Shown: positions 1-40,313 of the stretch, one piece after another
How the letters are laid out: each line of letters opens with the position of its first letter
Numbering within the stretch: position 1 is the stretch's first letter
Source: a virus
IMG/VR virus record: IMGVR_UViG_3300049445_000460
Span: 1 to 40,313 of that record
Reading direction: 5' to 3' (one strand)
DNA: 40,313 nt
The notes under the pieces: model-generated
Told to the model about the DNA's origin: nothing
Seen by the model: only the letters and a program-made list of their open reading frames with translations
Database searches by the model: none
Translations under genes and position numbers: made by a program

Positions 1-1
1 G

Positions 2-214
2 CCAGCCTGCTGCCACGTCGTTCCGGTCATCTGGCGCGGCGCATTTCAGGAGGCGCCGGTCGAGGACGCGCTGGAGCGGTTGGATCGCCACGGATCGTTC
101 GCAGCGCCTGGCTTCATGGAGCCGGAGGGAGTGGTCGTCTTTCACGTTCCGGCCAACGTCGCGTTCAAGAAGACGCTCGGCGGCGACGGGCACAAGAGCG
201 AACGCCGGAAGTAG
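2..214 (+). CDS. RNA ligase, C-terminal end (partial)
   Basis: Only the last 70 codons are in the window, reading from base 2 to the TAG at 212-214. The visible part has the layout of the C-terminal half of a phage RNA ligase nucleotidyltransferase domain. It has a V-I-W-R-G segment, then an EGVVVFH segment that fits motif IV, then NVAFKKTL, where the lysines fit motif V, which contacts the nucleotide phosphates. Such enzymes seal nicked RNA, often tRNA cut by host defences. The catalytic lysine of motif I lies upstream of the window, so activity cannot be judged. A DNA ligase of the same superfamily is possible, but this spacing is more usual in the RNA ligase group. Confidence 0.6.
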   Translation, partial: PACCHVVPVIWRGAFQEAPVEDALERLDRHGSFAAPGFMEPEGVVVFHVPANVAFKKTLGGDGHKSERRK

Positions 215-517
215 ATGCCGCGCCAGCTCAAACTCGTAACGAGCTTCGCGGAGTTGCAGGCCGGGATGGTCGTCGTCGACATCGCGTGCGTCTGCGGGCA
301 CGTCCACGATAGCTCGCTGATCCGGCCGGCGATGACCGAGCAGCCCGACCGCTCCATCGTCGTGTCGTGGGAGTGCGATCCGGTCTGTGTTGTGGTGCGG
401 CCCGGTCTGGTCTACGGGATCGACCGGCTGATGGTCGCCGCGCACCGGATCTTCCGCTGGCTCGAGCTGGGACGGCGCGGCGTCAAGCAGCTGGTCGAAG
501 CGAAGGCGCCGCGATGA
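215..517 (+). CDS. Hypothetical protein, 100 aa
   Basis: The ATG directly follows the stop of the ligase, and the end overlaps the next gene by four bases (ATGA), so it lies in the same operon. I do not recognise the family. The middle has a Cys/His cluster (DIACVCGHVHDSS) followed by a predicted beta segment around an ECDPVCVVV stretch. This could be a small zinc-binding fold of the kind common in this phage. The C-terminus is basic and helical. Confidence 0.75.
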   Translation: MPRQLKLVTSFAELQAGMVVVDIACVCGHVHDSSLIRPAMTEQPDRSIVVSWECDPVCVVVRPGLVYGIDRLMVAAHRIFRWLELGRRGVKQLVEAKAPR

Positions 518-966
518 AAAAGCCGGCGCCGACAGCGATCCGCGCTGCCATGGCGCTCTCGGCGCAGCGGCCGCCCGATCCGCTGTCGTGCTGCAACCTG
601 TGCGGTAAGCCGTCCGAATGGCTGGGCGTCTGGCGCGAGCACGGCGAGCACGACGAGCCGCTGCCTGGAGATCAGTTTCTCGTGTACATCGCGAAGGATC
701 ACGCCGACTGCATGCGCCGGATGGAGAAGCATCCCCGGCTGTACGCGCGCGTCTTCGGCCGCCCTGGGCAATTCCCACTTCTCTGCGGTCCGTGCGTGCA
801 CCGCGACGGCATGGGCTGTCTGCATCCAGACCAGACGTCGATGGGCGGGACGGGGCTTCTCGTGACGCCCGACATCGGATTCAACGTGATTATTTGCAGC
901 CGTGGGAGCCGGGAGAAACTCGTGCGCACGGCGGTCGCGTGCAAGGGACGGCAATGCGCCAGCTGA
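514..966 (+). CDS. Cys-rich hypothetical protein, 150 aa
   Basis: I chose the ATG at 514 because it overlaps the preceding stop as ATGA. The protein has two cysteine groups: CCNLCGK near residues 26-32, and a CGPCVHRD segment followed by GMGCLHP in the second half. A further Cys pair is near the C-terminus (ACKGRQC). The spacing suggests one or two zinc sites. The family is not recognised. It lies among several short Cys-rich genes that are translationally coupled. Confidence 0.75.
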   Translation: MKKPAPTAIRAAMALSAQRPPDPLSCCNLCGKPSEWLGVWREHGEHDEPLPGDQFLVYIAKDHADCMRRMEKHPRLYARVFGRPGQFPLLCGPCVHRDGMGCLHPDQTSMGGTGLLVTPDIGFNVIICSRGSREKLVRTAVACKGRQCAS

Positions 967-1250
967 CGCACATCCCGATCACGCGTGAGGCGGTCGACGC
1001 CATCCGGTCGCGGCCGCCGGCGCCGACGAAGCCGCCCTCGGCCGCCGAGGACGGATCGTCCTGGCCGTGCGCGCCGGCCGCGGTCGTTCGTATCTACGAG
1101 ATCGAGCGCGAGTGGTCGACGCCGATGTGGCTGTGCCCGGCCGGGCGCGCCGAGATGGAGCGGCAGCGCTGGAAGATCCGATCGCACCGCGCGCCGCCAT
1201 TCGACAGCCTGCAGTGCTACGTGCATCGCGACGGGCCGTGCCCAGCGTGA
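954..1250 (+). CDS. Hypothetical protein, 98 aa
   Basis: It starts inside the end of the preceding gene (13-base overlap) and ends in a GTGA overlap with the next. The N-terminus is proline-rich. The second half contains widely spaced cysteines (WPC, WLCP, QCYVHRDGPCP). The YVHRDGPCP ending echoes the CVHRDGMGC segment of the gene before it, so the two may share a small metal-binding motif. The function is unknown. Confidence 0.65.
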   Translation: MRQLTHIPITREAVDAIRSRPPAPTKPPSAAEDGSSWPCAPAAVVRIYEIEREWSTPMWLCPAGRAEMERQRWKIRSHRAPPFDSLQCYVHRDGPCPA

Positions 1251-1618
1251 GTCGCGGCAGCGTCAGCGCGAACCGCGCCTTCTGCCGAAAGCGCTACGCC
1301 CTCGCGCTGGCGGCCGGCGACTGCTGCCGGTGCTTCAAGCGCCCGGCGTCGAACGGCGTGCTCTGTGATGTCTGCCTGGCAGACAACGATCGGCGGAATC
1401 GCATGGCGCCCCGGAAGACCACCAGGCGCTGGAGCGATCGTGCTAGAGCAGCGTTCGAAGCCCGAAAACGAAAAGGAGATCAGCATGGCGACGAAAAAGG
1501 ACGGCAAGCCGAAGGCGGCGAAGAAGAAGGCGAAGGGCGGCAAGGGCAACATCACGCGCAGCGCGCGGTACCTGAAGAAGGTCCGGGTGAAGATCAACCA
1601 GGCCGAGTGCGCCCGTAA
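1247..1618 (+). CDS. Cys-rich small protein with an overlapping 3' tail
   Basis: The GTG at 1247 overlaps the previous stop as GTGA. The first 50 residues have the pattern CRKRY, CCRCFKR and CDVCLADN, a probable zinc-binding fold like those in small phage and HNH-associated proteins. The frame stays open to 1618. The last 45 codons therefore run through the Shine-Dalgarno sequence and first 134 bases of the next gene, where the translation becomes low-complexity G/E/Q/R sequence. The real coding signal is in the first two thirds; the tail may be an accident of composition. Confidence 0.55.
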   Translation: MSRGSVSANRAFCRKRYALALAAGDCCRCFKRPASNGVLCDVCLADNDRRNRMAPRKTTRRWSDRARAAFEARKRKGDQHGDEKGRQAEGGEEEGEGRQGQHHAQRAVPEEGPGEDQPGRVRP

Positions 1619-2006
1619 GGAGGCGACCGTCACGGAGCTCGAGAACCAGGTTCAGGACGCCGAGGAGTCGATGGCGCCCTACAAGAAGAACATCCGGAAG
1701 TGGCGCAAGGAGATCAAGACGCTGTCGCGCGACGTGAAGTCGAACACCGAAGAGCGCGACCAGATGGTCTACGACGAGCGCGACCACGTGCACCAGATCG
1801 TCAAGGTCCGGCTCGTCTCCAACAACCAGGTCGTCGACGAGCGGACGATGGAGAAGGGCGACGACCAGCAGACGGATCACCTGCTCGACCAGGATCTGCC
1901 TGGCAAGGAGACGAACGGCGCGAGCGATCTGACGCCGGGCGAGGCCATCGCTGCGGCGCGCGAAGAGGTCAGCGACGAGGACGCTGGGCTGCACGAGGGC
2001 GACTAG
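1485..2006 (+). CDS. Lys-rich coiled-coil protein, 173 aa
   Basis: The ATG at 1485 is preceded by a strong AAAAGGAGA Shine-Dalgarno sequence, which decides this start over upstream ATGs in frame. The first 25 residues are almost all Lys, Ala and Gly (MATKKDGKPKAAKKKAK), like a histone-tail or nucleic-acid-binding extension. A long charged helix follows, about residues 45-110, with coiled-coil character. The acidic tail (EEVSDEDAGLHEGD) gives the protein opposite charges at its two ends. It may bind DNA or RNA, but this is composition only; no family is recognised. Confidence 0.75.
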   Translation: MATKKDGKPKAAKKKAKGGKGNITRSARYLKKVRVKINQAECARKEATVTELENQVQDAEESMAPYKKNIRKWRKEIKTLSRDVKSNTEERDQMVYDERDHVHQIVKVRLVSNNQVVDERTMEKGDDQQTDHLLDQDLPGKETNGASDLTPGEAIAAAREEVSDEDAGLHEGD

Positions 2007-2007
2007 G

Positions 2008-2019
2008 TAGAATCAGGAC
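2008..2019 (+). promoter_or_regulatory. Leaderless -10 element for the sigma-like gene
   Basis: TAGAAT (2008-2013) is followed by six bases and then the GTG start at 2020. There is no Shine-Dalgarno sequence. A transcript starting seven bases after the hexamer would begin at the G of GTG. It is one member of the series described in the findings. Confidence 0.5.
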
Positions 2020-3144
2020 GTGAGCCCCGCGGTTAGCAAGCTGGCGGCCGCCCTCTTGGCCTCGATCGAGGAGATCATCGATCGCGGTGTCGAGGAGGCG
2101 GCCGCTGCCGCGCGGGAAGGACTTCGGTCGCCAGGTCGACGTAAGCGCATCGCGCGCCGAAAGACCCAAGGCACCCTAGAGAAGCCAGCTAGTACCGCGC
2201 GGGCCCGGCAGGCGCCCAGGGCCCGCGCGGTGGCCCTCGTTCTGACAGAATCAACCCCACCCCCATCCGAGCCAGATCCGCCGCCGGCGCAAGAAGGGCC
2301 CGCGCCGGCGGCGGCCATCGAGGCGGCATCGGCGTCCCTGCAGGCCATCGAGCGGATCGGCAACGTCCATCCGACCGAGCCGTTTCTGGTTCGGATCCGG
2401 CGTCCCTGGATCGAAGGGAAAGCGACCGAGATCGACCTGGGGCCGATGAAGGCGGTCGGTGCGCCGGCGATCGAGCGCGACATCGCGGTCGTCATCATGG
2501 GAGAGCAGCTCGCCGACGAGGCAGAGGCGACGCCGGCGCGGCCGTCCTTCCTCGGGCCCGAACCGGTGACGGCGATGGTGAGCAGGGCGCTGCGCGACCA
2601 GGTCCTGGCGGCGCCAGCCGAGCAGCTCGAGGACGCGAGCGACGAGGACATCGACGAATTCACCGAGGGCACGCTGGCCTCGAAGATCCGACGCAAGGTC
2701 GCGGCGCGGCCGCCGGCGGATGGCCGGGTCCGATCGAAGACGATCGCGCCGCGCCGGCTGACGCGCGACGAGACGCGGCTGTCGAAGCTGAAGCTCTATC
2801 CGGACGACGTCGACCGGCCGGCGTCGCGCCGCGACTGCTATGGGCTGCCGCGGCCCTGTCCGTTCGTCACCTGCTCCCATCACCTGTACCTCGACGTGAA
2901 TCCGCAGACCGGCGCCATCAAGCTCAACTTCCCGCACCTCGAGGTCTGGGAAATGTCGGAGACGTGTTCTCTCGACGTCGCGGACAAGGGCGGCATCACG
3001 CTCGAAGAGGTGGGCGCGATCCTGAACCTCACGCGCGAGCGCATCCGTCAGGTCGAGGTCCGCGGTCTGGACCGGATCCGGGAGAACGCCGACGAGGACC
3101 TGGGCCTACCGCCCGAGCACGCGCGCGGCAACGATCCGATTTGA
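2020..3144 (+). CDS. Sigma-70 region 4-like DNA-binding regulator
   Basis: The protein has 374 residues from a GTG start. Residues 1-110 are helical, then Ala/Pro-rich. The middle shows no known domain. Residues 255-356 form the recognisable part: a Cys/His segment (C273, C280, C285, H287, H288), a conserved-looking YLDVNP / IKLNFP stretch, LDVADKGG, and a helix-turn-helix with [21 protein letters not shown]. The last segment is the region 4 helix-turn-helix that binds -35 promoter DNA. From memory, the whole C-terminal block resembles a sigma-like protein family frequent in myxobacteria. Regions 2 and 3 are absent, so it is not a complete sigma factor. A role as phage transcription regulator is inferred. 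Confidence 0.7.
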
Positions 3145-3177
3145 CAGCCGCCCCGGGCCGGGAGGAGGATGGCCGCC

Positions 3178-3675
3178 ATGAGACCAAGCGCCGCCCGCAC
3201 CCTTTTTGTCGCACTGACGTTGCTGGTCGCTTTCCCCGTCGGGATCTGGGGGGCCGGCGTTGTCGCCACCAGCGTTCTGTCTGCCTCGGGCTGCGCGCAC
3301 GTCAATCCCGGCGGTTTCGTCTCCTGCATGGCCGACAAGAAGGACGAGGCGCCCGCGATGGCGCTCGTGGAGGCGCTGCTCGACAAGAACGCGCTCGACG
3401 CGCTCGACGCCGCGTTCAAGCTGGCGCCCGACGCGATCCGCTGCCTTCTGGACAAGGCGGCCTCGGTGGTCGGCGCCGGCCCGGTCGAGAATGTACGCGC
3501 GCGCCGCGCCCGCGAATTTTTGGACAGCCACGGGCTGTCGCTGATGCGCTGTGGACGAGCGGCAAGTCGCCTGGCTCATAACCAGGAGAGCGCGGGTTCG
3601 AGTCCCGCCGGCGCTACCATCCTCGCGGGAATCTGTCCGTGGGGCATCTGCGTGGCTGATCTGACCGACGGCTAG
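3178..3675 (+). CDS. Membrane-anchored or secreted hypothetical protein
   Basis: The protein has 165 residues from the ATG at 3178, which lies nine bases after a GGAGGAGG Shine-Dalgarno sequence. The in-frame ATG at 3169 abuts that sequence and is less likely. Residues 8-35 form a hydrophobic segment (FVALTLLVAFPVGIWGAGVV). A Cys follows at an SASGC site that could be a weak lipobox. The middle is an Asp/Ala/Leu helical region. The last 44 codons run through the tRNA at 3545-3619, so the C-terminal residues are dictated by the tRNA sequence. The true C-terminus is doubtful; no known family is recognised. Confidence 0.55.
   Translation: MRPSAARTLFVALTLLVAFPVGIWGAGVVATSVLSASGCAHVNPGGFVSCMADKKDEAPAMALVEALLDKNALDALDAAFKLAPDAIRCLLDKAASVVGAGPVENVRARRAREFLDSHGLSLMRCGRAASRLAHNQESAGSSPAGATILAGICPWGICVADLTDG
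3545..3619 (+). tRNA. tRNA(CAU), initiator-like, with encoded CCA
   Basis: The full cloverleaf can be drawn by hand. The acceptor arms are 3545-3551 and 3609-3615. The D-arm is GAC/GTC (3554-3556 with 3566-3568) and holds G18G19. The anticodon stem is CCTGG/CCAGG around loop CTCATAA, with anticodon CAT at 3577-3579. The variable loop has five bases. The T-arm is GCGGG-TTCGAGT-CCCGC (3592-3608). A73 is followed by encoded CCA at 3617-3619. Position 1:72 is a T-T mismatch and position 11:24 is A:T; both are typical of bacterial initiator tRNA rather than elongator tRNA-Met or tRNA-Ile2. The third G:C pair of the initiator anticodon stem is A:T here. It lies inside the open frame of the preceding gene. 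Confidence 0.82.
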
Positions 3676-3679
3676 CCCG

Positions 3680-4069
3680 ATGGGTCTACCGCTGACCGAG
3701 CTGCTGGAGCAGCTCAAGAACAGGCCGCCGACGCGCAAGGAGCGCCGCCAGCTCAAGGCGGCCCGCGCGCGCGGCAAGATGACGGCCCGGATGCGGCGGC
3801 ACTACGCCGCGAAGGCGATGGAGCGCTACGGCCTCGACGAGCTCGCGCCGGACGGCAGCGTCAGCGCGATCGCACGGATCGCTATGCGCAACGCCCGGAA
3901 GGCCGAGCGGGCCCTGCCGGCGCCGGTATTTCCGGTGACGCGCGCGCCTGGCTGCGCCGAGGCGAAGCGCCTGGCGATAGCCGGCAAGCGGCCGCGGTTC
4001 ATCCTGCGCCAGCACGCCGCGACGTGCGGTAAGTGCCGCACGGCCCTCCTGCCGGTCGGCAATGGCTGA
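3680..4069 (+). CDS. Basic hypothetical protein, 129 aa
   Basis: The protein is strongly basic and helical in its first 60 residues (ELLEQLKNRPPTRKERRQLKAARARGKM). It has a C-terminal Cys pair with a His before it (HAATCGKCRTALLP), a possible half zinc site. The end overlaps the papain-like gene by eight bases. It could bind nucleic acid, but the family is not recognised. Confidence 0.7.
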   Translation: MGLPLTELLEQLKNRPPTRKERRQLKAARARGKMTARMRRHYAAKAMERYGLDELAPDGSVSAIARIAMRNARKAERALPAPVFPVTRAPGCAEAKRLAIAGKRPRFILRQHAATCGKCRTALLPVGNG

Positions 4070-4829
4070 CGGTCTTCGGCTGCTCGGCAAGCGGCCGCCG
4101 AAGCACGATCCACGCACGCTGCGTCTGGCGCGCTTCCTGACGGCCGACCTGGCGCCGCCGCCGCCGGAGGTCAACTGGACCGGCAAGGTCAGTCGACTGG
4201 GCATGATGCTCAACGACTCGATCGGCGACTGCGGCCTGGCCGCGCCCGGCCATTTCATCCAGACGGCGACCGCCGAGAACGGCGTCGAGTTCATCCCGTC
4301 GGACGACCAGATCCTGAAAGCCTACGAGGACATCAGCGGATTCAATCCGGCCGATCCGTCCACCGACCACGGCGTCTACCTGCTCGACGTCATGAAGTAC
4401 TGGCGGACAACCGGGATCGCCGGCCACAAGATCGAAGCGTTCGCGGCGCTCGACCTGAAGAACCGCGATCACTTCATGCAGGCGATCTACCTAGGCGGCG
4501 GCCTGGTGATCGGCTGGGACCTTCCCGAGTCGGCGCAGGTCCAGGAGGAGTGGACGCTGGCCATGGGCGGCATGACCGGCTCGCCGCGGGCCGGGAGTTG
4601 GGGCGGCCACGCAACGACCGGCAGCGGCTACCGCGCGCCCGGCATGACGGCAGACGGCATCCTGACGATCACGTGGGGACAGCCGCTTTGGGCGGGCTGG
4701 GATTTCGTCGACGCCTACGCCGACGAGGCGTACATGGTGGTGCTGAAGGATTGGGTGGGCGTGAACGGAACGCCCGCCGGTCAGGCGATGCAGGCGCTGC
4801 TCGCCGCGATGAAGGAGATCACCCAATGA
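4062..4829 (+). CDS. Papain-like fold protein, probable cysteine peptidase
   Basis: The 255-residue protein has the layout of a papain-like (C1/C39-type) domain protein seen in many phages and bacteria. Cys57 lies in NDSIGDCGLAAPGH at the start of a helix. His183 lies in SWGGHATTGSGY. An ITWGQ strand (203-207) stands where the third catalytic residue of papain-like enzymes is presented. An N-terminal LLGKRPPKHDPRTLRLARFL segment precedes the domain. No signal peptide is visible, so it should act in the cytoplasm or virion. Peptidase activity and substrate are inferred from the Cys/His pair only. It is coupled to the lipoprotein gene downstream by an ATGA overlap. Confidence 0.6.
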   Translation: MADGLRLLGKRPPKHDPRTLRLARFLTADLAPPPPEVNWTGKVSRLGMMLNDSIGDCGLAAPGHFIQTATAENGVEFIPSDDQILKAYEDISGFNPADPSTDHGVYLLDVMKYWRTTGIAGHKIEAFAALDLKNRDHFMQAIYLGGGLVIGWDLPESAQVQEEWTLAMGGMTGSPRAGSWGGHATTGSGYRAPGMTADGILTITWGQPLWAGWDFVDAYADEAYMVVLKDWVGVNGTPAGQAMQALLAAMKEITQ

Positions 4830-5158
4830 AGCACGCCACGATCGCAACCGCCGTGACGCTGATCCTGGTGGGCCTGGTGTTCTTCCTCGGGAGCTGCTAC
4901 CCGAAGCCGCCGGTAAACCCGCCGAGCTGCGCGCAGGACCCGACGCAGGACTGGTGTGCGCCGCCGCAGCCGCCGCTGTTTCAACCGGCGACGTGCGAAG
5001 AGGCCTGCGCCCGCGTCGAGGGCGCGAAGCCCGCGGGCCTCGACTGCAAGACGGACGGCGTGTGCCTGGCGATCTGCCGGCGTGTCCTCCGCGACGGATA
5101 CCGGGCCTGCCTCAAGGCCGCCGGCGACTGCGACGCGGTCTCTGCCTGCGGCAGGTAG
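4826..5158 (+). CDS. Pro/Cys-rich lipoprotein, 110 aa
   Basis: Residues 5-21 are a hydrophobic signal segment ending in LGSC, a textbook lipobox with the lipidated Cys at position 24. The mature part is short and rich in Pro (YPKPPVNPPS) and then in Cys, with about nine residues that could form disulphides. This is the profile of a phage outer-membrane lipoprotein, for example an o-spanin or a surface-exclusion protein. No i-spanin partner is obvious next to it. It is the last gene of its run, followed 22 bases later by a new leaderless start. Confidence 0.65.
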   Translation: MKHATIATAVTLILVGLVFFLGSCYPKPPVNPPSCAQDPTQDWCAPPQPPLFQPATCEEACARVEGAKPAGLDCKTDGVCLAICRRVLRDGYRACLKAAGDCDAVSACGR

Positions 5159-5168
5159 CGCCGCCGCG

Positions 5169-5180
5169 TAATATCCAGGC
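5169..5180 (+). promoter_or_regulatory. Leaderless -10 element, copy 2
   Basis: TAATAT (5169-5174) plus CCAGGC leads straight into the ATG at 5181. The context CGCCGCG-TAATATC-nAGGC-ATG is almost identical at 19622-19643. There is no Shine-Dalgarno sequence at a workable distance. Confidence 0.6.
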
Positions 5181-5510
5181 ATGGCCTGGTGCAAGGGATG
5201 CGGCGCGAAGATCGAGTGGTGGAAGACAGTCGCGGGCAAGAACATGCCGGTCGACTCGGATCCTCACCCCGAGGGCAACGTTCAGATCGACGTGGCCGCC
5301 AACATCGTCCGCGTCGTTCCGGTTGGTAGCCACAAGCCGCTCTACCGATCGCACTTCGTGACCTGCGAGAAGGCCGGCGACTTTCGGCGGCCGAAGCCGA
5401 AGGCGTTCGTCTGCGGGCGCGCGGGCTGCGGTGTCGACGGATCGCATCTGCACTGCTTCGAATGCGGGGCGGTCGATCACATCGCGGAGGACTGTCCCGA
5501 TGGCCGCTAA
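5181..5510 (+). CDS. Zinc-ribbon protein with C-terminal CCHC zinc knuckle
   Basis: The protein has 109 residues. The N-terminal part (CKGCGAKIEWWKT, GKNMPVD, then HFVTCEKAGDFR) matches a common small phage and bacterial zinc-ribbon family. The C-terminal 16 residues are unusual: HCFECGAVDHIAEDC is a C-X2-C-X4-H-X4-C zinc knuckle, as in retroviral nucleocapsid and other single-strand nucleic-acid-binding proteins. An extra CGRAGCG group lies between the two. The knuckle suggests binding to single-stranded RNA or DNA. It is the first gene of a new unit behind a leaderless -10 element. Confidence 0.75.
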   Translation: MAWCKGCGAKIEWWKTVAGKNMPVDSDPHPEGNVQIDVAANIVRVVPVGSHKPLYRSHFVTCEKAGDFRRPKPKAFVCGRAGCGVDGSHLHCFECGAVDHIAEDCPDGR

Positions 5511-5721
5511 GCGAATCACGGTGACGGTCTCGGGTCCGGCGCACATCGCGGAGATCGTGAAGTGCGAGGTCGCCACGGCGCTCTCGCATCTCGGAGCGTT
5601 CGAGGTGACCGCCAGCGGCGAGTTCTTCAACGGCAGTGGACAGAGCTGCGATCCGGAACGGCTGCAGCTGCTGAGCGCCCTGGCGGCGACCGAGGTCGAG
5701 ATCTACGTTCAGAGAAAATGA
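5500..5721 (+). CDS. Small hypothetical protein, 73 aa
   Basis: The ATG at 5500 lies inside the end of the zinc-knuckle gene (11-base overlap). The sequence starts MAAKRITVTVSG and alternates beta and helix segments, like a small alpha/beta fold with a ferredoxin-like order (strand, helix, strand, strand, helix, strand). It has no catalytic motif and is not recognised. Confidence 0.7.
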   Translation: MAAKRITVTVSGPAHIAEIVKCEVATALSHLGAFEVTASGEFFNGSGQSCDPERLQLLSALAATEVEIYVQRK

Positions 5722-5981
5722 TGAGCGGCTTTCCTGTTCGCACCGGCCTGCGCGCGCCATCGCGGCCGATCGAAAACCTCGGCATCGGGTCGGAGGCCGA
5801 CCAGCTCGCGCGCCTCGATCATGCGGAGGAGCACCACGGCCTGCGACCGATGCTCTGTCCGGTCTGCGATGGCGCGGACGAAGGATGCGCCCGGTGCGAT
5901 GGCCTCGGCCTGCTCTGGGCGCCCGGGGATCTAGCTCCGTGCGGCCCCGGCTGCCCGCTGCTGGCGATCCGCCCGGTTTAG
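5718..5981 (+). CDS. DnaJ-type zinc-finger small protein, 87 aa
   Basis: It starts with two ATGs in a row (5718 and 5721), overlapping the previous stop. The C-terminal half carries CPVCDGADEGCARCDGLG, a CxxCxGxG-type double repeat like the zinc-binding centre of DnaJ. A CGPGCP group follows at the end. Single copies of this motif are frequent in small phage proteins of unknown role. It is the last gene before a hairpin and a new promoter. Confidence 0.7.
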   Translation: MMSGFPVRTGLRAPSRPIENLGIGSEADQLARLDHAEEHHGLRPMLCPVCDGADEGCARCDGLGLLWAPGDLAPCGPGCPLLAIRPV

Positions 5982-6019
5982 GCCCCCGTAACTCCGCGCC
6001 GTCCGGGGGGTTAGGGGCC
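5981..6019 (+). terminator. Bulged hairpin after the zinc-finger gene
   Basis: GGCCCC-(CG)-TAAC at 5981-5992 pairs with GTTA-GGGGCC at 6010-6019, giving ten pairs with a two-base bulge. It sits at the stop codon, just before an AT-rich promoter-like stretch. No T-run follows directly, so intrinsic termination is uncertain. Confidence 0.4.
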
Positions 6020-6032
6020 GGTCCGGTTAGAG

Positions 6033-6061
6033 TTGCGGTCTTTTACATCTTTTATTAAGCT
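6033..6061 (+). promoter_or_regulatory. AT-rich promoter of the helicase operon
   Basis: This is one of the most AT-rich stretches in the window. TTGCGG (6033-6038), 17 bases and TAAGCT (6056-6061) give a sigma-70-like promoter; TATTAA (6053-6058) is an alternative -10. The predicted start near 6068 would give a leader of about 55 bases that contains a hairpin and a good Shine-Dalgarno sequence. Here the first gene is not leaderless. Confidence 0.5.
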
Positions 6062-6080
6062 GTCCCTTGGTTGGCAGGAC

Positions 6081-6099
6081 GCCCGGCGAGGAGCCGGGC
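6081..6099 (+). promoter_or_regulatory. Leader hairpin upstream of 6124
   Basis: GCCCGGC (6081-6087) pairs perfectly with GCCGGGC (6093-6099) around a five-base GAGGA loop. It lies in the predicted 5' leader, 11 bases before the GAGGAGG Shine-Dalgarno sequence (6111-6117). The loop itself resembles a Shine-Dalgarno sequence. It may stabilise the mRNA or serve as a translational operator. Confidence 0.45.
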
Positions 6100-6123
6100 G
6101 GGAAGAAACCGAGGAGGTTCCAG

Positions 6124-6474
6124 ATGGCAACGAAGACGGAAACGAAGCGGACGGCGGGCGGGCTGGTGATTCAGTACGAGGCGCGCTTCGGGCGCACGGA
6201 CGCCGGCAGCGTCAAGGTCAAGATCGAACAGGCCGGCGTCTGGAAGACGCGCGATCACAGCCTGCTGGCCGAGCGCCTGCTCACGTCGCGCATCTACGCG
6301 ATCTGCGCCGAGCTGGAGCGCCGCGCCGGCTACCGCGACGCGCGCTGGCCGGTCTCGCCGCGCGCCATGGACGGCGTGATCGTGATCGAGTGCGAGGGCC
6401 ACGAGGTCGAGGGCGTCGAGGCCCTGCTCGAAGAGGTCATCATGCTGACGGGCGCGATCAAGGTGGTGCGCTAA
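6124..6474 (+). CDS. Hypothetical protein, 116 aa, first of operon
   Basis: I chose the ATG at 6124 because GAGGAGG lies seven bases upstream; an in-frame ATG at 6067 has no such site. The protein looks alpha/beta: a VIQYEARFGR strand pair, a helix with LLAERLLTSRIYAICAELERR, then IVIECEGHEVEGVEALLEEV. No motif of a known family is seen. A well-expressed first gene of an early-type operon is likely from the promoter and Shine-Dalgarno sequence. Confidence 0.75.
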   Translation: MATKTETKRTAGGLVIQYEARFGRTDAGSVKVKIEQAGVWKTRDHSLLAERLLTSRIYAICAELERRAGYRDARWPVSPRAMDGVIVIECEGHEVEGVEALLEEVIMLTGAIKVVR

Positions 6475-6719
6475 TGGCCCGCTTCGCGATCTGCTACCGC
6501 AGCACGACGAAGGACGAGACCATGGCGGTCCACGCGGCGGGCTGCTCGGACATCGAGCGGAACGAGAAGCGCCGCTGGGGCGCCAACGTCTCGATCGTCG
6601 AGTCGAACGTGACGACCGAGATCGAGATCGCCGGCCTCGCGCTCGACGAGGAGCTGCGCGAGATGGGCTACGACGACTCGCACGTCCGGGTCTTCCCCTG
6701 CTGCAAGGCGGTGCGCTAA
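6474..6719 (+). CDS. Small hypothetical protein, 81 aa
   Basis: The ATG shares its A with the preceding TAA, and the gene ends the same way into the next one. The sequence begins MARFAICYRSTTKDETMAVHAAGC and ends FPCCKAVR. The Cys and His residues (CYR, HAAGC, CCK) could form one metal site. It is not recognised. Confidence 0.7.
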   Translation: MARFAICYRSTTKDETMAVHAAGCSDIERNEKRRWGANVSIVESNVTTEIEIAGLALDEELREMGYDDSHVRVFPCCKAVR

Positions 6720-6934
6720 TGGAACGGACGAAGCTGCTCGCCGACACGGTGGCGCGCCCGATGATCTGCAACCGCTGGGCGCTGATGAACCGCCAGGAGA
6801 CGGGCTTCGCCTCCTCGGCGATCGAATTCAAGTCGCTGGACGAGATCGTCGCGCGCTACGACGTTCGCCTCGGCGAGCACGGCACCGACCGCTACGGGGA
6901 GTTCGTTCGCATCCTGCGCGGGGCGGCCAAGTGA
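6719..6934 (+). CDS. Small hypothetical protein, 71 aa
   Basis: The gene is coupled to its upstream neighbour by a shared TAATG and to the downstream one by GTGA. The sequence is ordinary globular (SLDEIVARYDVRLGEHGTDRYGEFVRIL), with one Cys and no motif. It is one of five short genes preceding the helicase. Confidence 0.65.
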   Translation: MERTKLLADTVARPMICNRWALMNRQETGFASSAIEFKSLDEIVARYDVRLGEHGTDRYGEFVRILRGAAK

Positions 6935-7263
6935 TTCCCTCGACGCTCTTCATGTCGCGGCTCGGCCGGGTTCTCATCGCGATCAACCTGGCGCCCTCCG
7001 GCGACGGATCGCGCACGGTCTGCTTCTGGACCTGGGACGGCGCACCGGAGCCGACGCAGCACCAGCCCTTCATCGTGCCGTCGCTCGCCGACGCGCAGGC
7101 CTACGTTCCGGCCGGCGCGCTGCGCGCGCTCGACGCGCCGGCGGGCTTCGCCGACGAGGTCTGGATGTACACGGCGGACGACGCGGTCCCGACGCCGGCG
7201 CCGGCGTTCGAGACCGAGCCGACGATGGTGGACGCGGCCCTCGACCTCAGGGTGCGCGCGTGA
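6931..7263 (+). CDS. Hypothetical protein, 110 aa
   Basis: It has a GTG start in a GTGA overlap. The N-terminal half looks beta-rich (VLIAINLAPSGDGSRTVCFWTWDG), and the C-terminus is a Pro/Ala/Asp-rich tail. No known domain is seen. It overlaps the next GTG start by four bases. Confidence 0.65.
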   Translation: MIPSTLFMSRLGRVLIAINLAPSGDGSRTVCFWTWDGAPEPTQHQPFIVPSLADAQAYVPAGALRALDAPAGFADEVWMYTADDAVPTPAPAFETEPTMVDAALDLRVRA

Positions 7264-7538
7264 CGGTCCGCTGCACGAAGCCGCGCTGCACGAACCCGGT
7301 CGCCGGCGGCTCGGTCGCCTGCCCGACCTGCGGACGGGCGTATCAGCGCTGCGAAAACCACGACGGCGAGGCGGGCGCCAAGCGGTCCCTGCGCTCGCAC
7401 AAGGGTCTTTACCATCCGGCGCCCGAGACGCAGACGCCGGCTCCGGCGTCTCGTTTCACTCCGGAGCAGCACCAGAAGATCGAGGCGCTGAAAGAGGAAA
7501 TGAATTCGTTCTTTTTTGGACCACGGAGGTCGCGATGA
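7260..7538 (+). CDS. Zinc-binding small protein, 92 aa
   Basis: The N-terminus carries CTKPRCTNPV, then CPTCGRAYQRCENHDG and a basic RSLRSHKGLYH segment. The Cys/His order is like a C2H2/C2C2 zinc finger. It lies directly upstream of, and overlaps by four bases, the SNF2 helicase gene, whose own N-terminus also has a small zinc site. A nucleic-acid-binding partner role is possible but unproven. Confidence 0.65.
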   Translation: MTVRCTKPRCTNPVAGGSVACPTCGRAYQRCENHDGEAGAKRSLRSHKGLYHPAPETQTPAPASRFTPEQHQKIEALKEEMNSFFFGPRRSR

Positions 7539-9451
7539 TCATCACTTCGAAGTACGCCGGCGTCTGCCGGATCTGCAACAAGGGCTACGCCGCGGGCGCG
7601 CGCATCTCCTGGATCAAGGGGACGCGCGGCGCCGACCACGCGACCTGCGCGCCGGAGGGTAAGGCGGTCGCGCTCGAGACGGCCGCCAGCCGCGCGGTCG
7701 ACGCCGACATCGACGCGCCGGTGCCCGAGGGCCTGGCCTACATGCCCTTCCAGCGCGCCGGGATCTCCTACGCCACGAATCGGAAGGGCGTGCTCATCGC
7801 CGACGAGATGGGCCTGGGCAAGACGATCCAGGCGATCGGCGTCATCAACGCGGACCCGACGGTCCGCAGCGTCCTGGTCATCTCGCCCAAGTCGCTGACG
7901 CTCAACTGGGTGCGCGAGCTGCGGCGCTGGCTGGTGCGCTCGTTTCACGTCTCGCGCGTCGCCGGCCCGCCCCGCGAGGACGTGATCGTGGTCGTCTCCT
8001 ACGAGGAGGCCAAGCGCTGGCAGGCGGCGCTCCAGATCGCCGAGGGCGCGCCCGGCTGGGACCTGGTGGTGGTCGACGAGGCCCACTGGATCAAGAACGC
8101 CAAGGCGCAGCGCACGAAGGCCGTGCACGCCATCGGGCGCGGCGGCCGCCGCCGGATCGCGCTGACCGGGACGCCGATCGCCAACAAGCCGATCGAGCTG
8201 TTCTCGATCCTGCAGCTGGTCGATCCGGAGACCTGGGACCCGGCCGGGCGCAAGAAGGACAAGGCGACGGGCGCCCTGGTCCCGATGCCGGCCGGCTCGG
8301 GCTGCGGCTTTTTCAAATTCGCGAAGCGCTACTGCGGCGGGCAGCAGGGCCGCTGGGGCTGGGACTTCTCGGGCGCCACCAACCTGCAGGAGCTCCAGGA
8401 GAAGCTTCGGGCGACCTGCATGGTCCGCCGCCTGAAGGCCGACGTCCTGACGGATCTGCCGGCCAAGCGCCGCCAGGTCGTCGAGCTGGCGGCCAACGGC
8501 GCCTCCGGCGCCATCGAGCGCGAGCGGGCCGCCTGGGGCCGCCACGGCGACGAGATCGAGGACGCCCGCGTCCAGGTCGAGCTGGCGAAGGCCGAGGGCG
8601 ACGGTCCCTACGAGGAGGCGGTCGCGAAGCTCAAGAAGGTGACGGGCTTCGCCTTCACGGAGATCAGCGCCATCCGCCACGAGACGGCGGTCGCGAAGAT
8701 CCCCTACGTCGTCGAGCACGCGACGCTCGCTCTCGAGGACGGCGACGGCAAGCTGGTCATCATGGCGCACCACCACGACGTCATCGACGGCGTGATGGAG
8801 GGCCTGGCGGTCTTCGGCGCGGTCAAGCTGACCGGCCAGCAGTCGCTGGAGGAGCGCCAGGCCGCGGTCGACCGCTTTCAGAAGGACCCGACCTGCAGGG
8901 TGTTCGTCGGCTCCATCATGGCGGCGGGCGTCGGCATCACGCTGACGGCGGCCGCGCACGTCATCTTCGCCGAGCTGGACTGGGTGCCCGGCAACGTGAC
9001 GCAGGCCGAGGACCGCTGCCACCGCATCGGCCAGACCGAGTCGGTGCTGGTGCAGCATCTCGTCTTCGACGACAGCCTGGACGCGCGCATGGCGAAGGTC
9101 CTGGTCGAGAAGCAGAAGATCGCCGACGCCGGCCTGGACAAGGTCTACGCGAACGAGCCGGCTGTCCCTGGCGAGCAGGCCGCCACCAGCGGGCGCCGCG
9201 CCGAGCTGGACGAGATCGCCACGAAGCTGACGATCGACAAGATCGCCGAGGTCCACGCGGCCCTGCAGCGACTGGCCGGGATGTGCGACGGCGCCGCCCG
9301 GATCGATGGCGCTGGCTTCTCGAAGATCGACGTCCGCATCGGCCACGAGCTGGCCGGGCGTGCGCGCCTGACGCCGCGCCAGGCGGCGCTGGGCTGGAAG
9401 CTGGCGCGTAAGTATCGACGCCAGGTCGGCGTCATCGAGCTGGCTTCGTGA
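7535..9451 (+). CDS. SNF2-family DNA helicase/translocase
   Basis: The 638-residue protein has all main SNF2 motifs. Residues 11-38 hold a possible zinc site (CRICNKG then HATC). Motif I is ADEMGLGKT at 89-97, motif Ia LVISPKSLTLNWVREL, motif II DEAH at 181-184, and motif III LTGTPIAN. The second RecA lobe has VIMAHHHDV, LTGQQSLEERQAAVDRF, GVGITLTAA and motif VI AEDRCHRIGQ. The family moves along double-stranded DNA using ATP and remodels bound proteins or replication forks. Phage members are often placed in replication modules. The length fits the SMARCAL1/HARP-like short class. The stop codon overlaps the next gene by GTGA. Confidence 0.93.
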   Translation: MIITSKYAGVCRICNKGYAAGARISWIKGTRGADHATCAPEGKAVALETAASRAVDADIDAPVPEGLAYMPFQRAGISYATNRKGVLIADEMGLGKTIQAIGVINADPTVRSVLVISPKSLTLNWVRELRRWLVRSFHVSRVAGPPREDVIVVVSYEEAKRWQAALQIAEGAPGWDLVVVDEAHWIKNAKAQRTKAVHAIGRGGRRRIALTGTPIANKPIELFSILQLVDPETWDPAGRKKDKATGALVPMPAGSGCGFFKFAKRYCGGQQGRWGWDFSGATNLQELQEKLRATCMVRRLKADVLTDLPAKRRQVVELAANGASGAIERERAAWGRHGDEIEDARVQVELAKAEGDGPYEEAVAKLKKVTGFAFTEISAIRHETAVAKIPYVVEHATLALEDGDGKLVIMAHHHDVIDGVMEGLAVFGAVKLTGQQSLEERQAAVDRFQKDPTCRVFVGSIMAAGVGITLTAAAHVIFAELDWVPGNVTQAEDRCHRIGQTESVLVQHLVFDDSLDARMAKVLVEKQKIADAGLDKVYANEPAVPGEQAATSGRRAELDEIATKLTIDKIAEVHAALQRLAGMCDGAARIDGAGFSKIDVRIGHELAGRARLTPRQAALGWKLARKYRRQVGVIELAS

Positions 9452-9816
9452 ACCTGCCGCACCGGCAGGGCTGCGTCCTGGGCCCGCGACACGCGGGCGC
9501 CTGTTTCGTCGAACCAACCAAAGGAGCCACCATGAAAGATCCGAAAGTCAGCGAGTGGGAAGCGCGCCAGGCGCAGGACGCGAAGAACCGCGCCGAGCGC
9601 GCGGCGGCCGCCGAAACCGAACGTCGGGCGACGGCGTTGGAAGCGGCAACGACGTCGCACGAGAGAAGCACGATATGGAACGTGCTGATTCTGGCGGCGG
9701 AAAAGTACGACGAGAACGCGAACGCGATGCGCGCCGCCGGCCAGGATCGCCTGGCGGATGCGTTCGTCCAGCAGGCGAAGGACGCTCGCGCGCTGATGGA
9801 AAGGTTCGAACCATGA
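9448..9816 (+). CDS. Small Cys motif plus helical protein, 122 aa
   Basis: A GTG at 9448 in a GTGA overlap with the helicase fits the operon style, and the first 20 codons have GC-rich third positions. They encode GCVLGPRHAGAC, a C/H motif familiar from short phage proteins. An ATG at 9532 in the same frame has an excellent AAAGGAG Shine-Dalgarno sequence and would give 94 residues without the motif. Both products may be made. The rest is a charged helix with coiled-coil features. The function is unknown. Confidence 0.6.
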   Translation: MNLPHRQGCVLGPRHAGACFVEPTKGATMKDPKVSEWEARQAQDAKNRAERAAAAETERRATALEAATTSHERSTIWNVLILAAEKYDENANAMRAAGQDRLADAFVQQAKDARALMERFEP

Positions 9817-10031
9817 CCACCCAGGTCATCGACCTCTGCGGGGCGACGCTCTTCTGCATGAAGGACGCCGCGTTCCGATGCCGCTTCGCCCCTGGTGACA
9901 GGCTGATCCTGGCCTGCCCGGAACACAAGGAGATGCTCTCCAACGAGGCCGAGGCTCACGGGCACGTCATGCAGGCCGAGCCGCTCATCACGGCCGGCAA
10001 CGACGCCGGTCAGATGCCGCTGATCCGATGA
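9813..10031 (+). CDS. Small hypothetical protein, 72 aa
   Basis: It starts in an ATGA overlap and ends in another. It contains LCGATLFC, FRCRF and LACPEHKE segments, so four Cys and one His are available for a metal site. It is not recognised. Confidence 0.65.
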   Translation: MTTQVIDLCGATLFCMKDAAFRCRFAPGDRLILACPEHKEMLSNEAEAHGHVMQAEPLITAGNDAGQMPLIR

Positions 10032-10246
10032 GTCTATTCACGGAGATGCTCGCTGCTGGTGTCGAGATCGACTCTCACGAGTCGGATCTCTACGTGAAGG
10101 CGTCGGCGACCGCGTCGGCGGTCCTTCGACGCCATCCGGTCGAGGCGGCCAACGCGCTCTACTTCTGGGACCGCACCGGCGGCGGGATGTGGATCGACGT
10201 GCCCTTCGCCTACGATCCCTGGTGGCAGCGCCGGGAGCGGGCGTGA
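10028..10246 (+). CDS. Small hypothetical protein, 72 aa
   Basis: The gene is coupled on both sides by four-base overlaps. It has no Cys. An N-terminal helix is followed by an aromatic C-terminus (ALYFWDRTGGGMWIDVPF, then YDPWWQRR). No family is recognised. Confidence 0.65.
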   Translation: MSLFTEMLAAGVEIDSHESDLYVKASATASAVLRRHPVEAANALYFWDRTGGGMWIDVPFAYDPWWQRRERA

Positions 10247-10521
10247 TCTACGACGAGGACGACGTGCGGGACTACGTCGGGCGCGGCTGGGGCGATCCGG
10301 GGCTTCAGCATCCGCGCCGCGACAACGGCGACAACGAGCGCAACCGGAAGCGCCAGGGAGGATCCATGGGACTGATGCTCTGCAATCACTGCGACGCCTA
10401 CGTCTCGACCGCGAACGACGCTCCGCGCTGCGTCTGCTGCGGGCAGCGCTGCTGCTCGCGGTGCCTGGGCAAGGAGAAGTACTCCCGGCCGATCGTGAAA
10501 CCGAAACGGAAGAGGAGCTGA
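10243..10521 (+). CDS. Zinc-ribbon small protein, 92 aa
   Basis: The GTG start is in a GTGA overlap. A second in-frame ATG at 10366 has a GGGAGG Shine-Dalgarno sequence and would give only the 51-residue zinc domain. That domain has CNHCDAY, CVCCGQRCCSRC and a Lys/Arg-rich tail (KPKRKRS), which suggests zinc plus nucleic-acid contact. The first 41 residues are acidic (YDEDDVRDYVGRGWGDPG). It resembles RING- or rubredoxin-type treble clefts only loosely. Confidence 0.6.
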   Translation: MIYDEDDVRDYVGRGWGDPGLQHPRRDNGDNERNRKRQGGSMGLMLCNHCDAYVSTANDAPRCVCCGQRCCSRCLGKEKYSRPIVKPKRKRS

Positions 10522-10523
10522 CG

Positions 10524-11114
10524 ATGACCGAACGAATCGTTAACGATCTGGCCGAGCAGGCCCGCCGCGTCGGCCGGCAACAGGAGGACTACGACGCCGC
10601 ATGGGATGGCGAGCGCCGCGCCCAGGCGGAGGTCCTGGACGGCGTGGTCACGGCGATGAAGCCGGCGCTGCGCGCCATCTGCGGCAAGATCCCGATCAAG
10701 GGGAAGTCGAGCGCGCGCGGATCGGGCACCGAGGCCGCGACGTTCAAGGGCGTCCTCGTGTCCGCTGAGCCGACCGGCCAGGGCCCCCGGGTCGTTCCGA
10801 TCGCCGGCGACCGACATCGCGGCCGCTTCGCCGGGACCGACCTGTTCTTGAATGACCAGGGCGTGCTCGTGGAGCTCGTGTACGAGGGCAGCTGGTCCAA
10901 CGTCGAGGGCGAGGAGTCGCACTGGGAAGCGAAGTGGTGCCCGATGACTTCGCGGCACGTGATCACCGAGTACTCGGTCGAGAAGATCATCGACCGGCTG
11001 ACGACGGTGCTGCTCGAGAGCGCCAAGGGCGCGGCGCCGATGCGGACCGCCATGCTGCTGACGCGCGCCGAAACCCTGCGCAACGTTGCGGGTCTGCTCA
11101 AGGCCGTAAAGTGA
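10524..11114 (+). CDS. Hypothetical protein, 196 aa
   Basis: A GAGGAG Shine-Dalgarno sequence lies upstream of the ATG. The N-terminal 60 residues are helical (LAEQARRVGRQQEDYDAAWDGERRAQ). The middle is beta-rich with an aspartate/glycine loop (GRFAGTDLFLNDQGVLVELVYEG). The C-terminus is a helix (EKIIDRLTTVLLESAK). No enzyme motif is visible. The gene ends in a GTGA overlap. Confidence 0.7.
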   Translation: MTERIVNDLAEQARRVGRQQEDYDAAWDGERRAQAEVLDGVVTAMKPALRAICGKIPIKGKSSARGSGTEAATFKGVLVSAEPTGQGPRVVPIAGDRHRGRFAGTDLFLNDQGVLVELVYEGSWSNVEGEESHWEAKWCPMTSRHVITEYSVEKIIDRLTTVLLESAKGAAPMRTAMLLTRAETLRNVAGLLKAVK

Positions 11115-11455
11115 AGCCCGAGGTGAAGCTGGTGGGCAACATGAATGATCTGCTGCAGCACGTCTGCGTCGGCGACTGCGCCAGTGCGGCCGTCGACGCC
11201 GGCGCGGACGGCTGGGTGCTGCAGCTGGCGCAGGGCGAGTGGACGATCCAGGTCACGCCCTCGCGCGGCGCCGCCGGCCCGCCCTACAACATGCGCGTGC
11301 TCGACCCGTCTGGCGTCGAGCGGAAATGCTCGTACTGGATCGAGTCGATGGGCGAGGCGGTCAGCAAGGCCGAGTACACGATCCAGATGGGCGGCGGCCA
11401 GGTCGACCGCCGCCAGCTGCTCCTGGTCGCGCGCTCGTTCGACGTGACGGGCTGA
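11111..11455 (+). CDS. Hypothetical protein, 114 aa
   Basis: This GTG-start gene is the last of the helicase operon. The centre is beta-rich (GWVLQLAQGEWTIQVTPSRG, YNMRVLDPSG) and resembles a small barrel. No known motif is seen. It is followed by a ten-base palindrome and a leaderless promoter. Confidence 0.65.
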   Translation: MKPEVKLVGNMNDLLQHVCVGDCASAAVDAGADGWVLQLAQGEWTIQVTPSRGAAGPPYNMRVLDPSGVERKCSYWIESMGEAVSKAEYTIQMGGGQVDRRQLLLVARSFDVTG

Positions 11456-11480
11456 TCTAGATCTGCGGTACTCTCGGGGC
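11454..11480 (+). promoter_or_regulatory. Palindrome plus leaderless -10 element
   Basis: GATCTAGATC (11454-11463) is a perfect ten-base palindrome. It lies five bases upstream of TACTCT (11469-11474), which is followed by CGGGGC and the ATG at 11481. The palindrome is placed where an operator could block the promoter. Confidence 0.5.
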
Positions 11481-12771
11481 ATGCCCGAGACCCAGCCGAA
11501 GCGCCGACACCGGATCGAGTACAAGGAGCTGGGCTGGTTGCGGCGCCGCATGGTGCGCGGCAATCCCAAGAAGCACGACAAGGCGTTCATGCGCGAGACC
11601 ATGGACGAGCACGGCTACACGGTGCCCGTCCTGTTCGACGAGAAGACCGGCAAGATTCCCGCCGGCCACGGTCGTCTCGACGAGCTGGAGCGCCGGCGCA
11701 AGGCTGGGGGCGATCCGCCGGCCGGCGTCGAGGCCCGCGGCGGCCGCTGGTTCGTCCCGACGATCATGGGTGTGAAATTCAAGGACGAGCGCGCGATGCG
11801 CCGCTACCTGCTCGCCGACAACCAGGGGACCATCCTGGGCGGCTGGGACGGCAGGCTGCTGGCGGCCGCGCTGTCGAAATTCGAGAAGGCCGACTTCGTC
11901 GGCACCGGCTTTACGAGCGACGACCTGGTCCGCTTCATGGCGATGAGCGGCGGCGCGGCGGCCGCGGGCAAGACGGACCCGAACGCGATCCCGAAGCGCG
12001 TTCCGACGATCGCGAAGAAGGGCGACCTGTTCATCCCTGGGCAAGCACCGGCTGCTCTGCGGCGACGCGACGAATCCGAAGGACGTTGCGCGCCTGATGG
12101 GCGCCGAGGTCGCGGTGTTGATGAACACGGACGCGCCCTACGGCGTCGACTACGTTGGCAAGAAGCTGCCGGCGCTCTACCGCGGCGGCGCGAAAACGAA
12201 GTGGGCGGAGATCGAGAACGACAACCTCGACCCCAAGAAGCTGCGCGAGATGCTCGACAAGGTGTTCACGCTGGCGCCGCTGTCAGCGAAGCCGGCGATC
12301 TACGCGTGGCATCCGTCGGGCGAGCTCAACGAGGTGTTCCGCGCGGCGATGGTCGCTCGAGGCTGGCTGGTGCACCGGCAGATCATCTGGGCCAAGCCGC
12401 GCTTCGTGTTATCGCCGCTCGGGATGTACCACTGGTCCCACGAGTCGTGCTTCTACGGTTGGATCCAAGGAAAGATTCCGCCCTGGTACGGGCCGAAGGA
12501 TCAGCAGTCGGTCTGGGAGGTCGGCAAGGACGACGGCAAGTCGGTGCACCCGACGCAGAAGCCGGTCGAGCTGTTCGAGATCCCGATGCGTAACCACACG
12601 GCGCCGGGCGGCGTTTGCTACGAGCCCTTCAGCGGATCGGGCAGCCAGATCATCGCCGGCGAACGGCTCGGCCGCCGCGTCTACGCGATAGACATCAGCC
12701 CACAGTACGTCGACGTCGCGATCGCGCGCTGGGAGGCGTTCACAGGAGGCAAGGCGACCAAGGCCGCGTAA
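11481..12771 (+). pseudogene. ParB-like/DNA methyltransferase fusion, frameshifted
   Basis: Frame one from 11481 encodes a ParB-like nuclease-fold domain: VPVLFDEKTGKIPAGHGRLDEL and YLLADNQ are typical of ParB domains fused to phage methyltransferases. At a GGG (12039-12041) the reading must gain one base. The sense then continues in a second frame as GKHRLLCGDATNP, TDAPYGVDY (motif IV), HPTQKPVELFE and CYEPFSGSGSQIIAGERLGR (the FxGxG AdoMet site), to the stop at 12771. With one G removed, a 429-residue protein is restored. Motif IV reads DAPY where DPPY is usual. The second frame alone, from ATG 12097, still holds most of the methyltransferase but lacks the GDAT segment. An indel, an assembly error or a +1 shift could explain it. 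Confidence 0.8.
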
Positions 12772-12781
12772 TACTCTAGGC
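12769..12781 (+). promoter_or_regulatory. Leaderless -10 element, copy 4
   Basis: TAATAC (12769-12774) lies seven bases before the ATG at 12782; TACTCT (12772-12777) overlaps it. The CGCG-TAATA and TAGGC-ATG context repeats that at 5169 and 19629. The element overlaps the stop codon of the methyltransferase frame. Confidence 0.5.
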
Positions 12782-13465
12782 ATGGCTGAAACCATCTCGG
12801 AGTTTTCGCGGCGAATCGAGAAGCTGCTGCTGAATGAGGGCTGCGCGGAGGTCCGGTTTTCCTGGAGCAGTTCTCCGGTGAGGCCCGAGGAATCGATTTG
12901 TCTACTTCGATTCAAGGACAAGGAGGGACGCGAGAAGTCGGTGGCTTTCGACTGGCCGCCGGCGCGCGGCGCGGTCGACTCGTTGATGTCCCAGGTCGTC
13001 GGGTATCCGGTGATGGTCGACGGCTACGCGGTCTTTGCGGCCCCGGCCGGTCCGACGGTCCCGGGGGCACCGAAGCAGGGCTATCCAACGATCGGCGGCT
13101 TCGTCGCGCAGTGCGAGTACTGCGACGGCCTGTCGGATCGGGCGGACAACAACAAGACGAGAGGCGAGCCCTGGCGCTTCGGCCTGTGCGTGGAGTGCCG
13201 CAAGGCGAAGCTGATCGCCGACGGAAAGCGGCGCCAGGAGGAAGTCGCCGCGCCGCCCAAGGACAACGCGCTGGCGGCCGCCCGCCAGGTCATTGCCCAG
13301 CAGAGTGATGAGCTGGTCGACCTGAAGATCAAACTGGCCGACCTGCGCCTGCGCGCGATCGCCAACAGCAAGGTCGCCGGCGTCATACTTCCCGCCGAAC
13401 CGAGCGCCAAGGCGGATCCCTGGCGGCCGTCGATCGACGACTTCGACCTGCTCCCGGACGCGTGA
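12782..13465 (+). CDS. Zinc-binding hypothetical protein, 227 aa
   Basis: The first 75 residues look like a compact alpha/beta domain (ISEFSRRIEKLLLNEGCAEVRFSW). Residues 111-140 hold CEYCDGLSDRAD and CVECRKAK, a C-X2-C / C-X2-C ribbon. A helical stretch follows (AAARQVIAQQSDELVDLKIKLADL) with coiled-coil character. The function is unknown; a structural DNA-binding role would fit the layout. The gene is the first of its unit and ends in a TGATG overlap with a tiny membrane-protein gene. Confidence 0.7.
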   Translation: MAETISEFSRRIEKLLLNEGCAEVRFSWSSSPVRPEESICLLRFKDKEGREKSVAFDWPPARGAVDSLMSQVVGYPVMVDGYAVFAAPAGPTVPGAPKQGYPTIGGFVAQCEYCDGLSDRADNNKTRGEPWRFGLCVECRKAKLIADGKRRQEEVAAPPKDNALAAARQVIAQQSDELVDLKIKLADLRLRAIANSKVAGVILPAEPSAKADPWRPSIDDFDLLPDA

Positions 13466-13572
13466 TGGACAGACGCCTACAGGAGCTGGCCGGCGGCGCG
13501 CTTCGCGGCATCGCGATCGGGGTGGGCATCGTCTCGGCGGTCATGCTGATTGCCCTGAAGGGCTGCGGATGA
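13465..13572 (+). CDS. Tiny single-pass membrane protein, 35 aa
   Basis: The frame ATG 13465 to TGA 13570-13572 overlaps its neighbours at both ends (TGATG and ATGA), as real genes here do. The peptide has a charged start (MDRRLQELAGG), one hydrophobic segment (GIAIGVGIVSAVMLIAL) and ends KGCG. It could be a small holin-like or regulatory membrane peptide, given the endolysin gene 750 bases downstream. The size is below most holins, so no function is assigned. Confidence 0.55.
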   Translation: MDRRLQELAGGALRGIAIGVGIVSAVMLIALKGCG

Positions 13573-13817
13573 ATTCCAACGACGCCGGCGCCGGAACCAA
13601 TGACTCCGGCGCCGGCAATGCGCTGCGGCCGAAGCGTCCCAGTGGCTACGAGATGCGCCGGGCGGCGGCCGCGCAACGAGTCGGTGTGGCGATCGCCGAG
13701 CTGAGCGTCGGCGCGCGCGAGCTGCAGGCGAAGAAGATCGGTGACTCGTCGTTCGAGTACTACGAGCTGCAGCGGATCATCGCCGAGCTGCGATCGCTGG
13801 CGACGCGACTACCGTAA
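13569..13817 (+). CDS. Small helical protein, 82 aa
   Basis: The ATG at 13569 overlaps the preceding stop as ATGA. The N-terminus has a repeated NDAGAGTNDSGAGN stretch, reflecting short repeats in the DNA (GGCGCCGG). The rest is one or two amphipathic helices (MRRAAAAQRVGVAIAELSVG; YYELQRIIAELRSLATRL). It is not recognised. Confidence 0.65.
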   Translation: MNSNDAGAGTNDSGAGNALRPKRPSGYEMRRAAAAQRVGVAIAELSVGARELQAKKIGDSSFEYYELQRIIAELRSLATRLP

Positions 13818-13832
13818 CCAAAGGAGGATCGA

Positions 13833-14078
13833 ATGTTCGGCACGGCACTCGAGGTGTTTCCAGACATGGCCGGCGAGCTGCGGCCCATCGCGGACAAGCT
13901 CTCCGACGGCAGGCTGGTCGCGATCGGTGGACTGTGCGCTGGGACCGACAGCGGCAAGCCGTCCGTAGCGTTCGTCATCGAGACGGAGGACGGCCGGTAC
14001 GTCCTGGGCCAGACGACGTTGCGACTGCTGCTGACTGCGCTGGACGCCATCAAGGCCGTGCAAGGCGATCCTCGGTGA
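13833..14078 (+). CDS. Small hypothetical protein, 81 aa
   Basis: An AAAGGAGG Shine-Dalgarno sequence close to perfect precedes the ATG, so strong translation is expected. The sequence is alpha/beta (LVAIGGLCAGTDSGKPSVAFVIETEDGRYVLG, then a helix LRLLLTALDAIKAV). No family is recognised. It ends in a GTGA overlap. Confidence 0.7.
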   Translation: MFGTALEVFPDMAGELRPIADKLSDGRLVAIGGLCAGTDSGKPSVAFVIETEDGRYVLGQTTLRLLLTALDAIKAVQGDPR

Positions 14079-14281
14079 CCTGGGACGAGGCGCGCGAGCT
14101 AGCAGAGATGGCGATCGCCGACCGCGAGGGCACCGGCATGCAGCTGGTCGACCGCGTGGCGAACGCCATCCTGGCGGCCGCCGGCGGACCGCCGGCCGAC
14201 GGCGCGATTCCGATCCTCGTCGATCCGCGTCTCGAGCCAGAGGGATGGGGGCTGCATCCGCACATCCGCGGCCGCCGCTGA
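14075..14281 (+). CDS. Small hypothetical protein, 68 aa
   Basis: It starts with GTG in a GTGA overlap. A helix (WDEARELAEMAIADREG) is followed by a Pro/Gly-rich tail. It is the last gene before the endolysin promoter. No family is recognised. Confidence 0.6.
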   Translation: MTWDEARELAEMAIADREGTGMQLVDRVANAILAAAGGPPADGAIPILVDPRLEPEGWGLHPHIRGRR

Positions 14282-14284
14282 CTG

Positions 14285-14317
14285 TACCGAAGTCCCGATC
14301 TCGGTATAGTTGGGCAG
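14285..14317 (+). promoter_or_regulatory. Endolysin promoter with inverted repeat
   Basis: TATAGT (14305-14310) lies seven bases before the ATG at 14318, with no Shine-Dalgarno sequence. TACCGA (14285-14290) and TCGGTA (14301-14306) form an inverted repeat with ten bases between. Its right arm shares two bases with the -10 hexamer. A dimeric repressor could bind here to delay lysis. Confidence 0.5.
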
Positions 14318-14962
14318 ATGCGCGCCCAAGGGATCGACGTCTCCCATCACCACCCCGTCACCGACTTCATGAAGATCGTCGACGCCGGGATGACCATCTT
14401 CGGCGCGAAGGCCACCAACGGCCGCGGCATCGACCCGACGTTCGTCGCGCATCGGGACGGCGCGCGCGAGAAGCCGTTTGACCTAGTGCTCTACTACCAT
14501 TTCCCGAAGCCGGGCACGCCGCGTGAGCAGGCCGAGCACTTCGTCGACGAGGTCGGTCCGCTGCACGACAACGAGCGCCTGGTGATCGACGTCGAGTGGG
14601 ACCGGGACACCGACTGGTGTCCTGACGTGACCTGGGTCGACGCCTTCGTGCACGAGCTGCTCGGCCGCGTCGGCGACCGGCGACCGCTGGTCTACACCTC
14701 GCCGCGCGTCTGGGCGGACTACCTGCACGGCGACTTCTGGAGCCGGGCGATCGCCACCGACCTGTGGATCCCCAGGTACGGATCTGGCGACCACGAGCCG
14801 GCGATGCCGTCGGACAAGGGCGGCTTTCCGCTCTGGCCGAAGTGGACGATCTGGCAGGACAGCGAGTCGTTCGTCTGCCCTGGCGTCGACGGGCCGTGCG
14901 ACCACAACGTGTTCAACGGCGACGCCGACGAGCTGCGCCGCTATACCCGAATGATCGGCTGA
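14318..14962 (+). CDS. Endolysin, GH25 lysozyme (muramidase)
   Basis: The 214-residue protein is one GH25 catalytic domain. GIDVSHHHP (5-13) gives the first catalytic-site Asp. LVIDVEWD holds D91 and E93, the DxE acid pair that cleaves the MurNAc-GlcNAc bond. RPLVYTSPRVW and LWIPRYG are conserved barrel segments. WTIWQD and DHNVFNGD close the domain. There is no signal peptide and no separate wall-binding domain, so release should need a holin. The gene stands alone between its own leaderless promoter and the next unit. Confidence 0.93.
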   Translation: MRAQGIDVSHHHPVTDFMKIVDAGMTIFGAKATNGRGIDPTFVAHRDGAREKPFDLVLYYHFPKPGTPREQAEHFVDEVGPLHDNERLVIDVEWDRDTDWCPDVTWVDAFVHELLGRVGDRRPLVYTSPRVWADYLHGDFWSRAIATDLWIPRYGSGDHEPAMPSDKGGFPLWPKWTIWQDSESFVCPGVDGPCDHNVFNGDADELRRYTRMIG

Positions 14963-15033
14963 TTTGACGCCGACTACTCTGCGGTGTCATCCTGGCCCGG
15001 CTGACCCCAGGGAAGTAAACCAAGGAGCCGATC

Positions 15034-15534
15034 ATGCGCGAGTACGTCATTTCGTCGGGCGGCGTTACGCTGGCCAACCAGGCCGTGACGCTAGTTTTCC
15101 TGAATCCGGCGGCAGGACCGTCGCCGGCGATCGAGATCTACGAGGCCTGGGTTTCCCAGAGCGCGAACGCCACCAGCGCCCAGCAGCGCGTGCAGCTCGT
15201 CACCCAGGTGACGGCCTTCCCGACGCTGACGTCGCAGGCGCCGAAGACGCTGAAGCTCGGCGATCCTGCCTCGGCGATCACCGGCGGCACGGCCGGCGCG
15301 GCGGGCACCTCGGGCATCAACGCATCGGCCGAAGGCGCGGGCACGAAGACGGTCCGGGTCGAGGACGCGTTCAACGTCCTCAACGGCTGGCACTGGGGGC
15401 CGTTTCCTCCGCTGTCGTCCTCGAGCATCATCCTGCAGGCCGGCTCGACGTCGGGCTTCGGGCTGCACCTCCCGGTCGCCCCCGGCACGCTCACCAACTG
15501 GGCGTTCGGAATCAACTTCCGCGAGCTCGGCTAG
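15034..15534 (+). CDS. Probable virion structural protein, 166 aa
   Basis: An AAGGAG Shine-Dalgarno sequence lies upstream, and a strong intrinsic terminator follows the gene, as expected for an abundant product. The sequence has no Cys and is beta-rich with Gly/Ser/Thr loops (LANQAVTLVFLNPAAGP, ITGGTAGAAGTSGINAS, SSSSIILQAGSTSGFGLHLP). This is typical of small phage decoration or fibre-head proteins. It is outside the main head cluster, so the exact role is unknown. Confidence 0.65.
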   Translation: MREYVISSGGVTLANQAVTLVFLNPAAGPSPAIEIYEAWVSQSANATSAQQRVQLVTQVTAFPTLTSQAPKTLKLGDPASAITGGTAGAAGTSGINASAEGAGTKTVRVEDAFNVLNGWHWGPFPPLSSSSIILQAGSTSGFGLHLPVAPGTLTNWAFGINFRELG

Positions 15535-15544
15535 TACGTAAGCG

Positions 15545-15574
15545 AACCGGGCCCTCACGGGGGCCCGGTTGTTT
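15545..15574 (+). terminator. Rho-independent terminator
   Basis: AACCGGGCCC (15545-15554) and GGGCCCGGTT (15561-15570) form a perfect ten-base stem around a six-base loop, followed by GTTT. It lies 11 bases after the structural gene and 19 before the next start. Confidence 0.85.
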
Positions 15575-15592
15575 CCAAGAGGAGGCGCGCGC

Positions 15593-16030
15593 GTGAACCA
15601 GAAGGCGACCGTGTTCCGCGATCTGCTGTCGCGCGGCGACGCGCAGCTGATGTTCGACGCGCGCCGTCCCGGCGTCGTCGTCCCGGACGACATGGTCGGC
15701 AACCAGTGCATGCGCCTGCTGTTCGCGCTCAACCGCGAGATCAGAGACTTCGTGGTCGACGACATCAAGGGAGTGAGCGCGCGGCTGCGATTCGAGTCGC
15801 CGGCCGGCATCGTCGAGGACATTCCCGTCGCCATCCCCTGGTCGGCGGTCTTCGGTATCGTTGATGCCCAGAACAGGCTCATCACCTTCGGCGCCGACGT
15901 CCCTTCCGACGTGCAGCTGACCGGACGCAAGGTGGAGCCGGATCGCGCGGCGGAGATCCTGGCTCCCGGGGCGGCGCCCATGGGCAAGAGGATCGAGATC
16001 GACCTGGGACGCCTACGGCGCCCGCACTAG
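15593..16030 (+). CDS. SspB-like ClpXP adaptor
   Basis: The GTG start has an AGAGGAGG Shine-Dalgarno sequence. The 145-residue protein follows the SspB core: a helix (FRDLLSRG), a strand with QLMFDARRPGVVVPDD, a strand with MRLLFALNREI, a DDIKGVSARLRFES strand pair, and IPVAIPWSAVFGIVDAQNRL. The last segment matches the conserved 'vP..AV.aI' part of SspB. A flexible tail ends in IEIDLGRLRRPH, where SspB has its ClpX-binding tail. SspB delivers ssrA-tagged and some regulatory substrates to ClpXP. A phage copy could redirect host proteolysis. The match is by eye and moderate. Confidence 0.6.
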   Translation: MNQKATVFRDLLSRGDAQLMFDARRPGVVVPDDMVGNQCMRLLFALNREIRDFVVDDIKGVSARLRFESPAGIVEDIPVAIPWSAVFGIVDAQNRLITFGADVPSDVQLTGRKVEPDRAAEILAPGAAPMGKRIEIDLGRLRRPH

Positions 16031-16049
16031 CTTCGGCAGGTAACGCGCG

Positions 16050-16811
16050 ATGAACCGCGTGATCCTTGCCTCCCCGAGCTTCCATGGCCGCGCCGCTGGC
16101 TCGGGCCGTCGTGGGGGCGGCTTCGGCCGTCCGATCGCGCCCGCGACCGCACCGGCGCTCGGCGCGCATGCCAGCGCGGCCGTTGCCGTAGGCGACACCA
16201 ACAATCCGCTGACGACAGGCGCGATAACGACCCAGGCGGGCCTGATGCTCGCATGCGTCGCGCGCGGCAATATCTTGAATTTCAGCGGCCTCAGCGGCGC
16301 CACACCGCAGGACAACAAGGGCAACCCAGCGTACACCCAGGTCGGATCGACGGAGGCGTACGCGCCGCCCTTCGACGTCAGCGGCACGGCGCTGTACAAG
16401 CTCGTCGGCGGATCTGGCGGCTCCGGCTATCAGGTCAGCGTTGCGCAGGGGCAGCAGGCCGATCTCAACAAGGACGAGGTCGACCTGTTCCTCATCGAGA
16501 TTCTGAACGGCAGCGTCGTCCAGGATTTCACCTGGAACGAAGTGACGTCGGCCGGGCCGACGACGACCGGGAACGTCACGACCACGGGGCCGGCTCTGCT
16601 CGTCTCGTTCTGGTTCGGCGAGTCCAGCTCGTTGACGACCAGCGCGACGCCCGACAGCGGATTCTCGCTGCTCGAATTCCAGGCGCTCAGCTCGTCGGCG
16701 ATCCAGGGCGCGATGGCAGCGAAGCAAGTCTCCTCGCCCGGGACCTACAACGTGACGTGGACGGCGGCGCCGACGCAGGGCGCGCAAATGTGGATCGTGG
16801 CGGTGCAGTGA
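16050..16811 (+). CDS. Beta-rich tail or surface protein, 253 aa
   Basis: After a basic, Gly-rich N-terminus (GRAAGSGRRGGGFGRP) the protein is almost all beta with Ser/Thr/Gly turns. Segments such as LMLACVARG, GTALYKLVGGSGG, VDLFLIEILNG, TGPALLVSFWFG and GTYNVTWTAAP follow the same order as the N-terminal 200 residues of the next gene. The two genes are therefore probably paralogous beta-sandwich domains. This domain type is usual in tail-associated adhesins. The gene ends 13 bases before the next start. Confidence 0.65.
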   Translation: MNRVILASPSFHGRAAGSGRRGGGFGRPIAPATAPALGAHASAAVAVGDTNNPLTTGAITTQAGLMLACVARGNILNFSGLSGATPQDNKGNPAYTQVGSTEAYAPPFDVSGTALYKLVGGSGGSGYQVSVAQGQQADLNKDEVDLFLIEILNGSVVQDFTWNEVTSAGPTTTGNVTTTGPALLVSFWFGESSSLTTSATPDSGFSLLEFQALSSSAIQGAMAAKQVSSPGTYNVTWTAAPTQGAQMWIVAVQ

Positions 16812-16824
16812 TGGGAGCGCGAAC

Positions 16825-19164
16825 GTGGGGGTAGCATTTCGCAGCGCCAACTTCAGCTCGGCGACGACGAATTCGCACTCGCAGTCGCCGCCTGCCGGGA
16901 TCGTCGATGGCGACATCCTGCTGCTGTTCGTCGGAACGGACGGCGTCGGGGCCACCGTCACGCCGCCCACCGGCTTCGCGCTGCTCGGCACGAACACGTT
17001 CTCCGACAACTCGTGGAAGCAGCTCGTTTACTGGAAGCTAGCCGCGTCCGAATCGGGCAGCTACGTCGTCGGCTTCAGCACGTCGGTCTTCAGCGATCTC
17101 GACATCGCAGCGTACAGCGGGGCCAGCGGGACGCCGCAGTACATCGGCAACACTGGCACGGGCACATCCGCTTCGGTCTCGGGCCTGACGATGCCGGCCG
17201 CCGGATCGCTGCTCGTGTTCCATACCGCGTCGGACGTTGGTGTGCGCAGCGGCAGCCCGTCGGGCGGCGGCGGCGGGACCTGGAACAATCGAGAGACCTA
17301 CGACACGAACGTCTACCAAGACGACTCGGCCAGCGTTCCGGCCGGCGCGACCGGCAGCGTCGCGACGGCGTACGCGTCTCAGATCTGGATCGCACAGCTC
17401 GTCGGCCTGTCTCCTCCTATCGTTCAGGTTCCTCCGGCAGCTAGGCGTGTCGTGGACGCCGACGCAGAGGTCCTGCCGCCGCGTCGACCGCGAGTGGCCG
17501 CGGTCCTGGCGCCGGCGCCGGCGGCACCGGACACCGTTCTGCAGGGCGTGTGGCCAGTCGCACTGGAAGCCGAGGAGATCTTCACGCCCCGCGCCCGAAC
17601 CATGATCGCGGCCGTCCTCGCCGTCGTGGCGACAGACACCGTTCTGCGCCCTCCGCCCAGGCCGGTCGACGTCGAGCCAGAGCAAACGTTCCGGCGCCCG
17701 CGTCCGGGGATGGCGCCGCTCCTGCCGCCACCGACGTTCATCCCGGAGGCGCCGCGCCGGCTGTGGGCGGCTGTCGATCCGGACGATCTGCCGCCGCGAC
17801 GTCCGCAGATCGCAGCCGCGATCGCAGCGCCCGACACCGTGCTCTGCCCTCCGGGCCAGGGCGTGATGGCCGAGGAGGCCGAGTACCTGCCGCGCGCGCG
17901 GCCGCCGATCGCTGCCCTGCTCGCCACGGCCGTTGTCGCCGATACGATCCTGCGCGCGCCCCCGCGGCCGGCGCTGCCGCTTGAAGACCAGGTGTTGTCG
18001 ATCAGGCGGCCCGGGATCGCGGCGGTCCTGTACGCGCCCGATACAATCCTGCGTCCGAGCCGGGGCGACGTCCTGTGGCCCGAAGACGATCCGCCGGCCC
18101 CCACGCGCACGAAGATTGCCGCCGCAATCGCCGCGCCCGACACTGTGTTGCGGCCAGGGAGGCGGCTCGAGCTGGCGACAGACGAGGCCCCCCTCGTTCG
18201 AGCCAGGCCCGGTATCGCAGCGGCCATCGCGCCTGCGCCAACGCCAGACGCAGTCCCTGGCGGACTGCGCCTTCACCTTGAGCCATGGCCGGAGGACCTG
18301 CTGCCAGCGCGACGTCCGGGGATCGCGGCGGCCATAGCCGCGCCCGACACGATTCTGCGCCCCTTCAGACGGACCGTAGTTGCCGACGACGACGCGTTGC
18401 CGCAGCGACGCGCAGGGATCGCGGCCGTTTTGGCGACGCCCCCCGCCGTCGACACCATCCTGCGGCCGGGCCGCCGGGTCGACCTGGCGCCGGACGAAGC
18501 GCCCCCGGTTAAACCTCGACCTGGGGTCGCGGCGCTGCTGGCGCCTGCACCTGTCGTCGACAGCGTGCTCGTGGCGCCACGCCCCCGGTCGGCATGGCAG
18601 GACGACGAGGTCCTGCCGGGACGCCGCCCGGCGATCGCGGCGGTCGTTGCCACGGCGCCGGCGCCGGACTACGTCTCGCGCGCGCCGCGCCCGCGGATCG
18701 AGCTGGAGGCCGAGCTGCCGATTCCGCGGCCGCGCCCGGGGATCGCGGGCGTCCTGTACGCGCCCGACTTCATCCCCCGCGCGCCCGTCCGCCCGGCGCT
18801 GACGGATCTCGAGCCGGCGCCCGACCGCCGCCCGCGCCCGATCGCTGCCCTGGTGGTGGCGCCGGCGGCGGACACGGTCCTGCGCAATCAGCGGACGACC
18901 GTTGCCGCGGACGAGGACTGGACGGCGCCGATTCGCCGGCCCGGGATCGCCGCGGTCCTGGCGCCGGCGCCGGCGGCACCGGACACCGTTCCGCAGCGCC
19001 CGGTTCCTCACGTGCCCGTCGAGGAGCTCCACGAGCTGCCGCCCCGGCGGCCGCTCATCGCCGCGGTCCTGGCGCCGCCGCCGATCCCGGCGCCACTGGT
19101 TGTCGACTTTGATTTCGCGGACCAGGACCAGGGACCGATCCGGACCTTCATGACATTCCCGTAG
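16825..19164 (+). CDS. Beta-domain protein with 16 proline-rich repeats
   Basis: The 779-residue protein starts at GTG 16825 behind a GGGAG site. Residues 1-200 form a beta-rich domain related to the preceding protein (IVDGDILLLFVGTDG, GSYVVGFSTSVF, GSLLVFHTASD). From about residue 205 to the end there are 16 tandem repeats of 32-37 residues. The consensus is roughly RPxRxxVxxDEExLPxRRP, then GIAAVLAPAPAxPDTVL. The repeats differ widely from one another, but repeats 1 and 15 share 43 identical bases (17497-17539 and 18949-18991). The last residues are acidic (DFDFADQDQG). A long stalk or fibre that carries the beta domain is the simplest reading. I know of no named family. Confidence 0.7.
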   Translation: MGVAFRSANFSSATTNSHSQSPPAGIVDGDILLLFVGTDGVGATVTPPTGFALLGTNTFSDNSWKQLVYWKLAASESGSYVVGFSTSVFSDLDIAAYSGASGTPQYIGNTGTGTSASVSGLTMPAAGSLLVFHTASDVGVRSGSPSGGGGGTWNNRETYDTNVYQDDSASVPAGATGSVATAYASQIWIAQLVGLSPPIVQVPPAARRVVDADAEVLPPRRPRVAAVLAPAPAAPDTVLQGVWPVALEAEEIFTPRARTMIAAVLAVVATDTVLRPPPRPVDVEPEQTFRRPRPGMAPLLPPPTFIPEAPRRLWAAVDPDDLPPRRPQIAAAIAAPDTVLCPPGQGVMAEEAEYLPRARPPIAALLATAVVADTILRAPPRPALPLEDQVLSIRRPGIAAVLYAPDTILRPSRGDVLWPEDDPPAPTRTKIAAAIAAPDTVLRPGRRLELATDEAPLVRARPGIAAAIAPAPTPDAVPGGLRLHLEPWPEDLLPARRPGIAAAIAAPDTILRPFRRTVVADDDALPQRRAGIAAVLATPPAVDTILRPGRRVDLAPDEAPPVKPRPGVAALLAPAPVVDSVLVAPRPRSAWQDDEVLPGRRPAIAAVVATAPAPDYVSRAPRPRIELEAELPIPRPRPGIAGVLYAPDFIPRAPVRPALTDLEPAPDRRPRPIAALVVAPAADTVLRNQRTTVAADEDWTAPIRRPGIAAVLAPAPAAPDTVPQRPVPHVPVEELHELPPRRPLIAAVLAPPPIPAPLVVDFDFADQDQGPIRTFMTFP
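17440..19080 (+). repeat. 16 tandem degenerate protein repeats
   Basis: Each unit of about 96-111 bases encodes an Arg/Pro start, an acidic centre, RRPGIAA and a D-T-[VI]-L end. The DNA is divergent except for the near-identical segment shared by units 1 and 15, so most copies are old. Confidence 0.75.
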
Positions 19165-19183
19165 TACTATCCGAGGGCAAAAG
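19165..19183 (+). promoter_or_regulatory. -10-like element before the BppU-like gene
   Basis: TACTAT (19165-19170) in GTAG-TACTATC context resembles the leaderless series. It lies 13 bases before the ATG at 19184, so a leader of about six bases would remain. It also overlaps the stop region of the repeat protein. Confidence 0.35.
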
Positions 19184-19519
19184 ATGGGCGACTTCGATTT
19201 CGGCGAGGGTGACAGTTATGAAATCACCTCGACGCTGCGACATCCTCAAACGAAGGAGCCGCTCGACCTGACGGGATGCTCGGCGACGATCAAGGTCGCG
19301 CCCGACGACGGGACCGGGCCGCTGGCGATCCGCTCGGTGACCATCGACCCCGACCAGGTCAACAACAAGGGGAAGGTCATCTTCCGTTTCTTCGACCCTG
19401 GCAGCGCCGCGCCCGCCCGCTACAACGCTCGCGTGAAGCTGCTGGCGCCCAACGGCGACCGCATGTCCTTTGACAGCGACCGACTCCTGCTGGTCGAAGT
19501 CTCCGCGGACCCTAGCTAG
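19184..19519 (+). CDS. BppU-like N-terminal domain protein, 111 aa
   Basis: The short protein follows the pattern of the immunoglobulin-like N-terminal domain of baseplate upper proteins: GEGDSYEITSTLRHP, then PLDLTGCSATIKVAPD, a VTIDPDQVNNKGKVIFRF strand and ARYNARVKLLAPNG. Such domains attach receptor-binding parts to the baseplate. Here it stands alone, directly after the repeat protein, so it may join that fibre to the tail. A strong hairpin follows. Confidence 0.65.
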   Translation: MGDFDFGEGDSYEITSTLRHPQTKEPLDLTGCSATIKVAPDDGTGPLAIRSVTIDPDQVNNKGKVIFRFFDPGSAAPARYNARVKLLAPNGDRMSFDSDRLLLVEVSADPS

Positions 19520-19529
19520 CCGGCCTCTT

Positions 19530-19580
19530 CCGACCCGGGCACGCCACACCTTTCCAAGTCAGCGGGCGTGCCCGGGTCGG
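19530..19580 (+). terminator. Perfect 16-bp hairpin
   Basis: CCGACCCGGGCACGCC (19530-19545) and GGCGTGCCCGGGTCGG (19565-19580) pair without a mismatch around a 19-base loop. It lies ten bases after the stop of the BppU-like gene and closes the lysis/fibre block. There is no T-run, so it may act with Rho or as an mRNA 3'-end stabiliser. Confidence 0.6.
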
Positions 19581-19628
19581 CGTCTGGCTCGTTGTGTGGC
19601 CACGGCCTAAGTATAGGCGCGCGCCGCG

Positions 19629-19640
19629 TAATATCTAGGC
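19629..19640 (+). promoter_or_regulatory. Leaderless -10 element before ParB
   Basis: TAATAT (19629-19634) plus CTAGGC leads into the ATG at 19641. The 22 bases ending in the ATG differ from the copy at 5181 at very few positions, which argues for a real, conserved promoter sequence. Confidence 0.6.
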
Positions 19641-21176
19641 ATGCCCAACGCCGCCGAGAATCTCGCCACCGAAACCGTCGTCCTCCTGCCGGTCGGTCAG
19701 TGCCACAAGTCGCCCAGCCAGCCGCGCCGCCGCGGCGACAAAAAGCCGGACGACGACTTCGTGGCTTCGATCCGCGCGAAGGGCGTGATTCAGCCGATCG
19801 TCGTCCGCAAGCGCAAGGCTGGCGGCTGGGAGATCGTCTTCGGCCACCGTCGCCACACCGGCTCCGTGATCGCCGAGTGCGAGACGATCCCGGCGATCGT
19901 CCGCGAGATGACGGACGAGGAGGTGTTCGAGGCGCAGCTGATCGAGAACGTGCACCGGGAGGACATGCATCCGCTCGACGAGGCGGACGGGTTCAAGCGC
20001 ATGATGGACGGCGGTCAGGGCGCCGCGCAGATCGCCGGCAAGATCGGCCGCCCGCTGACCTACGTCGCGCAGCGCCTGAAGCTCTGCGACCTCGGCAAGG
20101 AGGCGCGCGCCGCGCTCGACAAGGACAGGATCTCCCTGGGCGTCGCCATCCTGCTGGCCCGCGTGTTCGCCGCGCTGCAGCCCGAGGCGTTCAAGAGTCT
20201 CTGGGAAGGCATGGGGGTCGACCAGGCCAAGCGTCGCCTCGAGGAGACGTACCTGCTGCGCCTCGACCAGGCGCCCTTCGCGATCGCCGATGCGATGCTG
20301 GTGCCGAAGGCCGGCGCCTGCACGGTCTGTCCGAAGCGGACCGGCCAGCAGCGTGAGCTATTCCCGGACGCCGCGCGCGCCGATATGTGCACCGATCCGG
20401 TCTGCTACCGCGGCAAGCTCGACGCCGTCTGGACGATCCGCAAGAAGGCGGCGACCGAGAGCGGCCAGGCCGTCCTCGAGGGCCAGGCCGCGAATCGCGC
20501 CGCGGGCTACGGCAGCGGCTACAAGAAGCTCAACGAGGACGAGTGGTACGACGGCAAACACAGGAAGGTCCGGTCGTTGTTCGGCAAGGACCTGCCGCCC
20601 ATCACGCTGGCGCGCGACGACAAGACCGGCGCGATCCACGAGCTGGTCAAGAGCACCGACGTCGACAAGGCGCTCAAGCGCAAGCCGCAGCCGAGCTTCG
20701 GCCGGGGCGCAGCGGAAAAGCGGGCGGACGAGAAGGATCGGATCCGGTCCAAGACCGTCGCGCTGGCGCTGGCCCAGGCGGTCAACAACGTCAAGCGCCT
20801 GAAGGCGCCGCAGCTGCTGCGCGTGGTGGTCGGCGCCCTGGTCGACCGGACCTGGAACGACGACCAGATGGTCATTATTCGCCGGCGCGAGCTGACGCCC
20901 GCACAGGGCGAGGGCAAGAAGCGCGGCTACGGCGTCGGAGCGGAGGAGCTGCTGCAGCGGCACCTCAAGGCGATGACCAAGCCGGACGACGTCGCTGGCC
21001 TCGGCCTGGAGCTCGCGCTGCTCTGGCTGGCGCCCGGCCGGAACCAGCCGGCCGGGCCGGCATGGCGGACGACGCTCGGGGCGCTGGGCGTCAACTACGA
21101 CGCCCTCGAGCGCATCGTCACGGCCGAGGCGAAGGCGAAGAAGGACGCCAAGAAGTCGAAGGGCAAAAAGAAGTGA
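19641..21176 (+). CDS. ParB/RepB-family protein
   Basis: The 511-residue protein has the ParB N-terminal domain: VASIRAKGVIQPIVVRKRKAGG, GHRRHTGS (68-75, in place of the usual GERR) and LIENVHREDMHPLDEADGF (100-118). A central helix-turn-helix region follows (GAAQIAGKIGRPLTYVAQRL). A Cys cluster (CTVCPKRTGQQ, MCTDPVCYRGK) then precedes a helical domain and a Lys-rich end. Chromosomal ParB spreads on DNA as a CTP clamp; phage forms with this Cys cluster may act in partition, replication or packaging. No parA is seen. The GTG of the next gene overlaps the stop codon. Confidence 0.88.
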   Translation: MPNAAENLATETVVLLPVGQCHKSPSQPRRRGDKKPDDDFVASIRAKGVIQPIVVRKRKAGGWEIVFGHRRHTGSVIAECETIPAIVREMTDEEVFEAQLIENVHREDMHPLDEADGFKRMMDGGQGAAQIAGKIGRPLTYVAQRLKLCDLGKEARAALDKDRISLGVAILLARVFAALQPEAFKSLWEGMGVDQAKRRLEETYLLRLDQAPFAIADAMLVPKAGACTVCPKRTGQQRELFPDAARADMCTDPVCYRGKLDAVWTIRKKAATESGQAVLEGQAANRAAGYGSGYKKLNEDEWYDGKHRKVRSLFGKDLPPITLARDDKTGAIHELVKSTDVDKALKRKPQPSFGRGAAEKRADEKDRIRSKTVALALAQAVNNVKRLKAPQLLRVVVGALVDRTWNDDQMVIIRRRELTPAQGEGKKRGYGVGAEELLQRHLKAMTKPDDVAGLGLELALLWLAPGRNQPAGPAWRTTLGALGVNYDALERIVTAEAKAKKDAKKSKGKKK

Positions 21177-22099
21177 GCCGCGAGGACGTGCTGGTGGAGG
21201 CGCTGGAGGCGTTGCAACGGGACTGCGCGGAGGTTCGCGAGGACATGGCCGCTACCGTAAAGCGGGGCCGCCGCGTTCCGGGTCTGTTCGAGCTGGAGAA
21301 GTGCCCCGGCGTGCTGGCGCACCTCGAATACCTCACCGCGAGCACCCTTGCCGCAGCCCGCGCCACTCCCCAGACGCCCGTAGTGGACCCGCTGCGAGAA
21401 ACCCGTGGCGTCAAACTGACGACGCCGGGAGACGCATCGAGGGAGGACTGGGACGAAGCCGAAAAGCATGCCCGCTACCGGGACAAGTACCCGCGCGGCG
21501 TCAACTGTCCCTGTAAATCGTGCAACCTGTCGCGTCCCAAATCCAGCGCGACGCCCGTAGTGGACCCGGGGGTGTGCACGGCGTGCGGTGACGGGCAGTT
21601 GGAATTCACGCATGAAACCGATGGCAAGGTCCCCTGTCCGGATTGCGGTCGCCGCCCTCGGGCTAGTACAGGGAGAGCGGTGAGGACGGCAAGGGAGGTG
21701 GCACACGAGGCGCGTTTCTCGTGCGAGGGAGGCATCCATAGCGGGCAGTGCGATCTAATCACCGCTGCCATCGAACGCGACCGCGCCCACCTAGAGACAC
21801 CGGCAAAGCCTGGCGGCGACCTGGTTGCGGCGTTGCTCGCAGTGGAGTGCCCTGGATGCAACGCGGCCATTGGAGCCGACTGCACTGACTACGAATACAG
21901 CAACCTGCCATCATTTTGCGCCACGCGAATCCATGCCATCGCGGCCCACCTAGAGACACCGGGGGCCGATGCGGTGGACGTCGAGGCGTTCGCGACCGAC
22001 CTGACGCGCGCCCTCGGGTTGTTCCAGAAGGGCTCGGTCGCCTATCACGCTGTCGTTGGCTGCATGAACGAACTACTGGCGCGGAGCACGGGGAAATGA
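21173..22099 (+). CDS. Mosaic zinc-binding protein, 308 aa
   Basis: It starts with GTG in a GTGA overlap. The protein is a chain of short modules: an N-terminal helix, CPCKSCNLSR, CTACGDGQLEF then CPDCGRRP, and a later CPGCNAAIGADCTDYE zinc-like segment. Two linkers occur twice each, TPVVDP (near residues 69 and 128) and AHLETP (near 206 and 259). Each pair is coded by 19 identical bases. The layout is like the shuffled Ead/Ea22-type proteins of other phages. The function is unknown. Confidence 0.65.
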   Translation: MSREDVLVEALEALQRDCAEVREDMAATVKRGRRVPGLFELEKCPGVLAHLEYLTASTLAAARATPQTPVVDPLRETRGVKLTTPGDASREDWDEAEKHARYRDKYPRGVNCPCKSCNLSRPKSSATPVVDPGVCTACGDGQLEFTHETDGKVPCPDCGRRPRASTGRAVRTAREVAHEARFSCEGGIHSGQCDLITAAIERDRAHLETPAKPGGDLVAALLAVECPGCNAAIGADCTDYEYSNLPSFCATRIHAIAAHLETPGADAVDVEAFATDLTRALGLFQKGSVAYHAVVGCMNELLARSTGK

Positions 22100-22110
22100 G
22101 CGACGAGGCG
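22080..22110 (+). repeat. 31-base direct repeat, copy 1
   Basis: These 31 bases, which span the stop of one gene and the start of the next, are identical to 22242-22272 inside the following gene. Confidence 0.9.
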
Positions 22111-22614
22111 AAGCGACCGACAACCGAATCTCTCACCAAGGGCGACGCTCGAAGCCTCCGTGCCGCACTGGCCACAGCCGAGCAGGAGAGAGACCGGCTG
22201 CGCGGTGAACTGAAGGAGATGTGTCGCCAGGGTGACCTCGTCGCGGAGCACGGGGAAATGAGCGACGAGGCGCGATACCGGGAAGCGCTGGAGCGCGCAG
22301 GCGCAAGCTACGAACAAAGCGGCGTCGTGTTTTGCGGCTGCGGATCAAGGCTCAGCGAATGCGACGACATGCCAGCCGACGAGCCGGTGCATTCAAGCTA
22401 CTTTTGCGCCGGTCGCGTCGCCCGCCGAGTTCTCACCACCCCGATAGCCAGCCCTCCCCCGGGGCTGGACCCGGCGACGGTGGAGACGTGCGCGAAGCGC
22501 GTCGACGCTGGCCGGTGTTCGCGACCGAACATGTGCGACCACGAAGGCTGCGCGGTGCTCACGGTCGTAGCTGCCGACGTTCGAGCACTCGCCGGCCAGG
22601 ATCCGGCAACATGA
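22096..22614 (+). CDS. Mosaic coiled-coil/zinc protein, 172 aa
   Basis: The ATG at 22096 overlaps the previous stop. A coiled coil (RSLRAALATAEQERDRLRGELKEM) is followed by EHGEMSDEA, an in-frame repeat of the gene's own start (MSDEA) produced by the 31-base direct repeat. The internal ATG at 22258 could therefore start a shorter protein. Cys segments follow (FCGCGSRLSEC, CSRPNMCDHEGC). It looks like a fusion of two once-separate small genes. The function is unknown. Confidence 0.65.
   Translation: MSDEAKRPTTESLTKGDARSLRAALATAEQERDRLRGELKEMCRQGDLVAEHGEMSDEARYREALERAGASYEQSGVVFCGCGSRLSECDDMPADEPVHSSYFCAGRVARRVLTTPIASPPPGLDPATVETCAKRVDAGRCSRPNMCDHEGCAVLTVVAADVRALAGQDPAT
22242..22272 (+). repeat. 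31-base direct repeat, copy 2
   Basis: It is identical to 22080-22110. In this copy the former stop/start junction is read through in frame. Confidence 0.9.
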
Positions 22615-22940
22615 GCGTGACCGGCATCGTCCAGCCGCCGCTCGGACTGCTCGGCCACGAGTTTGCCGGCGGCTACAAGTTTCCGGTGCGCGGCCGCCGC
22701 AAGCGCGAGGCGGCGTTGCGCGATCTGCGGCGGATGGCGACGTGGGACGTGCACGACATCGAGAACGTCGATTATCTTGATCGAACGGCGCGTTTGGGCC
22801 AGGCCAGCGGCGCCACACCGGACGCCGTCGTTCGCCTGGTTAAGATGCTGCGCGAGGCCTGTGCGCGCGCCGCCAAGTATCAGGTCGCGGCCGAATCGCT
22901 GGCGCACCGTCTCGACAAGACCGAGGCCCGCCGGCGATGA
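22611..22940 (+). CDS. Hypothetical protein, 109 aa
   Basis: It starts in an ATGA overlap. The N-terminus is Gly/Pro-rich (GIVQPPLGLLGHEFAGGYKF), followed by a basic segment (RGRRKREAALRDLRRM) and a C-terminal helix. No metal-binding motif or known family is seen. Confidence 0.65.
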   Translation: MSVTGIVQPPLGLLGHEFAGGYKFPVRGRRKREAALRDLRRMATWDVHDIENVDYLDRTARLGQASGATPDAVVRLVKMLREACARAAKYQVAAESLAHRLDKTEARRR

Positions 22941-23269
22941 GAGGCAACACGGGTTTCATCGGATCGCAACGCGCGCAAGGCCGCGGGCCTGAGCCGGCGA
23001 GTGATAGGCCGACCACCAAGCAGATCGAGGCGCTGCGCCTGGTTCACGGCGGCGCCACGTTTCGGCAGATGCAAGCGGCGCTCGGGCTATCGGTGCACGC
23101 CGTGATCAGCCGCGTGCAGCCGCTCGTGCGCAAGGGCTACCTGGTGGAGATCAGCGGGCCCGGCACGTCGCACCGATACCGCGCGACCGATGCCGGCCTG
23201 GCCGAGCTGGGCCTGCGTCGCTGCGCGCATTGCCACGGCAATGGAACGGTCCCAAAGGAGGAGCCATGA
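22937..23269 (+). CDS. Winged-helix DNA-binding protein, 110 aa
   Basis: After 25 flexible residues there is a helix-turn-helix (PTTKQIEALRLVHGG, TFRQMQAALGLSVHAVISRVQPLVRKGYLVE) and a wing (SGPGTSHRYRATDAGLAELG). The pattern is like MarR- or replication-initiator-type winged helices. A CAHCHGNG zinc-like motif closes the protein. It probably regulates phage genes or helps DNA packaging; the target is unknown. Confidence 0.7.
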   Translation: MRGNTGFIGSQRAQGRGPEPASDRPTTKQIEALRLVHGGATFRQMQAALGLSVHAVISRVQPLVRKGYLVEISGPGTSHRYRATDAGLAELGLRRCAHCHGNGTVPKEEP

Positions 23270-23775
23270 TCAATCGCGACTACGAGAACGCGCCGCGCGG
23301 CCTGAGCAAGGAGGTCGTCGACGAGTACCTGAAGACCATCGAGGTCCGCAATCCGGCGATCGACCGGCTCCGCTTTGCATGGAACGTGGTCGGATCCGAC
23401 GCGTACATGCTGTACACGTCCGTCATGTACAGCGCTCCGGACCGCGACGCTGGCAAGCCGATCGAGATCATCCGCGAGTCGTACACGGAGATGCGCAACC
23501 TGCCGACGCTGGAGCACTTGCGCCAGCACGTCATGAAGGAAATCAAGACGGCCTTCACGCACGAATTTGAGGAGTGCTTTTTCGTCGGCGGCCGCCGCGT
23601 TCTGGATCCGCATGCCAACGACAAGCCGACCTATGGAGCGCCGGTGCGCCTGGCGGATCTGCCGCGTCTCGACATGTCGATCGGCTTCAAGAACCCGCCG
23701 CCGCAGGCCAAACCCATAGGGACGATCCAGGGCATCAATCCCGACGGCACCCTGATGGTCAAGGTCGGCGAATGA
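23266..23775 (+). CDS. Hypothetical protein, 169 aa
   Basis: A strong AAAGGAGG Shine-Dalgarno sequence precedes the ATG. The sequence is mixed alpha/beta (AIDRLRFAWNVVGSDAYMLYTSVMYSA, LEHLRQHVMKEIKTAFTHEFEECFF) with a C-terminal Pro-rich linker and a short beta hairpin (GTIQGINPDGTLMVKVG). No family is recognised. Confidence 0.7.
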   Translation: MINRDYENAPRGLSKEVVDEYLKTIEVRNPAIDRLRFAWNVVGSDAYMLYTSVMYSAPDRDAGKPIEIIRESYTEMRNLPTLEHLRQHVMKEIKTAFTHEFEECFFVGGRRVLDPHANDKPTYGAPVRLADLPRLDMSIGFKNPPPQAKPIGTIQGINPDGTLMVKVGE

Positions 23776-24698
23776 GCAAGCGCACGCGATCGCGCACCGG
23801 CGTCCAGGCGAAGCGTAAGCGGGCCCGCCACGACCGCCGGATCCGGCTAAGGGGCGAGAAATTCGCCGACCTGGTGCTCCTGGGCATGTCGCGCAGCGGC
23901 AATCCGGTGCCGCCGTACTGGCCCGGGGAGCGCAATGTGGGCGCCGAGCAGCGCTGGGCGAAGCGCGTGGGCGGCCGCCCGCGCTTCGGTAGGGGCCGTC
24001 GCCGCCTACGTGGCTGCCAGTTGCGTCTTTGCCCGGCCGGCATGGACGGGGCCGCCTTCTTCGACACCGACCGCCATCCGCTGGGTAGTGCGGGCACGTA
24101 TTCGAACCTCCTGGCGCCGCCCGCGCGCTGGGGGGACATCAAGGCGGCCATCCTGGAGGCCGCCGAGCGCTTCGCGACGCTCTGGCCCGAGCGCCCGATG
24201 CGCCGGGAGTACGGAAACCGAGACTGGAGCAGGGTGTTCCTGGCGCCGATCGCTCCGCCGGAGCCGCCGCCGATCGCGGTAGCAGACGTGGCACATCGCC
24301 TGACCGGATTTCGCTACGACATCGAGGCGTGGGCGCCGCGCCTGTACAGCTGGCCGCCGCGCGTCTACCTCGACGCCGATCCGGAGCCGTCGCGTCCGCG
24401 CCGCTACAAGGCCTCGGCGCTTCGGACCTGGCTGCGTCGGGAGCGCCGGCGCGAGTGGGCCGAGGGCGCCGCGCGCATCGTGACGACTGAGGACTGGAAT
24501 CGGTACAACCGTGCGCACCGTCGGATCGAAGAGGGCCTGGTGCCGCTCGGCCCGCTGGACACCTACAACGGCGTCAAGGTCAGCGCGCTGTGCATCGAGT
24601 GCCGTAATAAGATCGCCTGGGTCGAGCACAATTTCGAGGCGAGCGCCGCGCTGTGCGCGCCGTGTTCTGACCTGATCGCCAAGGCCGTGGTCGGATGA
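23772..24698 (+). CDS. Arg-rich hypothetical protein, 308 aa
   Basis: The N-terminal 85 residues are very basic (MSKRTRSRTGVQAKRKRARHDRR). The middle has aromatic/proline segments. The C-terminus carries CIECRNKIAWVEHNFEASAALCAPC, a C-X2-C / C-X2-C zinc ribbon. A nucleic-acid-binding role is plausible from composition only. It ends in an ATGA overlap with a small coiled-coil gene. Confidence 0.65.
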   Translation: MSKRTRSRTGVQAKRKRARHDRRIRLRGEKFADLVLLGMSRSGNPVPPYWPGERNVGAEQRWAKRVGGRPRFGRGRRRLRGCQLRLCPAGMDGAAFFDTDRHPLGSAGTYSNLLAPPARWGDIKAAILEAAERFATLWPERPMRREYGNRDWSRVFLAPIAPPEPPPIAVADVAHRLTGFRYDIEAWAPRLYSWPPRVYLDADPEPSRPRRYKASALRTWLRRERRREWAEGAARIVTTEDWNRYNRAHRRIEEGLVPLGPLDTYNGVKVSALCIECRNKIAWVEHNFEASAALCAPCSDLIAKAVVG

Positions 24699-24832
24699 CC
24701 GACGAAGAACAGGACCAGGCGATCGAGCGGCTTACGTCCCTCCTCGAGAGGATGGCACTCAGCATCGACCGGCTGATCAACATGGTCGACAAGCTGATAG
24801 ATCTGGAAGAGTCCCGGCGCCGCCGGCAGTGA
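24695..24832 (+). CDS. Small coiled-coil protein, 45 aa
   Basis: The frame from ATG 24695 to TGA 24830-24832 overlaps the preceding stop as ATGA. The peptide is one long heptad helix (IERLTSLLERMALSIDRLIN, then MVDKLIDLEESRRRRQ) with hydrophobic a/d positions, so it should form a dimeric or trimeric coiled coil. It is the last gene before the packaging block. Confidence 0.6.
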   Translation: MTDEEQDQAIERLTSLLERMALSIDRLINMVDKLIDLEESRRRRQ

Positions 24833-24866
24833 TCTAGAGCGCCGCGCGCGCCGGCGTCTGTTCGTG

Positions 24867-24881
24867 TACCCTGGATCGGGC
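24867..24881 (+). promoter_or_regulatory. -10-like element before TerS
   Basis: TACCCT (24867-24872) is followed by nine bases ending CGGGC and the ATG at 24882. The spacing is looser than in the other copies. A GTG at 24864 in the same frame is an alternative start but overlaps the element. Confidence 0.35.
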
Positions 24882-25463
24882 ATGCGTGACGCGAAGCGAA
24901 AGCGCTCGGGTAAGGTCAAAGGCGGTCGACGCCCAGGCGGACCAGGCGGCCGCCCGCGAGACCAACACACGGTCGAGGACCTAACCGACCAGGTCGCCTA
25001 CCTGATGGAGCACGGCAAGGGACGCCAGGCGATCTCGACGGCGCTCGGGAAGTGGCTGCACGGCGAGGGCAAACAGCCGGACGAGACGCCGGTGCCGATT
25101 GCGACGGTCGACGGCTACATCCGCCGCGCCAAGGACATGTGGGCGGAGGAGAGCGCCGTCACCAGGGGCGAGGCGCGCAAGCGGCAGATCCGCCGGCTGT
25201 TCGGGATGGTGATGCAGGCCAAGGCGGAGAAGCGCCACACCGACGCCATCCGGATCGAGTCGTTGCTGTCGAAGGTCGAGGGCACCGAGGCGCCGAAGAA
25301 GATCTCGCTGTCGACGCCGCCGGGCGAGCCGCTGACCATCAAGACCGTGCCGAAGACGGCGCCAACGTCGGACGAGCTGCGGCGCGAGCTCGCCGCGCTG
25401 CTCGCCAAGGGTGGAGGCAAGACCGGGAAGGCGCTCGCCGAAGCCCTCGGCGATGATTCTTGA
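24882..25463 (+). CDS. Terminase small subunit (probable)
   Basis: The 193-residue protein has a basic, Gly-rich start (KRKRSGKVKGGRRPGGPGG) and a helix-turn-helix-like region (ISTALGKW, then VPIATVDGYIRRAKDMW). A long helical stretch follows (ARKRQIRRLFGMVMQAKAEK, AIRIESLLSKVEG). Placement directly before and overlapping the large terminase gene by 11 bases makes it the DNA-recognition subunit by analogy with Mu gp27. The sequence is too variable in this family for a firm call. Confidence 0.7.
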   Translation: MRDAKRKRSGKVKGGRRPGGPGGRPRDQHTVEDLTDQVAYLMEHGKGRQAISTALGKWLHGEGKQPDETPVPIATVDGYIRRAKDMWAEESAVTRGEARKRQIRRLFGMVMQAKAEKRHTDAIRIESLLSKVEGTEAPKKISLSTPPGEPLTIKTVPKTAPTSDELRRELAALLAKGGGKTGKALAEALGDDS

Positions 25464-26871
25464 TCCGAAGGATCTGGCCCACCTCGAAGGGGCGGATCTA
25501 CGGCGAGCCGTCGAGCTGGCCCGCAAGATCGGCGGAGGCGAGCCGCTCGGCGACTTCATCCGGCGCGTCCGGCCCGACAAGCCGCCGCCCCGGCACATCG
25601 CGCCGCTGATCAAGAAGCTGGAGGAGGCGCGGTACCGGCCGCTGCGCCTGGTGGTCGAGATGCCGCCGCGGCACGCGAAGACCACGACGATCCACCACGC
25701 GGTGGCCTGGTGGATGAACCAATTCCCCGGTGACCTGAACGGTTACTTCACGTACTCGGACCGCAAGGCCTGGTCCGAGTCGCGCAAGATGCGCGCGCTC
25801 GCGGAGGGCACGGGCGTGCAGCTGGACGACGGCGCGGCCGCGGTGGCCGAGTGGCGCACGACGGATGGCGGCGGCCTGCTCGCCGGCGGCGCCGGCTCCG
25901 GCATCACCGGCTACGGGATGCAGGGCCTGATGATCGTCGACGACCCGTACAAGAACCGGAAGGAAGCCAACTCCGGCGTCATCCGCGACGGGCACTGGGA
26001 GTGGTTCAACGAGGTCGTCTTCACGCGCGACGAGGGCTGCTCGATCATCGTGCAGCACACCCGATGGCACGAGAAGGACATGGCCGGGATGCTCATCGCC
26101 CAGGGCTGGGAGGAGATTCGGCTCCCGGCCATCGCGGAGGCGGATGACGTTCTGGGCCGTGAGATCGGCGAGGCGCTGTGGCCCGACCGCTACAACCTCC
26201 GTCGGCTCGAGCGCATCCGAAAGCAGATCGGCGAGTACTCCTGGGCGGCGCTCTACCAGCAGCGGCCGCGCCCGAAGGGCTCGAAGCTGTTCGGGCCCGA
26301 GCACTACTACGATCCGAAGACCGTCGACTTCACCGGCTGCCGGGCGTCCATCGGCGCCGACACGGCCGGCTCGAAGAAGACCGCCGCCAACAGCTCGGCG
26401 GCCATCGCCGCGATGATCAAGGGCCGGGGCGACAAGAAGGTCGCGTACATCCTCGAGGGCTACAAGCAGCAGGTGACGATTCCGACGTTCGCGCGCGACC
26501 TGCAGCAGTTTCAGATCCGTAACCACGGCGCGCTCGCCAACGTCGAGGTCAACGGCGTCGGCCGCGGCACGTACCAGGTCATCAAGGACGTCGACGACAA
26601 CGCGCGCCTGGCCGAGGTGACGACAGTGGCCGACAAGTTCGCGCGCTTCCAGGGACCGTCGGCCGCCTGGAACGACGCGCGCATCCTGCTGCCGATGGGC
26701 AGCGACGACGAGTACCCCTGGCGCCGCCAGTACATCTCCGACATGCAGGACGTGACCGGCCTGGACGACGCCGAGGACGACTACGCGGACGCGACCGAGC
26801 TGATGTGGAGCGGCGACACGGCGCCGGCGGAATTCGAGGACTGGGGAGCGGTGTTGCCGCGCCGGACCTGA
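25453..26871 (+). CDS. Terminase large subunit
   Basis: The 472-residue protein has an ATPase domain with Walker A PPRHAKTTT (71-79) and Walker B LMIVDDPYK (D163/D164). The coupling segment is IIVQHTRWHEKDMAG. The nuclease domain begins at IGADTAGSKKTAANS with D303 as first metal ligand and has a late DD/DY acidic group (GLDDAEDDYADATEL). It pumps DNA into the prohead and cuts it. It matches the Mu gp28/Terminase_6 class in order and length. Confidence 0.93.
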   Translation: MILDPKDLAHLEGADLRRAVELARKIGGGEPLGDFIRRVRPDKPPPRHIAPLIKKLEEARYRPLRLVVEMPPRHAKTTTIHHAVAWWMNQFPGDLNGYFTYSDRKAWSESRKMRALAEGTGVQLDDGAAAVAEWRTTDGGGLLAGGAGSGITGYGMQGLMIVDDPYKNRKEANSGVIRDGHWEWFNEVVFTRDEGCSIIVQHTRWHEKDMAGMLIAQGWEEIRLPAIAEADDVLGREIGEALWPDRYNLRRLERIRKQIGEYSWAALYQQRPRPKGSKLFGPEHYYDPKTVDFTGCRASIGADTAGSKKTAANSSAAIAAMIKGRGDKKVAYILEGYKQQVTIPTFARDLQQFQIRNHGALANVEVNGVGRGTYQVIKDVDDNARLAEVTTVADKFARFQGPSAAWNDARILLPMGSDDEYPWRRQYISDMQDVTGLDDAEDDYADATELMWSGDTAPAEFEDWGAVLPRRT

Positions 26872-26993
26872 AGCGATAGAACGTAGGTCCGACGCCGATG
26901 TGCAGTGCCCACTAACGACCGACGCGGGATAGGCGCAAGCGGCGGTCGACCTGGTGAGATCCCGGGCGGCGGCGGGCACAACGGAGGGGCGAC

Positions 26994-27335
26994 ATGAAGA
27001 TCTGGCAGCCGCTGGTCCCGGACGAGAATGCGATGGTCGAGATCGAGCTGCCCGGTCACAGCGCCGGCGCCGGCGTTGCATTCTGGGAGGAGGCCGCCCG
27101 CGACGGCGCGCGGATCCTGTTCGGCATGCCCGGCGCCCGCGACATCCGCGACCCCGGCACGCGCGTGATCATCCGATACGAGCCGGGCGACAGCGCCGAG
27201 GAGGATAAGCGGCGGCACGACGCCGCGGTCGCCGCGTTCAACGCGGAGTGGGCGGCGCTGGTGCCAGGCTGGAAGGATCCGCACCGTCCGCGCGACATGG
27301 AGCTCGGCGGCGGCAGCGAACAGGTCCGCCGGTAG
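26994..27335 (+). CDS. Hypothetical protein, 113 aa
   Basis: It starts at an ATG behind CGGAGGGG, after a 122-base non-coding gap that holds a TAGAAC -10-like hexamer (26877-26882) and nothing else I can support. The sequence is alpha/beta with a basic C-terminus (EEDKRRHDAAVAAFNAEW). It is coupled to the next gene by TAGTG. No family is recognised. Confidence 0.65.
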   Translation: MKIWQPLVPDENAMVEIELPGHSAGAGVAFWEEAARDGARILFGMPGARDIRDPGTRVIIRYEPGDSAEEDKRRHDAAVAAFNAEWAALVPGWKDPHRPRDMELGGGSEQVRR

Positions 27336-28072
27336 TGCTGCCGACCAATACGGTCCCCTTCGTGGCGCCCGGCCTGGTGGTGGCGCTCCAGTACTGGGAG
27401 GGCGATCGCGAGCGCGCGTTTCGCCTGGCGCGCCTGATCGCCGACATCGAGCCGATTTACCGCGGCGACGTGACGCTGGTGCTGGCCGGCCGCTTCGACG
27501 TCGACCCGGAGCTAGCGTTCGACACCGTCTCGTACTGCAACGCCAAGATGCGGACGTTTTCGATCCGATCCAACCTGCCCGGCACGGGACACCCGGACGG
27601 TTCGAACGACCTGTGGTGCGGGACGATGGAGAAGCTGGCGAGCCTGTGGGTGGATGGCGACCTGGACCGCGACGACGTGTTCACCGTCGAGGCGGATGGC
27701 TGCCCGGTTTCGGGCGACTGGATCTATCGCATTCTGGACGAGCACCAGCGAACGCTCGACGCCGGCCGCCGCATCACCGGGGCGTTCATGCCGCGGCCGC
27801 AGCCGCACATCAATGGGACGCTGGTCTGCTCGGTCCCCTGGTGGATCGGCACGCCCAGCCTGCGCCGCACGCCGAACGGCCAGGCGTGGGATGTGTTCCA
27901 CCGCGCGACCATCCTGGCGGCCGCCGCGCGCTCAGATGAAATCCGCAACATCTACGGCGCGTCCAAATGGACGGACGCGCAGCTGCGGCCGCTTAGTAGG
28001 CAGGCCGCGTGGCTGTCATCGACGAAGGACGACAGCGCGATCACGTGGGCGGAGGGGGCGCTGGTCGAATGA
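27335..28072 (+). CDS. Putative GT-A-fold glycosyltransferase-like protein, 245 aa
   Basis: The GTG at 27335 shares a base with the previous TAG. VVALQYWEGDRERAFRLARL and TLVLAGRFDVD look like the first strands and helix of a nucleotide-sugar fold. DVFTVEADGCP may hold the metal/donor site (E-x-D-G). PHINGTLVCSVPWWIG and QAWDVF are segments I recall from phage glycosyltransferase-like proteins. No strict DxD is present. It overlaps a clearer glycosyltransferase gene by four bases, which supports a joint role in modifying virion protein or DNA. Confidence 0.5.
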   Translation: MLPTNTVPFVAPGLVVALQYWEGDRERAFRLARLIADIEPIYRGDVTLVLAGRFDVDPELAFDTVSYCNAKMRTFSIRSNLPGTGHPDGSNDLWCGTMEKLASLWVDGDLDRDDVFTVEADGCPVSGDWIYRILDEHQRTLDAGRRITGAFMPRPQPHINGTLVCSVPWWIGTPSLRRTPNGQAWDVFHRATILAAAARSDEIRNIYGASKWTDAQLRPLSRQAAWLSSTKDDSAITWAEGALVE

Positions 28073-28947
28073 CGAGGCACTACGCGACCGTCTGCCGCGA
28101 CTGGCAGCTGCCGGTGTTGTTCGGCTCGATGCTGCGGCACTGCCAGCCGTTTGTACTGCACGTGCTCGCGTGGGACTGGGACATGTCGGCGTTTGAGGGC
28201 CGGCGCAGAACGCTCGCGCGTGTGCACCCGGAGACCCGGATCGTGACGACCTGGCGCAAGGACTTCCTGGAGCGTCACCCGGAGCTCGAGCCGGCGGCGC
28301 TGCCCGGCCCTCGGCGCTCGCCGATCGACACCGTCGCCACCGTGCGCTGGCAATTCTTCGCCGACATCATGGAGGGCACGGGGCTGCCTCTCACGCAGCT
28401 GGACGGCGACACGTGGTTCTGGTCGACGCCCGAGCCGATGTTCGACGAGATCGGCGACGCGCGCATGGCGGTCAGCCCGCATCGGATCCCGTCGGCGTCC
28501 GCCTGCCTGCCGGGCGTGACGTTCGAGTCGCACGGCAAATATGGGATCTACAACTCGGGCCTCGTCTACTTCCGCGATCCCGGGCCCGCGCGCGAGCTGG
28601 CGCGACTCAACCGCGGCTGGTCGTACACCGAGCTGCGCGAGCTGGCGGACGGACGCGTCGTCTTCGGCGACCAGGGCTGGCTGCAGCAGGTCGCGCACCA
28701 TCTTCGCGCGCACGTGATCTCGCATCCGGGCGCGAACCTGGCGCCCTGGAACGTCCACCGCTACGGGATCGTGCCCGGCGAGCCGCCGTTGGTCGATCTC
28801 TACCCGCTGATCCTGTTTCACTACTCGGGCTTTCAAATTGATGAGCAGCGCGAGGTCACGCGCTGGGCGGACGCTGGCTATGCGCTTACGGGCGAGCAGA
28901 TCCGCGTGTTCTATGCGCCGTACGCCGACGCCGTCCGGCGCGGTTGA
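28069..28947 (+). CDS. Glycosyltransferase, nucleotide-sugar dependent
   Basis: The 292-residue protein has GT-A features: LPLTQLDGDTWFW, with D-G-D as the metal-binding DxD motif; KYGIYNSGLVYFRDPG, the acceptor-side 'N-S-G' loop; FGDQGWLQQ; and an end segment HPGANLAPWNVH with FHYSG. This is the usual order of GT8-like enzymes. It transfers a sugar from a nucleotide sugar; the acceptor is unknown. Its place between terminase and portal is unusual for Mu-like phages and suggests glycosylation of head proteins. Confidence 0.7.
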   Translation: MTRHYATVCRDWQLPVLFGSMLRHCQPFVLHVLAWDWDMSAFEGRRRTLARVHPETRIVTTWRKDFLERHPELEPAALPGPRRSPIDTVATVRWQFFADIMEGTGLPLTQLDGDTWFWSTPEPMFDEIGDARMAVSPHRIPSASACLPGVTFESHGKYGIYNSGLVYFRDPGPARELARLNRGWSYTELRELADGRVVFGDQGWLQQVAHHLRAHVISHPGANLAPWNVHRYGIVPGEPPLVDLYPLILFHYSGFQIDEQREVTRWADAGYALTGEQIRVFYAPYADAVRRG

Positions 28948-28982
28948 TTGACGGACACGTCTCGCCGTAGCAGCATGGGCGA
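28948..28982 (+). promoter_or_regulatory. Complete leaderless promoter before 28983
   Basis: TTGACG (28948-28953), 17 bases, CAGCAT (28971-28976), six bases and the GTG at 28983. This copy has a good -35 hexamer at the ideal distance and no Shine-Dalgarno sequence. It is the best-formed member of the series. Confidence 0.6.
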
Positions 28983-29210
28983 GTGACGACGCCCGAATTC
29001 GAGCGCAAGGCGCTCGAGATCATGCAGCAGATTCGAGGCTCGAGCGCGCACGTCGTCGAGGTGACCGACACGCTGGTGAGCGCCCGCTGCATCATCGGCG
29101 GAGACGCGTACGAGCTGTCCTTCTCCGCCGGCGCCGGCGTCCGCGACCAGGCGTTTGCTTCCGTCCTGCGTGGCGTCGAGGCCACGCGCGAGAGGTTCGC
29201 GAATGGCTGA
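28983..29210 (+). CDS. Small hypothetical protein, 75 aa
   Basis: It starts at GTG right after a promoter and overlaps the portal gene by eight bases. A helix (FERKALEIMQQIRG) leads into two strands (HVVEVTDTLVSARCIIGG, YELSFSAG) and a final helix. The function is unknown; the position suggests a head-assembly accessory. Confidence 0.65.
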   Translation: MTTPEFERKALEIMQQIRGSSAHVVEVTDTLVSARCIIGGDAYELSFSAGAGVRDQAFASVLRGVEATRERFANG

Positions 29211-31503
29211 TCGCGATCTGCTGCGCGTCTACCACGATCTTCCGATTACCAGCTTCTCGGGCTGGGACAAGGTCTGGCAGATCGAGAGCGTTCTGGGCGT
29301 GCACGACCGCGGGACGTTCCGCGAGTCGGCGATGCTCTGCGACTCGATGATGCGCGACGACCGGATCGCGGCCGTCAGCGACACGCGCGTCTCGGCGCTC
29401 ATCAGCAGCCCCGTCGAGTGCAAGGCCGCCAACCCCCGCGCGAAGGCCGCGAAGATCGCCAAGGAGATCGGCGGCGACGGCGACTTCCCGGGGCTGTGGT
29501 CGCAGATGTTCCCGGCTTCCGTGATCGGCGAGCTGTCCTGGTGGGGCAACTGGCTGGGCTTCGGAATCGCCCAGGTCCTGTGGGACACGACCGGCACGGG
29601 CAACGTCCCGTCGACGGCCTGGTCGTACATGACGCCGAACGGAAAGATGGCGAACGGCTCGGTGCGCCCGGACGGCTACCTGCCGCCCGACATGAGCCAG
29701 CCGTACAAGCCGACGAAGCCGGGCCGCTGGACGCCGCACCTCAAGGTCTGGCATCCGCAGTACGTGTACTGGGACTGGTCGTCGTACCGCTACGTCGCCA
29801 TCTGCGCCGAGGGCGCGGTCACGCTGCCGAACACCGACGAGCAGACGCACAGCGACGGGAAGTGGTTCATCTGGGCGCCGCATGGCTACCAGTACGGATG
29901 GCTCAAGGCGATGGTCCGCCGGGTCGCGCACAAGTACATCATGCGCGGCTGGGACTACCGGGACTGGGCCCGGTACAATGAGCGCCACGGCATGCCGATC
30001 CTGGGCGCCATCACGCCGGCGAACGCGAACGCGCAGCTGAAGCAGGACTTCAAGGACGCGCTCTCGCGCATGGGCAGCGACGCCGTCATTCCACTGCCCC
30101 AGGGCGGCGATCCGAAGGACGGCAACAACTACGACCTGAAGGTCATCGAGGCCGTCGCGCGCACGTACCTGTCTTTCCAGCTGTTCAAGAAAGAGCTCGA
30201 CGACGACATCGCGATCACGTTCCTGGGCCAGAACCTGACGACGGATTCGCAGGGCGGCTCGATGGCGCTGGCGCAGATCCAGGACAAGGTCCGGATCGAC
30301 AAGCGCATCGAGGACGCCGGCATCGACGTCGCCATCCGCAACCAGGTCCTGTGGTGGGACGCCGGCTACAACTACGGCGACCCAGAGCTGGCGCCGATTC
30401 CGCAGCACCAGGTCGAGCCGCCCGAGGACGAGGCCGAGGAGGCCAAGACGCTGCTGGCGCTCGGCCAGGGCCTGCAGGCCATGGAGCTCGGCGCGCCCGG
30501 CCTGCTCGACATCCGCGGCATCGTCGACCGCTTCGGCTACCCGATGCTGTCCGAGGAGGAGCAGGCGGCGCTGCAGGAGGAGAAGCAGCAGAAGGCCCTC
30601 GAGCAGCAGCAGGCGATGATCGAGGCCGGCGGCGGACCGGCGAAGCCGGGCGACGACAAGAAGGACGACAAGGGCGACGACAAGGCGAAGGGCGGCAACC
30701 CGTTTGCGTCCAAGAAGCCGGCCGCGCTGACGGCCGTGCCCGCCCAGATCGCCAAGCAGATCGTGTTCCAGGGGATGCCGATCTCCGTCGAGAACCCAGC
30801 GGGCAGCGAGCGCCACTGGACGGATCACGAGGGCCGCATGGGTGTGACCGTCATGCAGTACGACTACGGGTTCTTCGACGGCATCAACGGCGCGGACAAA
30901 GACGAGCTGGACGTGTACGTCGGCCCCGACGAGAACGCGCCCGACGTGCACGTCGTTCGCCAGCACGACAAGGCGGACCCGACCAAGTACGACGAGGACA
31001 AGGTGTTCGTCGGCTTCGCGGACGCCGGCGCCGCCAAGGCCGCGTACCTCGCGCACCGGGACGACGGCGACGTGTGTTTCGGCGGCATGTCGACGATCCC
31101 CCTGGCGCGGTTCAAGGCCCGGATCGCGCGCCGGCCTGCAGGGGCGACCTCGCCGATTCGCACGCGCACCGACACCACCGCGGCGATCGTTGCGCTGGTG
31201 AAGCGCATCGCCGAGGGCCGCCCGGTCTCGCAGCTGCGGTCCAAGCAAGGCGCCGCGCGCGCCAAGCGCTACCCCGACACGCTGCAGGACAACGGCGTGC
31301 GGCGCGCGGCCGCGCTGTTGGCCAACGACGTCAAGGGCATCGTTGCGGACATCCAATCGGCATCCGGCTACGACGACCTGCGCGAAAAGGTGCTCGCGCG
31401 CTACCGCGACAAGATGCAGCCCGACGAGCTGGCCGAGCTGCTGCGCAAAGTAAACCTCATGGCCCACATGGCGGGCCGCTACACTGCAACCGGAGGACGA
31501 TGA
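29203..31503 (+). CDS. Mu gp29-like portal with C-terminal InPase-like domain
   Basis: The 766-residue protein starts at ATG 29203. Residues 1-440 follow the DUF935/Mu gp29 portal pattern (MCDSMMRDDRI-like N-terminal helix, WHPQYVYWDWS, HGYQYGWLKAMVRRVAHKYI, YNERHGMPI, FLGQNLTT). A Lys/Asp linker (GDDKKDDKGDDKAKGG) is near 485. Residues about 515-645 match the InPase-like domain described in phage polyvalent proteins: ISVENPAGSERHW, YDYGFFDGINGADKDELDVY, VGP, DEDKVFVGFADA and FKARI. The last 120 residues are helical. Portal proteins form the dodecameric DNA channel; the extra domain has no known role in it. The normal family length is near 500. Confidence 0.85.
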   Translation: MADRDLLRVYHDLPITSFSGWDKVWQIESVLGVHDRGTFRESAMLCDSMMRDDRIAAVSDTRVSALISSPVECKAANPRAKAAKIAKEIGGDGDFPGLWSQMFPASVIGELSWWGNWLGFGIAQVLWDTTGTGNVPSTAWSYMTPNGKMANGSVRPDGYLPPDMSQPYKPTKPGRWTPHLKVWHPQYVYWDWSSYRYVAICAEGAVTLPNTDEQTHSDGKWFIWAPHGYQYGWLKAMVRRVAHKYIMRGWDYRDWARYNERHGMPILGAITPANANAQLKQDFKDALSRMGSDAVIPLPQGGDPKDGNNYDLKVIEAVARTYLSFQLFKKELDDDIAITFLGQNLTTDSQGGSMALAQIQDKVRIDKRIEDAGIDVAIRNQVLWWDAGYNYGDPELAPIPQHQVEPPEDEAEEAKTLLALGQGLQAMELGAPGLLDIRGIVDRFGYPMLSEEEQAALQEEKQQKALEQQQAMIEAGGGPAKPGDDKKDDKGDDKAKGGNPFASKKPAALTAVPAQIAKQIVFQGMPISVENPAGSERHWTDHEGRMGVTVMQYDYGFFDGINGADKDELDVYVGPDENAPDVHVVRQHDKADPTKYDEDKVFVGFADAGAAKAAYLAHRDDGDVCFGGMSTIPLARFKARIARRPAGATSPIRTRTDTTAAIVALVKRIAEGRPVSQLRSKQGAARAKRYPDTLQDNGVRRAAALLANDVKGIVADIQSASGYDDLREKVLARYRDKMQPDELAELLRKVNLMAHMAGRYTATGGR

Positions 31504-31874
31504 TGCAGCCCGATACCCGTCTCAAGTGCCCTGCGATTCCGACCGTCAATCCTTCCGACTCGGTGCTCTTCGACGACGGGACGGAGCTGTCGCCGCGCGG
31601 GACGGACGATCGGCGCGTGATGGTGTCGGCGTTCATCGACGTCGCCGGGACGATCTTTCACGACGTCTATCTGCCGCTGGCGGACGGGACGTTCTCCGCC
31701 ACCGCGCGCGCGGGCAACGGCGCCGGCGACACCATCACGGCGAACACGGTCATCCACAAGGACTACAAGCTGCTGCCCGGCCGCAACGTGCTGCGCATTC
31801 ACACGACCACGCCGCCGACGTCGGTGTGGGAGGTGGGCGCGCGCCGCGTCTCGGATCGCGCTGTCGGCACCTAG
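31500..31874 (+). CDS. Small structural-type protein, 124 aa
   Basis: Two ATGs lie at 31500 and 31503; GGAGG at 31492-31496 favours the second, the ATGA overlap the first. The sequence is beta-rich (DSVLFDDGTELSPRG, VMVSAFIDVAGTIFHDVYLPLADGTFSATA), with an ITANTVIHKDYKLLPGRNVLRIH strand pair. It looks like a minor head or decoration protein. No family is recognised. Confidence 0.6.
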   Translation: MMQPDTRLKCPAIPTVNPSDSVLFDDGTELSPRGTDDRRVMVSAFIDVAGTIFHDVYLPLADGTFSATARAGNGAGDTITANTVIHKDYKLLPGRNVLRIHTTTPPTSVWEVGARRVSDRAVGT

Positions 31875-31880
31875 TCGCCG

Positions 31881-32099
31881 ATGGCGTACTCGAAGCAGTC
31901 GAAGCGCCGCTTCGTCCAGAAGGCGTTCTGGATCAGGAAAGACCTGGCTAAGCGCCTCGAGAAGATCGTCGCCAAGCGCCGCAAGGGCGAGAAGAAGTAC
32001 TCCGAGCGGGTAGCCTTCTCGCTGGCGCTGCGCGCTCACATCGAGAGCGAGGAGGAAGCGCTTGCCCTCCGTCCAGCGCCGCGTCCCAGTAACAGCTGA
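31881..32099 (+). CDS. Small basic protein, 72 aa
   Basis: A basic N-terminus (AYSKQSKRRFVQKAFWIRKD) leads into a helix (LAKRLEKIVAKRRKGEKKYS) and a SERVAFSLALRAHIESEE helix. The order strand-helix-helix is like a ribbon-helix-helix DNA-binding protein, but the match is weak. Its end overlaps the next gene by 38 bases. Confidence 0.55.
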   Translation: MAYSKQSKRRFVQKAFWIRKDLAKRLEKIVAKRRKGEKKYSERVAFSLALRAHIESEEEALALRPAPRPSNS

Positions 32100-32760
32100 C
32101 CCGATCAAGTTCGAGCCGGCGATCCGCGCGTTCGAAAAGCGCGTGCCGATCACGCGCGACGAGTGGGACAAGCTCGACAAGTCGGAGCGCGAGTTTGCGT
32201 TCACGGTCAGCGGCGCGACGCAGGCGGACCTGGTGACGCAGGTCTACGAGGCGATCGACAAGGCCGTCGAGACCGGATCGACGTTCGAGGAATTCAAGGC
32301 CGGCAGCTTCGTTGACGAGCTGTACGACGCGTGGGGCGGAGAGAGCCCGTCGCGGCTCGAGATGGTGTTTCGAACGGGCGTCAACCAAGCCTACAACGAT
32401 GGGCGCGAGGCGGTCTTCCGGCAGCCGGCCGTTGCGGATCTGCGACCCATCTGGCGCTACGAGCGCGGCGGCGGCGAGGACTGCGACATCTGCGACGAGT
32501 GCGAGGGCGTCATCCTGCCGGCGGACGATCCGTGGTGGAACGACCACCGACCGCTGATGCACCCGAATTGCGTCTGCTCATTCTCGGCGCTCACGAAAGA
32601 CGAGGCCGCGGAGGAGGGATATGTGGCCGCGGACGACGAGGACGCTCCCGATGTCGACGCGGCCGATGGCTTCGGCGATTCCGACGAGGAATGGTCTCCG
32701 GACCTGTCGAATTACCCGGACGAAATCGCCGAGATTCTGGGGCGCGTTCTAGATCGTTGA
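32062..32760 (+). CDS. Mu gpF-like head morphogenesis protein
   Basis: The start is TTG at 32062, behind GAGGAGGAAG. The 232-residue protein matches the gpF/SPP1 gp7 minor head family: SRLEMVFRTGVNQAYNDGR, RPIWRYERGGGEDCDICDECEG and the signature HRPLMHPNCVCSFSAL, with His and Cys ligands. An acidic Asp-rich tail follows (DDEDAPDVDAADGFGDSDEE). The protein helps early prohead assembly at the portal. It is shorter than the Mu protein because the family's N-terminal extension is missing. Confidence 0.8.
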   Translation: MPSVQRRVPVTADPIKFEPAIRAFEKRVPITRDEWDKLDKSEREFAFTVSGATQADLVTQVYEAIDKAVETGSTFEEFKAGSFVDELYDAWGGESPSRLEMVFRTGVNQAYNDGREAVFRQPAVADLRPIWRYERGGGEDCDICDECEGVILPADDPWWNDHRPLMHPNCVCSFSALTKDEAAEEGYVAADDEDAPDVDAADGFGDSDEEWSPDLSNYPDEIAEILGRVLDR

Positions 32761-32772
32761 GGGGGGCGCGTA

Positions 32773-32809
32773 TTGTGCGGCCCTCGTCGGGGCGTGCAGA
32801 ATCGTCCTC
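32773..32809 (+). promoter_or_regulatory. Leaderless promoter before the protease gene
   Basis: TTGTGC (32773-32778), 18 bases, CAGAAT (32797-32802), seven bases and the GTG at 32810. AGAATC is shared with the copy at 2009-2014. There is no Shine-Dalgarno sequence. Confidence 0.5.
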
Positions 32810-34027
32810 GTGAAGCGGCGGCACCAGGCCACCAACCAGTTCAGGCAGGAGCCCGTGATCGCGCTCAGCGCGATCGTCCTGGGCGCGGACGGCAAGGCGC
32901 CCCAGGAGTGGCCGGTGTTCACCTATGGGGTGAACACCTCCGACAAGGGCAACTTCATCTTCGACGAGCGCGCCGCGAAGCTGGTGATGGCGGCCTTCGC
33001 GAAGAAGGGTTCATCGCTGACGATGGACTACGAGCACCAGGCGCTCAACGCTCCCGAGAACGGGCAGCCCGCGCCGAACAGCTGCTACAGCTGGACGCCC
33101 GAGATTCGCGCCAACGCCGCCGGCAAGCCGGAGCTCTGGGCGACGAACGCCAAGTGGACGATCAAGGCCAGCGGCATGATCGAGTCCAAGGAGTACCTCT
33201 ACTTTTCCCCGGCCTTCGAGACCGAGCCGGAGACGATGCGCGTGTCGCGAATCGTCAACATGGCGCTCACGAACGTTCCCGCGCTCGACAATCTGAAGCC
33301 GCTTGTTGCCGCAACCACAGGAGACCGACCGATGAAGAATGCCCTCTGCTACAGCTGCAGCGTCGCCCTCAAGTTTCCGACGGACGACGATGACGGCGAC
33401 AAGGTCGCGTGCGTGGCATGCAGCACTCGCGGCGCCGCGCAGATGACGACGCTCTCCGCGGTGGTCGGCCTGAAGGCGGACGCCGGACGCGACGCGGTCC
33501 TGGCGACGATCAGCGATCTGGCGAGCTTCCGCACGACGGTCGTTGCGCTCACGGGCGCGAAGACGCCGGGCGAGGCGGCCGGCCTGATCATCGCGTTGAA
33601 GGCGCGCGCCGAAGAGGTCAACGCCCTGACCGCGCAGCTCGAGACGGAGCGCGAAGCGCGCCTGCGCACGACGTTCGACGGCATCCTGGTGACGGCCGGC
33701 AAGGAAGGCCGCATCGAGCCGTCGCAGCACGAGACGCTCGTGAAGCCGATCCTCAAGGCGAGCGGCGGCAAGGTGACGGAGCTGGCCATCGAGATGCTCT
33801 CGGCGGCGATCTCCATCATCCCGGCGAAGGTCGTCACGGCGGGCGGCGAGAAGCAGCCCGACCCGGCGGCGGCCGCGCAGCTGCTGACGGGCCTGACCGA
33901 GGACGACAAGAAGATCGCTCGGCTCACCGGCATCGCGCCCGTCGCGATCATCGAGCACAAGAAGCACGCCGTCGCCGGCGACTACAACGGCATGCAGCGC
34001 CCGCTGATGCACATCCTCCAGCCGTAA
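32810..34027 (+). CDS. Mu gpI-like prohead protease and scaffold
   Basis: The 405-residue protein starts at GTG. Residues 1-170 match the Mu protease I domain: AAKLVMAAFAKKGSSLTMDYEHQAL, WTPEIRANA, WTIKASGMIESKEYLYFSPAF and IVNMALTNVPALD. Residues 180-204 hold an inserted CYSC-N17-CVAC zinc ribbon. The rest is a helical scaffold (GEAAGLIIALKARAEEVNAL, ETEREARL). The protease trims the prohead and itself. An in-frame start at 33332 with an AGGAG Shine-Dalgarno sequence would make the scaffold alone, as Mu makes Z from inside I. Confidence 0.85.
   Translation: MKRRHQATNQFRQEPVIALSAIVLGADGKAPQEWPVFTYGVNTSDKGNFIFDERAAKLVMAAFAKKGSSLTMDYEHQALNAPENGQPAPNSCYSWTPEIRANAAGKPELWATNAKWTIKASGMIESKEYLYFSPAFETEPETMRVSRIVNMALTNVPALDNLKPLVAATTGDRPMKNALCYSCSVALKFPTDDDDGDKVACVACSTRGAAQMTTLSAVVGLKADAGRDAVLATISDLASFRTTVVALTGAKTPGEAAGLIIALKARAEEVNALTAQLETEREARLRTTFDGILVTAGKEGRIEPSQHETLVKPILKASGGKVTELAIEMLSAAISIIPAKVVTAGGEKQPDPAAAAQLLTGLTEDDKKIARLTGIAPVAIIEHKKHAVAGDYNGMQRPLMHILQP
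33332..34027 (+). CDS. Nested scaffold protein (Mu Z-like)
   Basis: ATG 33332 lies behind an AGGAGACC Shine-Dalgarno sequence and in the frame of the protease gene, at its codon 175. The product (231 aa) would begin MKNALCYSCS, so the zinc ribbon would form its N-terminus. In Mu, scaffold Z is made from an internal start in gene I in the same manner. Expression here is inferred from the site alone. Confidence 0.6.
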   Translation: MKNALCYSCSVALKFPTDDDDGDKVACVACSTRGAAQMTTLSAVVGLKADAGRDAVLATISDLASFRTTVVALTGAKTPGEAAGLIIALKARAEEVNALTAQLETEREARLRTTFDGILVTAGKEGRIEPSQHETLVKPILKASGGKVTELAIEMLSAAISIIPAKVVTAGGEKQPDPAAAAQLLTGLTEDDKKIARLTGIAPVAIIEHKKHAVAGDYNGMQRPLMHILQP

Positions 34028-34050
34028 CGGCAGGCCCGACTCACCCAGCC

Positions 34051-34068
34051 GCCGGCGGCGACGCCGGC
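34051..34068 (+). other. GNRA-capped hairpin
   Basis: GCCGGCG (34051-34057), a GCGA tetraloop and CGCCGGC (34062-34068) form a perfect, very stable hairpin between the scaffold and decoration genes. It could be an mRNA stability element or processing site. Confidence 0.55.
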
Positions 34069-34099
34069 ATCCGACGACCCCAAGAAAAGGACCACCCAG

Positions 34100-34579
34100 A
34101 TGAGCGCTCTGACCGCATCTCGAAACACCAAGCAGCTCGGCGTCGTCAAGGCCGTGCTGGACGATCTCGACCTGCCCCAGGCGGCAACGAAGATCATCTT
34201 CGAAGGCGCGCTCGTCGTCGTGAACGCGTCGGGCTATTGCGAGCCGGCCACCCAGGCGACCGCGAAGATCGCCGCTGGCGTGGCGGCGCTCAACCCGAAC
34301 ACTGGCTCGTCCAACTCGACGGGCTTCTCGAACGGCGACCTGCGCGTGCGCGTGCGCCAGGGCGTGTTCCGGTTCAACAACAGCGCGGCCGGTGTCGATC
34401 TCATCGCCCAGGCCGACGTCGGCAAGTACTGCTGGATGGTCGACGACCAGACGGTCGCGAAGAGCAGCGCGAGCTCGGCCCGCAGCAAGGCCGGCGTGAT
34501 CATCGACGTCGACAGCGCTGGCGTCTGGGTCGCGGTCGGCCTGCAGCTCAACCCCGACATGACCGGCGCCGCCACGTAG
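34100..34579 (+). CDS. Probable capsid decoration protein, 159 aa
   Basis: It lies directly before the capsid gene, the usual place for decoration or stabilisation proteins. Segments KIIFEGALVVVNASGYCEPAT, LRVRVRQGVFRFNNS, GKYCWMVDDQTVAKSS and AGVIIDVDSAGVWVAVG give the strand-rich order of the DUF2190-like decoration fold. The count of virion copies is likely high. It is not homologous to lambda gpD by any motif I can see. Confidence 0.65.
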   Translation: MSALTASRNTKQLGVVKAVLDDLDLPQAATKIIFEGALVVVNASGYCEPATQATAKIAAGVAALNPNTGSSNSTGFSNGDLRVRVRQGVFRFNNSAAGVDLIAQADVGKYCWMVDDQTVAKSSASSARSKAGVIIDVDSAGVWVAVGLQLNPDMTGAAT

Positions 34580-34652
34580 CACCACCCCCGAATCCCCCTC
34601 ACCCAACCGATCCAGCTGAGGCCGCGGACAGCGGCAAAGGAAGACGAAGAAA

Positions 34653-35594
34653 ATGGAACTCACCACCTCCCAGCTCCAGTCCTTTTTCACTCAGCTGGAT
34701 CTGAGCCAGCAGAGGGGTTACCAGAAGGTCGCGCAGTACTGGAACAAGTTCTCCATGCTGTCGACCAGTGGGACCGAGCGCAAGACGTACGCGTGGCTCG
34801 CGCAGCTGCCCTCCATGAAGAAGTGGATCGGGGAGAAGCAGCTCAACAACATCGCCGCGCGCTCGTTCGAGGTGACGAACGACGACTTCGAGAACACCTT
34901 CGGCGTCGACCGCAACAAGCTGGACGACGATCAGTTCGGCGTCTACTCGCAGGCTGCTGACCTGCAGGGGCAGGCCGTCGCGCGCTGGCCCGACGAGCAG
35001 ATGACCGCCAAGCTGATCGCCGGCACCACGACGACCTGCTACGACGGGCAGTTCTTCTTCGACACCGACCACCCGGTCGATCTCGACGACAGCTCGCAGG
35101 GGACGTACGCGAACCTGCGGACGAGCAAGCCGCTGACGCTGGCCAACTACGCCAGCGCGAAGTCGGCGATGCGCTCGTTCAAGGGCGAGAGCGGCCGCCC
35201 GCTGCAGGTCAAGCCGACCGTGATGATGGTCGGCCCGGACAACGAGCTCAACGCCCTGAACATCATCAAGGCGTCGAGCATCAACCAGGTCACGCAGAAC
35301 GTGGCCGCCACCGATAACGTCGCCGCGTCGGCGCCCGAGAACGTCTACAAGGGCGACGTCGAGCTGGTCGTCAACGAGTACCTGATCGACGACACGGCTG
35401 GCGCCTGGTACCTGTTCTCGACCGACCGGATCGAGCCGCTCATCTGGCAGGTCCGGAAGCAGCCGACGCGCATCCCGATCGTCGACCCGACCAACCCCCT
35501 CGTGTGGAACAACCGCACGTTCGCCTACTCGGTCGAGGGCCGCGCGGGCGCCGGCTTCGGCCTGCCGTTCCTGGCCATCAAGAACACGCCCTAG
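34653..35594 (+). CDS. Major capsid protein, Mu gpT-like
   Basis: The 313-residue protein follows the Mu gpT family: FTQLDLSQQRGYQKVAQYWNK-like start, YAWLAQLPSMKKWIG, RSFEVTNDDFENTFGVDRN, the FFDTDHPV motif, and late segments LVVNEYLIDD, WYLFSTDR and RTFAYSVEGRAGAGFGLPF. It has the HK97-type fold known for this family and builds the icosahedral shell. The length is normal (about 305). A strong terminator follows, as expected for the most expressed head gene. Confidence 0.92.
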   Translation: MELTTSQLQSFFTQLDLSQQRGYQKVAQYWNKFSMLSTSGTERKTYAWLAQLPSMKKWIGEKQLNNIAARSFEVTNDDFENTFGVDRNKLDDDQFGVYSQAADLQGQAVARWPDEQMTAKLIAGTTTTCYDGQFFFDTDHPVDLDDSSQGTYANLRTSKPLTLANYASAKSAMRSFKGESGRPLQVKPTVMMVGPDNELNALNIIKASSINQVTQNVAATDNVAASAPENVYKGDVELVVNEYLIDDTAGAWYLFSTDRIEPLIWQVRKQPTRIPIVDPTNPLVWNNRTFAYSVEGRAGAGFGLPFLAIKNTP

Positions 35595-35608
35595 CACCTC
35601 GCCACCCT

Positions 35609-35632
35609 GACCGCCCCGATCCTGGGGCGGTC
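35609..35632 (+). terminator. Hairpin terminator after the capsid gene
   Basis: GACCGCCCC (35609-35617) and GGGGCGGTC (35624-35632) pair perfectly around GATCCT. The following sequence is only mildly T-rich (CCCTCACTGCTT), so readthrough to the tail genes is likely. Confidence 0.75.
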
Positions 35633-35660
35633 CCTCACTGCTTCCAGGAGATCCACAACG

Positions 35661-36161
35661 ATGCGAATCACGGTACAGGCGAGACACCCGGTGCACGCAA
35701 ACCTGGCGCGCGCGGGACGCTTCTGGCCGACCGCCGAAGCGGTCGAGGTGGAGGTCCTGGGACAGGACGAGGATCCGCCCCCGGTGATGGTGAAGGTCAA
35801 GAACCCCACCACGCTGGTGATGGAGGACAAGGCGCGCCCGGACCCGAGGCGAATCGGGCGCGACTCGTACAAGCTGCTGATGGACGACAACCGCCTGACG
35901 GTGAAGTCGGGCGAGAGTATCAGCTCTCGCGCGGCCGAGGCCGCGGTCGGCGCCGCCCGCCAGGAAGTGCAGCGCCTGTCCGGCGAGAACGCCGACCTGG
36001 TGGCGAAGGTCGCCGGCGTGACCGCCGAACGCGACGAGCTGCTGGCGAAGGTCGTCGAGCTCGAGGCCGCGCTGAAGGCGGTCCCGAAACCCGAAGCGCC
36101 GAAGCCCGAAGAGACCGAGCCCGAGACGAAGACCAAGTCGGAGAAGCCCGGGAAGCGGTAG
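35661..36161 (+). CDS. Mu gp35-like protein with coiled coil
   Basis: The position after the capsid gene and the start MRITVQARHPVHANLARAGR with FWPTAEAVEVEVL fit the N-terminal domain of Mu gp35-like proteins. Residues 90-140 form a coiled coil (RQEVQRLSGENADLVAKVAG, VTAERDELLAKVVELEAAL). The tail is a Pro/Glu/Lys stretch. The role in Mu is unknown; a capsid or connector accessory is assumed. A CCAGGAG Shine-Dalgarno sequence lies upstream. Confidence 0.65.
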   Translation: MRITVQARHPVHANLARAGRFWPTAEAVEVEVLGQDEDPPPVMVKVKNPTTLVMEDKARPDPRRIGRDSYKLLMDDNRLTVKSGESISSRAAEAAVGAARQEVQRLSGENADLVAKVAGVTAERDELLAKVVELEAALKAVPKPEAPKPEETEPETKTKSEKPGKR

Positions 36162-36164
36162 GCG

Positions 36165-36626
36165 ATGAGTCAGCGCTACGCCGAGATCGCGGATGCGAGG
36201 CGACTCGGCCTCGGGGCGCGAGCCTTTTCCACCGACGAGGTGGAGGGCATGAACGCCAACCTGCTGGCCGCCAGCGAGGAGGCGGACAGCTACCTCGCCA
36301 ACCAGTACACGCTGCCGCTGACGGCGTGGGGGCAAGACCTGAGGGCCGCGGTCTGCAAGATCGCCGTCTACGAGTTTCTGTCCGTGCGCGGCCTCAATCC
36401 CGAGCCGGGCAGCTCGGACGGCAACGTCAAGGACCGGGCGAAGGATGCGCGGACCTGGCTGATGCGCGTCGGCGAGGGCAAGGCCACGCCAGGCGGCATC
36501 GCCGACAGCGGCACGCCGGCGGCTTCGGACGCGCCCAGCTCGGCACCCGAGGTCATCAGCTCCAGCTCGCGCGGCTGGTCGAGCCGGGACGACTCCAACC
36601 ACCGCGGCCCGTTCGTGAGCGACTGA
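36165..36626 (+). CDS. Mu gp36-like head-tail connector
   Basis: Residues 1-95 match the DUF1320/Mu gp36 family: MSQRYAEIADARRLG, NLLAASEEADSYLANQYTLP, LRAAVCKIAVYEFLSVRG and KDRAKDARTWLMRVGEG. The family binds below the portal as an adaptor. A Ser/Pro-rich disordered tail follows (SSAPEVISSSSRGWSSRDDS). The length is normal. Confidence 0.85.
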   Translation: MSQRYAEIADARRLGLGARAFSTDEVEGMNANLLAASEEADSYLANQYTLPLTAWGQDLRAAVCKIAVYEFLSVRGLNPEPGSSDGNVKDRAKDARTWLMRVGEGKATPGGIADSGTPAASDAPSSAPEVISSSSRGWSSRDDSNHRGPFVSD

Positions 36627-37150
36627 TGCCGCAGCGATCAGCAGGCATGAGCTTCGCAGAGCTTCGGCGAAGGATCCTCGCGTCGAGCGACGAGACGCTG
36701 AAGGGCGACGTCGCCGCGATGATGTCGGCCAGCATGCTCAAGCTGGTGTCCGACAACTTCCTGGGCAGCCACGACCCCTACAACGTCGCCTGGGAGCCCA
36801 TCCGCGGCGGCCGCATGCCGCTGATGAAGACCAGGCGGATGTGGCGCAGCGCCACGGCCCAGGCCGAGGGCCCCCGCGCGACGGTCGCCATCACGGCCAA
36901 CTATTCCGGATTCCACCAAAAGGGCACCAGCGCCTTCGCCGTGCCCGCCCGTACGGCCCGCCAGAGCGCGAGTGGCCGGTTCGTGGGCAAAGGGGCCCGG
37001 ACGGCGTTTCTGCTGCGCACGGCCGCACACACGAATCCTGGCATCAAGGCCCGGCCCATGGTGCCGGACGAGCGCGGGCTGCCGCCGGCCTGGGAGGCCG
37101 TGTTCCGGCGCGACACGATTGCGGTCCTGCGCCGAAGGGCGGGCGCCTGA
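36626..37150 (+). CDS. Virion morphogenesis protein, Mu gpG-like
   Basis: The ATG overlaps the previous stop as TGATG. The 174-residue protein has FAELRRRILASSDETLKGDV, then NVAWEPIRGGRMPLMKTRRMW, ATVAITANYSGFHQKG and a C-terminal RPMVPDERGLPPAWE. This is the order of the phage virion morphogenesis/tail-completion family. It joins head and tail. The match is clear in the 'YSGFHQKG' and 'aRPmvp' regions. Confidence 0.8.
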   Translation: MPQRSAGMSFAELRRRILASSDETLKGDVAAMMSASMLKLVSDNFLGSHDPYNVAWEPIRGGRMPLMKTRRMWRSATAQAEGPRATVAITANYSGFHQKGTSAFAVPARTARQSASGRFVGKGARTAFLLRTAAHTNPGIKARPMVPDERGLPPAWEAVFRRDTIAVLRRRAGA

Positions 37151-37701
37151 TGTCGATCTCGACCGTCTTCGTGGCCATCAAGACCGGCCTGCAGACCGTC
37201 CTCGAGGCGGCCGGCGAGCAGCTGCCGGTCATCCACGAGCTCGGCGCGGACCACCTGTCGGACGCCATGGACGCGCCGGCGATCGTCTGGTGCCCGGTCG
37301 GCGCTACGGGCATCGAGATGATCTCGGGCCCGAGCGCGCCCGTCAGCCGCAAGCTGACTCTGGCCGAGCAGAAGCAGCGGATCAGCGACCCCAAGGAGGT
37401 CGCGCGGCGCGAGGAGCTGATCGAGATCCACGTCTTCGGGAAGACGTTCGAGAAGTGCGAGACGCTGCTCAACCACCTGGTGGCCGCCATGCGGTACCAG
37501 CTGACGGCCTTTTCGTTTAAGCCGATCTCGACGGACTGGAAGCTTGGCCAGGCCGACACGTCGAAGCCGTTCCACATCTGCATTTTCAATTGCAAGGTCG
37601 CGGTGCCCTTCACGTTCGAGCCGCTGGGCGTGGCGAAGGGGCCGCTTTCTGTCGAGGTCACCGGCGATCTTGTAGAGTCGCTCGAAGAGACCGGCGGCTG
37701 A
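37150..37701 (+). CDS. Mu gp37-like tail terminator
   Basis: It starts in a TGATG overlap. The position before the sheath gene and the mixed alpha/beta order (VFVAIKTGLQTVLEAAG, EELIEIHVFGKTFEKCETLL, NHLVAAMRYQLTAF, FNCKVAVPFTFEPLG) fit the tail-terminator group, which caps the tail tube. The sequence motif is weak, so the call rests mainly on gene order. Confidence 0.6.
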   Translation: MSISTVFVAIKTGLQTVLEAAGEQLPVIHELGADHLSDAMDAPAIVWCPVGATGIEMISGPSAPVSRKLTLAEQKQRISDPKEVARREELIEIHVFGKTFEKCETLLNHLVAAMRYQLTAFSFKPISTDWKLGQADTSKPFHICIFNCKVAVPFTFEPLGVAKGPLSVEVTGDLVESLEETGG

Positions 37702-37718
37702 TGACGAGGAGAGGCACC

Positions 37719-38027
37719 ATGACCGAGACCGAAGAGACCGCGACGGAGACGCTGCCGGAGCCGGCCGCCGAGTCGGCATCGGACGCGAACGTCGCCGCCA
37801 TCAAGACCGCCGAAGAGTGGGCGGCCCTTCGCGGCTACCTGCCGGAGAAGTCGCCGGGCCCGAAAAAGCCGGGCAAGCCGGACGCGATCGTGCCGCCCGT
37901 CCACAACCCGAAGTCGCGCCTGCACTTCGAGGCGTTCTTCCTGCATGGCTGGGCGCTCAACAAAGAGATGACCCTGGCCGACTACGACAAGGCCGTCGAG
38001 GCCGCGCGCGCCCACGTGTACCGCTAG
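37719..38027 (+). CDS. Mu gp38-like small protein, 102 aa
   Basis: I chose ATG 37719, eight bases after a GGAGAGG Shine-Dalgarno sequence; an in-frame ATG at 37701 overlaps the previous stop. The N-terminus is Glu/Thr-rich and disordered (TETEETATETLPEPAAE). The second half (HFEAFFLHGWALNKEMTLAD, YDKAVEAARAHVYR) is helical. In Mu a gene of this size precedes the sheath gene. The role is unknown. Confidence 0.65.
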   Translation: MTETEETATETLPEPAAESASDANVAAIKTAEEWAALRGYLPEKSPGPKKPGKPDAIVPPVHNPKSRLHFEAFFLHGWALNKEMTLADYDKAVEAARAHVYR

Positions 38028-38036
38028 GAGACGACC

Positions 38037-39686
38037 ATGCCTGACGTAACCGTAAACATCCTCGACGGCCAGCTGGGGAAGGTCTCGGCGGCCGCCGGTG
38101 ACAAGATCCTCGCGCACCTGGGCGTCTGCGCCGCGGGCCTGCCGAACACCGTCTACAGCTTCGGAAGCACGCCGGTCGCCAGCTCGACGCTCGGGCCCGG
38201 AACGCTGACGGAGAACGTGGCGGACACGATCTCGAAGGCAGGCAGCTGCATGGCTGTTCCGGTCACACCCAGCGTGGCGGGCAGCGTCGGCGCGACCACC
38301 CAGGTCGGCACCGGCGCCGGGACCGTCACCGGCTCGCTGAAGCCGGTCTACCAGATCCTGGCGAAGATCACGACGGCGGGCGCGCTCGGCACCATGGCCG
38401 TCGCCTTCTCCGTCAACGGCGGTGCCTACGGCTCGCCGGTGCTGAGCACGGTGTCGACGTTCTCGTACCTGGTTCCTGGGACGCTGACGACGCTGTCGTT
38501 CTCGTCCCAGACCTACACGGCGACCGACGTGTGGACGATCACCACCTCGGGCGGCATCACCGTGGTCGGCGCCGGAACGGCCGGCTGGGTCACGCAGGCG
38601 TCCAGTCCTCTCGACCGCTACGACGTCCTGGTGATCATCCAGACGGGCGGCGCGCTCGGGACGGCGACGTTCACGTACAGCATGGACGGCGGCACCAGCA
38701 ACAGCGCCGTCGTCACCACGCCGAGCGGGGGCACCTACGTGATCCCCGGATCTGGCGTCATGCTGACCTTCGCCTCGACGTTCGTGGCGACGGACACCTA
38801 CGAATTCACGACCGTCACGGCCGGCTTCGGCACGTCGGACGTGGCCTCGGCGCTGACCGCGCTCGGCAACGACGCGCGTCTCTGGTTCGGCGCGCACGTG
38901 GCCGGGACGGGCGCCAACAGCGCGGCGTCGGCCTCGATGGCGTCCACGGTCAAGTCGTCCATGGACGCGTTCGAGACGGCGTTCCGCTACGTGATGGGCA
39001 TCGTGGAGTGCCCGCAGTCGGAGAGCGACTCGACGATCTTGACGGCCTTCGCCAGCTTCGCGAGCAACCGCGTCATGGTGACGGTGACGGACATCCTGCA
39101 CGAGTCGTCGCTCAACCGCGGCCGCACGCTGCGCCGCAACTGCGGCATCGTCATCGCCACGCGGCTGGCAATGAAGAATCCCTCGCGCGATCCGGGCGCG
39201 GTCAAGGACGGCGCGCTCGACAACGTGGTGGCCATCTACCGGAACGAGGCCAACACGCCCGGCCTGGCCAACAACCGCTTCACGGTCCTCACGACGCGGC
39301 CGACGAAGATCGGTTACTTCTGCTCGACCGGAAACATGATGGCGCAGAACGGCTCGGACTTCACGCCGGTCGCCAACCGGCGCGTGATGGACGTGGCCTG
39401 CTCGACGGCGCTGGGCGTCTTCATCGACGAGCTCAACGTCGACCTGCTGGTCAACCCGGGCGACGGGACCATCTACGACCCGGAGGCCTCGCGCATCGAG
39501 GGCGTCATCGATGGCGCCTTGTCGAACAAGCTCCTGGCTCCGACGCCCCCGGATGCGGTGGCGGTCCAGTCGGAGATCAACCGCACTAACAACATCCAGT
39601 CGACGGAAAACCTGCAGCTGACGGTCCGGGTCGTCCCGAAGCCGAAGGCGCGCACCCTCACGATGACGATCGGGTTCTCTCTCTAA
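38037..39686 (+). CDS. Contractile tail sheath protein with twin beta domains
   Basis: The 549-residue protein combines sheath features (DGQLGKVSAAAGDK start; ASALTALGNDARLWFGAHVA; NRRVMDVACSTALGVFIDEL; DPEASRIEGVIDGALSNKL; a final RVVPKPKARTLTMTIGFSL strand) with an insertion at residues 106-262. The insertion is two copies of one beta domain. Both share an xTxGALGTxxxxxSxxGG start and a T-x-V/F-x-ATD end. The insert probably projects from the tail surface. The sheath drives DNA injection by contraction. The 'DUF2586-like' class is my best guess. Confidence 0.85.
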   Translation: MPDVTVNILDGQLGKVSAAAGDKILAHLGVCAAGLPNTVYSFGSTPVASSTLGPGTLTENVADTISKAGSCMAVPVTPSVAGSVGATTQVGTGAGTVTGSLKPVYQILAKITTAGALGTMAVAFSVNGGAYGSPVLSTVSTFSYLVPGTLTTLSFSSQTYTATDVWTITTSGGITVVGAGTAGWVTQASSPLDRYDVLVIIQTGGALGTATFTYSMDGGTSNSAVVTTPSGGTYVIPGSGVMLTFASTFVATDTYEFTTVTAGFGTSDVASALTALGNDARLWFGAHVAGTGANSAASASMASTVKSSMDAFETAFRYVMGIVECPQSESDSTILTAFASFASNRVMVTVTDILHESSLNRGRTLRRNCGIVIATRLAMKNPSRDPGAVKDGALDNVVAIYRNEANTPGLANNRFTVLTTRPTKIGYFCSTGNMMAQNGSDFTPVANRRVMDVACSTALGVFIDELNVDLLVNPGDGTIYDPEASRIEGVIDGALSNKLLAPTPPDAVAVQSEINRTNNIQSTENLQLTVRVVPKPKARTLTMTIGFSL

Positions 39687-39695
39687 GGAGCCGCC

Positions 39696-40256
39696 ATGCC
39701 GGGCATGATTCCAATCCTCAACTACCCCGACATCGACGGGGCGCGGTACTCGCGGACGTCCGTCGACCTGTCGGCGACGCCGACCGCGACGGTCGGGGGC
39801 GTGACGTCCCAGATCGCGCCGTCGCAGCGCATCGAAGGCTGGACCAGCTGGAAGTACTCCCGGAAGCTGACGCCGGGCGTGGGCTGGAGCCACAGGGCGG
39901 CGCCCCAGACGCGCACGCGCGGCAAGTTCGAGCCGGGCGGCACGCTGGGTCTGTACATGGAGGACTACATCCTCCTCGAGCGGCTCCTAGACGCCGTCGG
40001 GCGCACGCGCGGCAAGGGTGCGTTCGAGCAGGCCTTCCAGCTGACGGGCACGCTCTACGAGGCGGGCCTGGGGACCACGCGCTGGGACATGATCGGCTGC
40101 CGGATCATGGAGGACGGGTCCGGCTCCGAGAAGGGCAACGACGCCGAATTCGAGGTCGAGTGCCAGCTGTCGGTGATGAACATCTTTCGGGATGGCGTCG
40201 CTGTGGTTCGCGAGAACACGCCCTTCGGCCAGGCCGGCGTCATCATCACCTTCTAG
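39696..40256 (+). CDS. Tail tube protein
   Basis: The 186-residue protein follows the sheath gene, as in Mu (L then M). It has LNYPDIDGARYSRTSVDLSA, RIEGWTSWKYSRKLTPGVGW, GKFEPGGTLGLYMEDYILLE and a final EFEVECQLSVMNIFRDG strand pair. The beta-rich order fits a hexameric inner tube protein. An AAGGAG Shine-Dalgarno sequence precedes it. The stop codon lies inside a hairpin. Confidence 0.8.
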   Translation: MPGMIPILNYPDIDGARYSRTSVDLSATPTATVGGVTSQIAPSQRIEGWTSWKYSRKLTPGVGWSHRAAPQTRTRGKFEPGGTLGLYMEDYILLERLLDAVGRTRGKGAFEQAFQLTGTLYEAGLGTTRWDMIGCRIMEDGSGSEKGNDAEFEVECQLSVMNIFRDGVAVVRENTPFGQAGVIITF

Positions 40257-40276
40257 ATCCTGGTGGGGATCTAGAA
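40251..40276 (+). terminator. Hairpin overlapping the tube stop codon
   Basis: TTCTAGATCC (40251-40260) and GGATCTAGAA (40267-40276) form a perfect ten-base inverted repeat around TGGTGG. The TAG stop (40254-40256) is in the left arm. There is no T-run; it may be a terminator, a stability element or an operator for the promoter just downstream. Confidence 0.5.
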
Positions 40277-40294
40277 CCCATGTCCGCGATGACG

Positions 40295-40307
40295 TACTAT
40301 CGCGGGC
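40295..40307 (+). promoter_or_regulatory. Leaderless -10 element, last copy
   Basis: TACTAT (40295-40300) plus seven bases ending GGGC leads into an ATG at 40308. The TACTATC core is the same as at 19165. Confidence 0.5.
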
Positions 40308-40313
40308 ATGAAG
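40308..40313 (+). CDS. Start of next gene (two codons)
   Basis: ATG AAG are the last bases of the window. Only the leaderless-type promoter and spacing support this as a start. In Mu-like order a tail assembly or tape-measure chaperone gene would follow the tube gene. Confidence 0.4.

Follow-up and report, generated by a model that had tools for sequence, protein, structure and literature searches.

An initiator-type tRNA gene with a virus-enriched anticodon stem in a virus contig carrying Mu-like head and tail genes

The window, by which we mean the whole of virus record IMGVR_UViG_3300049445_000460 (40,313 bp, 68% GC), encodes Mu-like head and tail genes (Portal_Mu, the Mu-like gpT major head protein and Gp36) as well as a DUF2586 tail-sheath-like protein, a terminase, ParB-like proteins, a DNA methylase, a helicase and an endolysin. 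In the ORF at 29155-31503 the Portal_Mu domain (61-436) is followed by an 'InPase' domain of the inorganic-pyrophosphatase type (534-656); similar domains occur in several other phage structural proteins. A 779-aa ORF at 16825-19164 contains many degenerate repeats of the type 'RRPGIAAVLAPAPAAPDTVLRPPPRP' and has no PHROG match. No close relative of the phage was found. Its terminase relatives are distant, and the identity of its major head protein to those of known phages reaches about 36% at most.

ARAGORN calls a tRNA-Met(CAT) gene in this record, and the match to the Rfam tRNA model (61.7 bits against a cut-off of 29, E=3.9e-11) excludes chance. It is the single tRNA match in the whole 40.3 kb. 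The gene is intact, carries initiator identity elements, has an anticodon stem of a virus-enriched type and stands alone. Its parts and its neighbours are listed in Table 1.

Table 1. Features of the tRNA locus (positions in the window)
Feature	Position	Strand	Basis
Initiator-type tRNA-CAU gene, CCA encoded, sole tRNA of the record	3545..3619	+	ARAGORN, Rfam 61.7 bits
Acceptor 5' strand UGCGCUG: U1 (mismatched), G2, C3, G4	3545..3551	+	sequence
D arm GACG-loop-AGUC, with A11:U24 and unusual C12:G23 and G13·A22	3554..3568	+	sequence, Rfam match
Anticodon arm CCUGG-CUCAUAA-CCAGG; U29:A41, G30:C40, G31:C39	3570..3586	+	sequence
Acceptor 3' strand ending U72, A73, C74-C75-A76	3609..3619	+	sequence
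Lipoprotein-like ORF, read in frame across the tRNA; upstream neighbour, probably co-transcribed	3169..3675	+	
Downstream gene, 129 aa, function not assigned by Pfam/PHROG scans	3680..4069	+	

The acceptor stem (UGCGCUG/CGGCGCU) opens with the U1·U72 mismatch and continues with G2:C71, C3:G70, G4:C69, C5:G68, the wobble U6·G67 and G7:C66. Positions 8-10 are UGG, the discriminator is A73 and the CCA is encoded at 3617-3619. The D stem (GACG/AGUC) pairs G10:C25, A11:U24 and C12:G23 and ends in G13·A22. The anticodon stem is CCUGG/CCAGG around the loop CUCAUAA.

The lipoprotein-like ORF, which has no Pfam or PHROG match, remains in frame through the whole tRNA to its stop at 3673-3675, and its third-position GC drops from 0.8-1.0 to 0.57 at the tRNA start. 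No sigma70-like promoter was seen near the tRNA, so read-through transcription is the simplest assumption. The sole match of the protein encoded at 2020-3144 is to C-terminal sigma-70 region 4, and it may be a phage transcription regulator. The protein encoded at 4062-4829 matches phrog_19005. Genes in three viral contigs are 39-48% identical to it, and one distant homologue from a phage carries the annotation cysteine protease. Weak matches to this gene were found in two phage records only, and none in 141 genomes of one phylum, in a search run without a positive control. Three viral contigs that share one neighbour gene with the window (L001-L003) contain no tRNA in the DNA examined. An initiator-type tRNA lies directly after the head gene of a distant Mu-like phage (L163:3951-4027), in which the protease and gpT head genes of the window have homologues.

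The initial annotation read the gene as a tRNA-CAU with A11:U24 and an unpaired U1·U72, and this is borne out by the sequence, by ARAGORN and by the Rfam score; the UGG that it gave for positions 8-10 is likewise read in the sequence. Three lines of evidence back the initiator identity that it proposed: the identity elements, published class frequencies and viral comparison sets. In the census of Ardell and Hou, which classified 9,917 bacterial CAU tRNA genes, A:U at 11:24 is present in 4430 of 4438 initiators and in none of 5479 elongators, neither Met nor Ile2, and U·U at 1:72 in 207 initiators as against one elongator Met and one Ile2 (PMC5143459). The minor formylation determinants are G2:C71, C3:G70, G4:C69 and A73 (PMC9976931), and the window tRNA has these acceptor determinants with U·U replacing C·A at 1:72. 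The CUCAUAA loop had also been taken as a sign of tRNA-fMet. Most elongator Met and Ile2 genes have the same loop, which does not discriminate between the classes and was dropped as evidence for an initiator.

That shared loop and the CAU anticodon are what would be expected if the gene encoded an elongator tRNA-Met or a lysidine-modified tRNA-Ile2, and profiles trained on cellular genes do not rank it with the initiators. Such an identity is nevertheless very improbable. The census has almost no U1·U72 or A11:U24 in either class, and the window tRNA has neither the elongator Met features (1:72 paired as G:C or G:U, C11:G24) nor those of Ile2 (1:72 paired, C11:G24). The Ile stem determinants C4-G69, U12-G23 and C29-G41 (PMC9976931) are all missing, their places being taken by G4:C69, C12:G23 and U29:A41. 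A profile trained on viral tRNAs favours initiator over elongator by 28.7 bits.

The initiator marks co-occur in viral CAU tRNAs far above chance. The sample consisted of 106 distinct viral CAU tRNAs with U72 among the matches listed, chosen blind to positions 1 and 11 by a scan pattern that fixed only the anticodon loop, the T loop, U72 and CCA. A11:U24 was present in 26 of the 35 with a mismatched 1:72 and in 5 of the 71 with a paired 1:72 (Fisher p=1.7e-12). The initiators on which the viral profile was trained had been picked by these same marks, and the score of +13.1 bits obtained with positions 1, 72, 11 and 24 left out is the more independent figure; it lies above every viral elongator. 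On the viral-trained profile the window tRNA falls in the lowest 5% of viral initiators. The cellular-trained profile places it at -2.9 bits, in an empty gap between initiators (at least +51) and elongators (at most -48), because C5:G68, U6·G67, C12:G23, G13·A22 and U29:A41 depart from cellular initiators. That profile was rejected as a sole classifier. Judged from its sequence and from the mixed viral and cellular scores, the window tRNA is probably a divergent initiator. The initial annotation held in addition that phage tRNAs with CAU are usually elongator Met or Ile2; viral initiator-type tRNAs proved to be common, with at least 103 distinct sequences, and several cultured phages have them. 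One viral contig contains two CAU tRNAs 150 bp apart (L085, positions 454 and 604), both with U1·U72 and only one with A11:U24.

The U1·U72 end was considered as a viral hallmark and rejected, as it is the usual end of host initiators in many bacterial lineages. A scan of genome contigs found it in host initiators of, for example, Marinobacter, Legionella, Pedobacter and a Myxococcota genome, and C1·U72 in those of Actinomycetota among others. U72 is the rule among the initiators of Lysobacteraceae.

The anticodon stem is another matter. One G:C pair is altered, as the initial annotation had noticed, but the change is to U29:A41, in the orientation U:A, and both G30:C40 and G31:C39 are kept. 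Positions 29-31/39-41 thus read UGG/CCA and retain two of the three G:C pairs of GGG/CCC. Three G:C pairs do not strictly define initiators, since the first of them is absent from a minority of cellular initiators as well (AGG/CCU in 522 of 4438; PMC5143459); UGG/CCA marks a variant. In IMG/VR this stem was found together with U24, U72 and CCA in at least 119 viral contigs, and 59 of the 73 distinct UGG/CCA sequences among the matches listed combine U1·U72 or C1·U72 with A11:U24. D stems of the GACA/AGUC type recur in viral relatives of the window tRNA.

Cellular genomes gave a different picture. With any base allowed at 72, UGG/CCA was found in none of 398 Pseudomonadota and none of 296 Actinomycetota genomes (694 cellular genomes sampled in all). 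A pattern with an unrestricted stem matched 95 of 120 Pseudomonadota genomes; GGG or AGG occupied positions 29-31 in all but two of its rows, one elongator-like and the other an extra copy in the Lysobacteraceae genome G097. The 103 distinct initiators taken from genome loci have GGG or AGG at these positions, and so do those of Lysobacteraceae apart from the G097 copy. UGG/CCA is likewise not listed among the 4,438 published initiators, for which the printed stem rows sum to 4,423, leaving up to 15 not itemised (PMC5143459). Both the viral and the genome scans are samples, and their patterns require the CUCAUAA loop, a five-base variable region and an encoded CCA. Some IMG/VR contigs are proviruses; any host sequence that they hold could only make the contrast between viral and cellular sets weaker. 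With A11:U24, a non-elongator 1:72, the pairs U29:A41-G30:C40-G31:C39 and a virus genome around it, the window tRNA fits the viral UGG/CCA initiator type. In these comparisons it is the U29:A41 stem pair, not U1·U72, that is the virus-type feature. The extra tRNA of G097 (L424:9166-9242) is initiator-like, with A1:U72, A11:U24 and a GGC/GCC stem, and lies near genes of phage families, besides a normal GGG copy; it is probably part of a prophage.

The range of stems that viruses use was read from 103 distinct viral initiator-type tRNAs among the matches listed in two scans, chosen blind to the anticodon stem. The pair at 30:40 is G:C in 94 of them. At 29:41, A:U (50), G:C (26) and U:A (24) are all frequent and C:G occurs once, as against 28 of 71 viral elongators (p=5e-12). 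The stem result is the same after clustering at 85% identity (72 clusters, p=1e-8). At 31:39 there are 64 G:C, 18 C:G and 10 U·G. In the ribosome structure described in PMC11497404, the G30:C40 pair receives a type I A-minor contact from 16S A1339, and 29:41 is reached from its position-41 side by a type II contact of G1338; no A-minor contact is named for 31:39. The constraints on the viral stems fit these known contacts, and we infer that pairs with a G on the position-41 side are excluded and others accepted.

From its determinants, a path for the window tRNA through the host can be proposed. Host RNase P and 3' trimming would free it from the read-through transcript with its CCA already in place, and host MetRS would charge it by way of the CAU anticodon and A73. 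The host methionyl-tRNA formyltransferase would then formylate it, because 1:72 is unpaired and 2:71, 3:70, 4:69, A73 and A11:U24 fit. IF2 would bring it to the P site of the 30S subunit, where 16S A1339 would read G30:C40 and G1338 would accept U29:A41. In infection it would supplement, or partly replace, the host initiator pool. The tRNA belongs to a recurrent viral class with a relaxed stem, which keeps G30:C40, avoids C29:G41 and takes any workable pair at 31:39. Overall, the gene probably encodes a functional initiator of the bacterial type that adds to or partly replaces the host pool, as a member of this relaxed-stem class. Its transcription, charging, formylation and use by the ribosome, and any selective benefit, are predicted from these features.

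The usual explanations of phage tRNAs appeal to codon compensation, a reason excluded here because internal codons are not read by an initiator. A solitary viral initiator therefore isolates some other function, either supplying initiation or replacing an attacked host initiator. Solitude is common: 59 of 102 viral initiators have no tRNA neighbour within 2 kb, as against 16 of 71 elongator-type CAU tRNAs (p=5e-6), and the trend extends to viral initiators with stems unlike GGG/AGG (30 of 61, p=0.002). In E. coli, initiators with mutant stems come into use when there is little host initiator or little formylation (PMC7949028, for review), which would fit either high demand or the replacement of an attacked host initiator. 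An extra initiator during infection would be the most likely and best-supported role.

Other accounts of the gene differ in how they treat its stem and its setting. It may simply be a working initiator under weak selection, freed from the constraint on an essential host gene, in which U29:A41 has no special role. The several pair types at 29:41 and 31:39 and the many divergent positions of the window tRNA agree with this, and we give it somewhat less than an even chance; free drift would also have given C29:G41, which is nearly absent from viral initiators and frequent in viral elongators, and the retention of G30:C40 means that constraint persists. Another account has the phage replacing a host initiator that is cleaved or modified by defence systems or toxins (enteric VapC cleaves it, AtaT acetylates it), with the altered stem making a poor target. 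Initiator-specific toxins do exist (PMC10264068 and its references; AtaT), viral initiators vary at 29:41 and 31:39 where cellular ones are fixed, they are often solitary, and those of Mesyanzhinovviridae-related phages have an altered loop base, U32. This account is unlikely for the window tRNA, whose CUCAUAA loop is unchanged, for published evasion works through changes of the anticodon loop and phages generally do without a tRNA-fMet gene where VapC attacks this tRNA (PMC10264068); no case of a toxin recognising 29:41 was found in the literature searched. A bolder view, and a rather unlikely one, is that viruses have evolved an initiator class of their own, often as their only tRNA, with a stem selected for the A1339 contact (G30:C40) and the rest of the '3GC' signature shed, so as to escape host factors that read the signature or to alter the choice of starts.

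Two further accounts can be given little weight. The mismatch G13·A22, the wobble U6·G67 and the reading frame through the gene might be taken to mean that it is a decaying remnant, or the footprint of integration into a host initiator gene. This is quite improbable, as the stems are otherwise complete, the CCA is present, its deviations at 1:72 and 11:24 coincide precisely with the marks of an initiator, and the sequence differs at many positions from all host initiators compared. An integration-site footprint was rejected, with no second copy of the 3' part of the tRNA found in the record and no integrase among the proteins scanned, which cover part of the ORFs. The initial annotation had suggested that an initiator tRNA could favour the translation, on 70S ribosomes, of many leaderless phage mRNAs. 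fMet-tRNA is indeed used in leaderless initiation. All routes of initiation use initiator tRNA, however, so that its presence does not point to leaderless mRNAs, and the gene starts speak against the idea. A simple codon model called 62 genes, and no sign of many leaderless mRNAs was seen among them: a Shine-Dalgarno core lies upstream of 42% of them, as against 14% of internal ATG/GTG codons, and 39 of the 62 start within about 25 nt of an upstream stop or overlap it, as suits coupled translation in operons. A role in serving leaderless mRNAs is barely credible.

This widespread viral version of the starter tRNA has an anticodon stem that breaks the rule for cellular ones and hints at which parts of that rule the ribosome truly needs. 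Viral sequences amount to a mutational scan of the '3GC' rule performed by nature, of a kind absent from cellular genomes. In them 30:40 is nearly fixed, C:G is barred at 29:41 and 31:39 varies, a pattern that can be compared directly with P-site structures.

Virus-borne initiators have been reported before. A tRNA-fMet is annotated in Erwinia phage pEa_SNUABM_47, where a role in kasugamycin synergy was proposed (PMC9686651), and phiLM21-like prophages of Sinorhizobium encode one, in some cases as the single tRNA (PMC12429752). With that of Stenotrophomonas phage QDWS359, these are virus-borne initiators like that of the window, and sometimes solitary like it. In the literature searched, with partial coverage, the reports on pEa_SNUABM_47 and the phiLM21-like prophages mention neither the UGG/CCA stem nor the viral stem rule; no other description of the stem or of the constraint pattern was found, and no paper dealing with phage initiators and the '3GC' rule. 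In phages Elanor, PaMx74, DoCa5 and QDWS359 (L390:1484, L392:1488, L393:1484, L394:1484, L395:1484) the terminase gene is directly followed by an initiator-type tRNA, which is unannotated in the first three; the tRNAs of L392-L395 have U32, with the loop UUCAUAA or UUCAUAC.

Compared with bacterial tRNA-fMet of the U1·U72 type (Marinobacter, Legionella, Lysobacteraceae, Pedobacter, Myxococcota), the window tRNA has the same type of 1:72 mismatch and A11:U24, and both have G2:C71, C3:G70, G4:C69, A73 and CCA, G30:C40, G31:C39 and the CUCAUAA loop. The bacterial tRNAs have G29:C41 or A29:U41, G12:C23 and C13:G22, whereas the window tRNA has U29:A41, C12:G23 and G13·A22. The viral UGG/CCA tRNAs of the cultured Xanthomonas phages Elanor and DoCa5, of the cultured Caulobacter phage phiCbK and of the at least 119 IMG/VR contigs share U29:A41, G30:C40 and G31:C39 with the window and have initiator ends and A11:U24 like it. 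They differ in belonging to other phage families; their 1:72 may be U·U, C·U or C·A, and some have U32. Phage tRNA-fMet genes are thus already known, and the UGG/CCA stem and the pattern of stem constraint appear to be the new part.
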